A stretch of 64,000 nucleotides of DNA from Myxococcales bacterium (GTDB lineage Bacteria > Myxococcota_A > UBA796 > GCA-2862545): NCBI GenBank assembly GCA_019634415.1, contig JAHQVJ010000013.1, positions 1 through 64,000 of the forward strand. The letters run 5' to 3'. Shown piece by piece: positions 1 through 64,000 of this stretch. The position numbers and the translations under genes are program-made. The first letter of the stretch is position 1, and each line of letters begins with the position of its first letter. The notes under the pieces were generated by a model. That model saw only the letters and a program-made list of their open reading frames with translations, was not told the origin of the DNA and did not search any database.

Positions 1-633
1 CGCACCCCGTTTCCGTTGCATTCGCATCGCACCACGATCTTGGATGCCGTGGATGGGGATCCCGCCACGGCGTGGCACGCCGAGGCTGGGGAGATCGGCA
101 CGTTCTATGCGGCGGGGAACCACGTCGAGGCGGTGAGGATCGGAGGGGAGGTCGACGAAGTCGCGGTGCGGTCCCTTCGTCCCATCACCATGGATGGCCC
201 TCGAGTGAGCGAGTGGGTGAGGCGAGACGTGCGCTCTACCGGTGTCGTGGAGATGGGACACCCCGACTGGGCGGTCGAGATCCGCGTGCTCCAGTCCGCA
301 CGGATTCACACTGTCTCTTTGCTGAGCAAGACGCCTGGGAGAGTCGACCGTGTCGAATGGTTGGAGTACCTCGGGAGCGCCACTGGATCTGGGGACCTCA
401 TGAGCGCCAAAGCGGTTCGCTTCGGGCGGATCGATCTCGTCAACTGCGCCCTCGAGAGTCCAGGAAACATGCCAGACGGTGCGTTCTCGGGGCGCATCGA
501 TTGCTCGGAGCATGGCTTCCAAGTCGATGCGACGAACCCATACAGAGGTCACGTGTCTGGCTCCTTCGTCGTCGAGGAGGTTGGCTCTTGCCTTCGGATG
601 GTCGACGGTTGGCCCATGGCGTCTTGTTGGTGA
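1..633 (+). CDS. Partial discoidin-like surface protein, C-terminal part
   Basis: The reading frame is open from the first base of the window, so this is the 3' part of a gene that begins upstream; a TTG at 16 is only an internal candidate start. The visible stretch, about 210 residues, contains DAVDGDPATAWHAE near its beginning, a pattern typical of the F5/8-type C (discoidin/NPCBM-like) carbohydrate-binding fold, where the DG.P.TAW turn is a hallmark. The rest is beta-rich with no catalytic motif I recognise. It ends in TGA three bases before the end of the convergent LysM/C39 gene. Secreted or surface location is an inference from the domain type only. Confidence 0.55.
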   Translation, partial: RTPFPLHSHRTTILDAVDGDPATAWHAEAGEIGTFYAAGNHVEAVRIGGEVDEVAVRSLRPITMDGPRVSEWVRRDVRSTGVVEMGHPDWAVEIRVLQSARIHTVSLLSKTPGRVDRVEWLEYLGSATGSGDLMSAKAVRFGRIDLVNCALESPGNMPDGAFSGRIDCSEHGFQVDATNPYRGHVSGSFVVEEVGSCLRMVDGWPMASCW

Positions 634-636
634 GCC

Positions 637-1986
637 CTACGGGGAGCGCCTTCGCAGGACGCTGATCCACCGTCCCAGCCGGATGCTCTCGACTTCGTCC
701 CAGGTGTAGACGTTGTTCTTGCCCCACTCGACGTTCCCTTCTGCTGGCTCCCCAGAGACGAGCATGCGAATCCTCTGTGTCAGGAGCGGGTTCAGTGCGG
801 TCCGTCTAAGCGCAACCTCGAGAAGCGCTGGGTCGCGGAAGCGAGTGGGCTTGATCCGCTCGCCATTCTTGAAGTAGTTGTCGTGGTCGACCCACAGGCC
901 GTAGGGGTCGTTGACCACAACCCCAGCCCCGTCAGCAGCAAGCACGTGCACGACGTGCCCGCTGCTCGTGAAGCCTCCCTGCGCCGTCACCACGGCGCCG
1001 TTCTCCAGGGCCTCGATCACCGGCGCCCACTCTTCCTGTGAGTAGCGCTCTGCGTAGATCTCCTCCTTCGAGCCCTCGAAGGCCGGATACAGGCTCGCCA
1101 CGTACTGCTGGGCATTCGGGTCCTTGTAGATCTTGGCGCCGCCGTCGTAGGCCTGGCGCGCCCAGGCCGGCCAGTCCTTGGCGCGCCCCCAGAAGAAGCC
1201 CGGCTCGTCCTTCACCGCGGCGTCCCAGTCGAGGTTCACCAGCAGCTCCACGATCAGGTCCTCGGTCTGCTCGTGGGCGGTGGAGCCGCCGTGCTCCTCG
1301 AGCAGCTCGATGGTGCGCTGGCGCACGGTGGCCTCGTCGCCGTCGTGCAGGTCCACCAGCGCCATGGCGAAGGAGGTGGGGCTGCAGGCGCCGGGTGGGT
1401 CGGCCAAGGGGCTGTCGTTGTCGAGCTGGTCGAAGTAGCGTGGGTTCGGCTCGGTGCTCGTGGCCTCGGCCTCCTCCTCGCCCGTGGCCCAGTCCCAGAG
1501 CCCCTCCACGGCGTCTGGTGCCCCGGTCGACTCCAGGGCCTCCCAGGCCTTCCGCTGACCCCACTCCATCCAACCTTCCTGCTCGGCTGGCCTGGGTGGG
1601 AAAGGACGCTCAGAGATGTCCTCGAAGGCCGTGCGGTCCCAGGTGTAGGGGATGGCGAGCACCTGCCCTACCTCCAGCTCCTCGGCGGCCAGGCAGTTGA
1701 ACTGCATCAGCTCGTCGTAGCGGGCCGGATCGCGGTCGGGAGTACCGCGCTTGGCGAGCAGCGACAGCGTGTCGCCGGGCTGCACGACGTAGTAGACCGG
1801 CCCCTCCGTCTGCTGGGCCCACGCCGCCACCATCGCGGGATCGTCGAGCCAGGAGTCGCAGGCGTGGGCGAGGCCTGCGCGCTCGGCCTGCTCGGCATTG
1901 GACGTGGGACAGGCCGGCAGCACCTCGGCTGCGGACTCGGGCTGCGGCGCAGGTGTCTTCCTGCGGGACTTGCTCGGCACGGGCAC
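637..1986 (-). CDS. LysM domain / C39-like cysteine peptidase protein
   Basis: A 449-residue protein read from a GTG start; a second GTG two codons later is equally possible. Residues about 64-113 form a LysM peptidoglycan-binding module (YYVVQPGDTLSLLAKR at its start). The C-terminal half resembles the peptidase C39-like superfamily: candidate catalytic Cys201 in PGACSPTSFAMAL, His344 in SSGHVVHVLA and Asp360 in VVVNDPYG. No clear signal peptide is visible, although the N-terminus is basic. The family cleaves peptide bonds in bacteriocin leaders or cell-wall and effector proteins; here the LysM module suggests a cell-wall-associated target. It converges with the partial gene before it. Confidence 0.7.
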   Translation of the reverse strand: MPVPSKSRRKTPAPQPESAAEVLPACPTSNAEQAERAGLAHACDSWLDDPAMVAAWAQQTEGPVYYVVQPGDTLSLLAKRGTPDRDPARYDELMQFNCLAAEELEVGQVLAIPYTWDRTAFEDISERPFPPRPAEQEGWMEWGQRKAWEALESTGAPDAVEGLWDWATGEEEAEATSTEPNPRYFDQLDNDSPLADPPGACSPTSFAMALVDLHDGDEATVRQRTIELLEEHGGSTAHEQTEDLIVELLVNLDWDAAVKDEPGFFWGRAKDWPAWARQAYDGGAKIYKDPNAQQYVASLYPAFEGSKEEIYAERYSQEEWAPVIEALENGAVVTAQGGFTSSGHVVHVLAADGAGVVVNDPYGLWVDHDNYFKNGERIKPTRFRDPALLEVALRRTALNPLLTQRIRMLVSGEPAEGNVEWGKNNVYTWDEVESIRLGRWISVLRRRSP

Positions 1987-2098
1987 CCCCGCGCTCGACC
2001 TGGCAAGGCCTAGGCCAATGGTCGTTCCTGGCCTTTGCGTCGATCAAGGGTGACGACTGTCGTCGGGTTGGTCGACGTTCGTCGGTCGCCTGGCGTGC

Positions 2099-3292
2099 TC
2101 AGCGCGGCTCGCGGGCTGGACGGAATCGCTCCACGTAGGGTGCGAAGTGGCGGTCTACCTCGGCTTCGGTGCAGCTGCTGTCCGCCAGCGCATAGCGGTG
2201 CCGACCCAGGCGATGCTGCCGATGGGCCGCCAGCCACACCCGCACCCGCTCGTCGTGCCCGGCTGGCCAGGCCCACCCCAGCGAGGTGTACAGCGCCCGC
2301 AGCGTGCCCAGCGGATCGGCCACCAGCTGGAGGTACGCCACGTCGTGGAAGCGCGCTGGTCGCTCGTCGCGGATCCGCACCGCCTGTTGCGCACGCCGCG
2401 CCAGCAGCGTCAGGCTCGTCCGCGCCGTGCCCGCCACGTCCAGCTGATCGGTCACCAGCCCGTGGGTGGTGCGCACCAGACTGTTCATCGAGGCCACCGC
2501 GCGTCGCGGATCCCGGTGGGTGAGCACCACCTGGGCCTCGGGAAGCGCGTCCAGCAGCTGCTCCAAGAACAGGAAGTGCATGGGTGACTTCAGCACCCAG
2601 TGGTGGAACGGATCCCGGCCGCGCCCGTACAGCGCCAGCAGATCGCGGAACTGCGTGTAGGGCTCCACCGGCTCCTGCTCGGCGAGCCACGCGGCATACG
2701 ACGGCACGGGCAGCAGCGACCACCACTCGATGGACTGGAAGCTCGGCATGAACAGGTACGAGCACTCCTCGGGCAGCTCCGAGCCCACCTCGTGCTTGTG
2801 CTGCAGCTCGGGTACGAGCCGGCGGAACGCCCACAGCGAAGCCGTGGCCCGTCGCCGTCGCGCGCCGCCCGTGGCCCAGTCCGAGGCCGTGGGTACGGGA
2901 AGTGGCTGCATCAGCAGCCACATCGGCAGCCAGGCCGCCCGCGGATCGAGGGCCAGCAGCCGCTGCAGCAGCGTGGTGCCCGTGCGCGGCATGCCTGCCA
3001 CCACGACGGCAGGCCCCACCCTGCCCGGCCCGCCGAGCGGTGCCCGCGCGGCATCGAGCTGGCCACGGATCGACAGCGCATCCACGATCATGTCGCGCAC
3101 GATCAGCCGCCCCAGCGCGTGCAGGCGCGCCTCCGTCGCGAGGGACTGCACCAGCACCTCCAGCCCGCGGCCCGCCTCCCCCAGCTCGGCCGTCGAGACA
3201 CCGGCTCGCTGCAGCAGCCCCTCCACCTCGAGCCGGCGCGGTGCCAGCCCCCTCGCCACCGTCCGCGCGATCTGCTGGAAGAGACGGCTCAC
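2099..3292 (-). CDS. PAPS-dependent sulfotransferase family protein
   Basis: A 397-residue sulfotransferase (Sulfotransfer_3-like). The 5'-phosphosulfate-binding loop is MPRTGTTLLQ at residues 101-110, HWVLKSPMHF is the conserved segment at 231-240, and the 3'-phosphate-binding RDP with downstream Ser is at 260-269. Such enzymes transfer sulfate from PAPS to a hydroxyl or amine, often on a lipid or carbohydrate; the substrate here is unknown. The start is a GTG overlapping the stop of the upstream reductase gene (GTGA at 3289-3292), implying translational coupling. It is last of four genes with the reductase and two ADO-like diiron proteins, so the natural guess is sulfation of an alcohol made by that pathway. 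Confidence 0.85.
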   Translation of the reverse strand: MSRLFQQIARTVARGLAPRRLEVEGLLQRAGVSTAELGEAGRGLEVLVQSLATEARLHALGRLIVRDMIVDALSIRGQLDAARAPLGGPGRVGPAVVVAGMPRTGTTLLQRLLALDPRAAWLPMWLLMQPLPVPTASDWATGGARRRRATASLWAFRRLVPELQHKHEVGSELPEECSYLFMPSFQSIEWWSLLPVPSYAAWLAEQEPVEPYTQFRDLLALYGRGRDPFHHWVLKSPMHFLFLEQLLDALPEAQVVLTHRDPRRAVASMNSLVRTTHGLVTDQLDVAGTARTSLTLLARRAQQAVRIRDERPARFHDVAYLQLVADPLGTLRALYTSLGWAWPAGHDERVRVWLAAHRQHRLGRHRYALADSSCTEAEVDRHFAPYVERFRPAREPR

Positions 3293-4440
3293 GACGGCGC
3301 GACGACCTCGATCACGCGCAGCGGCTCCTCGGGACGGTCCGCGATCCGGCGCATGTGGGCCTGCAGCGCCTCCGACTGTGCGATGTAGGCCCGCTGGCAG
3401 CGCAGCGTGCTCTCCTCCGTCGCGTCGGGGAAGTCCAGGCCGTCGGCGCACCATGCGTCGAGGTGGTCTCGCTCGAACTGCCACGGGTGCGTGGCGATCT
3501 CGAAGCTCACCGAGGCCAGGGCGATGAGCGCCCGCTGGCGGCGGGGGATCGATCGCATGGGCACGTCCTGCAGCCGCTCGTAGTAGGTGACGACCTCGGG
3601 CCGGAGCGTGGTGCGCACCCAGTGCTCCCACAGGGTGCGCAGGTGAGGGGCGGTGCTCGCCTTGGACACCAGGTTCACCACCCCGCTGGTGGGGGGCTGC
3701 TGCCACGCCGCCCGCAGCCCCACGCGGAACGCATCCTGGTGGAGCACGGGGAAGGGCCACCGCCGGGCGACGGCGTGCAGCTCCGGCGCCCACGCTCGCG
3801 TCATCAGTCGCTCGTAGGCCGACCACAGCTGCACCAGGCCGTAGCGTCGCCCGCTGTAGTGCCCGTCGCGCGAGTCGCCGATCACGATGGAGGGCCGCAC
3901 CACGAGCCAGGGCACCCCGCCGCCTGCCACGAGGTGCTCGGCGCGGCGCTTGCTGCGGGTGTAGGCCGTGGGATCGCGCCGGGGCTCGGGCAGCAGCGAC
4001 TCGGGCACCGGGTGATCGACGTAGCCGCTCGCGAACGCCGTGGAGACGTAGGTGAAGTGCCTGCAGCCCCAGGCCTCCGCACAGCACACCAGCTCGTCGG
4101 TCCACCCCACGTTCACTCGCTGCAGGGCGTCCTCGTCGAAGTAGTCCAGGCAGCCGGCACAGTGCAGGATCTGCTGTACGCCGCTCTCGTCGACGGCGCG
4201 GTCGAGCTGCCGCATGGAGCCCAGCGCCGGCAACGCCACCACCCGCGCCCGTGCTAGCACCTCCTGCGAGCCTCCGGTGGCCTGCAGCTCCCGCCCGATC
4301 CGTGCCAGCACGTTTTCGGCGCGGTGGGTGGCCCGGACCGGTAGCAGCAGGTGGTGGTCCGTGTGGGCGAGCAGCTCTGCCGCCGCCAGCGACCCCAGGT
4401 AGCCCGAGGCGCCGGTGACGAGGACCCCCGACCTCGTCAC
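3289..4440 (-). CDS. SDR-type thioester/fatty acyl reductase-like protein
   Basis: A 383-residue extended short-chain dehydrogenase of the NAD_binding_4 (male-sterility/thioester reductase) type. The Rossmann motif TGASGYLG is at residues 9-16, the catalytic Ser lies in YVSTAFASG (132), and the Tyr-Lys pair is in YTRSK (Tyr159, Lys163). Relatives reduce acyl-CoA, acyl-ACP or carrier-protein thioesters to aldehydes or alcohols with NADPH. It is not the cyanobacterial acyl-ACP reductase family, but it could supply aldehyde to the neighbouring ADO-like proteins. GTG start overlaps the stop of the ADO-like gene by four bases (GTGA, 4437-4440), and its own stop overlaps the sulfotransferase start. 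The exact substrate is inference. Confidence 0.8.
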   Translation of the reverse strand: MTRSGVLVTGASGYLGSLAAAELLAHTDHHLLLPVRATHRAENVLARIGRELQATGGSQEVLARARVVALPALGSMRQLDRAVDESGVQQILHCAGCLDYFDEDALQRVNVGWTDELVCCAEAWGCRHFTYVSTAFASGYVDHPVPESLLPEPRRDPTAYTRSKRRAEHLVAGGGVPWLVVRPSIVIGDSRDGHYSGRRYGLVQLWSAYERLMTRAWAPELHAVARRWPFPVLHQDAFRVGLRAAWQQPPTSGVVNLVSKASTAPHLRTLWEHWVRTTLRPEVVTYYERLQDVPMRSIPRRQRALIALASVSFEIATHPWQFERDHLDAWCADGLDFPDATEESTLRCQRAYIAQSEALQAHMRRIADRPEEPLRVIEVVAPS

Positions 4441-5210
4441 TGCGCGGCTCGGGCCGCGAACCCGATGTGCAGCGGCTCGTCCCGGCCGTACGCCGCCATC
4501 GACGCCACGAGCGGCGAGGTGGCGGAGTCGGGGAATCCGATCCGATCGAGGCTGTCGAGGTAGCGCTCCAGCGCCTGAGCGCGGGTCTCGTCGAGATCGA
4601 GCTTCAGATGAGCCAGATCGAGGGAGCCGCAGTCCATGCCGAGCTCGTCGCACAGGAAGTGGCAGCTCGTGGCGATGAGGGAGAACAGTTCCGGCATCAC
4701 CCGGTGATGGGCCCACACCAGCGCGTCCTCGGTGCGGCGTGGGTCGGCGGACCGTCGCTGGGCCAGACGTGCGATCCCCTCGTCGAGATGCTCGAGCTCG
4801 TCCTTCAGGATCCGGCTCGCCACCTGGGCCGTGGTCTCGTCCACCCGATCGGGATCCGACAAGATCTCGTAGAGCACGATGGCCATCGACTCCGTCATGA
4901 CGTCCTGCACCAGCCAGCAGGCCGTGACGTCGCGCCGGAGCACGGCCGCGTGGAAGTGGCCGCGCACCTTGGTCCACTGAGGCTCCACCACCCGCGACTG
5001 CACCTCGAAGCCGAGCTTCGTCGCCAGCCCCACCAGCTGCTTGATGTGGCGCGCCTCCTCCTGCGCTTGGGTCACGGTGGCGAGCTTGTCGCCGGGATCG
5101 GGGAGCAGATGGACCAGCTCGGAGTAGTTGTCCACCGCCGTGATCTCTCCAGCGATGGCGTTGGAGAGGATGTAGGCGAGCAGATCGCGGTACCCGTCGC
5201 GGTCCGACAT
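4437..5210 (-). CDS. Aldehyde deformylating oxygenase-family diiron protein, copy 2
   Basis: A 257-residue all-helical protein matching the cyanobacterial aldehyde deformylating oxygenase family (PF11266, formerly DUF3066). All six expected diiron ligands can be placed: Glu22 (AGE), Glu52 and His55 (EEARH), Glu107 (MTESMAI), Glu138 and His141 (DELEH). His55 to Glu107 is 52 residues, the same as His63 to Glu115 in the Prochlorococcus enzyme as I recall it. The segment DNYSELVHLLPD also matches the family. Known members convert a Cn fatty aldehyde to a Cn-1 alkane plus formate. The ATG overlaps the TGA of the upstream paralogue by one base (TGATG). Activity and substrate are unproven, and the host is apparently not a cyanobacterium. 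Confidence 0.85.
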   Translation of the reverse strand: MSDRDGYRDLLAYILSNAIAGEITAVDNYSELVHLLPDPGDKLATVTQAQEEARHIKQLVGLATKLGFEVQSRVVEPQWTKVRGHFHAAVLRRDVTACWLVQDVMTESMAIVLYEILSDPDRVDETTAQVASRILKDELEHLDEGIARLAQRRSADPRRTEDALVWAHHRVMPELFSLIATSCHFLCDELGMDCGSLDLAHLKLDLDETRAQALERYLDSLDRIGFPDSATSPLVASMAAYGRDEPLHIGFAARAAQ

Positions 5211-6058
5211 CAGCAGCAGCCCGTCGACGGATCGCAGCCCTGCGCCGACACTCCGGTGACCTCCAGTGCCTCGCGCACCGATGGATCGTAGGCGGCCATC
5301 GACGCCACGAGGGGGTTGACCACGGCGGGATCGAAGCCCGCCTCGTAGAGCATCGACACGTAGCGATCCAGGGCGGCCATCTCCAGCATCTTCAGATCGA
5401 TGGCGATGGGGCCCATGGCCACGGTCTCGCACACCAACGACTTCTCGCGGCACAGGAAGTCGCAGCTGTCCTTCACCATGCCGAACAGCAGCGGCATGCA
5501 CCGGTGGTGGGCCCAGCGCAGCCCGTCGTGCACGGTGTCGGCGTCTTCCGCCAGCAGGGTGCTGATTCGGCCGAGCCCCATGTCGAGGTGCTCGAGCTCG
5601 TCGTCGAGGAGCTGCCTAGCGATCCGCGACGTCTCCGTGACGCCGTTCGCCTCGCTGGCGAAGGTCTCGTACATCGCGATGGCCAGGCTCTCGACCATCA
5701 GATCCTGGATGATCAGACAGGTGGCCAGCTCCCGGCGACCCACCGCCTCGTGGAAGTTCTCCCGCAGGCCCACCCACTGCTCGTGCACGTAAGTCTCGTC
5801 GATGGATACGCCCACCACCCCCGCCAGCTTCTCGAGCAGCAGGATGTGCTTGCACTCCTCGTTGGCCTGCTGGACGGTGGCGATCTTGTCGTCAGTCTGC
5901 TCGAACAGCTGCACCATCTCGGTGTAGTTGTCGACGGCCATGAGCTCGCCCGCGCGCGCATTGGTGATGACGTAGGTGAGCAGCTGCTGCAGCTCGGGTG
6001 AGTTCTGCACGAAGCCGATGGGCGTGATCCCCTCGGGCATGGACGGTGTGAGCTCCAT
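5210..6058 (-). CDS. Aldehyde deformylating oxygenase-family diiron protein, copy 1
   Basis: A 282-residue paralogue of the next gene, again of the ADO family (PF11266). Ligands: Glu38 (AGE), Glu68 and His71 (EECKH), Glu123 (MVESLAI), Glu154 and His157 (DELEH). The stretch WVGLRENFHEAVGRRELATCL followed by LIIQDL closely resembles the substrate-channel helix of cyanobacterial ADO. Ligand spacing is identical in the two copies, pointing to an old tandem duplication. It differs by a longer N-terminus and a cysteine-rich tail ending GCDPSTGCC. First gene of the four-gene run; the start has a good ribosome site (GGGAGG, four bases before ATG). It may act as an oxygenase with copy 2 as partner or as a second isozyme. 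Confidence 0.85.
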   Translation of the reverse strand: MELTPSMPEGITPIGFVQNSPELQQLLTYVITNARAGELMAVDNYTEMVQLFEQTDDKIATVQQANEECKHILLLEKLAGVVGVSIDETYVHEQWVGLRENFHEAVGRRELATCLIIQDLMVESLAIAMYETFASEANGVTETSRIARQLLDDELEHLDMGLGRISTLLAEDADTVHDGLRWAHHRCMPLLFGMVKDSCDFLCREKSLVCETVAMGPIAIDLKMLEMAALDRYVSMLYEAGFDPAVVNPLVASMAAYDPSVREALEVTGVSAQGCDPSTGCC

Positions 6059-6073
6059 CGAACCTCCCGCACG

Positions 6074-6102
6074 TTGACCAAATCGGTAGTCGACCCTACC
6101 AT
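6074..6102 (+). promoter_or_regulatory. Sigma-70-like promoter for the desaturase gene
   Basis: TTGACC at 6074-6079 and TACCAT at 6097-6102 are separated by 17 bases, reading toward the desaturase gene, whose ATG is about 24 bases downstream of the expected start site. An inverted repeat GGTAG (6085-6089) / CTACC (6096-6100) with a central GTCGAC lies over the spacer and could be an operator shared with the divergent ADO operon. Predicted by eye only. Confidence 0.45.
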
Positions 6103-6132
6103 GGAGGCGTCGAGGGCCCTTCGGAGGTATTC

Positions 6133-7092
6133 ATGGAGCTTCCGGAGGATTCGAGCCGCTCGACCAAGGCGTTCGGGATCACCCGAGCGTGGCTGACGGC
6201 TCACGAGGGCCGGGTCCTGGGACCCTGGCTGCGTGCGGTTGGGGTCGAGTGGACCGTGATCCTCACGGCCATCGCCGCCGCTCAGGTCAGCCCGTGGTGG
6301 GCCTGGGTGCCGCTGTGGGTGCTCGTCGGTACCCGGCAGCATGCGCTGGGCGCGCTGCTCCACGAAGGGGTGCACCGGAACCTGTTGGCGAACCGTCGGG
6401 CCAACGACGCACTGGCGAACTGGCTCGCGGCCTATCCGATCTTCATCCCAGTGCAGGGCTACCGAACGAGCCATTTCCGTCACCATCGGTGGCTCGAGAC
6501 GGACAAGGACCCGGGCCGCTTGAGCCTCGACGCCCACCCGAAGGACTGGACCTGCCCGATGACGCTGGGTCACTTCGTCACCATGGTGCTGCGGGATGCG
6601 AGCGGACTGGGGCAGGCCTCTTCGGCGTCGCTGCTGGCGTACCTGTGGGAGATGGACGAGCCCCGCTGGCCCCACGTGGTCCGCATCGTCGGGCTCCAGC
6701 TGGCGTTCTTGGGGCTGGCCCTCGTCGGCGCCGACGTGTGGACCTATCTGCTGCTCTGGGTGGTGCCGAGCCTGACCATCGCGCCGCTGTGCTACCGGCT
6801 GCGCGGGCTGTCGGACCACTCGGCCGTGGGACCGATGCAACTGAAATACAACCGAAGCGAGGTCGACGTGATCGCCTCGACGCGCACCTTGGTGCCGGGG
6901 CCGATCCTGGGGCCGCTGCTGCTTCCGTGGGCGGCGTCGTACCACGTGGAGCACCACCTGTTTCCCACGGTGGGGTTCACGAACCTACCCGAGCTGCACG
7001 CACAGCTGATGCGTCACCCCGACTATGCGCAGCGGGCCCACGTCACGTGCGGGCACACAGCGTTCCTGCGCGAGCTGCTGGGTCGAGCCTGA
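6133..7092 (+). CDS. Membrane fatty acid desaturase family protein
   Basis: A 319-residue integral-membrane diiron protein of the FA_desaturase family (PF00487). The three histidine boxes are HEGVH (77-81), HFRHH (114-118) and HVEHH (271-275), the last inside the typical YHVEHHLFP segment; hydrophobic spans flank them near residues 37-67 and 185-222. Family members introduce double bonds or hydroxyl groups into fatty acyl chains, sphingoid bases or carotenoids. ATG is preceded by GGAGGT. It is divergently transcribed from the ADO/reductase/sulfotransferase operon across 74 bases, which suggests a shared role in lipid modification, for example desaturating the acyl chain that the operon processes. 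Confidence 0.85.
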   Translation: MELPEDSSRSTKAFGITRAWLTAHEGRVLGPWLRAVGVEWTVILTAIAAAQVSPWWAWVPLWVLVGTRQHALGALLHEGVHRNLLANRRANDALANWLAAYPIFIPVQGYRTSHFRHHRWLETDKDPGRLSLDAHPKDWTCPMTLGHFVTMVLRDASGLGQASSASLLAYLWEMDEPRWPHVVRIVGLQLAFLGLALVGADVWTYLLLWVVPSLTIAPLCYRLRGLSDHSAVGPMQLKYNRSEVDVIASTRTLVPGPILGPLLLPWAASYHVEHHLFPTVGFTNLPELHAQLMRHPDYAQRAHVTCGHTAFLRELLGRA

Positions 7093-7097
7093 CTCCC

Positions 7098-7949
7098 TCA
7101 GCGGGGACGCAGGGGGATCCAGATCGTCGTCGCTGCGCGCAGGTGACCGAACGTCAGCGTGGGGGCGAAGCCCGATGCGCGCCCTCGCTGCGGCAGGCCC
7201 TGCTCGTGGATCCAGAAGATGCCGGCGCTGACGGTGTCTGCCTCACCCGTCCACCCCACGCGCAGCCAGTCGCGAGCGGGAACCCACAGCGGAGGCCACG
7301 GGGGTCTCGGCGGCTGGGTGGTGAGGGCGACCACCCGAAACCGAGTCGGATCCTCCGCCGGGTTCCAGCCCCAGGGATCCGCAGCTGCACCGAGGGCATC
7401 GGGATCGCCGACGTCGAAGGCCAGGGACAGCGTGTGCAGCGCCTCGTTCATCTGCGCAAGGGTCGGATCCACCACCTGGCTCACACCGCGAAAGCTGCGG
7501 TGCACCACCGTGGCCTCGCTCCACTCGAGGGCTTCGGGACACTCGCTAGGTCCCCGCTCGATCCCGACGCTCGGGTGCTCGCGAAAGGCCGAGGGGGCCA
7601 TGCCGAACTGCCGTCGGAACGCCCGCGCGAAGGCCTCGTGGGAGCGGTAGCCGACGGACTGGGCGACCTCCAGGATGGAGGCCTCGGTCTGCTCCAGCGC
7701 CAAGGCCGCGGCGTGGAGCCGACGGCGGCGGGCGTGCCGGATCGGCGGCTCGCCGATGATCTGCCGGAACACCTTGGCGAAGTGGGTCAGCTCGTAGCCA
7801 GCCTGCGCGGCGAAGGCGGAGAGCGGCGTGCGCCCCTGCGACGGATCGCCCATCGCTTCGGCTAGCCGATGGATGGTCTGCCAGGCGAGGGTGGGGGGCT
7901 CCAGCGCGTCGATGTGAGACTCCTGGCTCCAGACCCCCGCGGCGCTCAC
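7098..7949 (-). CDS. AraC-family regulator with C-terminal effector-binding-like domain
   Basis: A 283-residue protein whose N-terminal third is the paired helix-turn-helix of the AraC/XylS family: helix 2 region LSAFAAQAGYELTHFAKVFR and the conserved second unit ILEVAQSVGYRSHEAFARAF with the GMAPSAFR ending. The remaining part resembles the GyrI-like/effector-binding domains that follow HTH in SoxS-related multidrug regulators, but I cannot identify a ligand. GTG start overlaps the stop of the upstream membrane protein gene (GTGA, 7946-7949), so the two are probably co-translated. It converges with the desaturase gene, leaving only five bases between the two ends. Confidence 0.8.
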   Translation of the reverse strand: MSAAGVWSQESHIDALEPPTLAWQTIHRLAEAMGDPSQGRTPLSAFAAQAGYELTHFAKVFRQIIGEPPIRHARRRRLHAAALALEQTEASILEVAQSVGYRSHEAFARAFRRQFGMAPSAFREHPSVGIERGPSECPEALEWSEATVVHRSFRGVSQVVDPTLAQMNEALHTLSLAFDVGDPDALGAAADPWGWNPAEDPTRFRVVALTTQPPRPPWPPLWVPARDWLRVGWTGEADTVSAGIFWIHEQGLPQRGRASGFAPTLTFGHLRAATTIWIPLRPR

Positions 7950-8893
7950 CGACGCCCGAACACGGGGTGCGGATTGGGGTAGTCCCCGATCCCGGGTCCG
8001 AGTACCACGAATGCCGACGCCGCGGCCACCGCGCCCGCGACCAGCCAGGCATTGCGCCGTCGGATGGACAAGGGAGGGCGGTCGTAGGGCTTGCCGGGGA
8101 CGAAGGCTTCCTGGGCGAAGAAGATCGGCAGGTAGGCCAAGAAAAGCGTGCCCGCGAAGTTCGCCACCGCAGCGCTCACGGCGAACTCCGGGCCTGCTCG
8201 GTTGAGCAGGCTGCTGCTCACCACCAACGACGATCCGAGCAGCCACGGGGTCCACGTGAGCCAGCGGCGTCGAGGCTGTGAGGCCCCCAGATCATCTCCG
8301 AACAGCGGCTTGCCCCAGTGATGGGCGAGGGGAATGGTGGCGCCGGTGATGCCGAGGCCGAGCGCGGACAGGCCGATCTGCCAGCCGAGGGGGCGCTCCA
8401 CGCCCTGCAGCACACCACTGGTGCCCCAGTCGCCAACCGGCACCCAGGGGCCGACCAGGAGGTAGCCGCCGGCTTGCTGCAGGTTCACGAGGGTGTGCAG
8501 CCAAAGCGCGTAGTAGTCGGCGCCGCGCTTCGGAGGACTGAGAACCAACGGGATCCCCGTGATCAGCGCGCCCACGCCATTGCCGAGGATGCCGCCCGCG
8601 GCCTCCCAGCGCTGCACTCCGAGGCTCGGGCTGTCGCATCCTGCATTGGCCAGCGACACGCCGATCACGTCCCCACCTGCCAGCGCACATGCTCCTGCGT
8701 GTCCCAGGCCCTCGTGGAACAGCGCGGCCGACACGTAGGTCACCGCGCTGATGGCGAGGACGGTGGGGACATCGGGTGGTGGCAGGGGCTCGGTCTCGGG
8801 CATGGGTGCGGCCGCTGCCGTCGATAGCCAAGCGAAGAGCACGAGCACCTCCCGCCCCACAGATCTGCGGGGTCGGGAGGGAGTCCAGCACAT
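7946..8893 (-). CDS. Polytopic membrane protein with HEGLGH motif
   Basis: A 315-residue protein with an N-terminal signal-like segment (basic RPRR then VLVLFAWLSTAAAA) and about six further hydrophobic spans. HEGLGH at 60-65, in the middle of a hydrophobic helix, recalls the zinc site of site-2/M50-type intramembrane proteases, but spacing is HExxxH rather than HExxH and no clear second metal-binding motif is seen, so protease activity is only a possibility. The ATG was chosen because it gives a complete n-region; the Shine-Dalgarno is weak. It is translationally coupled to the AraC-type regulator downstream, hinting that the regulator responds to or controls this membrane protein. Confidence 0.6.
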   Translation of the reverse strand: MCWTPSRPRRSVGREVLVLFAWLSTAAAAPMPETEPLPPPDVPTVLAISAVTYVSAALFHEGLGHAGACALAGGDVIGVSLANAGCDSPSLGVQRWEAAGGILGNGVGALITGIPLVLSPPKRGADYYALWLHTLVNLQQAGGYLLVGPWVPVGDWGTSGVLQGVERPLGWQIGLSALGLGITGATIPLAHHWGKPLFGDDLGASQPRRRWLTWTPWLLGSSLVVSSSLLNRAGPEFAVSAAVANFAGTLFLAYLPIFFAQEAFVPGKPYDRPPLSIRRRNAWLVAGAVAAASAFVVLGPGIGDYPNPHPVFGRR

Positions 8894-8928
8894 CACCGAA
8901 CCCGTCGCTTGACCGTTCTTGGGTCGCC

Positions 8929-9843
8929 TCAGGTGCCGCCGGCGCAGTCCCGTAGCGCTCGTACGGCCTGGTCTCGTAGGTTCTCCAGGTCCGTCTGAGA
9001 GGCGGCGGCGTCGGACGCCATGGAGTAGAGCCCTCGCGCGGACAGGTCCCGCAGCGTCACGTGCGTCCACCACGACGCACCCTCCGCCAGAGCCTCTGCC
9101 CTGGCGGGCCGTTCGCTGGCCGGCAGCGCCAGCATAGCCTCGAGCTCGGAGGTGGCGCGCTTGGCCTCGGTCGCTGACCACCTCACGACGAGCCAGTCCC
9201 GCCAGTGATGGCGCAGCTGGTTGTGGTCGATGGGGATCCCACCCTCCCGCTCGGCGCGCAGGTGGGGGGAGACGAAGCGTGCACTCACCTGCGTTGCGCG
9301 CAGGGCGGGGCCCAGGCACTCCGGTGGCTCGGCAGACGCGGCCACCCCCTCGACGCGGCTGAGCAGGGACAGCTGCGACCCCATGCCCACCATCGCGTTC
9401 ACCACGTAGTCGTGGCCCACGTTCTGGGCCAAGGCCCAGCCGTCGATGAGCACCTGCAGCGACTCGTGACGACGCCCGGCCCGGTGCTCGGCCAGCGCGT
9501 GGGCCTCGAGGACCCGCAGACCCGTGAACACGGGGAAGACGTGCTCCGGGGGGAGGGGATGGGTGCGGTCGCAGCGCGACAGCGCGCGCAACTGGTCGAC
9601 GGCCTGGCGATCCTCGGCGCCGAGCACGAAGGTGTCGACGTCCTCGACGGAGGGAGGAGACCAGGTGTCGAGCAGACGCGCCACCCCGGCCGCCACGTCA
9701 CAGTCCTGGGGCCCCTCGACGAGGGGAAGGACGCGCGGATGGGCGGGGGCGGGCGCCGTCAAGAGGCTGGAAGCCATCCGTGCGCTCGCGTAGACCAGAA
9801 GGAGAACCACTGCGATTGCGATTTGGACGGAATTTCGGCGCAC
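8929..9843 (-). CDS. Hypothetical protein with N-terminal membrane anchor
   Basis: A 304-residue protein that I do not recognise. Residues about 6-26 (VQIAIAVVLLLVYASARMA) form one hydrophobic anchor, and the rest is a soluble alpha-helical domain presumably in the periplasm, with four cysteines and no known catalytic signature. The GTG start has a good ribosome site (GGAGGT) six bases upstream. That ribosome site lies inside a hairpin (9850-9871, listed separately). It ends 35 bases before the start of the membrane protein gene and may share its transcript. Confidence 0.6.
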   Translation of the reverse strand: MRRNSVQIAIAVVLLLVYASARMASSLLTAPAPAHPRVLPLVEGPQDCDVAAGVARLLDTWSPPSVEDVDTFVLGAEDRQAVDQLRALSRCDRTHPLPPEHVFPVFTGLRVLEAHALAEHRAGRRHESLQVLIDGWALAQNVGHDYVVNAMVGMGSQLSLLSRVEGVAASAEPPECLGPALRATQVSARFVSPHLRAEREGGIPIDHNQLRHHWRDWLVVRWSATEAKRATSELEAMLALPASERPARAEALAEGASWWTHVTLRDLSARGLYSMASDAAASQTDLENLRDQAVRALRDCAGGT

Positions 9844-9849
9844 GATGAC

Positions 9850-9871
9850 CTCCAGGCACCTGTCCCTGGAG
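9850..9871 (-). promoter_or_regulatory. Hairpin that may hide the ribosome site of the next gene
   Basis: CTCCAGG and CCTGGAG form a perfect 7-base inverted repeat with an 8-base loop. On the minus strand the downstream arm contains the GGAG of the Shine-Dalgarno site for the gene starting at 9843, so the stem could block translation until opened. Confidence 0.35.
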
Positions 9872-9982
9872 CAACGGTTGTGCCAACGGGGGAACGCGGA
9901 AAATCAGGCCGGGTAGCGTCTGGATGTCGACGAGGGCACCGAGCCCTGCCAGAGGCGCGACAAGCTGTCATCGAGGCAGCGC

Positions 9983-10804
9983 TCAGCTGACCGAAGTGGG
10001 CAGGCTGATCACGTCGCTGTCGGCGCGGCGCACCACCTGGTTGCCCACCGCCCCCAGCAGCAGGCGCGCCAGGCCCTCCCGATCGCGGTTGCCCACCAGG
10101 ATCACGTCGTAGTCGGCCGAGAGCTGCACCAGCACGTCCTCCGGCTCGCCGCTCTTGAGCACGGGCTTGCCGCGATGGCCCTCGGCCACGTGGTCGTCGA
10201 GCAGGGCCTGCAGTCGCTTCACCTTGGGCGCGCGCAGGGCCGCCCACTCTCGCTCGGCCGCCTCGCGCACCGAGCGGTCCGCGATGTGGGGCAGGCGAGA
10301 GGACTCCACGTAGAGCGGATCGATCGCACCCTTCAGGTGCTCCGCCCACCAGCCCGCCATGGCCAGCACGCGCCCCGGATCCGGGCCCTCCACGTCGATG
10401 CCCACCAACAGGCGGGGAGGGGTGCCGGGCTCCCCTTCGCTGCGCGGCACCAGCACCGGGCAGCGCGCCCCCCGCAGCACCCGCGTGGCCATGGGGCCCC
10501 GCAGCATGCGCTCGAGGGCGGGTGGCTCCCGCGAGCCCACCACCATCAGCTCGTAGTCCACCGACAGCTCCACCAAGCCGTCCGCAGGGTCCATCGCCTC
10601 GACGCGCGGAGAGCCGCGCACCGCCTTGGGCAGCGCGTCGAGCAGTGCCTGCAGCGCCGTCCGATGACGCGCCTCTTCCTTCGCTGCGCCCAGCAGATAC
10701 ACCAGGTCCACCTGGGCTTCTAGGCGCTCCGCATACGATCCCGCGCGCTGCACCAACCACTCGTGGCCGCTGGCGCGGAGATCGATGCCCACCAGCACAC
10801 GCAC
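9983..10804 (-). CDS. Tandem universal stress protein (UspA) domains
   Basis: A 273-residue protein made of two Usp units. The first begins MRVLVGIDLRASG and ends with GPMATRVLRGARCPVLVP; the second begins RLLVGIDVEG and ends with LLLGAVGNQVVRRADSDVI. Both carry the YELMVVGSRE / YDVILVGNRD beta strand before the ATP-loop region, and the second unit keeps an ATP-loop-like GNRDREGLARLLLGAVGN, similar to the G-2x-G-9x-G(S/T) pattern but ending GN. Such proteins bind ATP or AMP and modulate stress survival. GTG start. It stands alone; its upstream side faces the GbsR-type regulator in a divergent arrangement. Confidence 0.85.
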   Translation of the reverse strand: MRVLVGIDLRASGHEWLVQRAGSYAERLEAQVDLVYLLGAAKEEARHRTALQALLDALPKAVRGSPRVEAMDPADGLVELSVDYELMVVGSREPPALERMLRGPMATRVLRGARCPVLVPRSEGEPGTPPRLLVGIDVEGPDPGRVLAMAGWWAEHLKGAIDPLYVESSRLPHIADRSVREAAEREWAALRAPKVKRLQALLDDHVAEGHRGKPVLKSGEPEDVLVQLSADYDVILVGNRDREGLARLLLGAVGNQVVRRADSDVISLPTSVS

Positions 10805-10880
10805 GGGTAGCCTCCGATCACGTCGACTGTACCAGCATTCGGCCCCCTCGGCGACGCTGGTGCGTGCGAATCTGGGTCAC

Positions 10881-10909
10881 TTGACGCTCCGTGGCGGGGC
10901 GGCTACACC
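10881..10909 (+). promoter_or_regulatory. Promoter of the regulator/Lol-like operon
   Basis: TTGACG at 10881-10886 and TACACC at 10904-10909 with 17-base spacing, pointing to the regulator gene. The expected start site is about 10916, immediately before the inverted-repeat operator, which fits repression by the encoded GbsR/MarR-type protein. The -10 element is weak. Confidence 0.4.
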
Positions 10910-10918
10910 ATCGAGCTG

Positions 10919-10950
10919 TTCGAACATTCAGTGATTTCTGAAAGTTCGAA
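10919..10950. promoter_or_regulatory. Large inverted-repeat operator
   Basis: TTCGAACATTCAG (10919-10931) and CTGAAAGTTCGAA (10938-10950) are 13-base inverted arms with one mismatch, separated by six bases. It lies 13 bases upstream of the GTG of a winged-helix regulator and is AT-richer than its surroundings. The size and symmetry fit binding by a dimeric MarR/GbsR-type protein, most simply autoregulation of the operon that follows. Confidence 0.65.
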
Positions 10951-10962
10951 ATAGGATGAGAC

Positions 10963-11511
10963 GTGGCCCGTAGTGAGACTGAGATTCGCCAACGACACTT
11001 CGTCGAGGAGGTGGGTCTGATGTTCGACCAGATGGGGCTACAGCGGATGATGGGGCGGATCGTCGGCATGCTGCTGATCTGTGATCCGCCGCACCAGTCG
11101 TCGGCCCAGATCGCCGAGTACCTCGACGCCAGTCGCGGGTCGGTGAGCACCATGACGCGTCAGCTGGTCACCATGGGCATGATCCAGCGGCACCCCGTGC
11201 CGAACACTCGTGCCAGCTACTTCCGCATCGAAGACAACGCCTGGCCGGAGATGGCCCGCGAGGACATCACTCGCCTGCGCATCTTTCGAGAGCTCGCCGA
11301 GCAAGGTCTGGGCTTGCTCGCCGAGACCCCCATGGAGCGTCAGCTCCGCCTGAAGAACCTGCGGGACTTCTACGCCTACCTGGAGCAGGAGATCCCTGCG
11401 ATGATCGACCGCTGGGACGCATTGCGTTCCGAGGAGGACACATGCCCTGGGCACTGTTCGCCATGCTGTGGGGTGCCTCCCCCGCACAGGCTTCGTCCGA
11501 CGACGCTCTGA
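10963..11511 (+). CDS. GbsR/MarR-like transcriptional regulator
   Basis: A 182-residue protein of the GbsR/MarR winged-helix type. The segment LICDPPHQSSAQIAEYLDASRGSVSTMTRQLVTMGMIQR contains the helix-turn-helix and LICDPPHQSSAQIAEYL is typical of GbsR-like proteins; RASYFRIEDNAW is the wing region. A helical C-terminal dimerisation part follows. GTG start after AGGATGAG. The reading frame overlaps the next gene by 70 bases and its last 25 residues (proline- and cysteine-rich) are encoded within that overlap and may be of little functional importance. It is first in an operon with a LolA-like protein and a Lol-type ABC transporter, and probably binds the inverted repeat just upstream. Confidence 0.8.
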   Translation: MARSETEIRQRHFVEEVGLMFDQMGLQRMMGRIVGMLLICDPPHQSSAQIAEYLDASRGSVSTMTRQLVTMGMIQRHPVPNTRASYFRIEDNAWPEMAREDITRLRIFRELAEQGLGLLAETPMERQLRLKNLRDFYAYLEQEIPAMIDRWDALRSEEDTCPGHCSPCCGVPPPHRLRPTTL

Positions 11512-12182
11512 TCGAGGAGCTGCTTCGGGCCACCGACGATGCCGCACGGGGTGACTCCTCCGTCGCGGTGGTGTCGATGGAGGTCAAGACCTCGCGCTAC
11601 GAGCGCACGATGAAGATGAAGTCGTGGTCGAAGGGCACGGAGCGGTCGCTGATCCGCATCCTGGAGCCGGCCAAGGACGCGGGCATCGCCACGCTCAAGG
11701 TGGACGACAACCTGTGGAACTACCTACCCAAGGTGGACCGCACCATGAAGGTGCCGTCGGGCATGATGGGCGGCTCGTGGATGGGCAGCCACTTCACCAA
11801 CGACGACCTGGTGCGGGAAGCCCGGCTGTCGGAGGACTTCACCTTCGAGGTGACGTCGCGCCCCGAGGGCGGCGCGGGCAACTACGTCATCACCTGCGTG
11901 CCCAAGCCCGACGCGCCGGTGGTCTGGGGCAAGGTGGTGGTGGAGGTCCGGGCCGACAAGGTGCCGGTCAAGATCGACTACTACGACGAGCGCGACGAGC
12001 TGGTCCGCACCATGACCTACGACGACGTGCGCGAGGTGAACGGCGTGCTCACGCCCCTGAGCTTCACCCTCACCCCCCACGACAAGCCCGGTGAGTACAC
12101 CAAGATGTCGATGGCGGAGCTCGATCTCGACGTGGAGCTCGCGGACTCGATGTTCAGCATGCAGTCGCTGAAGAAGCAGTAA
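11442..12182 (+). CDS. LolA-like outer-membrane lipoprotein-sorting protein
   Basis: A 246-residue periplasmic protein with signal peptide MPWALFAMLWGASPAQA. The body matches the outer membrane lipoprotein-sorting family (COG2834, LolA-like): TRYERTMKMKSWSKG-type strand, LKVDDNLWNYLPKVDRTMKVPSGMM, GSHFTNDDLVRE and the late strand YDDVREVNGVLTPLSFTL. Family members have the LolA half-barrel that binds lipid or acyl groups and usually sit beside LolCDE-like transporters, as here. ATG has GGAGGA seven bases upstream. It is followed two bases later by the first permease, so the protein is the likely periplasmic carrier for whatever the transporter releases. Confidence 0.85.
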   Translation: MPWALFAMLWGASPAQASSDDALIEELLRATDDAARGDSSVAVVSMEVKTSRYERTMKMKSWSKGTERSLIRILEPAKDAGIATLKVDDNLWNYLPKVDRTMKVPSGMMGGSWMGSHFTNDDLVREARLSEDFTFEVTSRPEGGAGNYVITCVPKPDAPVVWGKVVVEVRADKVPVKIDYYDERDELVRTMTYDDVREVNGVLTPLSFTLTPHDKPGEYTKMSMAELDLDVELADSMFSMQSLKKQ

Positions 12183-12184
12183 GC

Positions 12185-13420
12185 ATGCGTTTTCTGACGT
12201 TGGTTGCGTGGCGGAACCTGTGGCGCCACAAGAGGCGGAGCCTCATCACGGCCGGGGCCATGGCGGTGGCCGTGGGCGTGAGCATGGGGATGATCTGCTT
12301 TCAGGAGGGCATGTTCGACACGCTCTTCGACGTGATGGTGGAGCAGCAGCTCGGCCACGTGCAGGTGCACCACCCCGACTACCCGGGTCAGCGCACGCTG
12401 CACGACACCCTCGACGACGCGGATGCCCTGGTGAACCGCATCGAGGAGCAGCCCGGCACGGCCTCGGTGAGCCCCCGCATCAACGGCTTCGCGCTGGTGG
12501 GTGGGGAGAAGAAGTCGGCCGGAGCCATGCTCGTGGGGGTGGACGCCGCGCGTATGGCGAAGACCACGCGGGTGCTCGAGCAGATCGAGGAGGGCAGCTT
12601 CCTGTCGGTGGAAGGCGCCGGTGAGATCGTGGTGGGGCACAAGCTGCTCGAGGAGCTGGAGATCGGGGTCGGCGAGAGCGTCGTGGCGGTCACCCAGTCC
12701 GCCGATGGCTCCATGGGCAACGCGCTGTACGAGATCGTGGGCACCTACAAGACGGGCAACGCCCAGCTCGACCGCAGCGGTGCCTTCCTGCACCTCGGCG
12801 ACGTGCAGGATCTGCTGGTGCTGCCCGATCAGGTGCACCAGCTCACGGTGCTGTCGTCCGAGTCGGACGACATCGAGGGCTACGCCGCCGGTCTGTCGCA
12901 GACGGTGAGCAGCGACGTCGTCCAGGTCCAGACGTGGCAGGAGGCGAGCCCGCAGACGGCTCAGCTCATGGCCATGCGCGACTTCGCGGCCTTCTTCATC
13001 CTCGGCATCGTGCTGCTCACGGCCGCCTTCGGCATCGTGAACACCATGCTGATGTCGGTGTTCGAGCGCACCCGGGAGCTCGGGGTGCTGCGCGCCCTGG
13101 GGATCCGGCGCGGTCGGATGATGTCGCTCATCGTGGTGGAGAGCATCTTCCTGGCGGCCGTCGCCTCGGCGCTGGGGCTCGCCCTCGGGGGAGCCTTCAG
13201 CTACTACCTGGTCACCTACGGCTACGACATGTCGGCGTCGCTGGAAGACGGGTTCTCGTTCTCGGGGGTCACGCTGGACCCCGTCATCTACGGGGCCCTC
13301 TCGCCCCGACACGTCGTCAACGTGGTGATTGCGGTGTTCGGTGTCAGCATCCTGGCGTCGCTGTGGCCGGCCTGGCGGGCCGCCAACCTGCGACCCGTCG
13401 AAGCCATCCGGTCGGAGTGA
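12185..13420 (+). CDS. ABC transporter permease, LolC/LolE-like (first)
   Basis: A 411-residue FtsX/MacB-type permease. The first transmembrane helix is near residues 21-39 after WRNLWRHKRRSLITAG; a large periplasmic domain spans roughly 45-255; three helices follow around 265-400, containing the conserved FGIVNTMLMSVFERTRELGVLRALGIRRGRMM coupling segment. Members of this group extract lipoproteins or other hydrophobic substrates from the inner membrane by mechanotransmission. It starts two bases after the LolA-like gene and is followed by a second, related permease, suggesting a heterodimer. Confidence 0.9.
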   Translation: MRFLTLVAWRNLWRHKRRSLITAGAMAVAVGVSMGMICFQEGMFDTLFDVMVEQQLGHVQVHHPDYPGQRTLHDTLDDADALVNRIEEQPGTASVSPRINGFALVGGEKKSAGAMLVGVDAARMAKTTRVLEQIEEGSFLSVEGAGEIVVGHKLLEELEIGVGESVVAVTQSADGSMGNALYEIVGTYKTGNAQLDRSGAFLHLGDVQDLLVLPDQVHQLTVLSSESDDIEGYAAGLSQTVSSDVVQVQTWQEASPQTAQLMAMRDFAAFFILGIVLLTAAFGIVNTMLMSVFERTRELGVLRALGIRRGRMMSLIVVESIFLAAVASALGLALGGAFSYYLVTYGYDMSASLEDGFSFSGVTLDPVIYGALSPRHVVNVVIAVFGVSILASLWPAWRAANLRPVEAIRSE

Positions 13421-13423
13421 GCC

Positions 13424-14665
13424 ATGAAGTTGTTGTCGTTGGCTGCGAGAAACCTGGCTCGGAACATGCGCCGCACGGTGATCACGCTGGCCGCCATCGC
13501 ATTCGGCCTGTCGATGATCCACCTCATGATCAACCTGCAGACGGGCCAGTACCGCGACATGATCACCGCCGGCATCAGCACGTTGGCGGGCCACGTGGTG
13601 GTGCAGGCCGAGGGCTACCAGGAGGAGAAGGACGCCGATCTGGTGGTGACCGACGCCGATGCGGTGACGGAGATGTTCTCCACCACCTTCCCCGACGCCG
13701 TGGTGGCGCCGCGGATGTTCATCGGTGGGCTGCTCAACAGTCCCACCAACTCCGTGGGCGTGGCGCTGAGCGGGGGGATCCCGTCGGCGGAGTCCGCGGT
13801 GCAGGACCTGGACGACAAGGTCAAGGAAGGCACCTGGCTCGAGGACGACGATCCGCGCGGCCTGCTCATCGGGGCGGGCCTTGCGAAGTCGCTGGGCGTG
13901 GGCGTGGGCGACAAGGTCGTCTACATGGGCCAGCACGGTGACGCGGAGGACATGACCAGCAAGCTGTTCCGCGTGAAGGGCATCTTCAAGACCGGTGCAG
14001 CCGAGCTGGACGGCTTCGTGGCGCTGGCCCACCTCGACGCCACCCGCGAGCTGTACGGGGCTGGCGACGTGGCCCATCAGGTCACCCTGCACCTTCCCGA
14101 CCCCGACACGAGCGACGCCGCCACGGCCACCTCGAAGGAGGGGCTGGCGGGCCGCGACGGCATCGAGGTGCTGTCGTGGCAGGAGGCCATCCCCGAGATC
14201 GGGGCGATGATCGAGCTGGACCGCAGCAGCGGCGACATCTTCCTGACCATCCTGGGCCTCATCGTCACCATGGGTGTGCTCAACACGGTGCTGATGAGTG
14301 CGCTGGAGCGAACTCGCGAGTTCGGCGTGATGCTGGCCATCGGCATGCGGCCCGTGCAGATCGCGCGCGTGATCTTGCTGGAGGGCGCCTTGCTCGGCGT
14401 CCTCGGCGCGTTGTTGGGCCTCGTCGGTGGCCTGCTCATCTCGTACCCGCTCGTGGTCTACGGGCTCGACTACACCGAGTACCTGGGGGGCGAGAGCTTC
14501 GAGAGTGGAGGGGTGGTGGTCTCCGCCATCATGAAGGGCGAGATCAACCCCGTGCGCATGATGTCCTACACCGTCGGCGCGGTGGTCTTCACCACGCTGG
14601 CTGCCATCTACCCCGCCATCCACGTCGCGCGGCTCAAGCCGGTCGACGCGATGCGTCACGTCTAG
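13424..14665 (+). CDS. ABC transporter permease, LolC/LolE-like (second)
   Basis: A 413-residue permease with the same architecture as the preceding gene: first helix after RNLARNMRRTVITLAAIAFG, periplasmic domain about 45-265, and three C-terminal helices with GVLNTVLMSALERTREFGVMLAIGMRP. The two permeases are clearly related but diverged, as expected for the two halves of a LolCE-like transporter. It begins three bases after the first permease gene ends and is followed nine bases later by the ATPase gene. Confidence 0.9.
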   Translation: MKLLSLAARNLARNMRRTVITLAAIAFGLSMIHLMINLQTGQYRDMITAGISTLAGHVVVQAEGYQEEKDADLVVTDADAVTEMFSTTFPDAVVAPRMFIGGLLNSPTNSVGVALSGGIPSAESAVQDLDDKVKEGTWLEDDDPRGLLIGAGLAKSLGVGVGDKVVYMGQHGDAEDMTSKLFRVKGIFKTGAAELDGFVALAHLDATRELYGAGDVAHQVTLHLPDPDTSDAATATSKEGLAGRDGIEVLSWQEAIPEIGAMIELDRSSGDIFLTILGLIVTMGVLNTVLMSALERTREFGVMLAIGMRPVQIARVILLEGALLGVLGALLGLVGGLLISYPLVVYGLDYTEYLGGESFESGGVVVSAIMKGEINPVRMMSYTVGAVVFTTLAAIYPAIHVARLKPVDAMRHV

Positions 14666-14674
14666 GAGAGCGAG

Positions 14675-15358
14675 ATGTCCATCGTTTCCGTTCGCGGGTT
14701 GTCTCGCGACTACACCCAAGGGGCCGTGACCGTGCAGGCGCTGCGGGGGGTCGACCTCGACATCGAGGAGGGCGAGTTCACCGCCCTGATGGGGCCGTCG
14801 GGCTCCGGGAAGACCACGCTGCTCAACCAGATCGGCGCACTCGACGAGCCCACCGCGGGCACCATCATCGTGGAGGGCAAGGACCTCACCACGATGTCGT
14901 CCGGCGAGCTGTCGGATCTTCGGCTGCGGCGGCTGGGCTTCGTGTTCCAGAGCTACAACCTGATCCCGGTGCTGTCGGCCTACGAGAACGCCGAGTTCGT
15001 GCTGATGCTGCGCGGCGAGGGGGCGGCGGAGCGCCGCAAGCGGGTGATGGACACCCTGGCGGCGGTGGGGCTGCAGGGCATGGAGGGCCGCCGGCCGAGC
15101 GAGCTGTCGGGTGGTCAGCAGCAGCGCGTGGCCGTGGCTCGCGCCATCGCCGGGCAGCCCGCGTTGGTGCTGGCGGACGAGCCCACCGCCAACCTCGACA
15201 GCAAGACGGGCAACGAGCTCATCGACCTGATGAAGGAGCTCAACGAGGAGCACGGCATCACCTTCGTGTTCGCCACCCACGACCCGAAGGTGATGGAGGC
15301 GGCGCGGCGCGTGGTCCGTCTGGAAGACGGGCGCGTGGCCGAGGACCTACGCAAGTGA
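14675..15358 (+). CDS. ABC transporter ATP-binding protein, LolD/MacB-like
   Basis: A 227-residue ATPase with complete motifs: Walker A GPSGSGKT (40-47), Q-loop in FVFQSYNL (about 92), signature LSGGQ (144-148), Walker B LVLADEP (164-170), D-loop NLDS and switch histidine in FVFATHD. It is closest in layout to the LolD/MacB/FtsE group that partners FtsX-type permeases. Encoded directly behind the two permeases; its stop overlaps the start of the barrel protein gene by four bases (GTGA). Confidence 0.92.
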   Translation: MSIVSVRGLSRDYTQGAVTVQALRGVDLDIEEGEFTALMGPSGSGKTTLLNQIGALDEPTAGTIIVEGKDLTTMSSGELSDLRLRRLGFVFQSYNLIPVLSAYENAEFVLMLRGEGAAERRKRVMDTLAAVGLQGMEGRRPSELSGGQQQRVAVARAIAGQPALVLADEPTANLDSKTGNELIDLMKELNEEHGITFVFATHDPKVMEAARRVVRLEDGRVAEDLRK

Positions 15359-16560
15359 TCTGGGCATGGCTGGCAGTGGCAGCAGGTGCGCAGGAGCTGT
15401 TGGTGAACGGCGACGTGAAGCTGTTCTACGTGACGAGCTTCCCCACGGATCTGCCGGCCACGGGCCAGGGCACGGCCGACTTCCGGCTCAAGGCGCAGCT
15501 GCAGCTGGGCAAGTACTGGTCGGCGTCGGCGCATCACACGCTCACGTCGTTCAACATCCCGGCGGGCGGGGCGGTCACGGGCACGAACAGCGGTGTGGGG
15601 CTGCAGGCGCCGGAGCTGGTGCGCATGACCCACACCTTCGACACCGCACCCGACGGGCAGCCCAACCAGCTCGGTCTGCGTACGCGGACGGACCGGCTGT
15701 GGGTGCGCTTCTCGCCGCCCAGCCTGGACATCACCGTGGGTCGACAGCCGGTCACCTTCGGCACGGGCCTCGTCTTCACGCCGATGGACGTGGTGAACCC
15801 GTTCTCGGCTGCCACCATCGACACCGAGTACAAGCCGGGCGTGGATGCGGTGCGCGCGGATGCGTACTGGGGCGTGGCGGGGCGCGCGACGGCGGTGCTG
15901 GCCTGGGCGGGGGCGCCCATCCACGACGCCGACCGAGGGGCCGTGGGCCTCGACGACCTGATCGGCGTGGTGAACGCGCAAGCCACGGTGGGCGTGACGG
16001 ACCTGCAGCTGCTCGTGGGGAGCGTGCGGGCGGAGCCGGTGTTCGGCGTGGGCGTGGCCAGCAGCATCGGGGTGGTGGGGGTGCACGGCGATGCCACCTT
16101 GACGCTACCCACCGAGGACGCGGCCGAGGAGGATCCCTTCGTGCGGGCCGTGGTGGGCGCGGACTGGCGACCCACCAACACCACCACGCTGTCGGCCGAG
16201 GGCTACTATCAGGGCTTCGGCACCAACGATCCCGACGAGTACTTGCTGCTCTTCGTGGGCGAGCGCTTCGCCCGTGGAGAGGTGTGGCAGGTGGGGCGGT
16301 TCTACGGCTCGCTGGCGTGGGCCCAGGAGATCTCGGCCTTGGTGTCGAGCAGCATCGCGCTCATCACCAACTTCGAGGACCCGTCGATGCTGATCGCACC
16401 AGGGTTGTCGTGGTCGGTGTCGAACGAGGCAGCGATGTCGGTGGGCGGGTTCGTGAGTCTGGGTGGTCGGCCGGATCTGAGTGCTCAGATCCCCGAGCTG
16501 CGGTCGGAGTTCGGCACCTACCCGCCGAGCGTCTTCGTGCAGCTGCGCAGCTACTTCTAA
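15355..16560 (+). CDS. Outer-membrane beta-barrel protein of the Lol-like operon
   Basis: A 401-residue protein with a short signal sequence (MIWAWLAVAAGA, cleavage before Gln) and alternating amphipathic strands throughout, such as VGRQPVTFGTGLVFTPMDVVNPFSA, ending in VFVQLRSYF with the C-terminal Phe typical of Bam substrates. It looks like a porin-like barrel; no specific family is recognised. GTG overlaps the ATPase stop (GTGA, 15355-15358), so it is almost certainly the last gene of the operon. A plausible role is as outer-membrane acceptor or exit for the substrate handled by the LolA-like protein and transporter. Confidence 0.75.
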   Translation: MIWAWLAVAAGAQELLVNGDVKLFYVTSFPTDLPATGQGTADFRLKAQLQLGKYWSASAHHTLTSFNIPAGGAVTGTNSGVGLQAPELVRMTHTFDTAPDGQPNQLGLRTRTDRLWVRFSPPSLDITVGRQPVTFGTGLVFTPMDVVNPFSAATIDTEYKPGVDAVRADAYWGVAGRATAVLAWAGAPIHDADRGAVGLDDLIGVVNAQATVGVTDLQLLVGSVRAEPVFGVGVASSIGVVGVHGDATLTLPTEDAAEEDPFVRAVVGADWRPTNTTTLSAEGYYQGFGTNDPDEYLLLFVGERFARGEVWQVGRFYGSLAWAQEISALVSSSIALITNFEDPSMLIAPGLSWSVSNEAAMSVGGFVSLGGRPDLSAQIPELRSEFGTYPPSVFVQLRSYF

Positions 16561-16602
16561 GGGCTTCGCGACCGCTGCGGTGCTGTCGGCAAGGGACTGA
16601 TC

Positions 16603-16619
16603 GGCGCACGCAGTGCGCC
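16603..16619 (+). terminator. Possible terminator hairpin after the Lol-like operon
   Basis: GGCGCAC and GTGCGCC form a perfect 7-base stem with a 3-base loop, 43 bases after the stop of the barrel gene. The following AGTTCCTTG is only weakly T-rich, so intrinsic termination is uncertain. Confidence 0.35.
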
Positions 16620-17003
16620 AGTTCCTTGTTGGCAGTATCGCGGGGGGCGAACGAGAAGCCCGGCAATAGGAGGGGTTTCGCGCGGCCTGCGGGTGTTCGT
16701 GCCCAACATTCGGTCTGGGTCGCAGGGCCAAGGCCCGTGGACAGTTCGTGCCGAGCCGAAAATATGGCCCATCATGTAGGCGTATGTTCACTGGTCATAT
16801 AGACAGGCTCCGTGAACGGCGCCTGCAGGCTCTCGGCTACGACAAGACGTCGGGCTCGTTCAGTGCGTTCGTGGCGTTGGGAGCCCCTAAACGCTCGGGG
16901 AGGGGTCACCGCGCTGGCCCTGTCGTCTGATGGCGACGGGGTGGAACGGGCCTCGATGAACCGAGAAGGGCCCGCTTGGAGGCCCGAGTCCCCGAGAAGG
17001 GGA
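16620..17003. other. Intergenic region without a recognised gene
   Basis: No convincing coding sequence is present. A locally AT-richer stretch (about 16757-16803) contains TATAGA (16798-16803), a good -10 element, and an inverted repeat GTTCAC (16786-16791) / GTGAAC (16812-16817). The end of the region carries a hairpin GTCCCC-GAGAA-GGGGAC (16988-17004). Together with the following stem this could delimit a small RNA of about 200 bases on the plus strand, but no known RNA family was recognised. Confidence 0.3.
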
Positions 17004-17026
17004 CCGTGGACAACAACTGTCCACGG
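17004..17026 (+). terminator. Perfect hairpin, possible terminator
   Basis: CCGTGGACA and TGTCCACGG form a perfect 9-base stem with a 5-base loop, followed on the plus strand by GCTTT. It lies eight bases beyond the stop of the minus-strand oxidoreductase gene and could act in either direction; the U-tract is short. Confidence 0.45.
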
Positions 17027-17033
17027 GCTTTAG

Positions 17034-17648
17034 CTACGACGTGATCGAAATCGCGCTTCGTACGTGGGTCGAGTCCGTGATCTGCTCGACGAGAAAGTCG
17101 GCGACGTCCTCTCGGCTGATGCGACCGGTCGTCTCGGTGTTGCTGGCCGTGTAGCTGCCCGACGCCGGTTTGTCCGTGAGCACGGCGGATCGAACGATGA
17201 TCCAGTCCAGCGGACTGGCCTCGACGATCGACTCCTGGGCCTCGTGATCCGCGAAGATGTTTCGCAGCAGGGTCATGAACAGCAGGCGGGACGACCACGG
17301 GATCTGCGCCCAGCTCCGTCTCACGCCTGCGGCGGACAGCACCACGAGCCGCTCGATGTCGTGGTGCTCCATAGCGTCCACGATGTTCCTGGTCCCCAGC
17401 TGGAGGGTCGACCGATCCCGCAGGCCGGTGCTGCCCAGGCAGACGATCACCGCGTCGTGGTCCGCCACCGCTGCCCGAACGACCTCGGCATCGAGCACGT
17501 CGCCCTGAACCCTGCGCAACGTCGAGCCACCGCCGTCGAGCGTGGCGACGGAACGACCGAAGACGGTGACGTCGTGGCCTTCCTCCGTGCCCCTTCGCCA
17601 CACGTGCCGCCCGGTCTTGCCCGTCGCGCCGAAGATGATCACTCGCAT
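17034..17648 (-). CDS. NAD(P)-binding atypical SDR (NmrA/YwnB-like)
   Basis: A 204-residue Rossmann-fold protein. The dinucleotide motif GATGKTGRHV at residues 7-16 is of the TGxTGxxG atypical SDR type (NAD(P)H-binding, PF13460), and WIIVRSAVLTDKP is the typical late strand. The catalytic Tyr-Lys pair of classical SDRs is absent, as is usual in this group, whose members bind NADPH as redox sensors or quinone/flavin reductases. The ATG at 17648 is preceded by GGAGAG; an in-frame extension upstream is unlikely because it lacks conserved character. No operon partners. Confidence 0.8.
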   Translation of the reverse strand: MRVIIFGATGKTGRHVWRRGTEEGHDVTVFGRSVATLDGGGSTLRRVQGDVLDAEVVRAAVADHDAVIVCLGSTGLRDRSTLQLGTRNIVDAMEHHDIERLVVLSAAGVRRSWAQIPWSSRLLFMTLLRNIFADHEAQESIVEASPLDWIIVRSAVLTDKPASGSYTASNTETTGRISREDVADFLVEQITDSTHVRSAISITS

Positions 17649-17817
17649 GTTCTCTCCGCACCTGCGTTGCCGACCAGCATACAGTCGACCCGTTCTCGCC
17701 GTTCTCGTCGGGTTGTTCGGCGTGGTGAACGCACTGCTGACGGTGGGTGCAGCAGTCGCCTTCCTTGGGATCATCGGCAAACAACAGCGTGAGCGCGAAC
17801 GCGCGGATGCGGGCTAG
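17647..17817 (+). CDS. Possible small single-span membrane protein
   Basis: A 56-codon open frame beginning ATG at 17647, overlapping the divergent SDR start by two bases. The product would have a hydrophobic helix (VLAVLVGLFGVVNALLTVGAAVAFLGII, read in two parts) and a charged tail KQQRERERADAG. Third-position GC is lower than in neighbouring genes and no ribosome site is evident, so this may be a chance frame; the clear helix-plus-basic-tail pattern is the only argument for it. Confidence 0.25.
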   Translation: MFSPHLRCRPAYSRPVLAVLVGLFGVVNALLTVGAAVAFLGIIGKQQRERERADAG

Positions 17818-17898
17818 GTCGCGCGGCGGCTGACGAGGGCTGGGGCCGCACCTGCAGGCGGTGCTCGACGCCCTCGGTGCGCTGCGCCAGTAGGCAGG

Positions 17899-19299
17899 TC
17901 ACCGGTCGGGCATGCGATGCAGGAAGACGTCGACGTCGCCCTCGCTCGGCAGCGGTCCGTCGCCGAAGTCGATGCCTTCGTACCCCACGGCACCCACCAC
18001 GATCCCTGCGCCCTGCAGCGCCACCTCGCGGCCCCACTGCACGCCCGCTCCGCCGAACAGGGCGCTGAACACCGTCTCGCCCTCCGGGTCCAGCATCAGC
18101 ACCACCGGATCCCCTTGGATGCCCTCGTGCACCTGGTCGCCGAAGTCCCACGGTCCGCTCAGGGTGCCCGTGATCACGGCGTTCCCGGTGTCGTCCACCA
18201 CGAGATCGCCAAGCGGATCGTCCACGCCAGCCCCCCAGGCGATCCGGCTGAACACGTGCTCGCCCTCGGTGGTGAAGCGCGCCACGCCCACGTCGGCGAG
18301 GCCCCCCACCTCGAGCAGGCCGCCCCCGAAGTCGGTGTCGCGAGACAGCTCGAAGACGATCACGACGTCGCCGCTCGGAGCGGTGTCGATCGCCATGCGG
18401 CGCCCGACGTCGGCGGGGAATCCCAGGCCCCACAGCGGCGCCCCCGACTCATCGAGCTTGGCCACGAACAGCGACTCCCCCGGTCCGGCCACCAGGGTGT
18501 CGCCGGCCACCGTGAAGTCGGCGTCGTAGGTGCCCACGATCAAGGTGTTCCCGTCGTCGTCGACGGTCACGTCGCTGACACGCTCGGCGCCCAGCCCGCC
18601 CAGCTGCGTGCTCCACGACCTCTTCCCCTCGGAGGTGAGCCCCACCGCGTAGACGTCGAAGCCCTCGGGATCGAGCACGGGGCCGCCGAAGCTCGCGGCC
18701 TCGGAGAACGTGCCGGCGAGCACGCCGTGACCCGTGGCCGTCGTGGCGACGTGGTTCTCCTGAAGCGTCGCGAGCTCGATCAGGCCAGGCCAGGCCCTGG
18801 CCCATCGCAGCGCTCCGTCGGGTCCGAAGGTGGCGACGTAGGCGCCCGCCCAGCTCGACAGCGCAGTGCCGTCGATGTTCACGGCACCCGTGGTCTGTCC
18901 GCACACCCACAGCTGGTCACCGGGGCCCATGGCCGCGTCCCAGGCGAAGATCGCCCCCATGCTTCGCGCCCACAGCGGCGACCCTGCATCCGACAGCCTC
19001 AGCAGGTACACCTCCTGGGCGCCGCCGGAGACCTCGGGCACCAGCACGTCGTCGCCCACCACCAGCGTGCCTGCGAAGCGGCCCATGGCCCACACCGCAC
19101 CCGTGCTGTCGGTCTGCAGCGCGTCGAGGCCCTGGTAGGCCTCGTCCCCGAACCGGCGACTCCAGCTCGACGAGGCCTGGGTCGCCGTGTCCACGGGCTC
19201 GGCGGTGGCGCGCGGGCTCGGCGTGGACGACGTCGGCTCGGTGGAGGAAGGGCCTGGGGGTGCGCACGACGCCGCGAGCAGGAGCAGGGGGGTTCGCAT
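17899..19299 (-). CDS. Beta-propeller repeat lipoprotein
   Basis: A 466-residue lipoprotein; the signal MRTPLLLLAASC ends at lipobox Cys12 and is followed by a Ser/Thr/Pro-rich linker. The body has about seven repeats of roughly 50-55 residues of the SBBP/NHL-like type, each with a pattern such as DVTVDDDGNTLIVGTYDADFTVAGDTL or DLVVDDTGNAVITGTLSGPWDFG, predicted to fold as a propeller. Such proteins are abundant in myxobacteria-like genomes as surface proteins; ligand unknown. RBS GCAGGAGG precedes the ATG and forms one arm of an inverted repeat in the intergenic region. Divergent from the winged-helix/AAA gene. Confidence 0.7.
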   Translation of the reverse strand: MRTPLLLLAASCAPPGPSSTEPTSSTPSPRATAEPVDTATQASSSWSRRFGDEAYQGLDALQTDSTGAVWAMGRFAGTLVVGDDVLVPEVSGGAQEVYLLRLSDAGSPLWARSMGAIFAWDAAMGPGDQLWVCGQTTGAVNIDGTALSSWAGAYVATFGPDGALRWARAWPGLIELATLQENHVATTATGHGVLAGTFSEAASFGGPVLDPEGFDVYAVGLTSEGKRSWSTQLGGLGAERVSDVTVDDDGNTLIVGTYDADFTVAGDTLVAGPGESLFVAKLDESGAPLWGLGFPADVGRRMAIDTAPSGDVVIVFELSRDTDFGGGLLEVGGLADVGVARFTTEGEHVFSRIAWGAGVDDPLGDLVVDDTGNAVITGTLSGPWDFGDQVHEGIQGDPVVLMLDPEGETVFSALFGGAGVQWGREVALQGAGIVVGAVGYEGIDFGDGPLPSEGDVDVFLHRMPDR

Positions 19300-19305
19300 G
19301 GGTGG

Positions 19306-19345
19306 CCTCCTGCAGCGTCATGACCGGCGGCGGTGCTGCAGGAGG
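19306..19345. repeat. Inverted repeat between divergent genes
   Basis: CCTCCTGCAGC (19306-19316) and GCTGCAGGAGG (19335-19345) are perfect 11-base inverted arms separated by 18 bases. The left arm contains the ribosome site of the minus-strand lipoprotein gene. It could be an RNA hairpin in that leader or a protein-binding site. Confidence 0.4.
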
Positions 19346-19357
19346 AAGCAGCGTGTT

Positions 19358-19373
19358 GCAGGACCCGTCCTGC
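19358..19373. promoter_or_regulatory. Perfect 16-base palindrome, candidate operator
   Basis: GCAGGAC-CC-GTCCTGC is a perfect palindrome 26 bases upstream of the winged-helix/AAA gene, within the divergent spacer. TACAGT (19374-19379) directly after it could be a -10 element. Autoregulation by the OmpR-type winged helix encoded next door is a reasonable guess, though that family usually binds direct repeats. Confidence 0.4.
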
Positions 19374-19398
19374 TACAGTCTGGGGTGGAGTCTCCACG

Positions 19399-20691
19399 AT
19401 GCAGGACCGGTGGGCGCTGGCGGACGGAGAGGTGGACCTCGCGCGCGGCTTGGTCCATCGGGGCGGGTCCGCCGTGGAGCTGACCACCAAGGAGGTGCAG
19501 CTGCTGCGCTACCTGGTCGAGCGTCAGGGGCAGGACGTTCCCCGCGCCGCGCTGCTCCGCGACGTGTGGGGGTTTCCTGGTCGCACCCCCGCGAGTCGGG
19601 CCCCGGACTTCGTGGTCCAGCGGCTGCGGCGCAAGATCGAGCGAGACCCGGCCCAGCCCGCGATGCTGCTCACGGTGTTCGGTCAGGGCTATCGGCTGGA
19701 AGCTCCCGTGCGCGTGCAGCTCCAGACCGCCGTCGTCCAGCCCCCCGGTGCTCCCTACGAGCCCGGCTGGTACGCAGCCAGGCCCGCGGAGGAGGCGCAG
19801 GCGGCGTCGCTGCTGACCACCAGCGGCGCGCCCGTGGTGCTCCTGGGGCCTCAGGGCCAAGGCAAGAGCTGGCTGCTTCACCACCTGCTCGCTGGACTGC
19901 CCCTCGATCACGCCGTCGTGTTGCTGGACGCCGCGGTGCTGCCGCCGGCCGACCCCTTCGAGCACATCGCCCTGGAGATCGCCGACCAGGTGGGGCTGTC
20001 CGACGCCCAGGTGTCGGAGGTGTGGGACCGGCGCGGCGATCCGCGGCGGCGTCTGCTGCGGTTCCTCGAGCACAGTGCGCTGCCCCGCGTGTCGGGCTGC
20101 TTGGTGATTGCGTTGGATCGGGCCGATCAGCTCGCGGACGGAGCAGGGGCGGGGCTGTATGCCTGGCTGCGCTCGGTGGCGTCGCGCCCGGGGGCTCCGT
20201 GGGATCAGCTGCGACTCCTGCTCGCCATCAGCACCGAGCCTGCGCTGCTGGTCACCGATCCGGGGGCATCGCCCTTCAACCTCGCGCCGCCGGTGCGGGT
20301 GGGGGACCTCGAGCCCGTGTCGGTGGCTTGGCTGGCGGAGCGCCACGACGGTGGATGGTCGGTCGAGGAGCTCGACGCCCTGCGCGCTTGGGTGGGCGGT
20401 CATCCCTTCCTCGTGCGGCGTGCGCTGGCGCGGGTGGCGGACGGCTCCGCCAAGGCGGACGTGCTGCGCCAGACGGAGCCCTACGCCGACGTGCTGCGCT
20501 CCCGGCTGGGCCTGCTGCGGGCGAGGCCCGACTTGCTCGAGCTGACGCGGTCCATGCTCGCTGGGCCGCTGGCCACGTCGGATCCGCTCCGCGCGCACGA
20601 GCTCGAGCGTGTGGGGGTCGCGCGCATCGAGGGAGGGCGGCTTCGCTTCGCCTACGCCGTGGTGGAGCGCTTCCTCCGACAGGTGCTGTGA
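19399..20691 (+). CDS. Winged-helix (OmpR-type) / AAA ATPase fusion
   Basis: A 430-residue protein. Residues about 8-100 are a Trans_reg_C winged helix (ELTTKEVQLLRYLVE, then DFVVQRLRRKIERDP and LTVFGQGYRL), with no receiver domain. Residues from about 125 form a P-loop module: Walker A GPQGQGKS (150-157), Walker B-like CLVIALDRADQL, and the sensor region of AAA_35/STAND-like proteins. There is no transmembrane span, so it should be a cytoplasmic, nucleotide-controlled DNA-binding protein. Its stop overlaps the start of the AAA/WD40 gene (GTGA, 20688-20691), implying that the two act together, with the partner's membrane-tethered sensor perhaps controlling this factor. Confidence 0.75.
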   Translation: MQDRWALADGEVDLARGLVHRGGSAVELTTKEVQLLRYLVERQGQDVPRAALLRDVWGFPGRTPASRAPDFVVQRLRRKIERDPAQPAMLLTVFGQGYRLEAPVRVQLQTAVVQPPGAPYEPGWYAARPAEEAQAASLLTTSGAPVVLLGPQGQGKSWLLHHLLAGLPLDHAVVLLDAAVLPPADPFEHIALEIADQVGLSDAQVSEVWDRRGDPRRRLLRFLEHSALPRVSGCLVIALDRADQLADGAGAGLYAWLRSVASRPGAPWDQLRLLLAISTEPALLVTDPGASPFNLAPPVRVGDLEPVSVAWLAERHDGGWSVEELDALRAWVGGHPFLVRRALARVADGSAKADVLRQTEPYADVLRSRLGLLRARPDLLELTRSMLAGPLATSDPLRAHELERVGVARIEGGRLRFAYAVVERFLRQVL

Positions 20692-23669
20692 CGCGCGGCT
20701 TCCACGTGGGGGGAGCCGTTCACCCCGACGCGCTGTACGTGGAGCGTCCGGCCGATCGGGTCCTGCGGGAGTCCCTGGGATCGGGACGACCCTGCGTGGT
20801 GCTCGGCCCCCGTCAGCTGGGCAAGTCGTCGCTGTGCCATCGGACCGCCGCGTCGCTGCGGGAGTGCGGGCGGCGCGTGGCCGTGGTGGACTGTGCGGCC
20901 CTGGGGGCCGCCGAGGCGACGGCCGACGGCTGGCTGTACGGGCTGGCCGAGGAGATCGCTGGCGCCGTCCACGCTGCGGATCCGGCGGCTCACTGGGACG
21001 CCCATCCCCGCGTGCCGCCCGTTCGCCGCTTCGTGGGGTGGCTGGCAGGGCTGCTCGCGGAGTCGCCGGAGCCCGTGGTCCTGCTGCTCGACGAGGTGGA
21101 CGTGGTCAAGACGCTGCCCTTCGGCGCCGACGAGGTGCTGGGCGCGCTGCGCTCCACCTACGACGCGCGGTCGCGACAGCCCGTCTGGGATCGGTTCTGC
21201 TTCGCGCTGGTGGGGGTGGCGTCCCCGGCCACCTTGGGGTCGGACCCGGGGCGCACGCCGGTGAACGTGGCGACGGAGGTGGCCCTCGCCGACTTCACGA
21301 GGGCCCAGGCGGAAGTGCTGGCGGTCGGGCTCGAGGGGCTGGGGGCGGATCCGGAGGCGCTGCTCGACGCGGTGCTGCACTGGACGTCGGGGCATCCCTG
21401 GATGACCCAGCGGCTGTGCGACGCCTTGGCGCGCGGCGGAGCGTCGTCGACCCAGCCGCGTGCGCGGGTGGATCAGCTCGTGGGGGAGCTGTTCGTTGCG
21501 CGAGGTGCCCTGTCGGACGTGTGCCTGCTGGCCAGCTCCAGGCAGCTGCTGGCGGATCCGCAGGCTGCGCGTCTGCTCGGGCGGTACGGCGAGGTGCTGG
21601 ACGGGCGCGCCGGCGGTGCGCGCGAGGGGGACGTGGACCTGTTGCTCACGGGCATGGTGGCGCAGTCCGGGGGCGAGCTACAGGTCCGCAACGCGATCTT
21701 CGGTGCGGTCTTCGACCGCCGGTGGGTGGACGACCGGGCGAGTCGTCGGCCGCTGGCGACGGCGACGCAGCGCTGGACGCAGACGGGGCGGCGGGACGTG
21801 GACGTGCTGCGCGGGCGGGCCTTCGAGGAGGCGTCGAGCTGGGCTGCCTCGCGGGTGGATCTCACCCCGGACGAGTCGGCGCTGCTGCTGCGCAGTGCGG
21901 AGGTGGCGCGCGAGGAGACGCTGGCGCAGGAGCGCATGCGCTCGCAGCGAGCGCGGTTCCGCCTGGCTGCCACGGCGCTGGGCGTGGTGCTCGTGGCCCT
22001 GCTGTTCACGGGCTGGGCTTGGCTCGGCCAGGCTCGCGCGGTGCGGGTGCAGACCGCGCTGCGCACGGCCGACGAGGCGCGCTTGCTGGCGGCCATCCCC
22101 GGGGAGCAGCGACGGGCCCTGCGCCTGGCCTTGGATGCGCTGTGGCAGCAGGAGCGGCCCGAGACGGTGCATGCCCTCGTGGAGGTGTTGCACGCGGCCG
22201 CAGGGGTGCGGTCCCCTCGTCTGCCGGCCCCCGCGAGTCGGGTGGCGTGCCTCGACGACGTGGTGTTGGCCGAGGTCGACGGCGTTGTGTGGCAGCTGGG
22301 TGGGGCGAGCCGGTGGCACCGCGCCCAGAGAGCCTGGCCGTCGCCCGCAGGAGCGCTTCCCTGGGACGTGGTGTTCGAGCCCGAGGGCCACGTGCGCCTG
22401 TCGTCTGTGGATGGTCCGCCCCTCGTCCTGTGGGGCCACCACGACGTGGTGCTCGATCTGGACCTGAGTCCCGATGGTGGATGGATCGCCACGGGCGGCG
22501 ACGAGAACCACGTGATGCTGTGGGACGCGGCCACGGCTCGTCCGCTGGGGCGCTTCCTGCAGCACGAGGGCAGCGTGCGGCACGTGGCGTTCTGCGGGGA
22601 CGGCCGCACCGTGGTGAGCGCATCGGACGACCGCACCGTGGGGATCTGGCGCGCCTTCGGTGGGCTCGCGGAGCAGGTGGTGGACGGTGCGCGGTGGGTG
22701 GCCACCTCCGACGCGGGGGAGCTGGCGTGGGCTGGTGCCGACGGTGCGAGGTGGGGTGAGCGCGCTGCTCGCCCCCTTGCCGGCGGCGACTTCGAGTCGG
22801 TGCACGTCACCGCGGACGGGTCTGCGGTGGTGGCGTCCAACGACGACCCAGAGCTGGTGGTGATCTGGCCGGCTTCGGGGGAGATCTTCGCGCCGCCGGG
22901 GTGGGTGGTGCGCTGGCCGGGCCCGCTGTCGGCGGATGGTCGGCGTCTGGCCGCACAGGACGGCACGAGCGTCGGGGTGTGGGACCTCGCTGCGCGCGCG
23001 CCGCTCCAGCGCTTCGACGGGCTGCCCGCCGACGTCTGGAGCGCGGTGCTGTCGCCGGACGGACGGCGCCTCGTGGCCACCTTCGACGGGGGAGCCCAGC
23101 TGCTCGACGTGGAGACGGGTCGCCTCGTGGGGGCCTTGCGGGGCCACGACGGGGTGGTGCCCTATGCCGTGTTCAGCCCCGACGGCTCGCGGGTGGTCAC
23201 GGTGGGCTGGGACGCCACGGCGCGACTGTTCGATGCGGCCACGGGGGAGCCGCTGCACGTGCTGCAGGGCCACCAGTCTCGCCTTCCCATGGCGGCGTTC
23301 TCGCCCGACGGTAGCCAGCTGGTCACGCCCTCCTACGATGGCTCGTCGCGGCTGTGGGACGTGGCCACCGGGGAGCTGTCGGCGGAGCTGCCTGGGCACG
23401 CGGGCCTGGTTCGCGTGGCCGCGTTCTCCCCCGACGGGACGCGCGTGGCCACGGGCGGCGACGACGGAGACGTGCGGCTGTTCGAGACCTCGAGCGGTGC
23501 GCTCCTTGCGACGCTGCGGAGCCATCGCTCGCCGGTGCGGTCCCTCGCCTTCCTCGACGGTGGGCGACGGATGGCCAGCGCCGATGCCGATCAGGTGGTG
23601 GTGCAGCCGGTCACGGTGCAGGCCTGGCGCACGTTGGCGTGCCGCTGGTCGTCCGCAGAGGGCTGTTGA
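20688..23669 (+). CDS. AAA-like ATPase / transmembrane / WD40 protein
   Basis: A 993-residue protein with three parts. Residues 1-350 are an AAA_35-type P-loop domain: Walker A GPRQLGKS (40-47), Walker B VLLLDEVD (131-138) and the C-terminal HPWMTQRLCDAL helix common to this family. Residues 426-447 are one transmembrane helix (LAATALGVVLVALLFTGWAW). From about 480 a helical linker leads to WD40 repeats through the C-terminus, with units such as LDLSPDGGWIATGGDENHVMLWD and AVFSPDGSRVVTVGWDATARLFD. The topology places ATPase and WD40 propeller on opposite sides of the membrane. Similar AAA/WD40 proteins are often called signalling or STAND NTPases. GTG start is coupled to the winged-helix/AAA gene. 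Confidence 0.75.
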   Translation: MTRGFHVGGAVHPDALYVERPADRVLRESLGSGRPCVVLGPRQLGKSSLCHRTAASLRECGRRVAVVDCAALGAAEATADGWLYGLAEEIAGAVHAADPAAHWDAHPRVPPVRRFVGWLAGLLAESPEPVVLLLDEVDVVKTLPFGADEVLGALRSTYDARSRQPVWDRFCFALVGVASPATLGSDPGRTPVNVATEVALADFTRAQAEVLAVGLEGLGADPEALLDAVLHWTSGHPWMTQRLCDALARGGASSTQPRARVDQLVGELFVARGALSDVCLLASSRQLLADPQAARLLGRYGEVLDGRAGGAREGDVDLLLTGMVAQSGGELQVRNAIFGAVFDRRWVDDRASRRPLATATQRWTQTGRRDVDVLRGRAFEEASSWAASRVDLTPDESALLLRSAEVAREETLAQERMRSQRARFRLAATALGVVLVALLFTGWAWLGQARAVRVQTALRTADEARLLAAIPGEQRRALRLALDALWQQERPETVHALVEVLHAAAGVRSPRLPAPASRVACLDDVVLAEVDGVVWQLGGASRWHRAQRAWPSPAGALPWDVVFEPEGHVRLSSVDGPPLVLWGHHDVVLDLDLSPDGGWIATGGDENHVMLWDAATARPLGRFLQHEGSVRHVAFCGDGRTVVSASDDRTVGIWRAFGGLAEQVVDGARWVATSDAGELAWAGADGARWGERAARPLAGGDFESVHVTADGSAVVASNDDPELVVIWPASGEIFAPPGWVVRWPGPLSADGRRLAAQDGTSVGVWDLAARAPLQRFDGLPADVWSAVLSPDGRRLVATFDGGAQLLDVETGRLVGALRGHDGVVPYAVFSPDGSRVVTVGWDATARLFDAATGEPLHVLQGHQSRLPMAAFSPDGSQLVTPSYDGSSRLWDVATGELSAELPGHAGLVRVAAFSPDGTRVATGGDDGDVRLFETSSGALLATLRSHRSPVRSLAFLDGGRRMASADADQVVVQPVTVQAWRTLACRWSSAEGC

Positions 23670-26111
23670 TCACGAGGGAGGCACGTAGACGTCGATGGGC
23701 AGAGTGTCCACCGTGTCGCCCTTGCAGTCCGACAGGGTGACGCGCACCGACATGCTCGTGCCTGCGGCCGAGCCGGGGACGTCGTCGCTCGGGGTCCACG
23801 ACAGGGTGCTCCCCGTGCCCAGCTCCGTCACGGTGGCGCCGCGAAGGAGCTCCCAGCGGACGTCCAGGCGCTCTCGGTCCGAGCAAGGAGTCGCGATGGA
23901 GGCCGACAGCTCGATGGCCTCGTCCCACGGAACCGTGGTTCCGGCCGCCGGTGGGTTCACGACGGCCACGTAGGAGGGATCGTGCTCCGTCCACTCCACG
24001 GCTCGCACCCAGCGATTCGCCCACCCCTTCGCGCCCTCGCCGTCCACGGCGGACAGGTGCATCTCGGCCCAGCCCTCGTTGGCGAAGGTGACCACGCGGG
24101 AGCAGCCGGACTGCGGGACGCCCCAGGTACCGAGGATCCAGGTCAGCTGATCGCAGGGCAGCGCACCGAGCTTGTTGGCGTCGAAGGCCTGGCCGCTGAA
24201 CGCCACGGGCACGCCCACGGGCACGCGCAGCCCCACGCGTAGCTGGGTCGCGGGCGATCCGGACCCGCGTTGCCTGGGCGGGATGGGTCGGAGCACCTCG
24301 GGCTCGGGTGCTTCGTTGGTGACCAACACCTCGATCACGTCGATGGCCACCGCTCCGTGGGAGTCGCGGACGGTGGCCACGATGGTGCGAGGGCCGGCGT
24401 AGCCGAGGAAGACCTCCACCTCGGTGCCGGAGCCCAGCGGCCCATCGGCCGACGACCACCAGCTGACTTGGCAGCAGTCGTCGCCGTCCTCGAAGTCGGT
24501 GACCGCTGCGCGGAAGGTGCGGCCGCCGACCGTCAGCGGCAGCTCCACCTCGTCGGCGTGGCTGGTGATGTCGATCTCGGGCACGGTGTTCAGCCCGTCG
24601 AGCGACGCGCGGATGGCCGTGAGGCTCTTCAGCCTGTCGCGCAGCCAGCCGGCCTGCACTGCGGCGTAGCCAGCGTCTCCCCAGTTGCATCCCCAGGAGT
24701 TGCGCAGCACCACCCAGCCACCGCCCCACACCGACGCGTCGGGCACGAAGCGCACGAAGTGCACGGCGTGGCCGCCGAGCACGCTGTCGTCGTCGAAGGT
24801 GAGGAGTCCGGAGTCGCCGATGTCGCGGAAGTCTGCGTCGACGTTCAGCGCCGCGACCACGCCCCAGCCGGCGTCGGCGTAGGCGGCGGCGGTCTGGAAC
24901 GACCACTGCATGTTGGTGAAGTCGAACAGCGGCACGGCGTCGGTCAGCGACACGCCGCCGTTCGGGCCGGGTCCGGGCCGGAAGAGGTAGGTGGGCCCGC
25001 TGGCACTCAGGGACACCTGCTGCATCTGGTGGCTCGTGTCGGAGCACACCTCGCCTGGGTAGAAGGTGCACGAGTCGCGGTAGAAGGTCGGATCTTCGCC
25101 CACCTCGATCCGGCAGACGGAGGGGTTGTAGCCCCAGCGCTCCTCCAGCGAGAGCAGATCGTCGCGTGCGGCCATGCGCGAGAGGAACTGGCCCGTGGGG
25201 AGCCCGTCGTCGAAGTGGTCCTCGAACACGTCGAGCTTGCCGATGGAGTACAGGTACTGCTCGCTGATGTCGATGGACAGGCCATCCCGGCGCGACGTGG
25301 CGTACTCCAGGGCCGAGGCGGTGGCGAAGGACACGCACGTGCCGCGCTCGCCCTGCGTCTTGGTGGGGGAGAGGTGCGACAGGAAGGCCCAGCTGCGCAC
25401 GATGTCCGTCTGAGGCTCGCAGCTGCTGCCCCACACCTGGTCGTTGCCCTGGCCCAGCGCCTCGTCGTAGGGCGAGCAGTCCGACGGGAAGTCGATCTGG
25501 TCGTTGTCTGGGGAGGTGCGGGGCGTGATGGCGTCGCCGGAGAACGGAGCCACGAGGGTGCGCCAGTCGTCCCAGCAGCGCGTGGCGTCGAGCTGCCGCT
25601 GGGCGAGGTCGTCGGCGCTCGGGTCGGCGCCGAGCGCGTCGGTGTCGGTGAGCGCTCGGCAGTGGTCGGGCACGATGGGGGCCAGCTCGTCGAGGAGCTG
25701 CCTGCGTGCGTCGGGAGACGCCATGGCCTCGATCCCGTGGGCGACGTCCTGCACGTGCGTGCCGGGGCCATGGGTGATCACGGAGGGCCCACCGTCGAAG
25801 AGGGCCACGCGATACGTGCCGTCGGGGTTGGGCTGGGTCTGGGTGGCGTCGATCTGCAGGGCGAGGCGATCCTCGAGGTGTGGGTGCGTGGCGAGGAACT
25901 CGTCGACCACGGCCTGAGCGCGGGCCACTCGGGCGGCGGTGCGGGCACGCTGGGTCTCGACGGACAGATCGTCCACCTCGATCAGTTCGCCTCGAGCCTC
26001 GAGCTCGGCGAGCTCCTCGGGGCTGACGATGACGACGTCGTCGGGCGCCTTGCGGCACGACAGGACGGCGAGGGCCAAGAGGCCCACACGAAGGGACTGG
26101 GGCATGCGCAC
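23670..26111 (-). CDS. Papain-like (C1) cysteine peptidase lipoprotein
   Basis: An 813-residue lipoprotein: signal MRMPQSLRVGLLALAVLSC with lipobox Cys19. After a helical pro-region (about 25-200), a C1 peptidase domain has a full set of catalytic residues: Gln253 and Cys259 in TQGERGTCVSFATA, His448 in LGGHAVHFVRF and Asn471 in VLRNSWGCNWGDAGYAAV. The C-terminal 280 residues hold Ig/PKD-like beta domains (for example AVAIDVIEVLVTNEAPEPEVL). Expected to be a surface or periplasmic protease, the pro-region keeping it latent. ATG start; divergent from the next lipoprotein gene, and convergent with the WD40 protein gene with no spacer. Confidence 0.8.
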   Translation of the reverse strand: MRMPQSLRVGLLALAVLSCRKAPDDVVIVSPEELAELEARGELIEVDDLSVETQRARTAARVARAQAVVDEFLATHPHLEDRLALQIDATQTQPNPDGTYRVALFDGGPSVITHGPGTHVQDVAHGIEAMASPDARRQLLDELAPIVPDHCRALTDTDALGADPSADDLAQRQLDATRCWDDWRTLVAPFSGDAITPRTSPDNDQIDFPSDCSPYDEALGQGNDQVWGSSCEPQTDIVRSWAFLSHLSPTKTQGERGTCVSFATASALEYATSRRDGLSIDISEQYLYSIGKLDVFEDHFDDGLPTGQFLSRMAARDDLLSLEERWGYNPSVCRIEVGEDPTFYRDSCTFYPGEVCSDTSHQMQQVSLSASGPTYLFRPGPGPNGGVSLTDAVPLFDFTNMQWSFQTAAAYADAGWGVVAALNVDADFRDIGDSGLLTFDDDSVLGGHAVHFVRFVPDASVWGGGWVVLRNSWGCNWGDAGYAAVQAGWLRDRLKSLTAIRASLDGLNTVPEIDITSHADEVELPLTVGGRTFRAAVTDFEDGDDCCQVSWWSSADGPLGSGTEVEVFLGYAGPRTIVATVRDSHGAVAIDVIEVLVTNEAPEPEVLRPIPPRQRGSGSPATQLRVGLRVPVGVPVAFSGQAFDANKLGALPCDQLTWILGTWGVPQSGCSRVVTFANEGWAEMHLSAVDGEGAKGWANRWVRAVEWTEHDPSYVAVVNPPAAGTTVPWDEAIELSASIATPCSDRERLDVRWELLRGATVTELGTGSTLSWTPSDDVPGSAAGTSMSVRVTLSDCKGDTVDTLPIDVYVPPS

Positions 26112-26150
26112 TCCCGAGCGGTGCCAGGAGTGTGCGCAGCTGGGCCGTTG

Positions 26151-26170
26151 CAGGGTGAAGCAGGGTGAAG
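26151..26170. repeat. Short tandem repeat in a divergent spacer
   Basis: Two perfect copies of CAGGGTGAAG, followed by CA, lie between the C1 peptidase gene and the divergent lipoprotein gene, where promoters for both must be. Could be a paired activator site or chance. Confidence 0.35.
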
Positions 26171-26227
26171 CAAACGCTGCGGCTGCCCTGCTGGATGGGT
26201 GATCCTCCGAGCCGGATGGGAGGCTCG

Positions 26228-27247
26228 ATGGCGCGATGGCTGTGGGTTAGCGAGCCGCTGATGATGCACTGGCTCCTGCTCGCGGCCTGTACGAACCAGG
26301 TGGACACCTCGGTGGTGCCGGGCGAACAGACCGGCGCTGCCGGGCCGTACTTTCCGCTGGACTCGCCGTGGACCACCCCCGTGCACGACGCTGCGGTGGA
26401 CCCCGGCAGCGAGGCGATGATCGCGGCCTTGCAGCAGCTCGGATGGGGTCTCGGGAGGTTCCAGATGGACTTCAGCCTGGAGGTGCTGGAGGCATCCGCC
26501 TCCACGCCGCGTCGCGCCTTCGAGCCCACCGCCGATCACTTCCTTCCCGACTGCGATCTGCAGGAGGTGCCCCTGCCCGAAGGGGGCAACCTGGAGGGGG
26601 AACAGGACTACCGCTGCACGACGGACGGTGACTGCCACCTGCTCGTGGCCGATCGCGACGCGGGTGTGCTGTTCGAGATGTGGCGTGCGGACGTGCGGCC
26701 TGCCAGCTTTCGCGGGGGATGCCTGGCGGTCTGGGATCTGACGCGGACCTACCCGGTGGAGGGGCGCGGAGATCAGTGCACGAGTGCTGACGCTGCGGGC
26801 TACCCCATCGCGCCCCTGCTCTTCACCGCTGACGAGGTCGCCGCGGGAGAGATCGGGCACGCGCTGCGCTTCGCGCTTCCGAACAGCCACATCGACAACG
26901 ACCGCTACGTGCGCCCGGCGACCCATGCCAGCGGTGCGGGGGCCGACGGTCCCATCCCCTACGGCGTGCGGCTGCGGCTGCGGTCCGACTTCGACCTGGG
27001 CCGCATCGCCGATCCAGAGGCGCACGTGATCGTGGCGGCGCTGCAGCGGTACGGGATGTTCCTGGCGGACGGGGGCAACGTGGCGCTGATGGGTCGCAGC
27101 GACCAGCGCACCGAGGCCAAGTGGACCGATCTGTTCGCCCAGCAGCTCACGCGTGCGCTCGAGGGGATCGAGCCCCGCGACTTCGACGTGGTGCAGGTGG
27201 GGGACTCGGTGCCGCTCACCTTCGCCTGTGAGCGCAACGGGCTGTGA
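26228..27247 (+). CDS. Secreted lipoprotein of unknown function
   Basis: A 339-residue protein starting MARWLWVSEPLMMHWLLLAAC, with a lipobox Cys21; ATG at 26228 is chosen because GGGAGG lies four bases upstream (another ATG at 26261 would give a very short signal). The body is Trp/Tyr/Asp rich with DCDLQ, YRCTTDGDCHLLV, a GYPIAPLLFTADEVAAGEIGHALRF block and LQRYGMFLADGGN near the end. From memory the last two blocks recur in secreted actinobacterial proteins without known function, so this may be a shared extracellular family; I cannot confirm it. Followed after 22 bases by the metalloprotease-like lipoprotein gene. Confidence 0.6.
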   Translation: MARWLWVSEPLMMHWLLLAACTNQVDTSVVPGEQTGAAGPYFPLDSPWTTPVHDAAVDPGSEAMIAALQQLGWGLGRFQMDFSLEVLEASASTPRRAFEPTADHFLPDCDLQEVPLPEGGNLEGEQDYRCTTDGDCHLLVADRDAGVLFEMWRADVRPASFRGGCLAVWDLTRTYPVEGRGDQCTSADAAGYPIAPLLFTADEVAAGEIGHALRFALPNSHIDNDRYVRPATHASGAGADGPIPYGVRLRLRSDFDLGRIADPEAHVIVAALQRYGMFLADGGNVALMGRSDQRTEAKWTDLFAQQLTRALEGIEPRDFDVVQVGDSVPLTFACERNGL

Positions 27248-27269
27248 GTGCGCGATAGTGGCGTGGGGG

Positions 27270-28301
27270 GTGAACGTGCAGCGATGGGTGGGGTTGCTGT
27301 GGCTCGTGGGCTGCGTGTCGACGGAGGTGCCGGACCGTCTGCTCGCCGTGGATGGCTACGGCGGCGACTACGCGCTCACCGAGGTGTCGATCCCGGAGCT
27401 GACGGATCCGCGGCGGATGCAGGGCTCGCTCGGGAACGGTGAGGTGGGCGGCGTGCTGCTCGACGAGGGTGGGCGCGTGGTGTACCGAGGCGGGGGCCCC
27501 CTGGTCATCGACTACGTGGTGCAGGACGACGTGGGCGTGCCCTTGGACGGCGACGCGATCCTGCTGTGGAGCTACTACCGCTCGCTGGCCTCGGCACGTC
27601 AGCAGCTCGACGAGGTGGGGATCTCCACGGACCGGGTGTTCCCGGTGGACTTCGTGTTCCAGCCCCAGGTGGAGGGGTTCTCGCTGGTGGCGACCAACGC
27701 GGCCTACGTGGCAGGCGGTGGGCATCGCTTCCTGCTCCTGGCCGACACCGTGCAGGCGCCCCTGCCGCTGGCGGCCAACCCGCTGGTGATCCGCCACGAG
27801 CTCGGACACGCCGTCTTCCAGGACGTGGTGGCGGGCGGCGTGTTCGTGTACGACCAGGTGATCTTCACGGACGCTCGGGTGGCCGCCTTGCAGGAGGGCT
27901 TCGCCGATGCCGTGGCCACGCTGCTGCTCGACGATCCGGACGTGCTCGGTCAGTCGCTGCCGTCCCTGGCCGCGGCGCGGGACGTGACGGGGGATGCCAC
28001 GCTGGCCGAGGCCGCGCCGGTGGACGAGGATCCCTACTCCCGCGGCACCGTGCACGCGTCCTTCGTGTGGGATCTACGGGAGCTGTCCACGCGGGAGCTG
28101 GCGCTGCGTGCCACGGTGGACGGGCTGGTGGCGTGGGCTGAGCGCCAGGGCTTCCGCGACGACGACGATCCGGTCCTGGTGGACCGCTACGCCCGGCTGG
28201 TGCTGGAGGCGGCGCTGGCGGAGGATCCCTCGCTGGAAGCACCGCTGTGTGAGGCCTTCGTGCGGCGCTTCGGCAGCTTCCTGGAGAGCCGATGCTCGTG
28301 A
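27270..28301 (+). CDS. Zinc metalloprotease-like lipoprotein (HELGH)
   Basis: A 343-residue lipoprotein: MNVQRWVGLLWLVGC, lipobox Cys15. It carries a gluzincin-type zinc site, HELGH at 176-180 and the third ligand Glu209 in LQEGFADAVATLLL, 29 residues after the second histidine. The remainder is compatible with a thermolysin-like fold, ending in a helical domain (WDLRELSTRELALRATVDGLV). GTG at 27270 is preceded by GGGGGG; a GTG two codons later is an alternative start. The stop overlaps the following barrel gene by ten bases. Substrate and surface location are inferred. Confidence 0.7.
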   Translation: MNVQRWVGLLWLVGCVSTEVPDRLLAVDGYGGDYALTEVSIPELTDPRRMQGSLGNGEVGGVLLDEGGRVVYRGGGPLVIDYVVQDDVGVPLDGDAILLWSYYRSLASARQQLDEVGISTDRVFPVDFVFQPQVEGFSLVATNAAYVAGGGHRFLLLADTVQAPLPLAANPLVIRHELGHAVFQDVVAGGVFVYDQVIFTDARVAALQEGFADAVATLLLDDPDVLGQSLPSLAAARDVTGDATLAEAAPVDEDPYSRGTVHASFVWDLRELSTRELALRATVDGLVAWAERQGFRDDDDPVLVDRYARLVLEAALAEDPSLEAPLCEAFVRRFGSFLESRCS

Positions 28302-28789
28302 CGGTGGGGCTGATGGCGTCGCTGGCCCAGGCGGGAACGGCGTCGGCGGTGGTGGGGTTGATGGCGGATCGAGGCGGTGCGCGTCACCACCTGGTGCCCA
28401 CGGCGGGGGCCCGGCTGCAGCTGCAGCGCGAGGGCGCTCCGGCGGGCCTGGCTGCGGAGCTGCTGTGGGCGCGCCGCGACGTGCAGGGGGCCCTCTACCA
28501 GCACACGCGGTCGTCCGTTCGGCTGGCGGCGGGGCCATCGCTGCGCGCAACACCCGAGGCGCGGCTGTCGGTGGATGCGTGGGCTGGACCCATGGTGTTG
28601 GTGCGCTGGGCGGAGGTGGACGGCCGTAGTGCTGTGCAGCTGCAGCCCGCGGTGCGCGCAGCCTCGGGGCTGGGCTGGTCGGCGGGCAAGCGGTGGTGGG
28701 TGCGCTTCCAGCTGGGAGCGGCCGCGCGCATCGGCGCGCCGGTGCTCTGGGACTTCGATGGAACCTTCGACCTGGGGGTGCGCTGGTGA
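28292..28789 (+). CDS. Small outer-membrane barrel-like protein
   Basis: A 165-residue protein with signal MLVTVGLMASLAQA and an alternating beta pattern (GARLQLQREG, LAAELLWARRDVQGALY, VRLAAGPSLRATPEARLSVDAWAGPMVLVRWAEVDG), ending FDLGVRW. It looks like a small 8-stranded barrel; the family is not recognised. ATG lies inside the end of the metalloprotease gene (10-base overlap), and its stop overlaps the next gene (GTGA, 28786-28789), so the three are co-translated. Confidence 0.6.
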   Translation: MLVTVGLMASLAQAGTASAVVGLMADRGGARHHLVPTAGARLQLQREGAPAGLAAELLWARRDVQGALYQHTRSSVRLAAGPSLRATPEARLSVDAWAGPMVLVRWAEVDGRSAVQLQPAVRAASGLGWSAGKRWWVRFQLGAAARIGAPVLWDFDGTFDLGVRW

Positions 28790-29466
28790 GGGCCCCAGCG
28801 ATGGTCGTGGCCTGTGCGCTCACGCTGCCGGGCTGCCTGACACTCGCCCGCACCAAGGGCGCCAAGACGCTGGAGCGCGGCCAGGTGGAGGTGGGCCTCA
28901 TCGGTCCGGCGCTGCAGGGCAGGCTCGATCCGTCGGCCCAGCTTCCGGTCCCGCAGGGGGCGGTGGAGGTGCGCATCGGCCTGGGGCAAGACGTGGACCT
29001 GGGGCTGCAGGGCACCCTGCTCGGCGGTGGCCTGGACGTGCGCTACCGCTTCTTGCAGCGAGGCCCGTGGCACGTCGCGGTGGCGCCGGGGGCGGGCTTC
29101 GTGCTGCAGCCGAGCCTGTTCAACCCCGCGCAGCTGGGCGGGATGGAGGGGCGCTTGCCGCTGCTCGTGGAGGTGGAAGCCACCCCGTGGCTGTCGGCCT
29201 CGGGTGGGGCGCAGCTGGTGTTCCGCGAGGTCGCCAACCTGGGGCTGCCGATCGGCGTGGTGTGGCGCTTCGACCTGTGGGCGGGGGCGGGTGCGCGGCT
29301 GGAGGCGCACGGTGGGCTGTTCGCGGTAGGGCTGGCGGCGGACGTGTACGCGGTGCCGACCACCCACATCCCGCGGCCGGTGTGGGTGGCGGGCCTCGAC
29401 GTGAAGCTGCGCACCCGCACGCGCGAGGAGCGCGAGGCGAGGCGCGCACGCAAGGGCGGCCGCTGA
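28786..29466 (+). CDS. Barrel-like outer-membrane lipoprotein
   Basis: A 226-residue protein beginning with a lipoprotein signal (MRAPAMVVACALTLPGC, lipobox Cys17). Beyond it are repeated amphipathic strands such as LDVRYRFLQRGPWHVAVAPGAGFVL and GVVWRFDLWAGAGARLEAHGGLFAVGLAADVYAV, consistent with a barrel, and a very basic tail (RTREEREARRARKGGR). GTG is coupled to the preceding gene; an ATG five codons later is possible. Last of the four-gene lipoprotein/protease/barrel run. Specific role unknown. Confidence 0.55.
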   Translation: MRAPAMVVACALTLPGCLTLARTKGAKTLERGQVEVGLIGPALQGRLDPSAQLPVPQGAVEVRIGLGQDVDLGLQGTLLGGGLDVRYRFLQRGPWHVAVAPGAGFVLQPSLFNPAQLGGMEGRLPLLVEVEATPWLSASGGAQLVFREVANLGLPIGVVWRFDLWAGAGARLEAHGGLFAVGLAADVYAVPTTHIPRPVWVAGLDVKLRTRTREEREARRARKGGR

Positions 29467-29475
29467 TCGGTCCGA

Positions 29476-30660
29476 TCAGTCGGCGCTCGTCTCCTGTGGG
29501 CAGGGGCCGCCGGCCTCGCCCCAGACCTCGAAGCGCTCGACGAGCTCGGCGTGGGAGATGGGCGGGGGCTGTCGGCCCGAGTGCCAGCTCGTGATCAGCA
29601 GGTGATCCGCCTCGATGTGGTGGGCGAGACCGGCCAGCCCGCGGCCGCCGTTCACCGCTGGATCGGTGAGCTGCGCGCACAGCTGCGCGGGCGTGCGGTT
29701 CTGGAAGGTCATGGCCCGGGGCGGCATGCTCCACAGCGAGTCCGCGGGGGGCATGGGTGCGAGGCCGTCGCCGGCGGCGCTGGGGGCGTGGCACTGGCTG
29801 CAGTGCACGCCCTTCAGCGGGCTGAAGCGGGTGATCCCGTAGATGTGCGGGTGGCTGTCGTCGCCCTGCAGCGGGGCGTCGCCGTCGGGGTGGCAGTTCA
29901 GGCAGCGCGGATGGGTGGCCACGGCGTAGATGTCGGCGAAGGCGTCGAGCCCCTCCTGCGCGGGCCGCGTGACCTCGGGGTCGTCGGGCGGTGGCAAGGG
30001 CGGCCGCAGCGACGCGATGTGCCGAACGAGGGTGGCGATCCGCGCATCGCCGAGGCGCGCGGCCTGGGCGGCCATCACCTGGTCCATGGGGGCCCCGTCC
30101 CGGCCGCCTCGGGTGCCGTCGCGGTAGGCCTTCAGCTGGCGCTCGAGGTAGGCCGGATCCTGGTGCAGCAGGGCGGGGGCCTGTAGCTCCGGGTTGCCGA
30201 GGGCGTCTCGCCCGTGGCACGCGGCACAGGGCGCGTATGCGCCGGCACCCCCGGCGACCCGTGGCCCCGGAGGCTGAGGAGCGGGGTGCAGGTCCTGCAC
30301 GAAGGGGGCGAGCAGCTCGATGGCCGCGTCGGGAAGGCCGCGGGCCACGGCGGACATCGGGTGGGCAGCGACGTGGTCGGGATGGGAACCCCGCTGCTGT
30401 GCGCGGAAGGCCAGCAGCTGGGAGCGGACGTAGCTGGCGTCGAGCTGGCCGATGCGCGGGGCCAGCAGCTCTGGACGGCCCTCGCCGTGGGCTCCGTGGC
30501 ACTGCACGCACGGGCTGTACTGGATCTCCGCCGGATTCGAGGCGTAGGCCTCGAAGGCGGCTGGCGCCTCCGCCGGCGGCGGGGCGGCAGGTGGAGCCTC
30601 CGGCGCGCCACCACACGCCGCGAGGAGCACGAGGAATACTGGCTTCACGATTCGCCTCAC
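29476..30660 (-). CDS. Tetrahaem cytochrome c lipoprotein
   Basis: A 394-residue lipoprotein (signal [16 protein letters not shown], Cys16) with four CXXCH haem-binding motifs: CVQCH (51-55), CAACH (144-148), CLNCH (252-256) and CSQCH (286-290). The first two lie in cytochrome c553-like domains (ACHGRDALGNPELQAPAL, HPMSAVARGLPDAAIELLAPFV). GTG start overlaps the stop of the molybdenum enzyme gene (GTGA, 30657-30660). It should receive electrons from that enzyme in the periplasm and pass them toward a terminal oxidase, as cytochromes encoded beside IorAB- or nicotinate-dehydrogenase-like enzymes do. Confidence 0.85.
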   Translation of the reverse strand: MRRIVKPVFLVLLAACGGAPEAPPAAPPPAEAPAAFEAYASNPAEIQYSPCVQCHGAHGEGRPELLAPRIGQLDASYVRSQLLAFRAQQRGSHPDHVAAHPMSAVARGLPDAAIELLAPFVQDLHPAPQPPGPRVAGGAGAYAPCAACHGRDALGNPELQAPALLHQDPAYLERQLKAYRDGTRGGRDGAPMDQVMAAQAARLGDARIATLVRHIASLRPPLPPPDDPEVTRPAQEGLDAFADIYAVATHPRCLNCHPDGDAPLQGDDSHPHIYGITRFSPLKGVHCSQCHAPSAAGDGLAPMPPADSLWSMPPRAMTFQNRTPAQLCAQLTDPAVNGGRGLAGLAHHIEADHLLITSWHSGRQPPPISHAELVERFEVWGEAGGPCPQETSAD

Positions 30661-32861
30661 GACACGATGGGGAGGTTGCGGGGACGGTCGCCGATCTGAG
30701 CCAGCGCGTTGGCCACCGCTGGCGCCACCAGCGGGGTGCTGACCTCGCCCACGCCTCCCACCGGGGCATCGGGGCTGTCCAGGATGTCGACCTCGATGCG
30801 CGGACCGTCCTGGAAGGTCACCGCCCGATAGTCGTGGAAGTTGCTCTGCACGATCCCGCCGGCCTCGTCGCGGGTGATCCGGCCGTACAGCGCTGCCGAC
30901 AGCCCGTAGTGGATGCCGCCTTGCACCTGGGTCTCCACGCTGCCGCGGTTCACGGCGGTGCCACAGTCGATCACGGCCCACGCCTGGTGCACCACGGGAC
31001 GGCCTTCCACTAGCGACACGTCCACGATCTGGGCGCAGAGGCTGCCGAACGCTGCGCTCATGGCCACACCGTAGGCACGGTCGCCCCCGGTGGGCCGGTT
31101 GGCGTAGTCCGCCATCTGTGCCACGCGGTCGAGCACCCGCAGCGTCCTCGGATCCGAGATCAGCGAGCGGCGGTAGGCCAGCGGCTCCACGCCTGCAGCG
31201 GCCGCCAGCTCGTCGACGAAGGACTCGATGAAGAAGATCTGCTGCGATGCCTCGATGCTGCGCCAGTAGCCGTAGGGCAGGGCAGGGTCGGCACCGGCCG
31301 ACATCACGGTGACGTCGGCGATGTCGTAGAGCGGCAGCGCCTCCTCCGGCAGGGGGCTCGGTGCGTAGATCCGGCCGTACCAGGCCGAGGGCTTGCCGTC
31401 GGGCCCCAGCCTCGCCGACAGGATCGCGGCATCCGCGGGGCGGTAGGTGGACATGCGCAGCTCGGCCTCGCGCGACCAGGTGAGCTTGATGGCACCGCCC
31501 ACGGCGTTGTGGATGTGGCAGGCCTGCAGGATCCAGTTGAGGCTGTCGTAGATCAGGCCGTTGCGACGCCCGAAGCCGCCTCCCATGGTGTGGGCGTGCA
31601 GCACCACGTCGTCCACCGAGCGGCTCAGGATGTCTGCGGCGGCGATCCTGGCGTTCAGGGGGCCCTGCACGCCGGTGGCCACGTGCACGACGTCCCCTTC
31701 GCTCCACACCGTGCAGTTCAGGGGCTCCATGGGGGTGTGCGCGAGGAACGGCACGGAGTAGCGGGCCTCGACGACTCCATCCCCCGACAGCGGTGAGGAG
31801 CCAGCGCCTCTGCTCGCGGCCGTGGACAGAGCGCCGCTCTCGAGTGCCTGCCAGCGCTCGTCCCACAGTGCCTGATCGCTCTTCACTGCCTTGGGTGCAT
31901 CGCAGGTGACCTGGACCTTCCGGGCGGCCCACTCGGCGCGGTAGGGCTTGTCGGCCACCACGGCGACGCAGTCCTCGAGCACCAGCACCGCCTCGACCCC
32001 CCGCATGGCCTCGATCTCGGCTCGGTTGGCGAGACCGGTGACTCGGGCGAAGGCCGTGGGGGGAGGGGCCACCGCTGCGTAGCGCATTCCGGGCACGGCC
32101 ACGTCGATCCCGTAGACCGGCTTGCCGAAGACCTTGTCGGGCAGATCGACGCGCGCGAAGGCCGTGCCGATGTAGCGGTACTCGGAGCGTGGCTTGTAGG
32201 CGGGTTCTTCGGGAAGCGGCAGCGACGCCGCCGCCTCGGCGATCTCGCCGAAGTGCACGGACCGTCCGCTGGCCTCGTGGTGGACGCGTCCGTCGCGGGT
32301 CGTCACGTCGCCCACGGGCACGTCGAGGGCTGCGGCCCCTGCCTCGGCGAGGATCTGACGGGCGGCGGCGGCCGCCTTCCGCATGCCCAGCCAGCCCGTG
32401 TAGCGGATGGCCGTGCTTCCGCCGGTGAACTGGAGGTTCGTCAGCTGAGCGAGGCGGCCCGCGGCCTTCTGTACGAAGGCCTGCGACCAGGCGGGCGGCG
32501 CCACGAGGTCGTCCATCAAGCCCACGATGACGTCGGTGTTGGTGAAGCCGGTGGCGGCCGGGGCCTGCTCGATGGTGGTGGTGGCGGCGTCCGCGTCGAG
32601 CTCGTCGAGCACGATCTGCAGCAAGCTCGTCTGGGCGCCCTGGCCCATCTCGGTGTGGGGTGACAGCACCCGCACCTGCCCGTCGGGCTCCACCAGGATC
32701 CATTGGGCCACCAGCTGCCCCTCGGTGGAGGGCAGGGCGCGGCGCTGAGCGCGGATCTGGTCGTAGGTGCCCACGTAGGTGCCCACTCCGAGGGCGCCCA
32801 CCAGCATGCCTCCGCCCGCGATGCCACCGGCGATCAGGAACGTGCGTCGATCGAGCTTCAT
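30657..32861 (-). CDS. Molybdopterin-binding subunit, isoquinoline oxidoreductase-like
   Basis: A 734-residue protein of the IorB/aldehyde oxidase large-subunit family. The N-terminus [18 protein letters not shown] is a Tat signal (twin Arg), so the folded cofactor enzyme is exported. Recognisable molybdopterin-binding segments are [26 protein letters not shown] and the C-terminal [19 protein letters not shown], which contains the expected catalytic Glu (GVGE). Such enzymes hydroxylate N-heterocycles or oxidise aldehydes using water. It lies between the [2Fe-2S] subunit (ATGA overlap, 32858-32861) and the tetrahaem cytochrome, a complete periplasmic electron route. The substrate cannot be told from sequence. 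Confidence 0.88.
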
Positions 32862-33328
32862 CGCTCCTCCCCCTCGGCCGGTGCGTCGGCCGCCACGTGG
32901 ATGGCCTCGCGGATTCGCTCGTAGCAGCCGCAGCGGCACACGTTGGTGATGCCCTGGTCGATGTCCTCGTCGGTGGGCTCGGGCGTGGTGGTCAGCAAGG
33001 CAGCGGCGGCCATCTGCATTCCGGGCTGGCAGTACCCGCACTGCGGCACCTGCAGGTCGAGCCAGGCCCGTTGCACCGGGTGGGGCTTCTCGGGGGTGCC
33101 CAGCGCCTCGATGGTGCGGATCTCGCTCGCCCCCACCGAGCCCACCGGGGTCACGCAGGACCGCACGGCACGGCCGTTGAGATGCACGGTGCAGGCACCG
33201 CACAAGGCCAGTCCACACCCGAACTTGGTTCCCCGCAGCCCGAGCTCCTCTCGCAGCACCCACAGCAGTGGAGCCTCTGGCTCCACGTCCACTTCGTGGC
33301 GCTCGCCGTTGACGTTCAACGCGATCAT
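32858..33328 (-). CDS. [2Fe-2S]-binding subunit, IorA-like
   Basis: A 156-residue iron-sulfur subunit. The plant-type cluster is bound by Cys38, Cys43, Cys46 and Cys58 ([11 protein letters not shown], then SC), and the second cluster by Cys97, Cys100, Cys131 and Cys133 ([22 protein letters not shown]). It transfers electrons from the molybdenum site to the cytochrome. The ATG at 33328 is preceded by GGGAGAG; longer upstream in-frame codons lack conserved character. First gene of the three-gene operon. Confidence 0.9.
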
Positions 33329-33420
33329 GGCTCTCTCCCGAGACGACTCGGGAGTATCTCGCGTCTCGCCCGGTTCGTCGCCGTGGCGCACTTCGCAAGA
33401 AGTTTGGCACGTCTAGCGAC

Positions 33421-36400
33421 CTACTGGGTCGTGAGCACGGCCTCCAGCGCGGGCAGCGTCTCCTCGGTGTGCGGCTGGTCGAGCACCTCCACCAGGGCCA
33501 GGATGCGCTCGGCGCCAGCCATGGTGCCCAGGTACTCTCGCAGGCGCGTCCACGACGTGCCGTCGTCGTCGCCCCAGGCACCCACGGCCCGCACCAGGTC
33601 CTCGGTCACCGCACCCCATGGCTCGCCGGCCACCAGGCGCAGCACGTGCAGCAGCGGGATGTCGTGGTCCTCCGGTAGCGTGGACACGGCCAGCCGATCG
33701 GCGAGCAGCGCTCGTGCGGGCTCGGTGCGACCCGCACGGAGGTGGATCTCCAGCAGGTTGATGCACGACCCCAGATCGCCACCGTCGCAGGCCTGCTGCG
33801 ACAGCGCCAGCGCTGCCTCCGGGTCGGGCTGCACATCTCGGCCCATGTCGTAGTGCGCGCCCAGGTTCCCGCAGGAGAACACGTCGCCCAGCTCACAGCC
33901 TCGCTGGTACAGCGATACCGCCTTGGCCCCATCTCGCGGCAGGCCGATGGCCAGATCGAAGAAGGTCCCGAGGCGACCGCAGGCCATCCCGTGGTCGCCC
34001 TCGCAGGCCCGATCGTACAGCTGGGCCGCTTCGCCGATGTCCTGCTCCACGCCGAGACCTTGCTCCAGCAGAGAGGCGAGCTGCGCACATCCGTTGGGGT
34101 TGCCGCCGTCGCAGCCCTCCCGGTAGAAGTGGGCGGCCTGCTCGGGATCGGGGGCCGAGCCCTCGGCGGCGTGCAGCAGGATGCCCGCGTTGGTGCAGCC
34201 CACGCCATCGCCGCCCTCGCAGCCACGACGGTACAGCGACAGCGCCTGGTCCAGGTCGATGTCTGCGCCGGTGCCGTTGTGGAGGTTGATGCCCAGGTAG
34301 GTGCAGCCCACGGCATCGCCGCCTTCGCAGGCGGTGCGGTACAGCGCGTTGGCCTCCGACAGGTTCTCGGTGGCGCCGCGGCCCTGCTCCACCATCAGGC
34401 CCACCATGCGGCAGCTGTCGGCGCTTCCCAGGTTGCACGACGCGCGGTAGAAGCCCACCGCCGTCTCGGAGTCGGGGGAGGTGCCGATGCCGTGCTCGTG
34501 GTTGAGGGCGGCGTAGTGGCACGCCGTGGCGTAGCCGTAGTCACAGCCGCGCTCGTACAGCGCGACGGCTCGGGCGGGGTCGGCCTCCACGCCGCTGCCG
34601 TTCTCGTGGAGCACGCCCAGGTTGGAGCACCCGATCCCGTCGCCGAGCTCGCAGCCCTTGGTGTACAGCGCGGCGGCGAGGGCCGGGTTGGCGTCGCCCA
34701 CCTTCCCCTGCTCGATGAGCAATCCCAGGAAGGTGCAGCCCAGCGCCTCGTCGACCTCGCAGCCGCGTTCGTACAGGTCGGCGGCACGAGTGGCGCTGCT
34801 GGAGGTGCCGATGCCCAGCTGGTGGTTGATGCCTGCGTAGGTGCACCCCAAGGCGTCTCCGCCGTCGCAGGACTGCTCGTACAGGTCCGTGGCCCGCCTC
34901 GCGTCTTGCTCGACCCCTCGGCCCTCCTCGTGCAGCACGCCCAGGGCCCGGCATCCGCCCGCGTCGCCCAGCTCGCAGCCCGTTCGGTAGAACTCGGCGG
35001 CGGTCGACAGCATGCCGAGGACGGTCGGCCCGGACTGGTACATGAGGCCCAGGTTGGAGCACGCCAGGCCGTCCATCGCGTCGCAGCTGTGGCGCAGCAT
35101 GGCCTCTGCTCCCTCGGGATCGGACTCCAGCTGGGTGAGCCCCAGCATGGTGCAGCCGCGCGTGTGGCCGCCGTCGCACCCTCGACGGTAGAGGCGCCCG
35201 GCTCGATCGGCATCCTCGGACACACCCACGCCGCCCTCGAGGTTCACCCCCAGGTAGGTGCAGCCTCGCGCGTCGCCTCCGTCGCAGCCCCGTGAGAACA
35301 TCTTGGCGGAGTACGCCGCGTCTCGCTCGGTACCTCGGCCCGCTGCGTGCATCACTCCTGCGGAGGTGCAGCCCGACGGGTCGCCTTCGTTGCAGCCACG
35401 GGTGTACAGCTCCAGCGCCTTGCTGTCGTTGGCGGCCAGATCGCCTTTGCCCGCCTCGTACATCCAGCCGAGCTGCGAGCAGCCCTGTGGCTCCCCCCCT
35501 TCACAGCCCTGACGCAGCAGCACCACAGCCCGCGCGGGATCGGTACGGCCGGAGGCGCCGGTCTGGAAGAGCGAGGCGAGCTGAACGCACCGAGCGGCTT
35601 GGCCGCTCGCACAGGCGGTCTGCAGGGCCTGCGGATCGAGGGCGTCGCCGGGCTCTGGGGCGAGCTGTCCGGTGTTGGTTCGCTGCAGCAGGCTCTGGGG
35701 AACCCCGCCCCACGTGGCTGCGCGGCCGTCCTTGCGCTCCGGGACGTCGAGGGTGGTGCGGGCCGGAGGAGGGGTGACGGGCTGCGACGCGAGCATGCGC
35801 AGGATCGTGCGCGCCTCCACGAGCTGGGGCACCGTCACCTCCCGCGACAGGTCGCACGCGGCCACCTCCGGATCGTCGGACCAGTGCGCCACCCAGCGCT
35901 CGATGGCAGCCCGCGCGCTGGCGGTGGGACCCTCCAGGAGGGGGCGCACCTTGTCCCAGTCCAGCTCCGCCTGCGTGCGCAGCTGGGCCTCCTTGCGGGC
36001 CAGCTCGTGGTCACAGGCGGCCGTGTTGAGCATGACCAGCTGGCCGTCTTCGTGGAACGCCTGCTTGGACTGACCCTGCTGCGGCGTCTGGTCGGAGTTC
36101 GCCTGGACGCGCTCGCGGAGCGGGGGGAAGAGAGTGTCCACGGTGACGTAGCGACCCTCGGCGTCCTCCAGCGCCTTGCGCAGGTAGTAGGCGAACACGC
36201 TCATGCCGTCGCGGCCGCCGTCGGCCACGGGCTCGTTGCCTCCGGAGGTGATCACCCACCGGCTGCGCTTGCTGGCGAGCTGCTTGGCTTCGCGCTGGCC
36301 CGAGGGGGCGTCGATCTCGCTGTCGGAGCCACCTCGGAAGCTGCCCGAGAAGCAGGAGTCCACCACCAGCAGCACGTGGCGGGCTTCGATGGCGCGCATC

Positions 36401-36897
36401 TTCGCGGCGAGATCGTCGTTGCTGATCCACCGGTCCTTGCTGTCGATCCGCGCGTCGGACGGCAGCCAGTACCCGCGGTCCTCGGCGTCGTCGCGCTTGC
36501 CGTGGCCCGCGTAGTAGATGAGCACGGCCTCGGTCTCCGAGGCGTCGCGGCGGATCGCGTCGAGGCCGTTGATGATGTCGTTGCGGGTGGCGTTCTCCAC
36601 CGTCTTCACGTCGAATCCGTAGCGCTTCTCCAGCACCGACTTGAGCTGGCGGATGTCCTGGGTGGGGGTGTCCAGGTCCGCGATGTTCTTGTCCTCGTAG
36701 GTCTGGGCCGAGAACAGGATCGCTCGGTATCGGGTGAGGCCGAGCTCTCCCTCCACGCCCGACCGAATGCGCTCGTTGCTCGACGTCGACTCGTCGAGGG
36801 CGCGTGTGCCGGACCGAGGATCGGCACCCTTGGGGCAGGCGCCCAACATCGTGAGGATGGCGAAGGACAGGGCGTAGACGACGGTGCGGGCACGCAT
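33421..36897 (-). CDS. Caspase-like (C14) peptidase / Sel1-repeat lipoprotein
   Basis: A 1158-residue lipoprotein: signal MRARTVVYALSFAILTMLGAC, lipobox Cys21; ATG has GGAGGG nearby. Residues about 55-310 are a caspase-fold peptidase with the catalytic dyad intact, His132 in IYYAGHGKRDD and Cys182 in LLVVDSCFSGSF. After a spacer, the region from about 430 to 1040 has some seventeen Sel1-like (TPR-related) repeats of 34-38 residues, each with paired cysteines, such as GCELGDAGGCRALGVLHEEG, resembling HcpA-type proteins. The tail is helical. Caspase-like proteins often act in regulated self- or foreign-protein cleavage; the lipid anchor places this one in the periplasm or at the surface, with the repeats as a scaffold. 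Confidence 0.85.
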   Translation of the reverse strand: MRARTVVYALSFAILTMLGACPKGADPRSGTRALDESTSSNERIRSGVEGELGLTRYRAILFSAQTYEDKNIADLDTPTQDIRQLKSVLEKRYGFDVKTVENATRNDIINGLDAIRRDASETEAVLIYYAGHGKRDDAEDRGYWLPSDARIDSKDRWISNDDLAAKMRAIEARHVLLVVDSCFSGSFRGGSDSEIDAPSGQREAKQLASKRSRWVITSGGNEPVADGGRDGMSVFAYYLRKALEDAEGRYVTVDTLFPPLRERVQANSDQTPQQGQSKQAFHEDGQLVMLNTAACDHELARKEAQLRTQAELDWDKVRPLLEGPTASARAAIERWVAHWSDDPEVAACDLSREVTVPQLVEARTILRMLASQPVTPPPARTTLDVPERKDGRAATWGGVPQSLLQRTNTGQLAPEPGDALDPQALQTACASGQAARCVQLASLFQTGASGRTDPARAVVLLRQGCEGGEPQGCSQLGWMYEAGKGDLAANDSKALELYTRGCNEGDPSGCTSAGVMHAAGRGTERDAAYSAKMFSRGCDGGDARGCTYLGVNLEGGVGVSEDADRAGRLYRRGCDGGHTRGCTMLGLTQLESDPEGAEAMLRHSCDAMDGLACSNLGLMYQSGPTVLGMLSTAAEFYRTGCELGDAGGCRALGVLHEEGRGVEQDARRATDLYEQSCDGGDALGCTYAGINHQLGIGTSSSATRAADLYERGCEVDEALGCTFLGLLIEQGKVGDANPALAAALYTKGCELGDGIGCSNLGVLHENGSGVEADPARAVALYERGCDYGYATACHYAALNHEHGIGTSPDSETAVGFYRASCNLGSADSCRMVGLMVEQGRGATENLSEANALYRTACEGGDAVGCTYLGINLHNGTGADIDLDQALSLYRRGCEGGDGVGCTNAGILLHAAEGSAPDPEQAAHFYREGCDGGNPNGCAQLASLLEQGLGVEQDIGEAAQLYDRACEGDHGMACGRLGTFFDLAIGLPRDGAKAVSLYQRGCELGDVFSCGNLGAHYDMGRDVQPDPEAALALSQQACDGGDLGSCINLLEIHLRAGRTEPARALLADRLAVSTLPEDHDIPLLHVLRLVAGEPWGAVTEDLVRAVGAWGDDDGTSWTRLREYLGTMAGAERILALVEVLDQPHTEETLPALEAVLTTQ

Positions 36898-36980
36898 CGC
36901 ACCCTCCATAGGGCGTCGGATGGGGGAGGTATACCACTGTGGGGTGCTCATTCCTGCCCGCGCGAGGGTACGGTACGGCC

Positions 36981-37754
36981 GTGTCCGAACAGCTGCCCAG
37001 TCCGAGCATCGAGTTGGTGGGGGATTGGACCCATCCGCGCCTGCTGCTCCGCCTCATGATGGTGGTGGACAGTCCGTGGCAGCTGGATGGCTCCTGCTTC
37101 GTCCACCGCGACACCCAAGAGGCCTGTGTGGTGGAGATGCGAGGCCACGATCCGGAGCTGGCCGAGCGCTTCGCCGAAGGGGAGTGTCCCGTGCGCCCCT
37201 CGCTGTCGCCGGAGCGGCTGCAGGCCATCGCCGAGCACAAGTCGGTGCTCACGGTGTCTCCGGCTCCGGGCCTGTCGGGTCGCGCAGCGGCACGTGCGGT
37301 GCTCCGCTGCGGTGCGGGCCTGGTCGATGCGGGAGCGCTGGCCGTGCGCTGTGTGCAGAGCGGGCTGGCGCACTCCGGGGAGCGCTTCCAGGCGCTGGAC
37401 CGAGTGGCGGAGGGAGCGGAGGACGAGGACGACACCTCCATGGTCTGCGAGGCGCTGTACCTGGCGATGGTGATGCCCTTGGCGCGGCGCCGCGACGCGC
37501 TGTGCACGCTGGGTATGGCGCTGCTCGAGGCGCCCGACGCCGTGGTGGCGGAGGAGGTGATGGAGGCACGGGCGCTCGACGCCATGGAGTCCGTGTGTCT
37601 GCGCACCCTCGCTGGGAGGGCCCCGGAGGATGGGGCCGTGGTGCGGGCCTCGCCGAGCTGCCCTGCGTTCCGGCTGGAGCGGTGTCCCGACAGCCGACCG
37701 AAGCGCGACCCGGATCGCAACCCCTTCGGGGTGTGGCGGCTGACTCCGGCCTGA
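36981..37754 (+). CDS. Hypothetical protein
   Basis: A 257-residue soluble protein that I do not recognise; about nine cysteines, several in helices (VRCVQSGL, SMVCEALYL, ALCTLGMALL). There is no signal peptide. GTG at 36981 is the preferred start because upstream in-frame codons would run back over the promoter region of the divergent caspase gene. It ends three bases before the convergent propeller lipoprotein gene. Codon use is like that of neighbours, supporting a real gene. Confidence 0.5.
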   Translation: MSEQLPSPSIELVGDWTHPRLLLRLMMVVDSPWQLDGSCFVHRDTQEACVVEMRGHDPELAERFAEGECPVRPSLSPERLQAIAEHKSVLTVSPAPGLSGRAAARAVLRCGAGLVDAGALAVRCVQSGLAHSGERFQALDRVAEGAEDEDDTSMVCEALYLAMVMPLARRRDALCTLGMALLEAPDAVVAEEVMEARALDAMESVCLRTLAGRAPEDGAVVRASPSCPAFRLERCPDSRPKRDPDRNPFGVWRLTPA

Positions 37755-37757
37755 GCA

Positions 37758-39068
37758 TCAGGGGCGGATCGGGATGCGCCAGGCCACGGCCTGACCCGGA
37801 GCGGGTCCGAGATCCGTGCGATCGACGTCGTCGGGAACGGGTGCTCGGGTGATCACGACGAGATCGTCTCCGTCCACTGCCCCTGTCGTGGCGCCTGCGA
37901 TCCGTGGGTTGCTCTGCTCGAGCACCTGGATGCCCGTGGCCGCGGTGCCTGTCGCGTCGAGATCCACGCGCACCACGCGCCAGCGTCCGAGGCCCAGCTG
38001 GATGCCCACGAAGGCGTCGCCCAGGTGGTACAGGCCGTCGAAGGAGCGCAGGTTCACCCCCGCGGGCAGCTCGAGCCAGCGTCGCTGCAGCGTGCTCGGA
38101 TCGATGGCCGTGATGTTGCGTCGGTCGGCCGCGACGTACAGGGTGCCGTCTGGGCCCAGCGTGATCCCGTTCGACGTCTGCACCGGGGGCTGCTCGCCCA
38201 GAGGCTCGGGGGTCTCGGCTCCGGGCCGCACCACCCACACCCCGGGTCCCGACAGGTACAGCGTGCCGTCGGCTCCCACGGTCACGTCGTTGAAGCCGAA
38301 GGGCGCGTCGATTCGTGTGTGGTGGACGTCCAGGATCTCGCCGGTGTCGAGATCGAGTCCGAACACGCCGGTCACGCCTCGGTGCGCCTCGAGGAATCCC
38401 TCGTGGAAGGCGAAGGCGGTGCCTACCGCCCACAGCCGGTTGCGTGCGGCGTCCACCTCCAGGCCCAGCGCGGCGACGGGCACGCCGTCGACGACGAGCC
38501 GTGCCAGCTCGCTCACCGTGCCGTCGGGGGCCACGGAGAAGACGGCGCCCAGTCGTGTGGAGCCCACGAAGAAGCGTCCTGTGGCCGGATCGTGGGCGAT
38601 CCCCTCGGGGGCGAGGTCGAGGCGGTCGCCGAGGTCGAAGGCCCTGGTGCCGTGGCTGATCTCGGGGAACAGGTCGCCGAACTGGGCGATGAGTGTCTGG
38701 AACTCGGGATCGTCGTCCAGCGAGGCGAAGTCGGGATCCTGGCCTGCGCCGAAGTCGATGCTCTGATCGAGCAGGGCCCGGAGGGCTGTCAGGGCGCCGG
38801 GGCGGTCGCCCGTGAGCGCTAGGCCGCAGGCGAGGTTGTACTGGCTGACGATGTCATCCGGGTCGAGGCGGAGCGCCTCGCGGGTCTTGGCGAGGAAGGT
38901 GGGGTAGTCCGCTTCCTGGTGGGCTCCGATGGCCTCGTTCCGCAGCTGGGCCGCAGCGGCCAGTGGGTCGATGGTCTGCGCTGGAGCACTGACCTGGGAC
39001 GCCTCTGGAGTCGCGGCGACGGGGGTGGCCCTCGGTGTGCAGGCACAGAGCAAGATCCAGAGCACCAC
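37758..39068 (-). CDS. TPR / SMP-30-like beta-propeller lipoprotein
   Basis: A 436-residue lipoprotein: MVLWILLCAC, lipobox Cys10, then an Ala/Pro linker. Residues about 40-125 form TPR-like helices (DDIVSQYNLACGLALTGDRPGAL), and 135-430 form a six-bladed propeller of the SMP-30/gluconolactonase or vgb type (ATGRFFVGSTRLGAVFSVAPDG, NDVTVGADGTLYLSGPGVWVV, NGITLGPDGTLYVAADRRN). GTG start follows a GGAGGTGAC ribosome site. Lactonase-type catalysis needs metal ligands I cannot place with certainty, so it may be only a binding protein. Confidence 0.7.
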   Translation of the reverse strand: MVLWILLCACTPRATPVAATPEASQVSAPAQTIDPLAAAAQLRNEAIGAHQEADYPTFLAKTREALRLDPDDIVSQYNLACGLALTGDRPGALTALRALLDQSIDFGAGQDPDFASLDDDPEFQTLIAQFGDLFPEISHGTRAFDLGDRLDLAPEGIAHDPATGRFFVGSTRLGAVFSVAPDGTVSELARLVVDGVPVAALGLEVDAARNRLWAVGTAFAFHEGFLEAHRGVTGVFGLDLDTGEILDVHHTRIDAPFGFNDVTVGADGTLYLSGPGVWVVRPGAETPEPLGEQPPVQTSNGITLGPDGTLYVAADRRNITAIDPSTLQRRWLELPAGVNLRSFDGLYHLGDAFVGIQLGLGRWRVVRVDLDATGTAATGIQVLEQSNPRIAGATTGAVDGDDLVVITRAPVPDDVDRTDLGPAPGQAVAWRIPIRP

Positions 39069-39100
39069 GTCACCTCCGTGAGACGACGCATCTTAGGCGA

Positions 39101-39448
39101 TCAAGGCCGCGTGAGGAGCGAGCCGTCCACCGTCATGGTCCAGCCCTCAGGGCCCTTCTCGGGGGGAGCCTCGATGGTCAGGCTGCCGAAGCCGAGGCAG
39201 CACTTCAGCGTGCCGTCCGTCCAGCTGGTGGCTGGTCCCGCCAGGGACAGATCGGAGCCGGGGCTGTGTCGCTCCCACTCCACCTGTCCCTCCGCGGTGA
39301 TTCGCAGCGTGATGGTCTCGCCCCCCGCACCTTCGTTGGTCCAGGTGCCCACGTAGTCGGGGCTGGGGGGCGGAACCGAGGTGAGCCCGGCGCAGGCCAA
39401 GGAGACGAGGCCCACCGCAGCGGCCGACAGCGACAGAGCAAGGCGCAT
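39101..39448 (-). CDS. Small lipoprotein of unknown function
   Basis: A 115-residue lipoprotein with signal MRLALSLSAAAVGLVSLAC. The mature part has the pattern YVGTWTNEGAGGETITLRITAEGQVEWERHSPG, typical of small lipocalin-like or copper-resistance-type beta-barrel lipoproteins that bind hydrophobic ligands, but no family is certain. Longer in-frame starts exist upstream (for example at 39460). Lies between the propeller gene and the TetR gene. Confidence 0.6.
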   Translation of the reverse strand: MRLALSLSAAAVGLVSLACAGLTSVPPPSPDYVGTWTNEGAGGETITLRITAEGQVEWERHSPGSDLSLAGPATSWTDGTLKCCLGFGSLTIEAPPEKGPEGWTMTVDGSLLTRP

Positions 39449-39533
39449 GGGGCCTACCATCCAGGGCTGGGGGCGCTCGAGAAGCCCGTTCATCGGAAGC
39501 GTAACGGATCGCATCATGGGCTCGATGCATCTA

Positions 39534-39545
39534 ACGAACGGTCGT
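39534..39545. promoter_or_regulatory. Small inverted repeat upstream of TetR gene
   Basis: ACGA-ACGG-TCGT lies 14 bases upstream of the TetR start, just before a TATTCT (39549-39554) that could be a -10 element. A possible autoregulatory site; short, so uncertain. Confidence 0.3.
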
Positions 39546-39559
39546 GCTATTCTGTCGCC

Positions 39560-40171
39560 ATGACGACGACGGCGAAGGGGAAGGCCACGCGGGAGGAGAT
39601 CCTGAAGGTGGCGCTGAAAGGGGCTCTGTCAGTGGGGCTGGAGGGGTTGTCCATCGGTGGCCTGGCCACCGAGGTGGGCATGTCGAAGAGCGGGCTGTTC
39701 GCGCACTTCGGGTCCAAGGAGGGGCTACAGATCGCGGTGCTGGAGTACGCGTCGGAGCGCTTCGTGCAGGGCACGGTGCGACCGGCGCTGAGGGCTCCGC
39801 GCGGGGAGCCGCGCGTGCGCTCCCTGCTGGTGGCCTGGCTCGACTGGGCGGAGCGTGGGATTGGCTCGGGGGGCTGTGTGTTCGAGTCCACGGCTTGGGA
39901 GTTCGACGCCCGGCCCGGGGCCGTGCGGTCCACCATCCAGCGCATGCTGGGCGCGTGGGTGACCACCCTGCAGCGGGCCGCCCAGATGGCGGTGGAGGTG
40001 GGGGACTTTCGCGACGATCTGGACGCCGAGGCCTTCGCCCAGCACGCGCACTCTGCGGGCCTGGGGTTCCACCTGCACGCCCGGCTGTTCCGAGACCCCA
40101 ACGCCCGTCGGTATGCCCTGTCGGCCATCGACGTCTTGATCGCGGACGCACGAGCACGGGAGGACGCATGA
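39560..40171 (+). CDS. TetR-family transcriptional regulator
   Basis: A 203-residue protein with the TetR N-terminal helix-turn-helix: REEILKVALKGALSVGLEGLSIGGLATEVGMSKSGLFAHFGSKEGLQIAVLEY. The C-terminal ligand domain (about 75-200) includes FESTAWEFDARPGAVRSTIQRMLGAWVTTL, like TetR_C_6/33-type domains. ATG start. It overlaps the alpha/beta hydrolase gene by four bases (ATGA, 40168-40171), so it probably controls that hydrolase. Confidence 0.9.
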   Translation: MTTTAKGKATREEILKVALKGALSVGLEGLSIGGLATEVGMSKSGLFAHFGSKEGLQIAVLEYASERFVQGTVRPALRAPRGEPRVRSLLVAWLDWAERGIGSGGCVFESTAWEFDARPGAVRSTIQRMLGAWVTTLQRAAQMAVEVGDFRDDLDAEAFAQHAHSAGLGFHLHARLFRDPNARRYALSAIDVLIADARAREDA

Positions 40172-41043
40172 GCGAGCACACCCTGCAGCGCGTTGCTGGA
40201 CCTGCGAGCTCACCTGCGGCACGCGCCGTGGGGTTGGGGCTTCAGGGCTTGGCGGCGCTGAGCACCCCGGCCACGAGCTATGCCGCCGAGTGGCTGTTCC
40301 TGCGCCCCGTGAACCAGGTGGCTCCTCCCGAGCGGGAGCGTGGTGTGCGGAGGCAGGCCACACGCTTTCCCATCCCGTGGGATCTGGGCTCCCTGCAGGG
40401 GTATCGCTGGGGGGAGCCGTCGGATCCGGTGGTGCTCGTGGTGCACGGGTGGGCCGGGCGCTCGAGCCAGTTCGCGGCCTTCGTGCGTCCGCTGCTGATG
40501 GCGGGCTTCCAGGTGGTGGCGTTCGACGCGCCGGGCCATGGACGGAGCTGCTCGGTTCCGCTGCCGCTGCCGCGCTACGCCGACGCCATCGGGGCGGCCG
40601 TGCGCGCGGTGGGACCGGTGGAGGGCGTGGTGGCGCACTCCTTCGGCGCCTCTGCGATGGCGTACGCCCTGTCGTCGGGGTTGTCGGTCCGGCGGGCGGT
40701 GTTCGTGGCTCCGATGGATCCGGGCACCGCGGCGGGCCGGTTCTGCGGCTTGTTGGGCCTGCCCCAGCGCGTCCGCATCGACATGGAGCGCCGCCTGGAG
40801 CTGCGCTTCGGTGTGCCCCTGGAGCACTTTCGCGCATCGATGGTGGGCGCGCGGGGAGAGGTGCCGCTGTTGGTGGTGCACGACTCCGACGATCGCGTGG
40901 TGCCCTCGGGCGATGGGGAGGCCTGGGCCCGGGCGTGGCCGGGCGCCACCCTGTGGGTCACCCAGGGGCTGGGGCACGGCCGGATCCTCTGGGATCGCGA
41001 CGTGATCGATCGCGCTGTGGGTTTCCTCAAGACACGCGCGTGA
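40168..41043 (+). CDS. Alpha/beta hydrolase
   Basis: A 291-residue serine hydrolase. Oxyanion-side motif VVHGWAGRSSQF (91-102), nucleophile Ser158 in VVAHSFGASAM, acid Asp242 in HDSDDRVVP and His270 in TQGLGHGRI make a complete triad. The GWAG version of the HG motif is seen in the YheT/serine-aminopeptidase-like group. No signal peptide, so cytoplasmic. Translationally coupled to the TetR regulator. The substrate is likely a small ester or amide, unidentified. Its end overlaps the convergent helicase gene by 17 bases. Confidence 0.85.
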   Translation: MSEHTLQRVAGPASSPAARAVGLGLQGLAALSTPATSYAAEWLFLRPVNQVAPPERERGVRRQATRFPIPWDLGSLQGYRWGEPSDPVVLVVHGWAGRSSQFAAFVRPLLMAGFQVVAFDAPGHGRSCSVPLPLPRYADAIGAAVRAVGPVEGVVAHSFGASAMAYALSSGLSVRRAVFVAPMDPGTAAGRFCGLLGLPQRVRIDMERRLELRFGVPLEHFRASMVGARGEVPLLVVHDSDDRVVPSGDGEAWARAWPGATLWVTQGLGHGRILWDRDVIDRAVGFLKTRA

Positions 41044-43057
41044 TGGCCAGCCAATCTCGCGCACGGGTCATGGCCACGTAGGCCAGGCAGCGCTCGCGGC
41101 GCTCCCACCAGCGCAGCTCGGAGTCGGTGGGCTGCTTGGCACCGGCGTAGGGCAGGGGAAGCAGCTGAGCTCCGGCCAGCACCACTCGGGGCGCCTCGAG
41201 GCCCTTGGCGCGGTGGATGGTGCTCACGGTGATGCCCTGTGGGTGAGGCTCTCCGCCTTCCTGCTCGGTGAGCACGGACACGTCGAGGCCCTCTGCGGTC
41301 AGCGCGCGGGCGAGCTGGTCGCGGTAGGCCTCGGTGCGGGCGAGCACGAGCATGGGGCCTTCCTCGAGCCACGCGTCGCGGATGAAGGCCACCTCGTCGC
41401 CAGCGGTCGCGAACAGCTCGCGAATGGGGGGAAAGCCGCCCCGCAGGCTGCGGTAGCCGTCGAGGGTGCCGTCTTGGTCGGGTCGCTCGGGCGCATCGAG
41501 CGGATCGGCGTCGAGGTCGCGGACCTCGGCCAGCGCGGCTTGCCGGATCCCCTCGGTGGTGCGGTAGCTCAGCCGCAAGGTGCTGGAGCGGCCGCGAACC
41601 TCGATGCCACAGCGCACGAGCTCCACGGGGTGGGCATAGACGCGCTGGTAGCCGTCGCCGCAGAGCATGAGCCCGTCGGGGCGGATCTCGCGGGTCTCGG
41701 GATCGCGGGCGAGGGCAGCCATGAGCCGCAGCTGCGAGGCGCTGGCGTCTTGCACCTCGTCGCACACCACGGCGAACCAGGGGCTGGGGAGGCCGCCCTG
41801 CAGGGCGATGGTGGCCTCGCGCGCCATGGTGATGGGGTCAGCGGCACGCTCTTCTGCCAGGGCCGCCTCGAAGGCGGTGAGCACCTGCCAGGCCTGCTGC
41901 CGTTTGCCCTCGTCGAGCGCGGTGCCGCGGCCCTGGCGTGGGGTGAAGCGGTAGTCCTCCCAGCTCCAGGCGCCGTTGCGATCGAGGACCTGCACGCGCT
42001 CGGCCTCGTACTGGGCGCGGGGCCAGTCCAATGCGCCCTGAGCAGCCATGGCGCGCTGCCAGCACCGGTCCAGCATCTCTGCGCTGGCCTCGATCCGCGG
42101 CGTGCCTGCAGCATCGAGGATGCCCTTCGCCACCTGCGACAAGCTGCGCACCTCGATGTGCTGCACCAGGGAAGGGCTGTCCTGGCAGCGCTGGCGGACC
42201 ATGCGCTGCAGCATGCCCACGGGGCCGGGAATGGGGCAGCACAACAGCACGGGGCGAGGCTCGCTCGCGGACACCTGCTCGGCCAGGTGATGCGCTCGAT
42301 GCACGGCCACCACGCTCTTTCCGGTGCCGGGACCGCCCGTGACCTTGGCTGCACCCTTGAAGCGCGCCTGCACCGCCCGCCTCTGCTGCGGATGGAGGTA
42401 GATCTCCCAGCGGCCGCCCTGGATCGCGGCCTCCACCTCGCCGGCGGTGGAGTGCAGGAAGGTCTCGGCGCGCTGCAGCCGGGCCGCAGCCTCCACGTAG
42501 CGGCGCTCCACCACGTCGAGGGCTTCGTCGGTGGCGAGGCTGAGCACGGCCTCCGCCACGTGGGGCTGCAGCGGCTCCACCACGGCGAGGATGTCGGGAT
42601 CGGTGGTGAGGCCACGCAGCGTGTCGGCCAGGGCGGGCGCGATCCCGAATCGGCGGAAGTCCCGGTTGCGGTAGCGCGCGAGCGGCCCCGGAGGAGCCAC
42701 GAAGCTGGCTGCTGGCGCGGCGGGTGGGGGCGCGACCTCGGGGGGCGATGCTTGGACGGGGGGCTTCTCGGGAGGCAGCTCGACGGGTGCCGCTCGAGCC
42801 CACGCCACGGCCTCGGTCTCTGCGGCCACATGGAGCAGCCGGAGCACGTCGTTGCTGCGCTTCGCCACGATGCGTACGGGCGTGTGCCCGACCTCGAGGG
42901 TCACCAGGTCGGTGCCCTGCACTCCCTGCTCGTTCACGCCGGGGTGGCCGTTCACGATGTCGGGGAGGGCGTCGAAGACGTGCTGCCGGAGGTCGGGGTC
43001 CAACCCCTCGACGGACTGGACCCAGGACGGTGTGAGGACTGCGTGGGCGGTGGGCAT
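41027..43057 (-). CDS. SF1 UvrD-like helicase with RelE-like N-terminus
   Basis: A 676-residue protein. Superfamily 1 motifs: Walker A GGPGTGKS (241-248), motif II VVCDEVQDAS, motif III-like MLCGDGYQRVY, motif V-like TVSTIHRAKGLEA and motif VI YVAMTRARDWL. The N-terminal 90 residues resemble the RelE/ParE toxin fold: VRIVAKRSNDVLRLLHVAAETEAVAWARA recalls the LLWVDHHDEAYRWA strand-helix seen in some helicases with a RelE-like head. The linker is proline-rich. Whether the head still cleaves RNA is unknown. ATG start. Probably 3'-5' DNA unwinding in repair; role of the fusion is unknown. Confidence 0.8.
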   Translation of the reverse strand: MPTAHAVLTPSWVQSVEGLDPDLRQHVFDALPDIVNGHPGVNEQGVQGTDLVTLEVGHTPVRIVAKRSNDVLRLLHVAAETEAVAWARAAPVELPPEKPPVQASPPEVAPPPAAPAASFVAPPGPLARYRNRDFRRFGIAPALADTLRGLTTDPDILAVVEPLQPHVAEAVLSLATDEALDVVERRYVEAAARLQRAETFLHSTAGEVEAAIQGGRWEIYLHPQQRRAVQARFKGAAKVTGGPGTGKSVVAVHRAHHLAEQVSASEPRPVLLCCPIPGPVGMLQRMVRQRCQDSPSLVQHIEVRSLSQVAKGILDAAGTPRIEASAEMLDRCWQRAMAAQGALDWPRAQYEAERVQVLDRNGAWSWEDYRFTPRQGRGTALDEGKRQQAWQVLTAFEAALAEERAADPITMAREATIALQGGLPSPWFAVVCDEVQDASASQLRLMAALARDPETREIRPDGLMLCGDGYQRVYAHPVELVRCGIEVRGRSSTLRLSYRTTEGIRQAALAEVRDLDADPLDAPERPDQDGTLDGYRSLRGGFPPIRELFATAGDEVAFIRDAWLEEGPMLVLARTEAYRDQLARALTAEGLDVSVLTEQEGGEPHPQGITVSTIHRAKGLEAPRVVLAGAQLLPLPYAGAKQPTDSELRWWERRERCLAYVAMTRARDWLAITRVS

Positions 43058-43145
43058 GGCCGACTTCTACCGCATGGACCTCGCGATCGCCTGCTTCGAC
43101 GAGCCAATCCTTGTCCGCTTCGGCGAACGCGGATGTGGGTACTCG

Positions 43146-44003
43146 TCAGCCCGCCAGATGCTCCGCGAGGAAGGCGTGCACCTTGGCCCAGGCGTCATTC
43201 GCGCTCTCGGAGTGGTACCGGCCAGAGGAGGGATTCGCGAAGGCGTGCCCGGCGTCGTAGAGGTGCACGGTGAAGGGCTTGCCAAGCCCCTGCATTCGGG
43301 TCTCGAAGGCCTTGACGGTGTCGACGGGGATCCCGGCGTCTTCGGAGCCGAAGATCCCCAGCATGGGTGCGGCGATGGACTGCAGCTGGGCGTCTTCGTC
43401 CACCAGGCGGCCGTAGTAGACGACGGAGGCGTCGAGCTCGGGCTCCGCCATGGCGAGGCGCAGGGAGTAGCCGCCGCCGAAGCACCAGCCCACCGAGGCC
43501 GTCTTCGGTGCCTGGATGCGGGGATCGCTCACCAAGTAGGCGTGGGCCGCCTTCAGCTTGTCGATGGCTGTGGCCTCGTCCACCTTCTCCATGGCGGCCA
43601 TGGCCTGCTTGTGGTCGGTGGCGACGGCGCCATCGTAGAGATCCACCGCCACCGCCGCGTAGCCCGCGGAGGCGAGGCGATCGGCCCAGTGCTTGATGTG
43701 GCCGTTCAGGCCCCACCACTCATGGATCACCACCACGCCGGGCACGGGTCCCGTCGCGCTCTCCGGCAGCGACAGGTAGGCGTCCATGCCGGCGATCTGC
43801 ACCGTGCTGCCCTTGGGTTGCGGCGCCTCGTCGTCCGTCAGCTCGTGCAGGGCCGCGAACTCGGCCTCGGTGAGCAAGCCGGGTGCCACCGGGGCCATCG
43901 GCACGTCGGCGGCGTCTCCCTCGGCGGCTTCCTCGGGAGGTGCCTGCTCCTCGGGAGTGTTCGTCGTGTCGCCACATGCCAACCAAACCAGCCACCACGC
44001 CAT
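43146..44003 (-). CDS. Dienelactone hydrolase-like lipoprotein
   Basis: A 285-residue protein: short signal MAWWLVWLAC (lipobox Cys10) then an acidic linker. The hydrolase domain has the DLH-family layout: Glu95 in VIHEWWGLN, Cys174 in VGWCFGGGYSL, Asp222 in FGSEDAGIP and His253 in YDAGHAFAN, i.e. a Cys-Asp-His triad with the activating Glu. Known relatives hydrolyse dienelactones or other small lactones/esters. Surface or periplasmic location is unusual for this enzyme and comes from the lipobox. Confidence 0.8.
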   Translation of the reverse strand: MAWWLVWLACGDTTNTPEEQAPPEEAAEGDAADVPMAPVAPGLLTEAEFAALHELTDDEAPQPKGSTVQIAGMDAYLSLPESATGPVPGVVVIHEWWGLNGHIKHWADRLASAGYAAVAVDLYDGAVATDHKQAMAAMEKVDEATAIDKLKAAHAYLVSDPRIQAPKTASVGWCFGGGYSLRLAMAEPELDASVVYYGRLVDEDAQLQSIAAPMLGIFGSEDAGIPVDTVKAFETRMQGLGKPFTVHLYDAGHAFANPSSGRYHSESANDAWAKVHAFLAEHLAG

Positions 44004-44109
44004 GTCGCCCTCCAGCGAGCTCGGGTGGGGCTGGTATCGCGTTTGCGAGCGGGGTTCCGGAATCCCGCGCGTCTCCGTCGCGCTACAATTCTCTTGAGCC
44101 CTCGCCTTC

Positions 44110-44134
44110 GGCTGCGGGCCTTTCGGCCGCAGCC
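44110..44134 (-). terminator. Hairpin directly after the arylsulfotransferase-like gene
   Basis: On the minus strand GGCTGCGGCC-GAAA-GGCCCGCAGCC forms a 10-base stem with one bulge and a GAAA tetraloop, immediately after the TAG stop. No U-tract follows, so it is a weak intrinsic terminator or an mRNA 3'-end stabiliser. Confidence 0.45.
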
Positions 44135-45559
44135 CTATGGCTGGTACTCGACTCCGGTGAAGTCGTACAGGTCGGGCAGGTACGTGATCCGCGTGACCGC
44201 TGCACCCAGCGCGAGTCCGGCCGACCAGGCGACGTCGCCGTCGCGGGTCATCTCGAGGATCCGGCCCTGGGTCGACAGCGCCACGGCGAGGTTGTCGCAG
44301 CCCTCGACGGGCATGCGGCGCACGTCGCCGAGGAGGTTCTCGCGGCTGTCGAGCTGCAGGAACCAGTCACGGCTGTAGGTCATGTTCTCCTCGTCGATGG
44401 TGAACTGCGCCAGGCGGCTGTTGTCGGGCCGGGGACGGTTGTCGAAGACGAGGATCTGGTCGTCCCAGGCGTCGGAGAAGTGCGACTGCAGGAATAGATC
44501 GTCTTCCACCGTGCCGGCGGCGGGCGTGAACTCGTTGCCACGGCCGCCCAGCGTCCACAGCCGGTCGCCGCTCTGCCGGTCCACCTTCACCACGGTGTCG
44601 ATCCAGCGGAACATCGCGAGGTAGCTGTCGTCCGCCTCCACGTAGGCGAGCGAGTTCCCATGGCTGAACTCGTGCCAGCCCGGCAGGAACTGGTTCACGT
44701 TGCCGGAGTTCCAGAAGCCGTGGGGCCACTGCTCGGGGTCCAGCATGGTCCACAGGTACTGCGTGTCGGTGGCGTCGTCGGCGCACAGCGGTCCGTCGTA
44801 GATGGCGTCCACTGCCGTGTCGAGGGGCTTGCCCCCGACGTCGAGATCCTCCTCGAACTCGTAGGCATTCCAGGCGAGCTCGCCGACCTCGGGTTCCACG
44901 AAGTCGTGGTGGGACCACTCGGTGCGAGTGGTGCAGCTCTCGCTGCCGTCGATGCTCATGCGCACGTTGGCGCCGAGATCGTCGACGCGCCCCTCGTCGG
45001 CGTAATTCCAGTGGATGGAGCGCCCGTCGCGGCCAGCGCGGGCGCGCCCGATGGACAGGCCGTCGGGCACGTCGTTCCAGGCCCACACGTAGGCACCGTC
45101 GCGGTCGATGATCCCCACGCCGCTGGCGTTGGAGTCGAGGTAGCTGAACAGGAAGTAGCCACCCTCCGCGCACGACAGCGAGGAGTCGCCCTCACCGAGG
45201 GTGAAGGAGGGCACGCCCACCGGAGGCGGGTTCACCACGAGCTCCACCTCGTCGGAGGTGCGCACCTTGCCATCGACATCCAGCTCCACCCACACGGTGT
45301 AGGTGCGACCGGTCTTCAGGCCGAGCATCGTCAGCGCGTGCTCGGTGCCCTCGGCGCCAGCGGGCGTGGACAGGATGTCCCCGTCCTCGCCGAGCTGCGC
45401 CTTCACCGTGGGTGTGCCCGCCTTGGAGCTGGTGAACGTGATCTTCGCGGTACCAGGGATCTCACCGTTTTCCACTACGAGATCCTGGGCCGCGCCACCG
45501 GGACATCCCGCCAACAGCGCCACTGCGCCGATCCCTAGAGCCATGCCGGAGCGATTCAC
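44135..45559 (-). CDS. Arylsulfotransferase (ASST)-like lipoprotein
   Basis: A 474-residue lipoprotein: MNRSGMALGIGAVALLAGC, lipobox Cys19. An N-terminal fibronectin/Ig-like domain (about 25-112) precedes a propeller resembling the ASST family (PF05935/PF14269), with WHEFSHGNSLAYV, DTVVKVDRQSGDRLWTLGGRGNEF and HFSDAWDDQILVFDN; the histidine in FSHGNS and that in QSHFSD match positions expected of the family's active-site histidines, though I cannot align them exactly. ASST enzymes transfer sulfate between phenols in the periplasm without PAPS. Many homologues are inactive surface proteins, so activity is uncertain. Confidence 0.7.
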   Translation of the reverse strand: MNRSGMALGIGAVALLAGCPGGAAQDLVVENGEIPGTAKITFTSSKAGTPTVKAQLGEDGDILSTPAGAEGTEHALTMLGLKTGRTYTVWVELDVDGKVRTSDEVELVVNPPPVGVPSFTLGEGDSSLSCAEGGYFLFSYLDSNASGVGIIDRDGAYVWAWNDVPDGLSIGRARAGRDGRSIHWNYADEGRVDDLGANVRMSIDGSESCTTRTEWSHHDFVEPEVGELAWNAYEFEEDLDVGGKPLDTAVDAIYDGPLCADDATDTQYLWTMLDPEQWPHGFWNSGNVNQFLPGWHEFSHGNSLAYVEADDSYLAMFRWIDTVVKVDRQSGDRLWTLGGRGNEFTPAAGTVEDDLFLQSHFSDAWDDQILVFDNRPRPDNSRLAQFTIDEENMTYSRDWFLQLDSRENLLGDVRRMPVEGCDNLAVALSTQGRILEMTRDGDVAWSAGLALGAAVTRITYLPDLYDFTGVEYQP

Positions 45560-45619
45560 GCCACCTCCTCTTGCTGGGCAGCGTATCCAATCGATCCGCC
45601 GCTCAGGGCGGTAGTGCTC

Positions 45620-46112
45620 TCAGTCGGGCTGGAGGATCTCCTCGAGGCTCTCGGCCTGGGCGATTCGATGGGTGAGACCGTCGAGCATGGCGGTATCGGC
45701 GCCCTCGACGAGCGCGCGAATGGCCTGTGGGACGTCGCCGAAGCGAGCCTGCACGAAGGCCAGAATCTGCTCCACCCGTCCGTGCACCAATCCCTCGGCC
45801 TTCCCCTCGGCCTTCCCTTCGGCTCGTCCTTCGACGCGTCCCTTTTGGGTCCCCTCTTCCACCAGTGATTCAGCCCAGGTCGTCATCCATTCCTCTGCTT
45901 GGGGTGTGATCTGTGCAATGAGGAGTCGCCTCGCAGCTTCTGGGGGGCGACCTGCATTGCGGTGAAGATACGTGAGTATAGCTCGCGTGTCGTCAAGCCC
46001 GTTGGGGCCGTGCGCCACGGCACGCAAGACAGGTAGCTGCTCCCAGATCGCCTCCGTTCCGGCGTACTTGAGGGCGGGGAGCGTGCGGGGGCACCCGTTG
46101 GCTACGCGTTCG
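45620..46112 (-). pseudogene. Truncated Rpn-family nuclease/transposase remnant
   Basis: The frame encodes only the C-terminal part of an Rpn-type (PD-(D/E)XK) recombination-promoting nuclease: a segment LPALKYAGTEAIWEQLPVLRAV, then TTWAESLVEEGTQKGRVEGRAEGKAEGKAEG, the characteristic RAEG/KAEG repeat, and LEEIL at the end. The catalytic N-terminal domain is missing. An in-frame TTG at 46168 would make the frame longer, but its first codons are antisense-free shadow of the neighbouring gene, so the recognisable homology starts only near 46112, where the next gene ends. A deletion seems to have removed the 5' part. It is the only mobile-element relic seen here. Confidence 0.6.
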
Positions 46113-46736
46113 TCATGGATCTGCCCGACCAGGGCGATCGAGGTCCATGTCTCGGGCCCAGGCCGCAAGAGCCTCGCGTTCCTCGGGCGTCAGGGTCAGA
46201 TGCATCTCCGGGGTCATCGCGTCGTACGGGACGCTGCGCGACTCGGCGCTTCCCACCCACTCGCCGGGCTGCAGGTCCTCACCCCGAAGGAGCCGCTGCG
46301 CGGCGTCTTCGTCGAAGGCCGCCAGCGCGGTGGGGTTGATGGACCGTGGGGTGCCAGGAGCGCCGGTGTACACGATGGCCGTTCGCCCCGCCGTGACGAC
46401 GTGCATGCCCTGTGGCAGCTGTGACGCCACTGCTTTCGTCCACTGCAGCTCATCGAGACCCCACGTGCCTTCCGGCACCAGCGCTGTCGCCGCGCACTCG
46501 TCCTCGATGCACAACGCAGCACCCAGCTCGGCTCCAGGCACCACCTGGGCAAGGGCAGCCTGGAGATCAGTCACCGCGAAGCTGGGCGCTGTCGTGGAGG
46601 TCGCCGCACCTGCGAGGGTCTGGGTGGGCGCGGGCAGCAAGGCCGGTTCCGTCGCGGGGGGGGCGTCTGTCGATCTCCAGAACGTGAGCGCGAGGACGGC
46701 GAGCCCCAGCGGCAGGAGCGCCCAGGCGCGCCTCAC
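46113..46736 (-). CDS. Hypothetical membrane-anchored or secreted protein
   Basis: A 207-residue protein: signal or anchor LLPLGLAVLALTFW after MRRAWA, then a Pro/Thr/Ala-rich linker and a domain with CIEDECAATALVPEGTW, containing two cysteines. No family is recognised. GTG overlaps the stop of the small secreted protein gene (GTGA, 46733-46736). Its last codons run up to the Rpn remnant, so the 3' end may have been altered when that element was deleted. Confidence 0.5.
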   Translation of the reverse strand: MRRAWALLPLGLAVLALTFWRSTDAPPATEPALLPAPTQTLAGAATSTTAPSFAVTDLQAALAQVVPGAELGAALCIEDECAATALVPEGTWGLDELQWTKAVASQLPQGMHVVTAGRTAIVYTGAPGTPRSINPTALAAFDEDAAQRLLRGEDLQPGEWVGSAESRSVPYDAMTPEMHLTLTPEEREALAAWARDMDLDRPGRADP

Positions 46737-47014
46737 AGGTCACCCGGACCGGGGACGGGATCGCCGTCCTCGTCGCCGCCGTCCTCGTCGTCGGGGTTGC
46801 CCGGATCCGACGACACGGGCGGACCCTCGAGGTCCTCACAGGTGCAGATCTCGTGCGTGTGCGTGGTGAAGACCGGAACACTCACCTGAAGGTCCGGATC
46901 CCAGATCCATTGCAGGGTCGTCCACGAGTGGATTCGACAGTCCTCGTAGGTGCCTGGTGGACAATCTTCCCGCGCATCGCCACTGGCTAGGGCCAGTGTT
47001 GCCAGCATCAGCAT
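46733..47014 (-). CDS. Small secreted cysteine-containing protein
   Basis: A 93-residue protein with signal MLMLATLALASGDA and a mature part with four cysteines (DCPPGTYEDCRIHSW, HEICTCEDLEG) and an acidic Pro/Asp/Gly tail. ATG has an excellent ribosome site, AGGAGGT. Two disulfides are likely. The family is unknown. It is coupled to the downstream hypothetical gene. Confidence 0.6.
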   Translation of the reverse strand: MLMLATLALASGDAREDCPPGTYEDCRIHSWTTLQWIWDPDLQVSVPVFTTHTHEICTCEDLEGPPVSSDPGNPDDEDGGDEDGDPVPGPGDL

Positions 47015-47225
47015 CGTTGGACCTCCTGTACGCTCTCGTGATCACACACGGGCGTTCGGTTGGAGTCGAGCAGAAACGGTCGAGGATCCACCCGGGAGCG
47101 GCAGACTGCGGCTCCCCCCGCTGATTGAGGAAGACGTGATGCGAGTCGCTGACATGCCGCTCCCGGATGGACGCCGGTGTCCTTGCAGGAGCGGTGCCAG
47201 CGAGAATCCGCTTCGCAACGTGCGG

Positions 47226-47267
47226 GGCGCGCTCCCCCCGACGGAAGTCTCGTCGGGGAGGCGCGCC
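47226..47267 (-). terminator. Strong hairpin in intergenic region
   Basis: Arms 47226-47243 (GGCGCGCTCCCCCCGACG) and 47251-47267 (CGTCGGGGAGGCGCGCC) pair over about 16 bases with one bulge/mismatch and a 7-base loop. It lies in the 299-base gap between the DUF1501-type operon and the small secreted protein, so it may end either transcript. The rest of this gap has no gene I can support. Confidence 0.5.
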
Positions 47268-47282
47268 CAAATCAGCGTCGAA

Positions 47283-47306
47283 CCTCCGTCTTCACATCGA
47301 CGGAGG
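47283..47306 (-). terminator. Hairpin after the cytochrome lipoprotein gene
   Basis: CCTCCGTC and GACGGAGG form a perfect 8-base stem with an 8-base loop, starting seven bases after the stop of the last gene of the DUF1501 operon. No U-tract follows. Confidence 0.45.
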
Positions 47307-47313
47307 ACGGTCG

Positions 47314-47676
47314 TCAGCCACCGCAGGTCAGCCACACCTCCAGCAGGTAGCGGTCGTCTTCCTCCACGCCGCCCTGCGGCGGCATCGTGGCGTCGTCGGC
47401 TGCGGCGCGGGCCAGGATGCGATCCGCCCAGGCCCAGGACTGCTCCTCGGTGTCGAAGGTGACCTCTGCCGGGGCGTACTGCCGGTCCAGGCTCGTCGAG
47501 GCATGGCAGGGCTGGCAGTGCTGCGTCACGAAGCTGCGGCCGAAGTTGTCCCAGGTCGTGGGCAGCGGTGCGTCCGCGCAGAACAGCTCGTCGGGCGTGG
47601 CCGTGTCGCCCATGTCCGTGGGCTCGGTGTCGCCCTGACACCCGAGCATGCACAGCAACAGCACAATGGGCCTCAC
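47314..47676 (-). CDS. Small c-type haem lipoprotein
   Basis: A 120-residue lipoprotein (MRPIVLLLCMLGC, Cys13) with one haem motif CQPCH in FVTQHCQPCHAS and a later Met/Pro segment DATMPPQGG that could supply the axial methionine. It resembles the small cytochrome-like lipoproteins encoded beside DUF1501 and DUF1588-type genes. GTG overlaps the DUF1501 gene stop (GTGA, 47673-47676). Last of four genes. Confidence 0.7.
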   Translation of the reverse strand: MRPIVLLLCMLGCQGDTEPTDMGDTATPDELFCADAPLPTTWDNFGRSFVTQHCQPCHASTSLDRQYAPAEVTFDTEEQSWAWADRILARAAADDATMPPQGGVEEDDRYLLEVWLTCGG

Positions 47677-48932
47677 GAGAGCACGCCGGTGATGGCAGCC
47701 ACGCCGCTCACGTACGGATCGGGGTCCACGTCGGCGTAGGTCAGCAGGGTGGCGCCCACGGCCTCGGCCGAGAACGTCTGGGCCTTGTCGCTCACGTCGC
47801 CCGAGGCCGGGTCCACGCCGCGGCCGTAGAAGCTACCGTCGAAGGCACCGACCACTCGGCCGCCGGTGATCCCCGGCCCCACCAGCATGGCGGACGTGTA
47901 GGGCCAGTGGTCCTTGCCGTTGAGCCCGTTGAGCAGGGGCGTGCGACCCATCTCCGACAGCACCACCACCAGCGTCTCGTCGGCCAGCGTGGGGGAGGAC
48001 TCGCCCGGGGTGCTCTGCAGCAGCACCATCAGCTGGGTGAGGCCCTGGAACAGGCCCTCCCACAGCGGCAGCTGCAGGTTGTCGTTGTCGGCGTGGGTGT
48101 CCCAGCCGAAGGCACCCGCGTTGCCGGCGTAGGCGAGCGTCACGCAGCGCGACACGCCCAGCGACAGCGCATCCACCGCCACCTGAGCCTGGTCCTCCAA
48201 CAGCGCCGAGGCCGTGAAGTCCATGGTGTAGCGCAGGTCCTTGAGGGCCATGAGCTTCTCCATGGAGTCGCGATAGGCGCCGGTGAGCGCGGCCTCCTGG
48301 CTGGAGCGAACCGAGTCGGCTCGGGCGCGAGCGCGCCGCTGCAGGTACCGGTCCACCACGTTCTCTGCGACCCGGTCGGGCAGCTCCACGGGGGTGCCGC
48401 TGTACTGCTCCACCGCGCCGCTGATCAGGTCCTCCAGCTGGCCGTTCACGCCCGTGCGGCTCACGGCCACGCCTTGGTCGCCGGGGAAGCTCGGGCCGTT
48501 GACCACGAGGTGGGGCAGGGTGAAGCGGTCGCGGTCGCTCGCGGCGATGGCCGCCGGCCAGTCGGCCTGCAGCCCCGACGTGGTGCCCGTCATCATCAGC
48601 ATGGTGCAGATCTCGTGGGCGATGGAGCGCACCATCACGCCGTTGAGCACCAGGGTCTGCGACCCGAAGGTGGCCATGAAGTTGTCCACGGCGGGGCGCA
48701 GCGGGTGGCTCACCCAGGTCAGATCTCCGATGGACTGGCGGCTCGCGAAGGCCTCCATGTCCACGTTGGTGTTGTCGAACTCGTCGGCGAACACCCGGGT
48801 GATGTCCCAGCCGCCGGGAGCGAACACGAAGACCAGCTTCTTGCCGTTCGTGGGTGCGGCGGCCGCGTGAACGGGCACGCCCATGGCGGCCACACACGCG
48901 CCAGCCGTCGTCAGGAAGTGTCGGCGATTCAT
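47673..48932 (-). CDS. DUF1501-like Tat-exported protein
   Basis: A 419-residue protein with a Tat-type leader MNRRHFLTTAGACVAAMGVP. The body shows the DUF1501 pattern: KKLVFVFAPGGWDITRVF at the start, ICTMLMMTGTTSG, then FGWDTHADNDNLQLPLWEGLFQGL and VVVLSEMGRTPLLNGLNGKDHWPYTSAMLVGPGI, the late block of this sulfatase/phosphatase-like superfamily. Role unknown; in many genomes it is encoded next to DUF1800 or DUF1549/1588 genes. ATG preceded by AGGAGG. Between the CXXCH-containing lipoprotein gene and the small cytochrome. Confidence 0.85.
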   Translation of the reverse strand: MNRRHFLTTAGACVAAMGVPVHAAAAPTNGKKLVFVFAPGGWDITRVFADEFDNTNVDMEAFASRQSIGDLTWVSHPLRPAVDNFMATFGSQTLVLNGVMVRSIAHEICTMLMMTGTTSGLQADWPAAIAASDRDRFTLPHLVVNGPSFPGDQGVAVSRTGVNGQLEDLISGAVEQYSGTPVELPDRVAENVVDRYLQRRARARADSVRSSQEAALTGAYRDSMEKLMALKDLRYTMDFTASALLEDQAQVAVDALSLGVSRCVTLAYAGNAGAFGWDTHADNDNLQLPLWEGLFQGLTQLMVLLQSTPGESSPTLADETLVVVLSEMGRTPLLNGLNGKDHWPYTSAMLVGPGITGGRVVGAFDGSFYGRGVDPASGDVSDKAQTFSAEAVGATLLTYADVDPDPYVSGVAAITGVLS

Positions 48933-48942
48933 GTGGAGCCTC

Positions 48943-50583
48943 CTAGTAGAACAGGATGTCGGGATCGCGGAGCAGGGCAGAGAGCACGCCCGCCCAGGCA
49001 CGGTCGGTGCGACCCTCCAGGGCGTACAGGTCGCTCCACAGCTGCAGGTTGGCCTCCACCTCGGGGCCGTCCTCGGCCACGCGGTTGCCGAACATGCGCA
49101 GGTGCAGGCGCTGCACCATGGCCACCATCGAGGCGCGATCGGTGTCCGGGGTGGCGTCGAAGGACAGGCCCTGCAGCAGGTCGCCCTCGCCGGCCAGTGC
49201 CTGCTGAACGGCATAGTCCGATGCCGCCTCCGCCAGGCGCTCCTGGACCAACACCAGGGTGGTGTTCGGCGTGGTGCTGTTCTTCACGGAGTAGGTGCCG
49301 TCGGCGCCGCCCGCCAGCGTCAGGAAGCCCGCGTTGTCGGTGAGCAGCAGGTCCGAGCCTCCGAAGGTGCGCCAGTCGAAGCCCGTCAGATCCTCCACCT
49401 GTGAGCCGAGCAGCGCCGGGGTGGCCATCTTCAGCGGCATCTGGGTGCCCGGGAGCCCCGAGTCGGTGGCCGCCCGGTACTCGGGACTACGCACGACGGA
49501 GGCGAACAGCGGCTTCAGCGCGAGGCCGCCCTGCAGGAGCGCCTCGCGGTGCTCGGTGAGGCGCTGGAAGTCGAGCAGCTGCGCGTCACGGCGCAGCAGC
49601 AGCTCGGTGACGTGCTCCACCATGCACTCGGGGAAGCGGTTGTCGCCGGCGATCTGGCGGCCCAGATCGGCCAGCGAGCTGCCGGGGTCCCCGAAGTAGG
49701 CCGGGGCGGTGCCCAGGTAGTCGGTCCACTCCCGCTCCCGCGCGGGGTGGTAGGTGCTGGCCTCGCCGCTCGTGTCGCCGTACCACCAGAAGCCGAAGAA
49801 GTAGGCCGACATCGGATCGAGGCTCACGTGGCAGTTCACGCAGCCCGGATCGGTGCGAAGCGCGTCGCTGATGGCCTCCTCGTCGAGCAGGTTGATGTTG
49901 CGATCGAACTCGATGGGCCGCGTCAGGTAGTCGTGGCACAGGAAGATGCGGCTGGTGGTGTTCGCTCGCTTGCGGTTGGCGTTGCTGTCGGTGCTCTGGT
50001 AGCGCCACCACATGCCGTTGGTGGCCAGCACGCCCGCAGCCGGACGCGAGTCGGTGTAGTGCACGCGCCGCCAGCCCGTCTCGCCCGGCGGGTAGTCGGT
50101 GGGGTACATCCGCGCGAGGACGTCGTTGGCCATGGTCCAGTCGGCCGTCACGAGGTCCGTGATGGGCAGATCGTCGCGGGCCACCTCGGCCAGGATCTGC
50201 AGCGGCTCCTCGCCGATGCTCTCCACGATCTGGGGGAAGGTATAGCCCTGCAGATCGAAGCCCGCGAAGTTGATGAAGAAGGTCTCGGTGCGGGTGAGGT
50301 ACACCTCGGAGAAGAGGTCGGCGACGCGTGCGCCGAAGCGCTCGTCGGCCAGGTACTCGTCGATCAGGACATCGAGCTGGCTCGGATCGGCGTCGAGCCG
50401 ATCGAGCTCGGCGATGGTGGGCCGAACTCCGCGCAGATCGAGGGAGGCTCGGATGAGCTGGTCCTCTGCAGCGTGCTCCACCACCTCACCCAGGGTGGGG
50501 GTGGAGGGCTCGCTTCCGGGCTGCTCGGTGGAGCCGGTGCAGGCCGCGAGCAGCAGGAACATGGGTGTGATGCGGCCTACCAT
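48943..50583 (-). CDS. DUF1588/1592-like lipoprotein with CXXCH
   Basis: A 546-residue lipoprotein (MVGRITPMFLLLAAC, Cys15). It resembles planctomycete/myxobacterial DUF1588/1592-type proteins: LIRASLDLRGVRPTIAELDRL, DEYLADERFGARVADLF, FLCHDYLTRPIEFDRNINLL and a single haem-like motif in DPGCVNCHVSLDPMSAYFFGFW. Such genes pair with DUF1501 or DUF1552 genes and are thought to act at the cell surface, perhaps in redox or polysaccharide-related functions; this is not established. ATG at 50583 overlaps the previous gene by seven bases. Confidence 0.75.
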   Translation of the reverse strand: MVGRITPMFLLLAACTGSTEQPGSEPSTPTLGEVVEHAAEDQLIRASLDLRGVRPTIAELDRLDADPSQLDVLIDEYLADERFGARVADLFSEVYLTRTETFFINFAGFDLQGYTFPQIVESIGEEPLQILAEVARDDLPITDLVTADWTMANDVLARMYPTDYPPGETGWRRVHYTDSRPAAGVLATNGMWWRYQSTDSNANRKRANTTSRIFLCHDYLTRPIEFDRNINLLDEEAISDALRTDPGCVNCHVSLDPMSAYFFGFWWYGDTSGEASTYHPAREREWTDYLGTAPAYFGDPGSSLADLGRQIAGDNRFPECMVEHVTELLLRRDAQLLDFQRLTEHREALLQGGLALKPLFASVVRSPEYRAATDSGLPGTQMPLKMATPALLGSQVEDLTGFDWRTFGGSDLLLTDNAGFLTLAGGADGTYSVKNSTTPNTTLVLVQERLAEAASDYAVQQALAGEGDLLQGLSFDATPDTDRASMVAMVQRLHLRMFGNRVAEDGPEVEANLQLWSDLYALEGRTDRAWAGVLSALLRDPDILFY

Positions 50584-51542
50584 GGCGAGTCCTCCCACGT
50601 GGTCAGACCGGAGAAGTCCACGCAGGACTGCCCCATCTCCACACCCTGGAAGTAGACCGTGCCGCAGCCGTCGCAGTCGGCAGCGGGGACGGGCGGTGAC
50701 TTCTCGCTGACGGGCCCGTCGAAGCGCACGTCGTACCAGTGGCCGTCGGGGGAGCGAACGCCCACCGTGCCCGACAGCTCTTCCGGGCAGCTCGAGCCGA
50801 AGGTGGCGCTGAAGATCGTGTTGTTGTCGTAGGCGACGGCCCAGCCGTCGAGGCCGCCGAAGCCGCCGGTGACGCCCGTGGAGAAGCCGAAGTCGATGGC
50901 GTCGGTGATCTGGACCGTCAGATCGGGTGCGATGTCCGTCTCGAGCCAGGTTCCGGCGGCAGACGCGCCGTCCCAGGAGAAGGCGCCCTGCAGCTGGGTG
51001 GTGTAGATGTAGACGTCGATCTCGCCGAACTCGAGGAACTGCGTCTGTAAGCCCGCGGCGCCGCCGATCTCCAGCATGTTGCCCAGATCGTCCACCACGG
51101 TGGCGCCACCGAAGGCGTAGCTTAGCGAGAACAGAGCGCCGGACTCGGGATCCAGCTGATCTTCGATGGTGAATGCCGAGACGTAGCCGTCGAACTGCGC
51201 GCCCGACGGAGCCACGCAGCTGTCGAGCCAGTAGGTCCCGTCCTGGGTGTTGTAGAAGTACGGGCAGGTCGCGCTGCTCGCGGCCATCACCTCATCGTAG
51301 GCCGCCAGGACGGGAGCGGCGTTGATCGACAGCGTGGCATCGAGGGCGCTCTGGAGCGCCACGTTCACGTCGGCGAGCGCGGCCTCGGGCTGTGGTGGAG
51401 CCTCCTCCTCGTAGATGTAGACGCTGGGTGGCTCGGGCTCCACGACGTCGGGGTTCGTGGGCTCTGTGAGGGAGCTGGTGCTCTCCCCGGAGCAGCCCCA
51501 CGTCAGTGCGAGCACTGACATGCATCGCATGGTCTTCGTCAT
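50577..51542 (-). CDS. Lipoprotein of unknown function, first in DUF1501 operon
   Basis: A 321-residue lipoprotein, MTKTMRCMSVLALTWGC (Cys17), with an acidic Pro/Glu linker and a beta-rich body (FSLSYAFGGATVVDDLGNML, VYIYTTQLQGAFSWDG, GWAVAYDNNTIFSATFGSSC) and a Cys-rich end DCDGCGTVYFQGVEMGQSC. Not recognised. ATG at 51542 is preceded by GGGGGA. Coupled to the CXXCH lipoprotein gene by a seven-base overlap; the conserved grouping suggests it belongs to the same surface complex. Confidence 0.6.
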   Translation of the reverse strand: MTKTMRCMSVLALTWGCSGESTSSLTEPTNPDVVEPEPPSVYIYEEEAPPQPEAALADVNVALQSALDATLSINAAPVLAAYDEVMAASSATCPYFYNTQDGTYWLDSCVAPSGAQFDGYVSAFTIEDQLDPESGALFSLSYAFGGATVVDDLGNMLEIGGAAGLQTQFLEFGEIDVYIYTTQLQGAFSWDGASAAGTWLETDIAPDLTVQITDAIDFGFSTGVTGGFGGLDGWAVAYDNNTIFSATFGSSCPEELSGTVGVRSPDGHWYDVRFDGPVSEKSPPVPAADCDGCGTVYFQGVEMGQSCVDFSGLTTWEDSPW

Positions 51543-51728
51543 TGCATCCCCCAAGGTCTCGGTGATGTCGCTGGTCTCGGAAACGATCGTTGGCTCGCGG
51601 TATTGACCCGCGGGCCGCGGAACGCAGAAAGGGAAAGGCGCCCGACGCCCGATCGGGAACAGCCCGAGGTCGGGTGCCGATGTGCAATCGTAGGGCTCTC
51701 GAAGGCGTACAGGCGCCCTGGAGGTGGG

Positions 51729-51995
51729 ATGGGCACGCTCGTGGACGGACGCCGGAACAATCTGCCGGCGGTGCTGCTCGAGGTGCTACCTGGGCTGTTC
51801 TTCCAGATCTTCGGCATCGGGCACATCTCGCAGGGCCGAGTGATCATGGGGCTGTCCATCATGTTCGGCTACTGGATCCTGCTGGGGCTCAACATCCTGC
51901 TCACCCCCTTCCTCATCGGCTTGATCACCACACCGCTCACCTGGATCTTCTTCCTGATCGCCGCCCCGCTGAACGCGGCAGACTACAACGGCTGA
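51729..51995 (+). CDS. Small two-helix membrane protein (TM2-like)
   Basis: An 88-residue protein with two or three hydrophobic helices: LPAVLLEVLPGLFFQIFGIGHI, then GLSIMFGYWILLGLNILL and TTPLTWIFFLIAAPL. The GIGHISQGRVIMGLSIMFG turn resembles TM2-domain proteins (G.G.FY.G...G). ATG at 51729 is preceded by GGAGGT; an in-frame upstream extension from 51603 lacks a ribosome site and is not favoured. Function unknown. Confidence 0.6.
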   Translation: MGTLVDGRRNNLPAVLLEVLPGLFFQIFGIGHISQGRVIMGLSIMFGYWILLGLNILLTPFLIGLITTPLTWIFFLIAAPLNAADYNG

Positions 51996-52061
51996 TCGGA
52001 TCGGCGCGACCTCCCTCAAGAACGCCTGGCGCCTGACCGATGACGGCGCCGGGGGGCTGCG

Positions 52062-52478
52062 ATGTCGATGGTCGTTCGCGTTGTCGGGGTCTGTGTGGGA
52101 GCGGCCGGCGGACTCTGCGGCCTGGGATGTCTCGGGCAGGGGGATACAGCCTGGGTGTCGGCGATGTTGGTGGCTGCTCCGGCGCTGGGGAGTCTGCTCG
52201 GAGCCCATGGCAGCCAGCAGCTGTGCAGCGTGGCGGTGCCGCTGCTCCTGAGGCGTGCCACGGGTCTGTTCTGGGGGTGGGGAAGTCTGGGGGCTGCCCT
52301 GTCGCTGGGCCGCGCCTGGGTGGATCCGACCGGGTCTGCGGCGTCCTGCGTGACGGCCTGCGCCTTGCTGGGGCTGGCCTGCGCAGCGGCTGCCTGGTGC
52401 GCTGCCCTGATCGTCGACGAGCCGAGCTCCGAGCCTACCGGTGGGGCGGCCCTGCCAGGCCTCTGCCACATCGGGTGA
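52062..52478 (+). CDS. Small polytopic membrane protein
   Basis: A 138-residue Ala/Leu/Cys-rich protein with about four hydrophobic spans (VVRVVGVCVGAAGGLCGLGCL, VSAMLVAAPALGSLLGAHG, FWGWGSLGAALSLG, ACALLGLACAAAAWCAALIV). It has no homologue I recognise. Composition could also come from a chance frame in GC-rich DNA, but the regular helix pattern and position in a gap favour a gene. Confidence 0.45.
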   Translation: MSMVVRVVGVCVGAAGGLCGLGCLGQGDTAWVSAMLVAAPALGSLLGAHGSQQLCSVAVPLLLRRATGLFWGWGSLGAALSLGRAWVDPTGSAASCVTACALLGLACAAAAWCAALIVDEPSSEPTGGAALPGLCHIG

Positions 52479-52496
52479 CCGTCGCCAGGGGCGGGC

Positions 52497-53315
52497 TCAG
52501 CCGTCCGTCGGGCGAGCGGCCGTCAGCGCCTGGAGCATCTGCTGGCGGTGGTGCCCGGCCCGAGCCTCCATGCCGCCGAGCGCGCGGCACAGGTGCACCA
52601 GTCGCCGGCGGGCGCGCTCGATGTCGAGGCTCGATGCACCCGGCAGGGCGACGTGAAGGGGGCCGTCGATGGTCTCGATCCGCAGGCCGTCGCGGGTGGT
52701 GTGCACGTCCACCACGTCGCTGATGGCGACGGGGTCGCTGCGAAAGGGCCGGAGCCAGCGACGCTGGCGATCCACGGCCAGCGCCACGCGCCGCAATCCG
52801 ATGGCTCCGGCCAGGAGCACGAGGCCCATGGCGGGCACCACCAGGGTGGCGAACAGGGCCGCCGCCAGCGTGGGGCCGTGCACACCGAGCAGTCCGGGAG
52901 CGAGCACTTCGCACAGGAACAGAGCCGCGGGGAGGTTGGCGACGGCGCCCACCGCGCCCAGCAGCAGGGCCCACGCGAGCTGCTTGGGCCGCACCGCCGA
53001 CCACACCAACGTCCACCCGTTGGAGGCCTCCACGAACGTGGTCTCGGTGACCTGAACGGGGATGCCGCGCATCCAGATCACGGCCGCAGCGGCCGCCGCC
53101 AGACCCGTGCCGACGTATCCGATGGCGATGCTCTTGAGGATCCAGGCCACGGGCCAACAGATGGCGGCTCCGGTGGCCACGAGCGTCCATCCCTGCGCGG
53201 TTGCAGTCCCCGATGGGGTGGCGGAGAGGGAGCTGTGGTCGTCGTAGATGCGAAGAGCCATCTGCCATCCGAGCCTCCACAGTACCCGGTCGGGGCGGGT
53301 GGGTCGATTTCTCAT
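52497..53315 (-). CDS. Hypothetical membrane protein
   Basis: A 272-residue protein with two pairs of hydrophobic helices: about 38-75 (GWTLVATGAAICWPVAWILK, GYVGTGLAAAAAAVIW) and about 108-180 (LAWALLLGAVGAVANLPAALFL, LFATLVVPAMGLVLLAGAIGL), and a soluble C-terminal region with VAISDVVDVHTTRDGLRIETIDGPLHVALP resembling a membrane-associated PH-like fold. The start at 53315 is uncertain; ATG at 53261 (MALRIYDDHSS) is an alternative. Divergent from the GlcG/HbpS-like gene by about 50 bases. Confidence 0.6.
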   Translation of the reverse strand: MRNRPTRPDRVLWRLGWQMALRIYDDHSSLSATPSGTATAQGWTLVATGAAICWPVAWILKSIAIGYVGTGLAAAAAAVIWMRGIPVQVTETTFVEASNGWTLVWSAVRPKQLAWALLLGAVGAVANLPAALFLCEVLAPGLLGVHGPTLAAALFATLVVPAMGLVLLAGAIGLRRVALAVDRQRRWLRPFRSDPVAISDVVDVHTTRDGLRIETIDGPLHVALPGASSLDIERARRRLVHLCRALGGMEARAGHHRQQMLQALTAARPTDG

Positions 53316-53365
53316 CACCGTTCCCACGTGCAGGCCGATGACCTCAGCACCAGCCTGGAGACCGT

Positions 53366-53800
53366 ATGCAGAGGGCATTCGAACGTCGGACGATCACCAG
53401 TGAGCTCGCGCGGGCCATGGTCGACGCGGCGGAGGACAAGGCGCGTGACCTCGGCCTGGCCATCGCCACCGTCGTGGTGGACGACAGCGGGGTGCTGAAG
53501 ACGTACTCGCGCATGGACGGGGCACCGCTGATCGCCGAGGGAGCGTCCTTCAAGAAGGCGCGTACCGCGGTCGGTTTCGGCATGGCCACGGGGCAGCCCT
53601 GGCACGACTTCATCAAGGAAGACCCGATCCTCATGCACGGAGCGCCCCAGCTCGACGACTTCATCCTGTTGGGCGGGGGCCAGCCGATCCTGTACGAAGG
53701 CACGATGATCGGCGCCATCGGTGTGAGCGGCGGGCACTACCACCAAGACGAAGCCTGTGCCTGCGCCGCTACGGCGCTGGTCGAGGCCGTCCCGGCCTGA
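53366..53800 (+). CDS. GlcG/HbpS-like haem- or cobalamin-degradation family protein
   Basis: A 144-residue protein of the GlcG/HbpS family (PF03928): ITSELARAMVDAAEDKARDLGLAIATVVVDDSG, LKTYSRMDGAPLIAEGASFKKARTAVGFG, the LGGGQPILYEGTMIGAIGVSGG block and DEACACAATALVEA. Members bind haem or corrinoids or are co-encoded with glycolate/propanediol enzymes; the ligand is unknown here. ATG with GGAGA upstream. Directly precedes a histidine kinase gene with a nine-base gap. Confidence 0.85.
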   Translation: MQRAFERRTITSELARAMVDAAEDKARDLGLAIATVVVDDSGVLKTYSRMDGAPLIAEGASFKKARTAVGFGMATGQPWHDFIKEDPILMHGAPQLDDFILLGGGQPILYEGTMIGAIGVSGGHYHQDEACACAATALVEAVPA

Positions 53801-53809
53801 CGGGTCAGT

Positions 53810-55141
53810 GTGGCCAGCGCCTCTGATGCACCAGATCCGACGACGCGCCAGGAGCCTGCCTCGGCGGCGCTCCTAGAGCTCGTGGATCGCCTGTCGGTCA
53901 TCGCGTCGGGGTTCGCGGACGTGCGGGATCTGCCTTCCTTGGCGGGGAAGGTCAACGAGGCGCTGCAGGACATGGTCGCTCCCCAAGCCCTCACCGGGCT
54001 GTACCTGTGGGATGCCGATCGCCTGAGGCTGTTCGCTGCGCGCGGCTTCACCGACGACGAGCGTCTGGAGGCGGAGCGTACCGCCTGGGATCGGCACCCA
54101 GGAGCTGTCTTTCGCAGCCAGCAGATGCTGCACGTGCGCGACACGCGGACCGACGAGGAGCGACGGTCGCAGTCGAGCCGTCGCTCCTTCGAGGTGCGCT
54201 CCCGCCTGTACCTACCGGTGACCTTCCAGGGGACCTCGGTGGGGGTGTTCGGTGTCGCGTCCCTGGTGCCCGATGCCTTCGACGCCCGGACCGTGGCGCT
54301 GCTGCGGTTCATGTGCCAGCTCACGGGGGTGCTGTACGGTCAGGTCATGGACCGGCTGGCTCGGGAGCGGGCGCTGGCGCAGCTGCGCGAGCTCAACCTG
54401 CAGCTCGCCGAGGCCCACGACGCAGCACTGGTCGCCACTCGGGCCAAGAGCCGCTTCCTGGCGAACATGAGCCACGAGCTCCGCACGCCGTTGAATGCGA
54501 TCATCGGCTACGGCGAGCTGGTGCTCGACGAGCTCGACGGGCCCGCGGCAGGCGCACGCGCCGACCTGAGCCGCATCCTGACCTCGGCTCGAGACTTGTT
54601 GCGCCTCATCAACGACGTGCTGGATCTCGCCAAGGTGGAGGCGGGCCGCTTGACGCTGCGCGTCGAGGCCGTGGTGGTGGAGGACCTGATCGAGGAGATG
54701 AGTCGCACGCTGCACCCCGAGGTGGAGGCCAACGGCAACGAGCTGGTGTGGTCCTCGTCGCTGCCTCCGGATGCACGGGTGTGGACGGATGGATCGGCGC
54801 TGAAGCGGGTGCTGCTCAACCTGGTGGGCAACGCCAACAAGTTCACCAGCGAGGGATGGATCGACGTGACCTTGTGGCAGGAAGGCACCGGCAGCCGGCG
54901 CACGGTGCACGTCACCGTCTGCGACACGGGCGTCGGGATGACGGACGGCGAGCTGGCTCGTGTGTTTCGGGCGTTCACCCAGGCGGACTCCTCCATGTCT
55001 CGCAAGTACGGAGGCACAGGCCTGGGACTCACCATCACGCGGGAGCTGCTCGGTCTGATGGGGGGAGGAGTGTCGGCCACGAGTGAGATCGCCGTGGGTT
55101 CCTGCTTCCACGCCTGGTTCTGCGCGGACCGCCGCGGCTAG
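53810..55141 (+). CDS. GAF-domain sensor histidine kinase
   Basis: A 443-residue soluble kinase. A GAF domain at about 35-180 (LTGLYLWDADRLRLFAARGFT, LYLPVTFQGTSVGVFGVASL), a coiled coil near 180-210, then HisKA with phospho-acceptor His222 in FLANMSHELRTPLNAIIGYGEL and HATPase_c with N box LVGNANKF, G1 VCDTGVGM and G2 GTGLGLTI. No receiver or membrane segment, so a cytosolic sensor of small molecules. GTG start at 53810. Ends four bases into the convergent methyltransferase gene. Likely output is through a response regulator encoded elsewhere. Confidence 0.9.
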   Translation: MASASDAPDPTTRQEPASAALLELVDRLSVIASGFADVRDLPSLAGKVNEALQDMVAPQALTGLYLWDADRLRLFAARGFTDDERLEAERTAWDRHPGAVFRSQQMLHVRDTRTDEERRSQSSRRSFEVRSRLYLPVTFQGTSVGVFGVASLVPDAFDARTVALLRFMCQLTGVLYGQVMDRLARERALAQLRELNLQLAEAHDAALVATRAKSRFLANMSHELRTPLNAIIGYGELVLDELDGPAAGARADLSRILTSARDLLRLINDVLDLAKVEAGRLTLRVEAVVVEDLIEEMSRTLHPEVEANGNELVWSSSLPPDARVWTDGSALKRVLLNLVGNANKFTSEGWIDVTLWQEGTGSRRTVHVTVCDTGVGMTDGELARVFRAFTQADSSMSRKYGGTGLGLTITRELLGLMGGGVSATSEIAVGSCFHAWFCADRRG

Positions 55142-55938
55142 CCGAGCGGGTGCACCCGTCCGATCCGGTGGTAGAGCGGCAAGCGGACCTGTCGCCGATG
55201 CTCCGGATCTCCCCACGCGCTCGCGAGATCCTCTCGAATGGCGCTGGTGGCGGGTCGCCCGTGATGCTTCTCGTAGGCGGCGGCGGCGGACCAGGTGTCG
55301 AGCATGCCCAGGAACTGCTCCATGGTCCAGTGGGCCTCGGCGGCATGTGGCGGGATGTCGAGGGGTGCGAAGGGGAAGTCGAGCGCTCCGTACCGGGTCT
55401 GGACGCGGGTGAACTGGGGTGCCCAGAACGACGCCAGAACCTCGCTGGCATAGCGCTCCACGATGGGGTCGACGGCGGCCGAGACCTCGACCACGGTGCC
55501 GTAGCTCCAAGCGGCCAGGACCGCTCCGGGGGCAGCCACCCGGCGCACCTGCGCGTAGAAGGCATCCAGGTCCAGCCAGTGTAGCGCCGCGGCCACCGCG
55601 ATCAGATCGACGGATGCGTCCTCGAGGGTCGTCGACTCTGCGGTCTCCTGGCGGTACTCCACCTTGGGGTGGGGGGTCGCGTGGCGCAGCTGAGATGCGC
55701 TGGCGTCGGTGGCGACGACCTGCTCGAACCACCGCGACAGGGCCACGGCGGCTTGCCCGCTGCCCGTTGCGCAGTCCCAGCACCGGGATCTTCGCGGCAC
55801 GAGGGCGGCGATGGCCTCGTACAGAGCGTCCGGGTAGGTCGGACGGAACTGCGCGTAGGCAGAGGCGTTGCGGGAGAAGTGGTCGGGAAAGTCGTCGGTG
55901 ATGGCAGAGCCCTCACGCGTCCGCGGTGTCTGGTGCAT
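55138..55938 (-). CDS. SAM-dependent methyltransferase
   Basis: A 266-residue class I methyltransferase (Methyltransf_11/TAM-type). Motif I is CWDCATGSGQAAVALS with the acidic residue at the end of the next strand in VVATDAS, motif post-I and II follow in YRQETAESTTLEDASVDLIAVAAALHWLD, typical of this family's ALHWLD signature. The ATG at 55938 makes 26 bases of overlap with the upstream hybrid kinase gene; later in-frame starts would delete the leading FSRNASAYAQFRPTYP region that is conserved in the family. Substrate unknown. Confidence 0.85.
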   Translation of the reverse strand: MHQTPRTREGSAITDDFPDHFSRNASAYAQFRPTYPDALYEAIAALVPRRSRCWDCATGSGQAAVALSRWFEQVVATDASASQLRHATPHPKVEYRQETAESTTLEDASVDLIAVAAALHWLDLDAFYAQVRRVAAPGAVLAAWSYGTVVEVSAAVDPIVERYASEVLASFWAPQFTRVQTRYGALDFPFAPLDIPPHAAEAHWTMEQFLGMLDTWSAAAAYEKHHGRPATSAIREDLASAWGDPEHRRQVRLPLYHRIGRVHPLG

Positions 55939-57739
55939 CCAAGAGCTGGCGCACGCGTAGTAGCAGCTCGGCGTTGGAGAAGGGCTTCTTGAGGAAGGGA
56001 TGCGGTCGCACCAACGGATCCTGGTCCGGATCCACCGCGCCGGAGATGAGCAGACAGCGGGCGCCGGGGTGATGGCGGAGCACCTCGCCGACCACGTCGG
56101 TGCCACGATCGGGGCCCAGCATCACGTCGCTGATCACCAAGTCCAGGCGGTCGCGGACCCGACAGACCTCTGTTGCGTCCGCGAGCCCGCGGGCCACCAC
56201 CACGTCGTAGCCGGCGCGCTGAAGTGCTGCGGACAGGATGCGGCGCAGCATCTCCTCGTCCTCCACCAGCAGCACGGTCTCCGAGCCGGACGGCGGGCCC
56301 TCCTCGGTGACCGGACGGCCAGCCACTGGCTCCGCCGGTCCCACGATCGTGGGTAGGTCGACGTCGAACGTGGTTCCTTGGCCCGCGACGGAGCGCACTC
56401 CCACCCACCCACCCATCTCCGCCACCACGGCCTGCACCGTGGCGAGGGCCAGCCCCGTCGCAGCGCTTCCGGTGGACGAGACGAACGGCTCGATAGAGTG
56501 CGCACGGGCAGTGCTGATCCGGTCCCATGCGTCGGGTGGGAGGCCCGGGCCTTCGTCGTGCACGGAGATCCGCACCACGGAGCGGCCGTCCTCTCCGGTG
56601 ATGGCCTTGGTCTCGAAGCTCACGGTGCCACCGCGGGGCATGGCCTCTCGTGCGTTCACGGCGAGGTTGGCGAGGACCTGCTTGAGCTGCCCGGGGTCGA
56701 TGTGGACCGCCTCGAGCTGGGGAGCGAGCTCCAGTCGCACGGTCAGGCCCGACAGCAGGCGGCGCAGCAGCCGCAGCTGCGACTCCATGACCTGGTTGAC
56801 GTCGACGTTGCGCGGCCTCAGGTGGTCGCGCTGGCTGAAGGCCAGCAGCTGCATGGCGAGCACCGAGCCTCGATCCACGGCACGTCCGAGCTCGTCGAGC
56901 AGGCGATGCCCGTCGGTGCCTTCCTCGGTGAGCTCGTCGCGAACCAGGTCGGCGTAGCCGGAGATGCTCATCAGCAAGTTGTTCAGGTCGTGGGCGACGC
57001 CGCCGGCCAGGCGAGACATGGCACCGACCTGACGGGCGGGCGTTGCGTGGTCGCCCGATGGCCCTGCGGTGGGCTCGGCCGTGGACAGCAAGGCGCGTGG
57101 CTGTGCCCGAGCGCCGATGGACAGGGCCCGCCTCGGCGGGGACTCGGTGCCCGGTACGCTGCCCGTCACCAGGGCCCGCACGGCGCGTTGTGTGCGTGCG
57201 GCGAGGGTCATCGACGTGGGCACGTGGATGTCGAAGTAGCCGTGGTGGGGACCGATGGTGGACTCCACGTGGGCACGGGGCAGGCCGATGACGCGAGGCA
57301 GATCGACGAACAGCGCGTGGGCGCCCCGAAAGAACGACTCGCTGCCCACGCGGTAGCGCGGGAGCGCCAGCACGATCCGGACCCGTCGTGCGTCCGAGGT
57401 GCACCACCTCACGTCGTGGATGGGCATGGCCCGTGGACCCAGGCGGCAGGCCGCGATCCGGAACAGCCGGTGGGGCGACAGCGCGAGGCGCATCACCGGG
57501 CTCATCGTGCGCCGCTCCACCCAGTCGTCGGCCAGCAGTGACCAGATGTCGCGGCGCCCCATCCGGGTCTCCATGCGCTCCAGCACCTCCGCCACGGTCT
57601 CCCAGTCGAGCCAGTTGTGGGGTCGCTCCAACGTGGCGAGGTCCACGGACAGCCCGTCGACCAGGCGATCGACGGGGGCACCCAGCTGCTTGAGGCAGTG
57701 GACGTAGGGAGCAACGATGGTGGTGGAGCAATCCCGCAA
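55913..57739 (-). CDS. Hybrid histidine kinase with AraC-ligand-domain-like sensor
   Basis: A 608-residue cytosolic hybrid kinase. Residues 1-175 resemble the arabinose-binding-like N-terminal domain of some AraC regulators (LKQLGAPVDRLVDGLSVD, then LALSPHRLFRIAACRLGPRAM). The kinase core has His250 in AGGVAHDLNNLLMSISGYADL, an N box LAVNAREAMPRGG and G1 HDEGPGL, but the G2 box is degenerate (GSAATGLALA). The receiver (488-608) starts VLLVEDEEMLRR and has phospho-acceptor Asp538 in LVISDVMLG with Lys near 586. The TTG start at 57739 is the first start in frame; no better ATG/GTG was found upstream. Confidence 0.8.
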   Translation of the reverse strand: MRDCSTTIVAPYVHCLKQLGAPVDRLVDGLSVDLATLERPHNWLDWETVAEVLERMETRMGRRDIWSLLADDWVERRTMSPVMRLALSPHRLFRIAACRLGPRAMPIHDVRWCTSDARRVRIVLALPRYRVGSESFFRGAHALFVDLPRVIGLPRAHVESTIGPHHGYFDIHVPTSMTLAARTQRAVRALVTGSVPGTESPPRRALSIGARAQPRALLSTAEPTAGPSGDHATPARQVGAMSRLAGGVAHDLNNLLMSISGYADLVRDELTEEGTDGHRLLDELGRAVDRGSVLAMQLLAFSQRDHLRPRNVDVNQVMESQLRLLRRLLSGLTVRLELAPQLEAVHIDPGQLKQVLANLAVNAREAMPRGGTVSFETKAITGEDGRSVVRISVHDEGPGLPPDAWDRISTARAHSIEPFVSSTGSAATGLALATVQAVVAEMGGWVGVRSVAGQGTTFDVDLPTIVGPAEPVAGRPVTEEGPPSGSETVLLVEDEEMLRRILSAALQRAGYDVVVARGLADATEVCRVRDRLDLVISDVMLGPDRGTDVVGEVLRHHPGARCLLISGAVDPDQDPLVRPHPFLKKPFSNAELLLRVRQLLDAPDTADA

Positions 57740-57872
57740 CGTCAGGAACCAAGCGTAGGGGTCCCCGTTGCGCCGACAACAGGTGGCGCAGCGCCTCGCG
57801 AGCGCTCGGGGAGGCCGATGAGGTTCGCCTTCGGGCGAACAGGATGCCGATCAACCGGTCCGGCACATTGTA

Positions 57873-59123
57873 CTATTGGATTTCGACGGCTCCGATGTTG
57901 TCTGCACCGATGGCGTCCACCAGCGCTTGGGCGGCTCCATCGGGGAGCGACTCGTTGTCGGTGACCTGGAGCAGGCTCTGGATCTCGGTGACTCCGTAGG
58001 CCTGTGTGAGGTCGGTGAGCAGGGCGTTGCCGGCAAGGATCAGCGTGTCCGCCGTGCGGAGGTCCTGGAGGCCGTCGAGGCTCTGCAGCTGGGAGCTGGA
58101 CACCTTCAGCGTGTGGATCAGGTCGAGACCGCGCAGGCCGACCAGCGAGTCGAGGTCGGATCCCTCCACGTTCACGGTGTGCAGCTGCTCGAGGGCGTCC
58201 AGTCCGGCCAGCGACGTGGCGGAGCTGTCGATGATCAGCAGCTCGCCGATCTCGGTGACGCTGCCGAGGCCCTGGAGGTCCGACAGACCGTCCAGGCGGC
58301 TGATGGACAGCTCCTCCACGGTCTCGAGGGACGACAGCGCGCTCAGATCGGCCAGTGGTAGGTCGTCGAGGGTGAGGCGCAGCACGGTGGTGAGGTTGCC
58401 GAAGGCCGACAGATCCTGCAGATCCGGGCTGCCCGACACCGTGACGGTGAAGGCGCGACGTAGTCCGTCGAAGCCGCTGACGGAGGTCAGCGCTGGGTTG
58501 TCGCGGATCTCCACGGTGGCGTCGTCGACGAGGCGCGGGCCGTGGAAGCTCTGCAGCAAGGCGTTGTTGCGGATCACGAAGGTGCTGGTGACATCGCGCA
58601 GGGCCACCTCGGACAAGCCCGACAGGTCCACGAGGACGGCGTTGTCCTCCACCACCACGTCTTCGGCTTGGCACAGGCAGGACAGCGCATCGAGGGTGGT
58701 CAGCGATGTCTTCTGCACGTACAGCGTGCCCGTGATCTCGGCCGCGGAGGCACAGAAGGCGTCGGCCGTCTGCTCCGCGTCGTCGCCCAGGAGCACGAGA
58801 TCTCCCTCCGACACCACGGCGTTGGTGCAGGTGGTGTCGAGCCCACTGCAGTCGGCGTCCACCCCGTCGTTGGGGCGGTCGTAGGCATCGGGATGGATGT
58901 CGGGATCGGTGTCGTCGCAGTCCGACGCGTCCGAGGTGTGCCCGGCGGGTACCGTCGGCGCCTCCACCACGATCTCCGGATCGCCGAACCCGTCCAGGTC
59001 GGCGTCGGGATGCCACACGAAGGTGGCGCCCGGCGGAGGGGGAACGGCAGGCTCCGTGGTGGGATCCGTGCCTGCCGTGCACGCGATCAGTCCGGCGAGT
59101 AGGCCCGGTGTGATCCGTCTCAT
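57873..59123 (-). CDS. MopE-like / receptor-L-like repeat lipoprotein
   Basis: A 416-residue lipoprotein: MRRITPGLLAGLIAC, lipobox Cys15. Residues about 30-90 contain a calcium-binding-type repeat, DADLDGFGDPE and SDCDDTDPDIHPDAYDRPNDGVDADCSG, the MopE-like or putative metal-binding motif found in myxobacterial surface proteins. Residues about 110-390 show leucine-rich strand repeats (LTTLDALSC, VDLSGLSEVALRDV, LQDLSAFGNLTTVLRL, LSDLQGLGSVTEIGEL), like receptor L domains. ATG overlaps the stop of the upstream lipoprotein gene (ATGA, 59120-59123). Probably an adhesion or surface protein. Confidence 0.75.
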   Translation of the reverse strand: MRRITPGLLAGLIACTAGTDPTTEPAVPPPPGATFVWHPDADLDGFGDPEIVVEAPTVPAGHTSDASDCDDTDPDIHPDAYDRPNDGVDADCSGLDTTCTNAVVSEGDLVLLGDDAEQTADAFCASAAEITGTLYVQKTSLTTLDALSCLCQAEDVVVEDNAVLVDLSGLSEVALRDVTSTFVIRNNALLQSFHGPRLVDDATVEIRDNPALTSVSGFDGLRRAFTVTVSGSPDLQDLSAFGNLTTVLRLTLDDLPLADLSALSSLETVEELSISRLDGLSDLQGLGSVTEIGELLIIDSSATSLAGLDALEQLHTVNVEGSDLDSLVGLRGLDLIHTLKVSSSQLQSLDGLQDLRTADTLILAGNALLTDLTQAYGVTEIQSLLQVTDNESLPDGAAQALVDAIGADNIGAVEIQ

Positions 59124-59872
59124 GGCGACGCCCCGAAGCTCCCCTCGGGCACGAGGAGGTAGCCCTGCCGAAGCTCCCATCCGATCCCTGCGGGCCACGG
59201 GGCCGTCTTGGCCAGCGTGCAGACCTCGGGGGCGGGCTGACCGTCGACGTGGCAGGAGAAGACCTGGGACCCCATCTCCGAGGCGATGCGAATCTCCAAG
59301 GTGTGGGGCGTGGTGGACTCGAGCTTCGCGATGGAGGGGCGAACGGCCTCCAAGATCTCGGCGTGCTTCAGCTCTACCTTCACGCCCTGCAGGAAGGTCC
59401 ATCCGCGCAGCGCCTGGAAGGGGGGCGCAGGCAACACGCCGTCGCCTAGCTCGGAGCCCCGGTGGAGCGCGGCCAGAGCGGGCCGCTCGGGGTCGCGCAG
59501 CACCCAGTCCACGATGGGCGTGGCGGAGAGCACGGCCCAGTAGTGGACGCCCTTCTCGAAGGCCTCGGCGCGGCCCCAGCCGAAGTGGGAGAAGCGGGTC
59601 ACCATCTGCGTGCCGTCGGCGCGCCCGAGGACGGCGCGACCCTCGAAGGTGAACTGCCCGAGCGTCTCCTCCTGCTTGTCGAGGTAGGCGGCCACCGACA
59701 GGGACTCCGCACCCTCGATCACGGCGGACTTCGCGTTGCGCTCACAGGGTTGACTGGCGCCCTCCGCCACCTTGCACAGCGCGTCCACCACCGCTCTGGT
59801 GGCCGCGGCGTCCGGCTCGGTGGCGGGTGTCTGTGGTGGACTCGAGCAGGCGGTGAGGAACCAGAGCATCAC
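59120..59872 (-). CDS. Lipoprotein of unknown function
   Basis: A 250-residue lipoprotein (MMLWFLTAC, lipobox Cys9) with a soluble body: HFGWGRAEAFEKGVHYWAVLSATPIVDW and a C-terminal region VSCHVDGQPAPEVC-like with paired cysteines. It is not recognised. GTG overlaps the M19 dipeptidase gene stop (GTGA, 59869-59872) and its own stop overlaps the MopE-like gene start, so the three genes form a coupled set. Confidence 0.6.
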   Translation of the reverse strand: MMLWFLTACSSPPQTPATEPDAAATRAVVDALCKVAEGASQPCERNAKSAVIEGAESLSVAAYLDKQEETLGQFTFEGRAVLGRADGTQMVTRFSHFGWGRAEAFEKGVHYWAVLSATPIVDWVLRDPERPALAALHRGSELGDGVLPAPPFQALRGWTFLQGVKVELKHAEILEAVRPSIAKLESTTPHTLEIRIASEMGSQVFSCHVDGQPAPEVCTLAKTAPWPAGIGWELRQGYLLVPEGSFGASP

Positions 59873-61116
59873 AGATCCCGGTCGGGGGGTGGGGTGGTCT
59901 TGCTGGGGGTGGACGCCTTCAGCCGCTTCGCAGTGCGCTCTGCAGCCACCATCACTCGCAGCACGTTGTCACCCGCGATGCCGGCCACCTCGGAGTCGGA
60001 GTAGCCCCGCCTGAGCAGCTCCACCAACAGCTCCGGCGTCTGCGAGACGTCGTCGAGGCCGTCGGGCTGATCGCCCATGCCGTCGAAGTCCGAGCCGATG
60101 CCGATGTGGGCTGCCCCGATGCGGTCTCGGATGTGGTCCACGTGATCGGCCACCTGAGCCACCGTGCTGCGGGGCACCGGGTTGTCCGCGTCCCATGTGG
60201 CCATGCCGGTCTGCACGGCGACGTCGCTGCCGATGTGGCGCGTCTGAAGGCGCGCACGGTGGGCGTCGCGGCCGGCGCGATGCTCGAAGACCTCTTGGCT
60301 GACGTAGGTGGGCAGGAAGTCCACCATCACCACGCCGCCGTTCTTGCCCACGAGATCGAGCACGTCGTCGGGCACGTTGCGGGGGTGGGGGTTGATGGCG
60401 TAGGCCCCCGAGTGGCTGAAGATCACGGGGCTGGCGCTGACCTCCAGTGCGTCGCGCATGGTCTGGGCCGACACGTGCGACAGATCCACCAGCATGCCGA
60501 GGCGGTTCATCTCGGTGACCACGTCGCGGCCGAAGTCCGTCAGCCCCTCGTGCACGGGAGGCTGAGTCGCGGCGTCGGCCCACGCCGTGTGCTGCCAGTG
60601 GGTCAGGGTCATGTAGCGAGCCCCAGCCTCGTACATCATGCGCAGCGCGCCCAGGCTGCTGTCGATGGAGTGGCCACCCTCAATGCCGATCAGCGACGCG
60701 ATGCGCCCGCGCTTGAACTGACGGCGCACGTCGGCTGCGGTGCGGGCCAGGGCCAGGTCGTCGGGCCAGCGCTCCACCATTCGATGGACCACGTCGATCT
60801 GCTCGAGCGTGGTGCGCACGGCCTCGGGGCCCGACAGGTCCGTGGGCACCCAGACCGACCAGAACACGCCCCCTGCCTTGCCCTGGCGAAGACGAGGCAG
60901 GTCCGTGTGCATCGGCGGCTCGAGCTGCTCGGTGCCGCGGCCGAAGGGCAGCGCCTCCAGATCGAGATCCGCCCGATTGCGCACCTGCCAGGGCACGTCG
61001 TTGTGTCCGTCGATCAGCGGTGTCTTGGCCAGGATTCGAGACACGCGACGTCGAAGGGCGGCGTCGTCGGGTGCGGCGTGGCCGAGTGTGGTGGCGGCGA
61101 TCAGCACGGTGATCAT
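59869..61116 (-). CDS. Membrane dipeptidase (peptidase M19)
   Basis: A 415-residue zinc dipeptidase with signal MITVLIAATTLGHAAP. Zinc site: His38 and Asp40 in LIDGHNDVPW, the bridging Glu in LIGIEGGHSIDSS, His in LSHVSAQTM and FSHSGAYAI, and the late GSDFDGMG. Renal-dipeptidase relatives cleave dipeptides, including D-amino-acid-containing ones, in the periplasm or outside the cell. The ATG at 61116 gives a standard signal and has GGGAG upstream; a GTG at 61134 is another possibility. First gene of a coupled set with two lipoproteins. Confidence 0.9.
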   Translation of the reverse strand: MITVLIAATTLGHAAPDDAALRRRVSRILAKTPLIDGHNDVPWQVRNRADLDLEALPFGRGTEQLEPPMHTDLPRLRQGKAGGVFWSVWVPTDLSGPEAVRTTLEQIDVVHRMVERWPDDLALARTAADVRRQFKRGRIASLIGIEGGHSIDSSLGALRMMYEAGARYMTLTHWQHTAWADAATQPPVHEGLTDFGRDVVTEMNRLGMLVDLSHVSAQTMRDALEVSASPVIFSHSGAYAINPHPRNVPDDVLDLVGKNGGVVMVDFLPTYVSQEVFEHRAGRDAHRARLQTRHIGSDVAVQTGMATWDADNPVPRSTVAQVADHVDHIRDRIGAAHIGIGSDFDGMGDQPDGLDDVSQTPELLVELLRRGYSDSEVAGIAGDNVLRVMVAAERTAKRLKASTPSKTTPPPDRDL

Positions 61117-61196
61117 GATGGCTCTCCCGGCCACAGAGACTATCCGGACTCGCAGGTGGGTGTGTCGGGGCTATGCTCCAGCACTCGGGAGCGGTG

Positions 61197-63608
61197 ATGG
61201 AGGGAGCAGCGGAGCCCTGGCCGCGCGGTCCGGACGAGGTCGCACCGGGCCTTACGGACCCGAGCCATGCCTACCTGCGTAGCGCCTGGGGCGCCGCGGT
61301 GGGGCTGGGGGCGCTCCTGGCGCTCTACTTCGGGATGACGGGCTGGCTGGGCTGGCTCGTCTACGCGCGGTCCCTCGCCCTGTACGAGGGCACTGGCGAC
61401 ACCGTCGTCGACGTCGTCGTCCTGGTTCCTGCGGCGCTGCTGTTCGTGGTGCTGATGAAGGGGCTGTTCTTCGTGCGTCGAAGCGAGACCTCGGGGTTCA
61501 CGGAGATCTCGGCGGAGGACGAGCCTCGGCTGTTCGCCTTCATCCATCGCGTGGCCGAGGAGGCGGGTGCCCAGCCGCCGCATCGGGTGTTCCTGTCGCC
61601 TCGGGTCAATGCGGCCGTGTTCTACGATCTGGCCTGGTGGAACCTTCTCTTCCCCACGCGGAAGAACCTCGAGATCGGACTGGGTGTCGTCAACGCCGTG
61701 TCGCTCGACGAGTTCAAGGCGGTGCTGTCGCACGAGTTCGGCCACTTCGCTCAGCGGGCGATGCGGGTGGGGGCGTGGGTGTACCTGACCCAGCAGTTCG
61801 TGGGCGATCTCATCGGCCGAAGGGACGGGATCGACCGCTTCCTCGATGGTCTTTGTCGAAGTCACCCGGTGATCGCCTGGGCCGGCTGGATCCTGCGACT
61901 GCTGGTGTGGGCGACGCGCTCGGTGCTGGAGTCTGCCTTTCGCTTTGTGATCCGCATGGAGCGGGCGCTGTCGCGAGAGATGGAGTTCCAGGCCGATCGG
62001 GTGGCGGTGTCCCTGACGGGCAGCGACTCGTTGGTGCACGCGCTGCATCGCCTGGGAGCAGCCGATGTCGCGTGGGATCTGGCGATGCAGTTCTCCATCG
62101 GGCAGCTGCAGGAGGGCACGCGGCCCAGAGATCTGTTCTCGCTACAGACCGACGTGCTCGACGGGATGCGTCGACTGCTCCACGATCCGACCCATGGACG
62201 GACCCCGCCGCTACCCGCGGACGGGCGCGCCTCGCATCGAGTGTTCCGACCAGGGATCGCCGATGCCCCGCGGATGTGGTCCTCGCACCCCCCCAACCAC
62301 GAGCGCGAGCACAGCGCGAAGGCCACCTACCTGCCGTCGAACCTGGACGAGCGGGCAGCGTGGGTCCTGTTCGAGGACTCCGCGGGGCGTCGGGAGGCCG
62401 TGACCTCCGACCTGTTCGAGATGCTGCTCGAGGCGGAGCTGCCCCCGGTGGGGGAGGACGATGTCGTGCACGCGGCTCTTCGCACGCAGTTCACTCGACC
62501 GCACCAGCAGCCGCGGTATCGCGGAGCCTGGTTCGGTCGCGAGGTCACCCGTCACGCGGCAGACGCCCGTGAGCTGCTGGATGCCGAGATCGAGGCGGGG
62601 CGGTCTGTGGTGATCGAGGCGCTGGACCGGCTGTACCCGCCAACGCTGCGACAGCTGATGGAGCGTCTCGGAGAGCTCGGAACAGAGAAGGCGGCGCTGG
62701 AGGGGCTGGCGGAGGGATTCCTGGAGGCTCCCGGGGGCGTGATCCGGTTCCGTGGCCGAGAGGTCCACCGACGAGAGCTGAGGGGGCTGATCGCCGAGGT
62801 GGGTGCCGATCTGGTGCACAGCGAGGCCCAGCTGCAGGCACACGATCGCCAGGTGAGGACCGCCCACTGCGCTGCGGCTCGGCTGGTGGGGAACGGCTGG
62901 GAGTCCTACCTGCGAGCGCTGATCCGCATGCTCCACTTCGCGGAGCACTCCGCCGCCGACGCCATCGATGCCTTGGATCACCTGAACAATCGCGTGATGG
63001 CATCGCTTGCGGATCGCAACGTGTCTCGGCGGGAGCGCCGCCTGATCCTGCAGGCAGCGCTGCAGGTGCACGAGACGAACCACGGGGTGTACGGGCGCAG
63101 CGCAGGGGTGCGACTGAACGCAGAGTTGGCGGAGGCGCTGAAGACGGAGTCCTTCGCGGCGCTGTACGAGGAGGCGTACTCCCTGCCGCCACCGTCGCCC
63201 GAGTACCTGGCGGAGTGGTTGGAGACGGTGCAGGGCTGGACCCAGGCCGGCGTGGGTCCGCTGCGGGCGCTCGCTGGCAAGGCGCTGGATGCCCTGGTGG
63301 ATGCCGAGGCCCACGTGGAGCGCTGTCTGCGGGAGGGGACCGAGCCCGGGCCCGCTCCGGAGCCACCCACCGTGCCGCGGACCTACCCGCGGCTGGTGCA
63401 GGGGCAGGAGCGACCTCGCGTGGAGCGACTCACCTGGTGGGATCGCTTCGTGATGGCGGATGGCGTGGTGGCGGGCACGGCGCGGCTGCTGGTGGCCCTG
63501 GCGATCCTGCTGCCTGCGATCTACCTGAGCACGATGGGCAGCAGCGTGGGCATGATGGAGGAGCTCGAGGGTCTGGGGCAGTGGATCGAGCGGTGGATGG
63601 CTCCGTGA
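61197..63608 (+). CDS. Large M48-family membrane metalloprotease
   Basis: An 803-residue protein. Two hydrophobic helices near the N-terminus (about 31-57 and 70-95) precede an M48 (HtpX/STE24-like) zinc site: HEFGH with His179, Glu180 and His183, and third ligand Glu in REMEFQADRVAV. A helix follows (IAWAGWILRLLVWATRSVL). The C-terminal 500 residues are mostly helical with a last transmembrane span LLVALAILLPAIYLSTMG. The length is about double that of a standard M48 protease, so the extra domain may select substrates. Start at 61197 rather than 61173 because GGGAG lies five bases upstream. Coupled to the next gene (GTGA). Confidence 0.85.
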   Translation: MEGAAEPWPRGPDEVAPGLTDPSHAYLRSAWGAAVGLGALLALYFGMTGWLGWLVYARSLALYEGTGDTVVDVVVLVPAALLFVVLMKGLFFVRRSETSGFTEISAEDEPRLFAFIHRVAEEAGAQPPHRVFLSPRVNAAVFYDLAWWNLLFPTRKNLEIGLGVVNAVSLDEFKAVLSHEFGHFAQRAMRVGAWVYLTQQFVGDLIGRRDGIDRFLDGLCRSHPVIAWAGWILRLLVWATRSVLESAFRFVIRMERALSREMEFQADRVAVSLTGSDSLVHALHRLGAADVAWDLAMQFSIGQLQEGTRPRDLFSLQTDVLDGMRRLLHDPTHGRTPPLPADGRASHRVFRPGIADAPRMWSSHPPNHEREHSAKATYLPSNLDERAAWVLFEDSAGRREAVTSDLFEMLLEAELPPVGEDDVVHAALRTQFTRPHQQPRYRGAWFGREVTRHAADARELLDAEIEAGRSVVIEALDRLYPPTLRQLMERLGELGTEKAALEGLAEGFLEAPGGVIRFRGREVHRRELRGLIAEVGADLVHSEAQLQAHDRQVRTAHCAAARLVGNGWESYLRALIRMLHFAEHSAADAIDALDHLNNRVMASLADRNVSRRERRLILQAALQVHETNHGVYGRSAGVRLNAELAEALKTESFAALYEEAYSLPPPSPEYLAEWLETVQGWTQAGVGPLRALAGKALDALVDAEAHVERCLREGTEPGPAPEPPTVPRTYPRLVQGQERPRVERLTWWDRFVMADGVVAGTARLLVALAILLPAIYLSTMGSSVGMMEELEGLGQWIERWMAP

Positions 63609-64000
63609 GGCTGCAGCTGGCCCACGTTCCTGGGTTCGTGCGGCTGGCGGTCCCGGACGCCGACGAAGCCACGATCCAGGGCGCCCTGCAGCAGGCGCAG
63701 GATCCGGCCTGGCGTGCGCTGCGCGCGGTGGAGGTGACCGACGACGGTGCGGTGCGCGCGGCGGCCTGGGTGAGGCCGGTCGGACACCGGTACTACATGC
63801 TGCGGGGGCCGCGGGTGGCCGAAGGCCAGCCCCTGGGCAAGGAAGCGGCGGAGCTGGTGGCGTCCTGCGTGCAGGGGGCGCACGAGCAGGGGGCGCGCCT
63901 CGTGGAGGCTCGCGTGGTGGACGCGGCCGCCACGCCGCAGCTCGCCGAGGTCTACGAGGCTGCTGGGGGGCAGCGGCAGGCGGGGCGCATCGAGTTCCGC
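63605..64000 (+). CDS. Partial gene, possible GNAT-type acetyltransferase
   Basis: The frame starts with GTG overlapping the M48 gene stop (GTGA, 63605-63608) and stays open to the window end, 132 codons. The visible part, DDGAVRAAAWVRPVGHRYYMLRGP, then GKEAAELVASCVQGAHEQGARLVEARVV and LAEVYEAAGGQRQAGRIEF, has the order of GNAT beta strands and helices, and the YEAAGG segment resembles the acceptor-site helix region. The identity is a weak guess because the gene is incomplete. Confidence 0.45.
   Translation, partial: MRLQLAHVPGFVRLAVPDADEATIQGALQQAQDPAWRALRAVEVTDDGAVRAAAWVRPVGHRYYMLRGPRVAEGQPLGKEAAELVASCVQGAHEQGARLVEARVVDAAATPQLAEVYEAAGGQRQAGRIEFR

Follow-up and report, generated by a model that had tools for sequence, protein, structure and literature searches.

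A divergent pair of ADO-like diiron proteins and an NAD_binding_4 reductase in a Myxococcales genome: a possible variant of the two-step route through aldehydes

What could two relatives of the cyanobacterial aldehyde deformylating oxygenase (ADO) do in a myxobacterial genome, where their operon also encodes a sulfotransferase and a reductase that belongs to another family than the cyanobacterial reductase? The locus lies in the first 64,000 nucleotides of contig JAHQVJ010000013.1 from a Myxococcales bacterium (the whole stretch is called the window below). An initial annotation, made from the sequence alone, suggested that it could produce odd-chain hydrocarbons or a sulfated lipid. The genome (G000) is a 9.8 Mb draft in 254 contigs, 82% complete and probably metagenome-assembled, and since position 1 of the window is also position 1 of its contig, the operon lies near a contig end.

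Gene arrangement, sulfotransferase and desaturase

Four genes on the minus strand (2099-6058) form an operon in which each stop overlaps the next start. They encode the ADO-like diiron protein A (P0001, 282 aa; 5210..6058), which has a C-terminal CxxxxxCC tail, the ADO-like diiron protein B (P0002, 257 aa; 4437..5210), an NAD_binding_4 SDR resembling thioester reductases (P0003, 383 aa; 3289..4440) and a PAPS-type sulfotransferase of the Sulfotransfer_3 family (P0004, 397 aa; 2099..3292), the last two with GTG starts. The overlaps are TGATG at 5212-5208 (A/B), GTGA at 4440-4437 (B/reductase) and GTGA at 3292-3289 (reductase/sulfotransferase), and because of them the four genes are very probably read as one transcript. 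A membrane protein of the fatty acid desaturase family (P0005, 319 aa; 6133..7092, plus strand) is divergent from the operon. The 74 bases between the P0001 and P0005 genes (6059..6132) are probably a shared control region; they contain a single predicted sigma-70-like match (6074-6102, plus strand) and, according to a sequence scan, an imperfect palindrome at 6090-6113. The initial annotation had described four coupled genes opposite a desaturase, and Pfam matches and the stop/start overlaps bore this out in coordinates, frames and families. Adjoining the operon on the same strand is a gene for a LysM and C39-like peptidase-fold protein (637-1986).

P0004 matched PF13469 (Sulfotransfer_3) with 138.8 bits (cut-off 27), and its nearest solved structures by sequence were 2zq5 and 2z6v, which we take to be mycobacterial Stf-type sulfotransferases. 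The genome has 16 Sulfotransfer_3 matches, P0004 among them, so a role for it is argued from its position within the operon and not from its occurrence in the genome. Two sulfotransferases 34–35% identical to P0004 flank a large AMP-ligase-like open frame in another genome (L019, G054:C244), possibly a lipid or polyketide cluster; a G054 match with two sulfotransferases nearby was considered as a related locus and rejected as weak (22.9 bits). P0005 matched PF00487 with 103.8 bits (cut-off 29.7), its translation contains the histidine boxes HEGVH, HFRHH and HVEHH, and the GntB hydroxylase model of NCBIfam matched it weakly (104 of 380 bits). A sequence search for a solved relative of P0005 found none.

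Family, fold and substrate channel of the ADO-like proteins

Both oxygenase-like products had been assigned to the ADO family, and both passed the cut-off of PF11266 (Ald_deCOase; 28 bits), P0001 with 70.6 and P0002 with 63.4 bits; P0006, an ADO-like protein of the same clade, scored 65.4 bits. Against the ADO equivalog model TIGR04059, P0001, P0006 and the further clade member P0009 reached 69.4, 66.0 and 73.4 bits, respectively, at a cut-off of 222.65. Scores of about 70 bits against a required 223 mark the clade as a divergent sister group of ADO. A and B share 44% identity across 235 residues, P0002 is 53–54% identical to its gammaproteobacterial relatives, and the identity between the clade and Synechococcus elongatus ADO is 22–27%. 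Chance does not explain the family assignments: E-values lay between 1e-17 and 1e-40, and unrelated genomes also carry the ADO-reductase pair (see below).

The AlphaFold model of P0001 (pLDDT 80.4, pTM 0.79) has the ADO fold: each of its best 26 Foldseek matches in the PDB was an ADO from a cyanobacterium (TM about 0.86 by target length, E down to 1.6e-8), and the next class, R2-like oxidases, followed at E 1e-3. Likewise, when the PDB was searched with the clade profile, cyanobacterial ADO provided the only strong matches (E about 1e-18). Aligned with the ADOs of S. elongatus and P. marinus (4quw, 2oc5), both proteins possess all six diiron ligands, as the initial annotation had stated: E32, E60, H63, E115, E144 and H147 (S. 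elongatus numbering) are kept, and the ligands in P0001 are E38, E68, H71, E123, E154 and H157. Near the iron, Y39, Q110, Y122 and D143 are also kept, and R62 is present as R or K. Replacement of R62, Q110 or Y122 by nonpolar residues lowers the activity of cyanobacterial ADO (PMC5356278). In a phylogenetic tree the clade grouped with P0008 and cyanobacterial ADO, apart from the other ferritin-like proteins tested (branch support 99/98), in agreement with the assigned family; P0008 and the cyanobacterial ADOs sit on long branches whose relative order is unsure. A test of the origin of A and B by duplication inside the window lineage gave p-AU = 0.238.

The substrate channel differs more, as judged from 17 positions named in PMC5007808. 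Changes common to all four clade members were I27N, V28A, F67L, C70L, F86Q, F87W, A121L/M and V184S. Apart from I27N, F86Q, A121L/M and V184S, of which the last lies where identity of 22–27% and an insert make the alignment uncertain, the channel is mostly hydrophobic. In cyanobacterial ADO, A121F blocks aldehydes longer than C12 (PMC5007808). From this precedent and the channel changes we infer that the clade takes a shorter or more polar substrate than the C16–C18 ADOs. A plain copy of the C15/C17 alkane pathway is hard to square with the altered channel, and the scores are far below the equivalog cut-off.

The insert lies between ADO helices 6 and 7. In protein A it covers residues 198-211 (5426..5467, minus strand) and carries a cysteine triad (C199, C203, C210), and alignment places the equivalent insert of protein B at about 4629-4664 (minus strand). 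The three cysteines are invariant in five of five relatives and absent from cyanobacterial ADO. In addition, P0001, P0006 and P0009 end in CC, whereas P0002 has no such tail. The insert is near the AAR-contacting region and the proposed aldehyde entry of ADO, as this region is defined in PMC7089970. AAR docks to ADO through E196, E200 and D201 on helix 7 (PMC7089970), and E196/E200/D201 are not kept as a set in the aligned clade.

The reductase and its pairing with the oxygenases

P0003 matched PF07993 (NAD_binding_4) with 78.7 bits (cut-off 20.1), which upholds the claim that the reductase is of this type and not AAR. It scored 86.3 bits against the thioester reductase model TIGR01746, below the cut-off of 213, and it also matched the Pfam families Epimerase and 3Beta_HSD. 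The motifs TGxSGYxG and Y160xxxK164 are invariant in the reductase alignment, and the nearest solved structure by sequence is MxaA. The AlphaFold model of P0003 was poor (pLDDT 54) and was left out. No carrier or ligase gene was seen near the operon.

A profile search of GTDB genome contigs returned a single related locus, L017, on JACDZG010000100.1 from a Chromatiaceae metagenome-assembled genome; a class-wide search added L062 from the gammaproteobacterial genome G426, and no related loci were found among plasmid and viral contigs. The homologues of P0003 are 45% (L017) and 39% (L062) identical to it. The ADO-like clade was thus seen in 3 of about 1,390 genomes searched (partial scans of samples that overlap in part, with small homologue numbers), and in all three the matching reductase clade is encoded in the same operon. 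Searches of 229 and 284 genomes found the reductase clade only in these three (690–773 bits, next best 78.6), and neither clade occurred without the other in the genomes sampled. The initial annotation had treated five genes as one set; the ADO-like and reductase genes are kept together in L017 and L062, but the sulfotransferase and desaturase genes are absent from both. The conserved core is therefore the ADO-like protein and the reductase, with the sulfotransferase and desaturase outside it.

L017 and L062 share the gene order ADO-like, PF03773 permease, thioredoxin-like protein, reductase and then transporter genes. The permease and a thioredoxin-like protein of 141–142 aa occupy the space between the ADO-like and reductase genes (L017:5238-6620 and L062:8444-9806), and the thioredoxin-like protein of L062 has no Pfam match. 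On the 3' side of the reductase, both loci continue with a polar-amino-acid-type ABC importer, then OsmC and then an ABC ATPase, after which L017 has an FtsX-type permease. The window itself has a gene for a LolA-like protein followed by two FtsX/MacB-type permease genes at 11442-14665, with a MarR-like gene upstream; the likeness of these permeases to the terminal ABC ATPase and FtsX permease of L017 is probably a coincidence.

The window organism is unlike in kind to the genomes around L017, as phylum-wide searches from the two starting genomes gave quite unlike results: weak matches in 80 of 284 genomes at E 1e-3 around the window genome, and matches in 2 of 398 genomes at E 1e-8 around L017. 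The weaker matches, which often came as tandem pairs and were inspected along with some neighbouring genes, fell outside ADO plus the window clade in the tree and were discarded as close relatives. Such pairs, about 900 bases apart and belonging to another ferritin-like diiron family, were seen at G296:C444, G208:C42, G127:C158, G205:C387, G092:C6 and elsewhere, and they are common in other families of the window phylum.

The three genomes with the pair (G000, G298 and G426) gave no match to AAR (TIGR04058), although absence from G000, only 82% complete, is no proof. In G020, from the same taxonomic family as the window genome, the end of a distant ADO-like gene overlaps an AAR-like gene (L018:6030-7894, G020:C54; 110.7 bits to TIGR04058). 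The encoded ADO-like protein has the same cysteine insert and is 24–28% identical to the window oxygenases. This may be a non-cyanobacterial AAR-ADO pair, and it suggests that an acyl reductase is a recurrent partner of ADO-like proteins. On the simplest reading, one reductase would have been replaced by an unrelated one, in a direction that is not readable from three loci.

Proposed function and relation to known systems

The explanation that we favour, with a probability of about one half, is that the core is a two-step module in which the NAD_binding_4 reductase makes an aldehyde from an acyl thioester and the ADO-like diiron oxygenases oxidise this aldehyde. P0003-type reductases would reduce a CoA- or carrier-bound acyl thioester, and the oxygenases would then use O2, most likely in an ADO type of C1–C2 cleavage that yields a product one carbon shorter. 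The module would work as cyanobacterial AAR and ADO do, with a reductase of another family replacing AAR. The sulfotransferase of the window organism probably sulfates a hydroxyl group on the product or on a related lipid, and its desaturase-family protein may act on the acyl chain. The order of reductase before oxygenase is best read from family knowledge and gene pairing. This explanation draws on PF11266 membership, the exclusive ADO fold match and the kept ligands and near-iron residues, as well as on the same-operon reductase in three of three genomes, the lack of an AAR match there, AAR-docking residues that are not kept as a set and the acyl reductase of G020. Counting against it are the sub-equivalog scores (66–73 of 222.65 bits), the low identity to ADO, the changed channel residues, a reductase below the thioester reductase cut-off and the lack of a carrier or ligase gene seen nearby. 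The transporters and thioredoxin-like protein of the gammaproteobacterial operon would be needless for alkanes and thus also count against an alkane route.

Several of these points would fit another assignment, which we consider unlikely but still worth weighing: the ADO-like proteins may be diiron oxygenases of another reaction, such as hydroxylation or C–C cleavage of an acyl thioester or polar metabolite, in a small natural-product or lipid-tailoring cluster where the SDR acts afterwards, or on a ketone or alcohol, and no aldehyde is made. The low ADO identity and polar channel changes agree with this, as do the scores of the reductase to Epimerase and 3Beta_HSD and the two tandem paralogues, which suggest divided labour. 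BioE, a diiron protein with a cADO-like site, performs other chemistry by cleaving the chain of acyl-ACP (PMC12915131), so a similar diiron site alone is compatible with other chemistry, and this speaks against the ADO-type reading. The exclusive fold match, the ADO-like first shell and a reductase partnership as in cyanobacteria and G020 are harder to reconcile with it. Very improbable is the idea that these proteins serve as ferritin-like stores or oxidases that use no organic substrate, and that their neighbours are incidental, since the weak matches to encapsulin-cargo ferritin-like models that might suggest it are far below cut-off, the tree sets the clade apart from the other ferritin-like proteins tested, and each of the three genomes with the clade has the linked reductase.

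The surroundings of L017 raise the improbable alternative that the compound on which the module acts is linked to a metal or metalloid, as in an organoarsenical, and would be bound by the cysteine triad and CC tail and exported by the PF03773 permease, the window operon being a derived version. ArsR, ArsC and ACR3 genes (L017:2127-4187; ACR3 378.7 bits, over cut-off) are divergent from the L017 operon, which includes the PF03773 permease and a thioredoxin/ArsD-like protein; L062 likewise has the permease and thioredoxin-like genes. The permease matches the SaoE and SO_0444 efflux models, below cut-off, and three clade members share both the invariant cysteines and the CC ending. However, PF03773, though called ArsP_1, is broad as a family, and P0002 has no CC tail. 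The L062 stretch read has no ars genes but a TonB receptor and cobalamin genes upstream, and the genes examined around the operon in the window included none that are ars-like. The arsenic link is a lead of low probability. A bolder and still less probable version is a new diiron oxygenase-thioester reductase module whose cysteine triad and CC tail bind a metal, metalloid or thiol-bound substrate, in an import-modify-export operon in gammaproteobacteria and for a sulfated lipid in the window organism. The gammaproteobacterial module, once beside arsenic genes, might then form or break down, for instance, arsenic-containing lipids.

If the favoured two-step module is correct, the ADO-like and NAD_binding_4 pair would be a rare variant of the route through aldehydes. 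One paper describes the ADO step as unique to cyanobacteria (PMC3903477), and a metagenome study reported several kinds of hydrocarbon-production genes from lineages outside the cyanobacteria, Myxococcales among them (PMC10176705). We found no description of this gene set in the open-access literature. Intact ADO relatives outside cyanobacteria with a different reductase would widen the range of aldehyde-cleaving diiron chemistry, and the cysteine insert near the AAR-docking face bears on aldehyde hand-over.

Compared with the cyanobacterial cADO (PF11266/TIGR04059) and AAR (TIGR04058), the window system has the same fold, iron ligands, near-iron residues Y39/Q110/Y122/D143 and reductase-oxygenase gene pairing; it differs in that identity is 22–27%, scores stay under the equivalog cut-off, the channel is altered and the oxygenases have gained a cysteine insert and, in P0001, a C-terminal tail. 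It also differs in its reductase family and in its hosts, which as far as known are not cyanobacteria. The G020 pair is alike in its adjacent overlapping genes and the cysteine insert of its oxygenase, but has an AAR-type reductase and a distant oxygenase. BioE, compared here by description only, shares a cADO-like site and acts on long-chain acyl groups, but it takes acyl-ACP directly and forms a pimeloyl thioester (PMC12915131).

A parallel in the type of reductase joined to the oxygenase is engineered. Synthetic alkane and propane pathways reportedly join carboxylic acid reductase (CAR) and ADO, and CAR has a reductase domain of NAD_binding_4 type. Those routes include adenylation and carrier domains, whereas the window has a natural system with a stand-alone reductase and divergent oxygenases; beside the engineered CAR and ADO routes, it would offer natural reductase-oxygenase pairs as candidates for making shorter or polar products.
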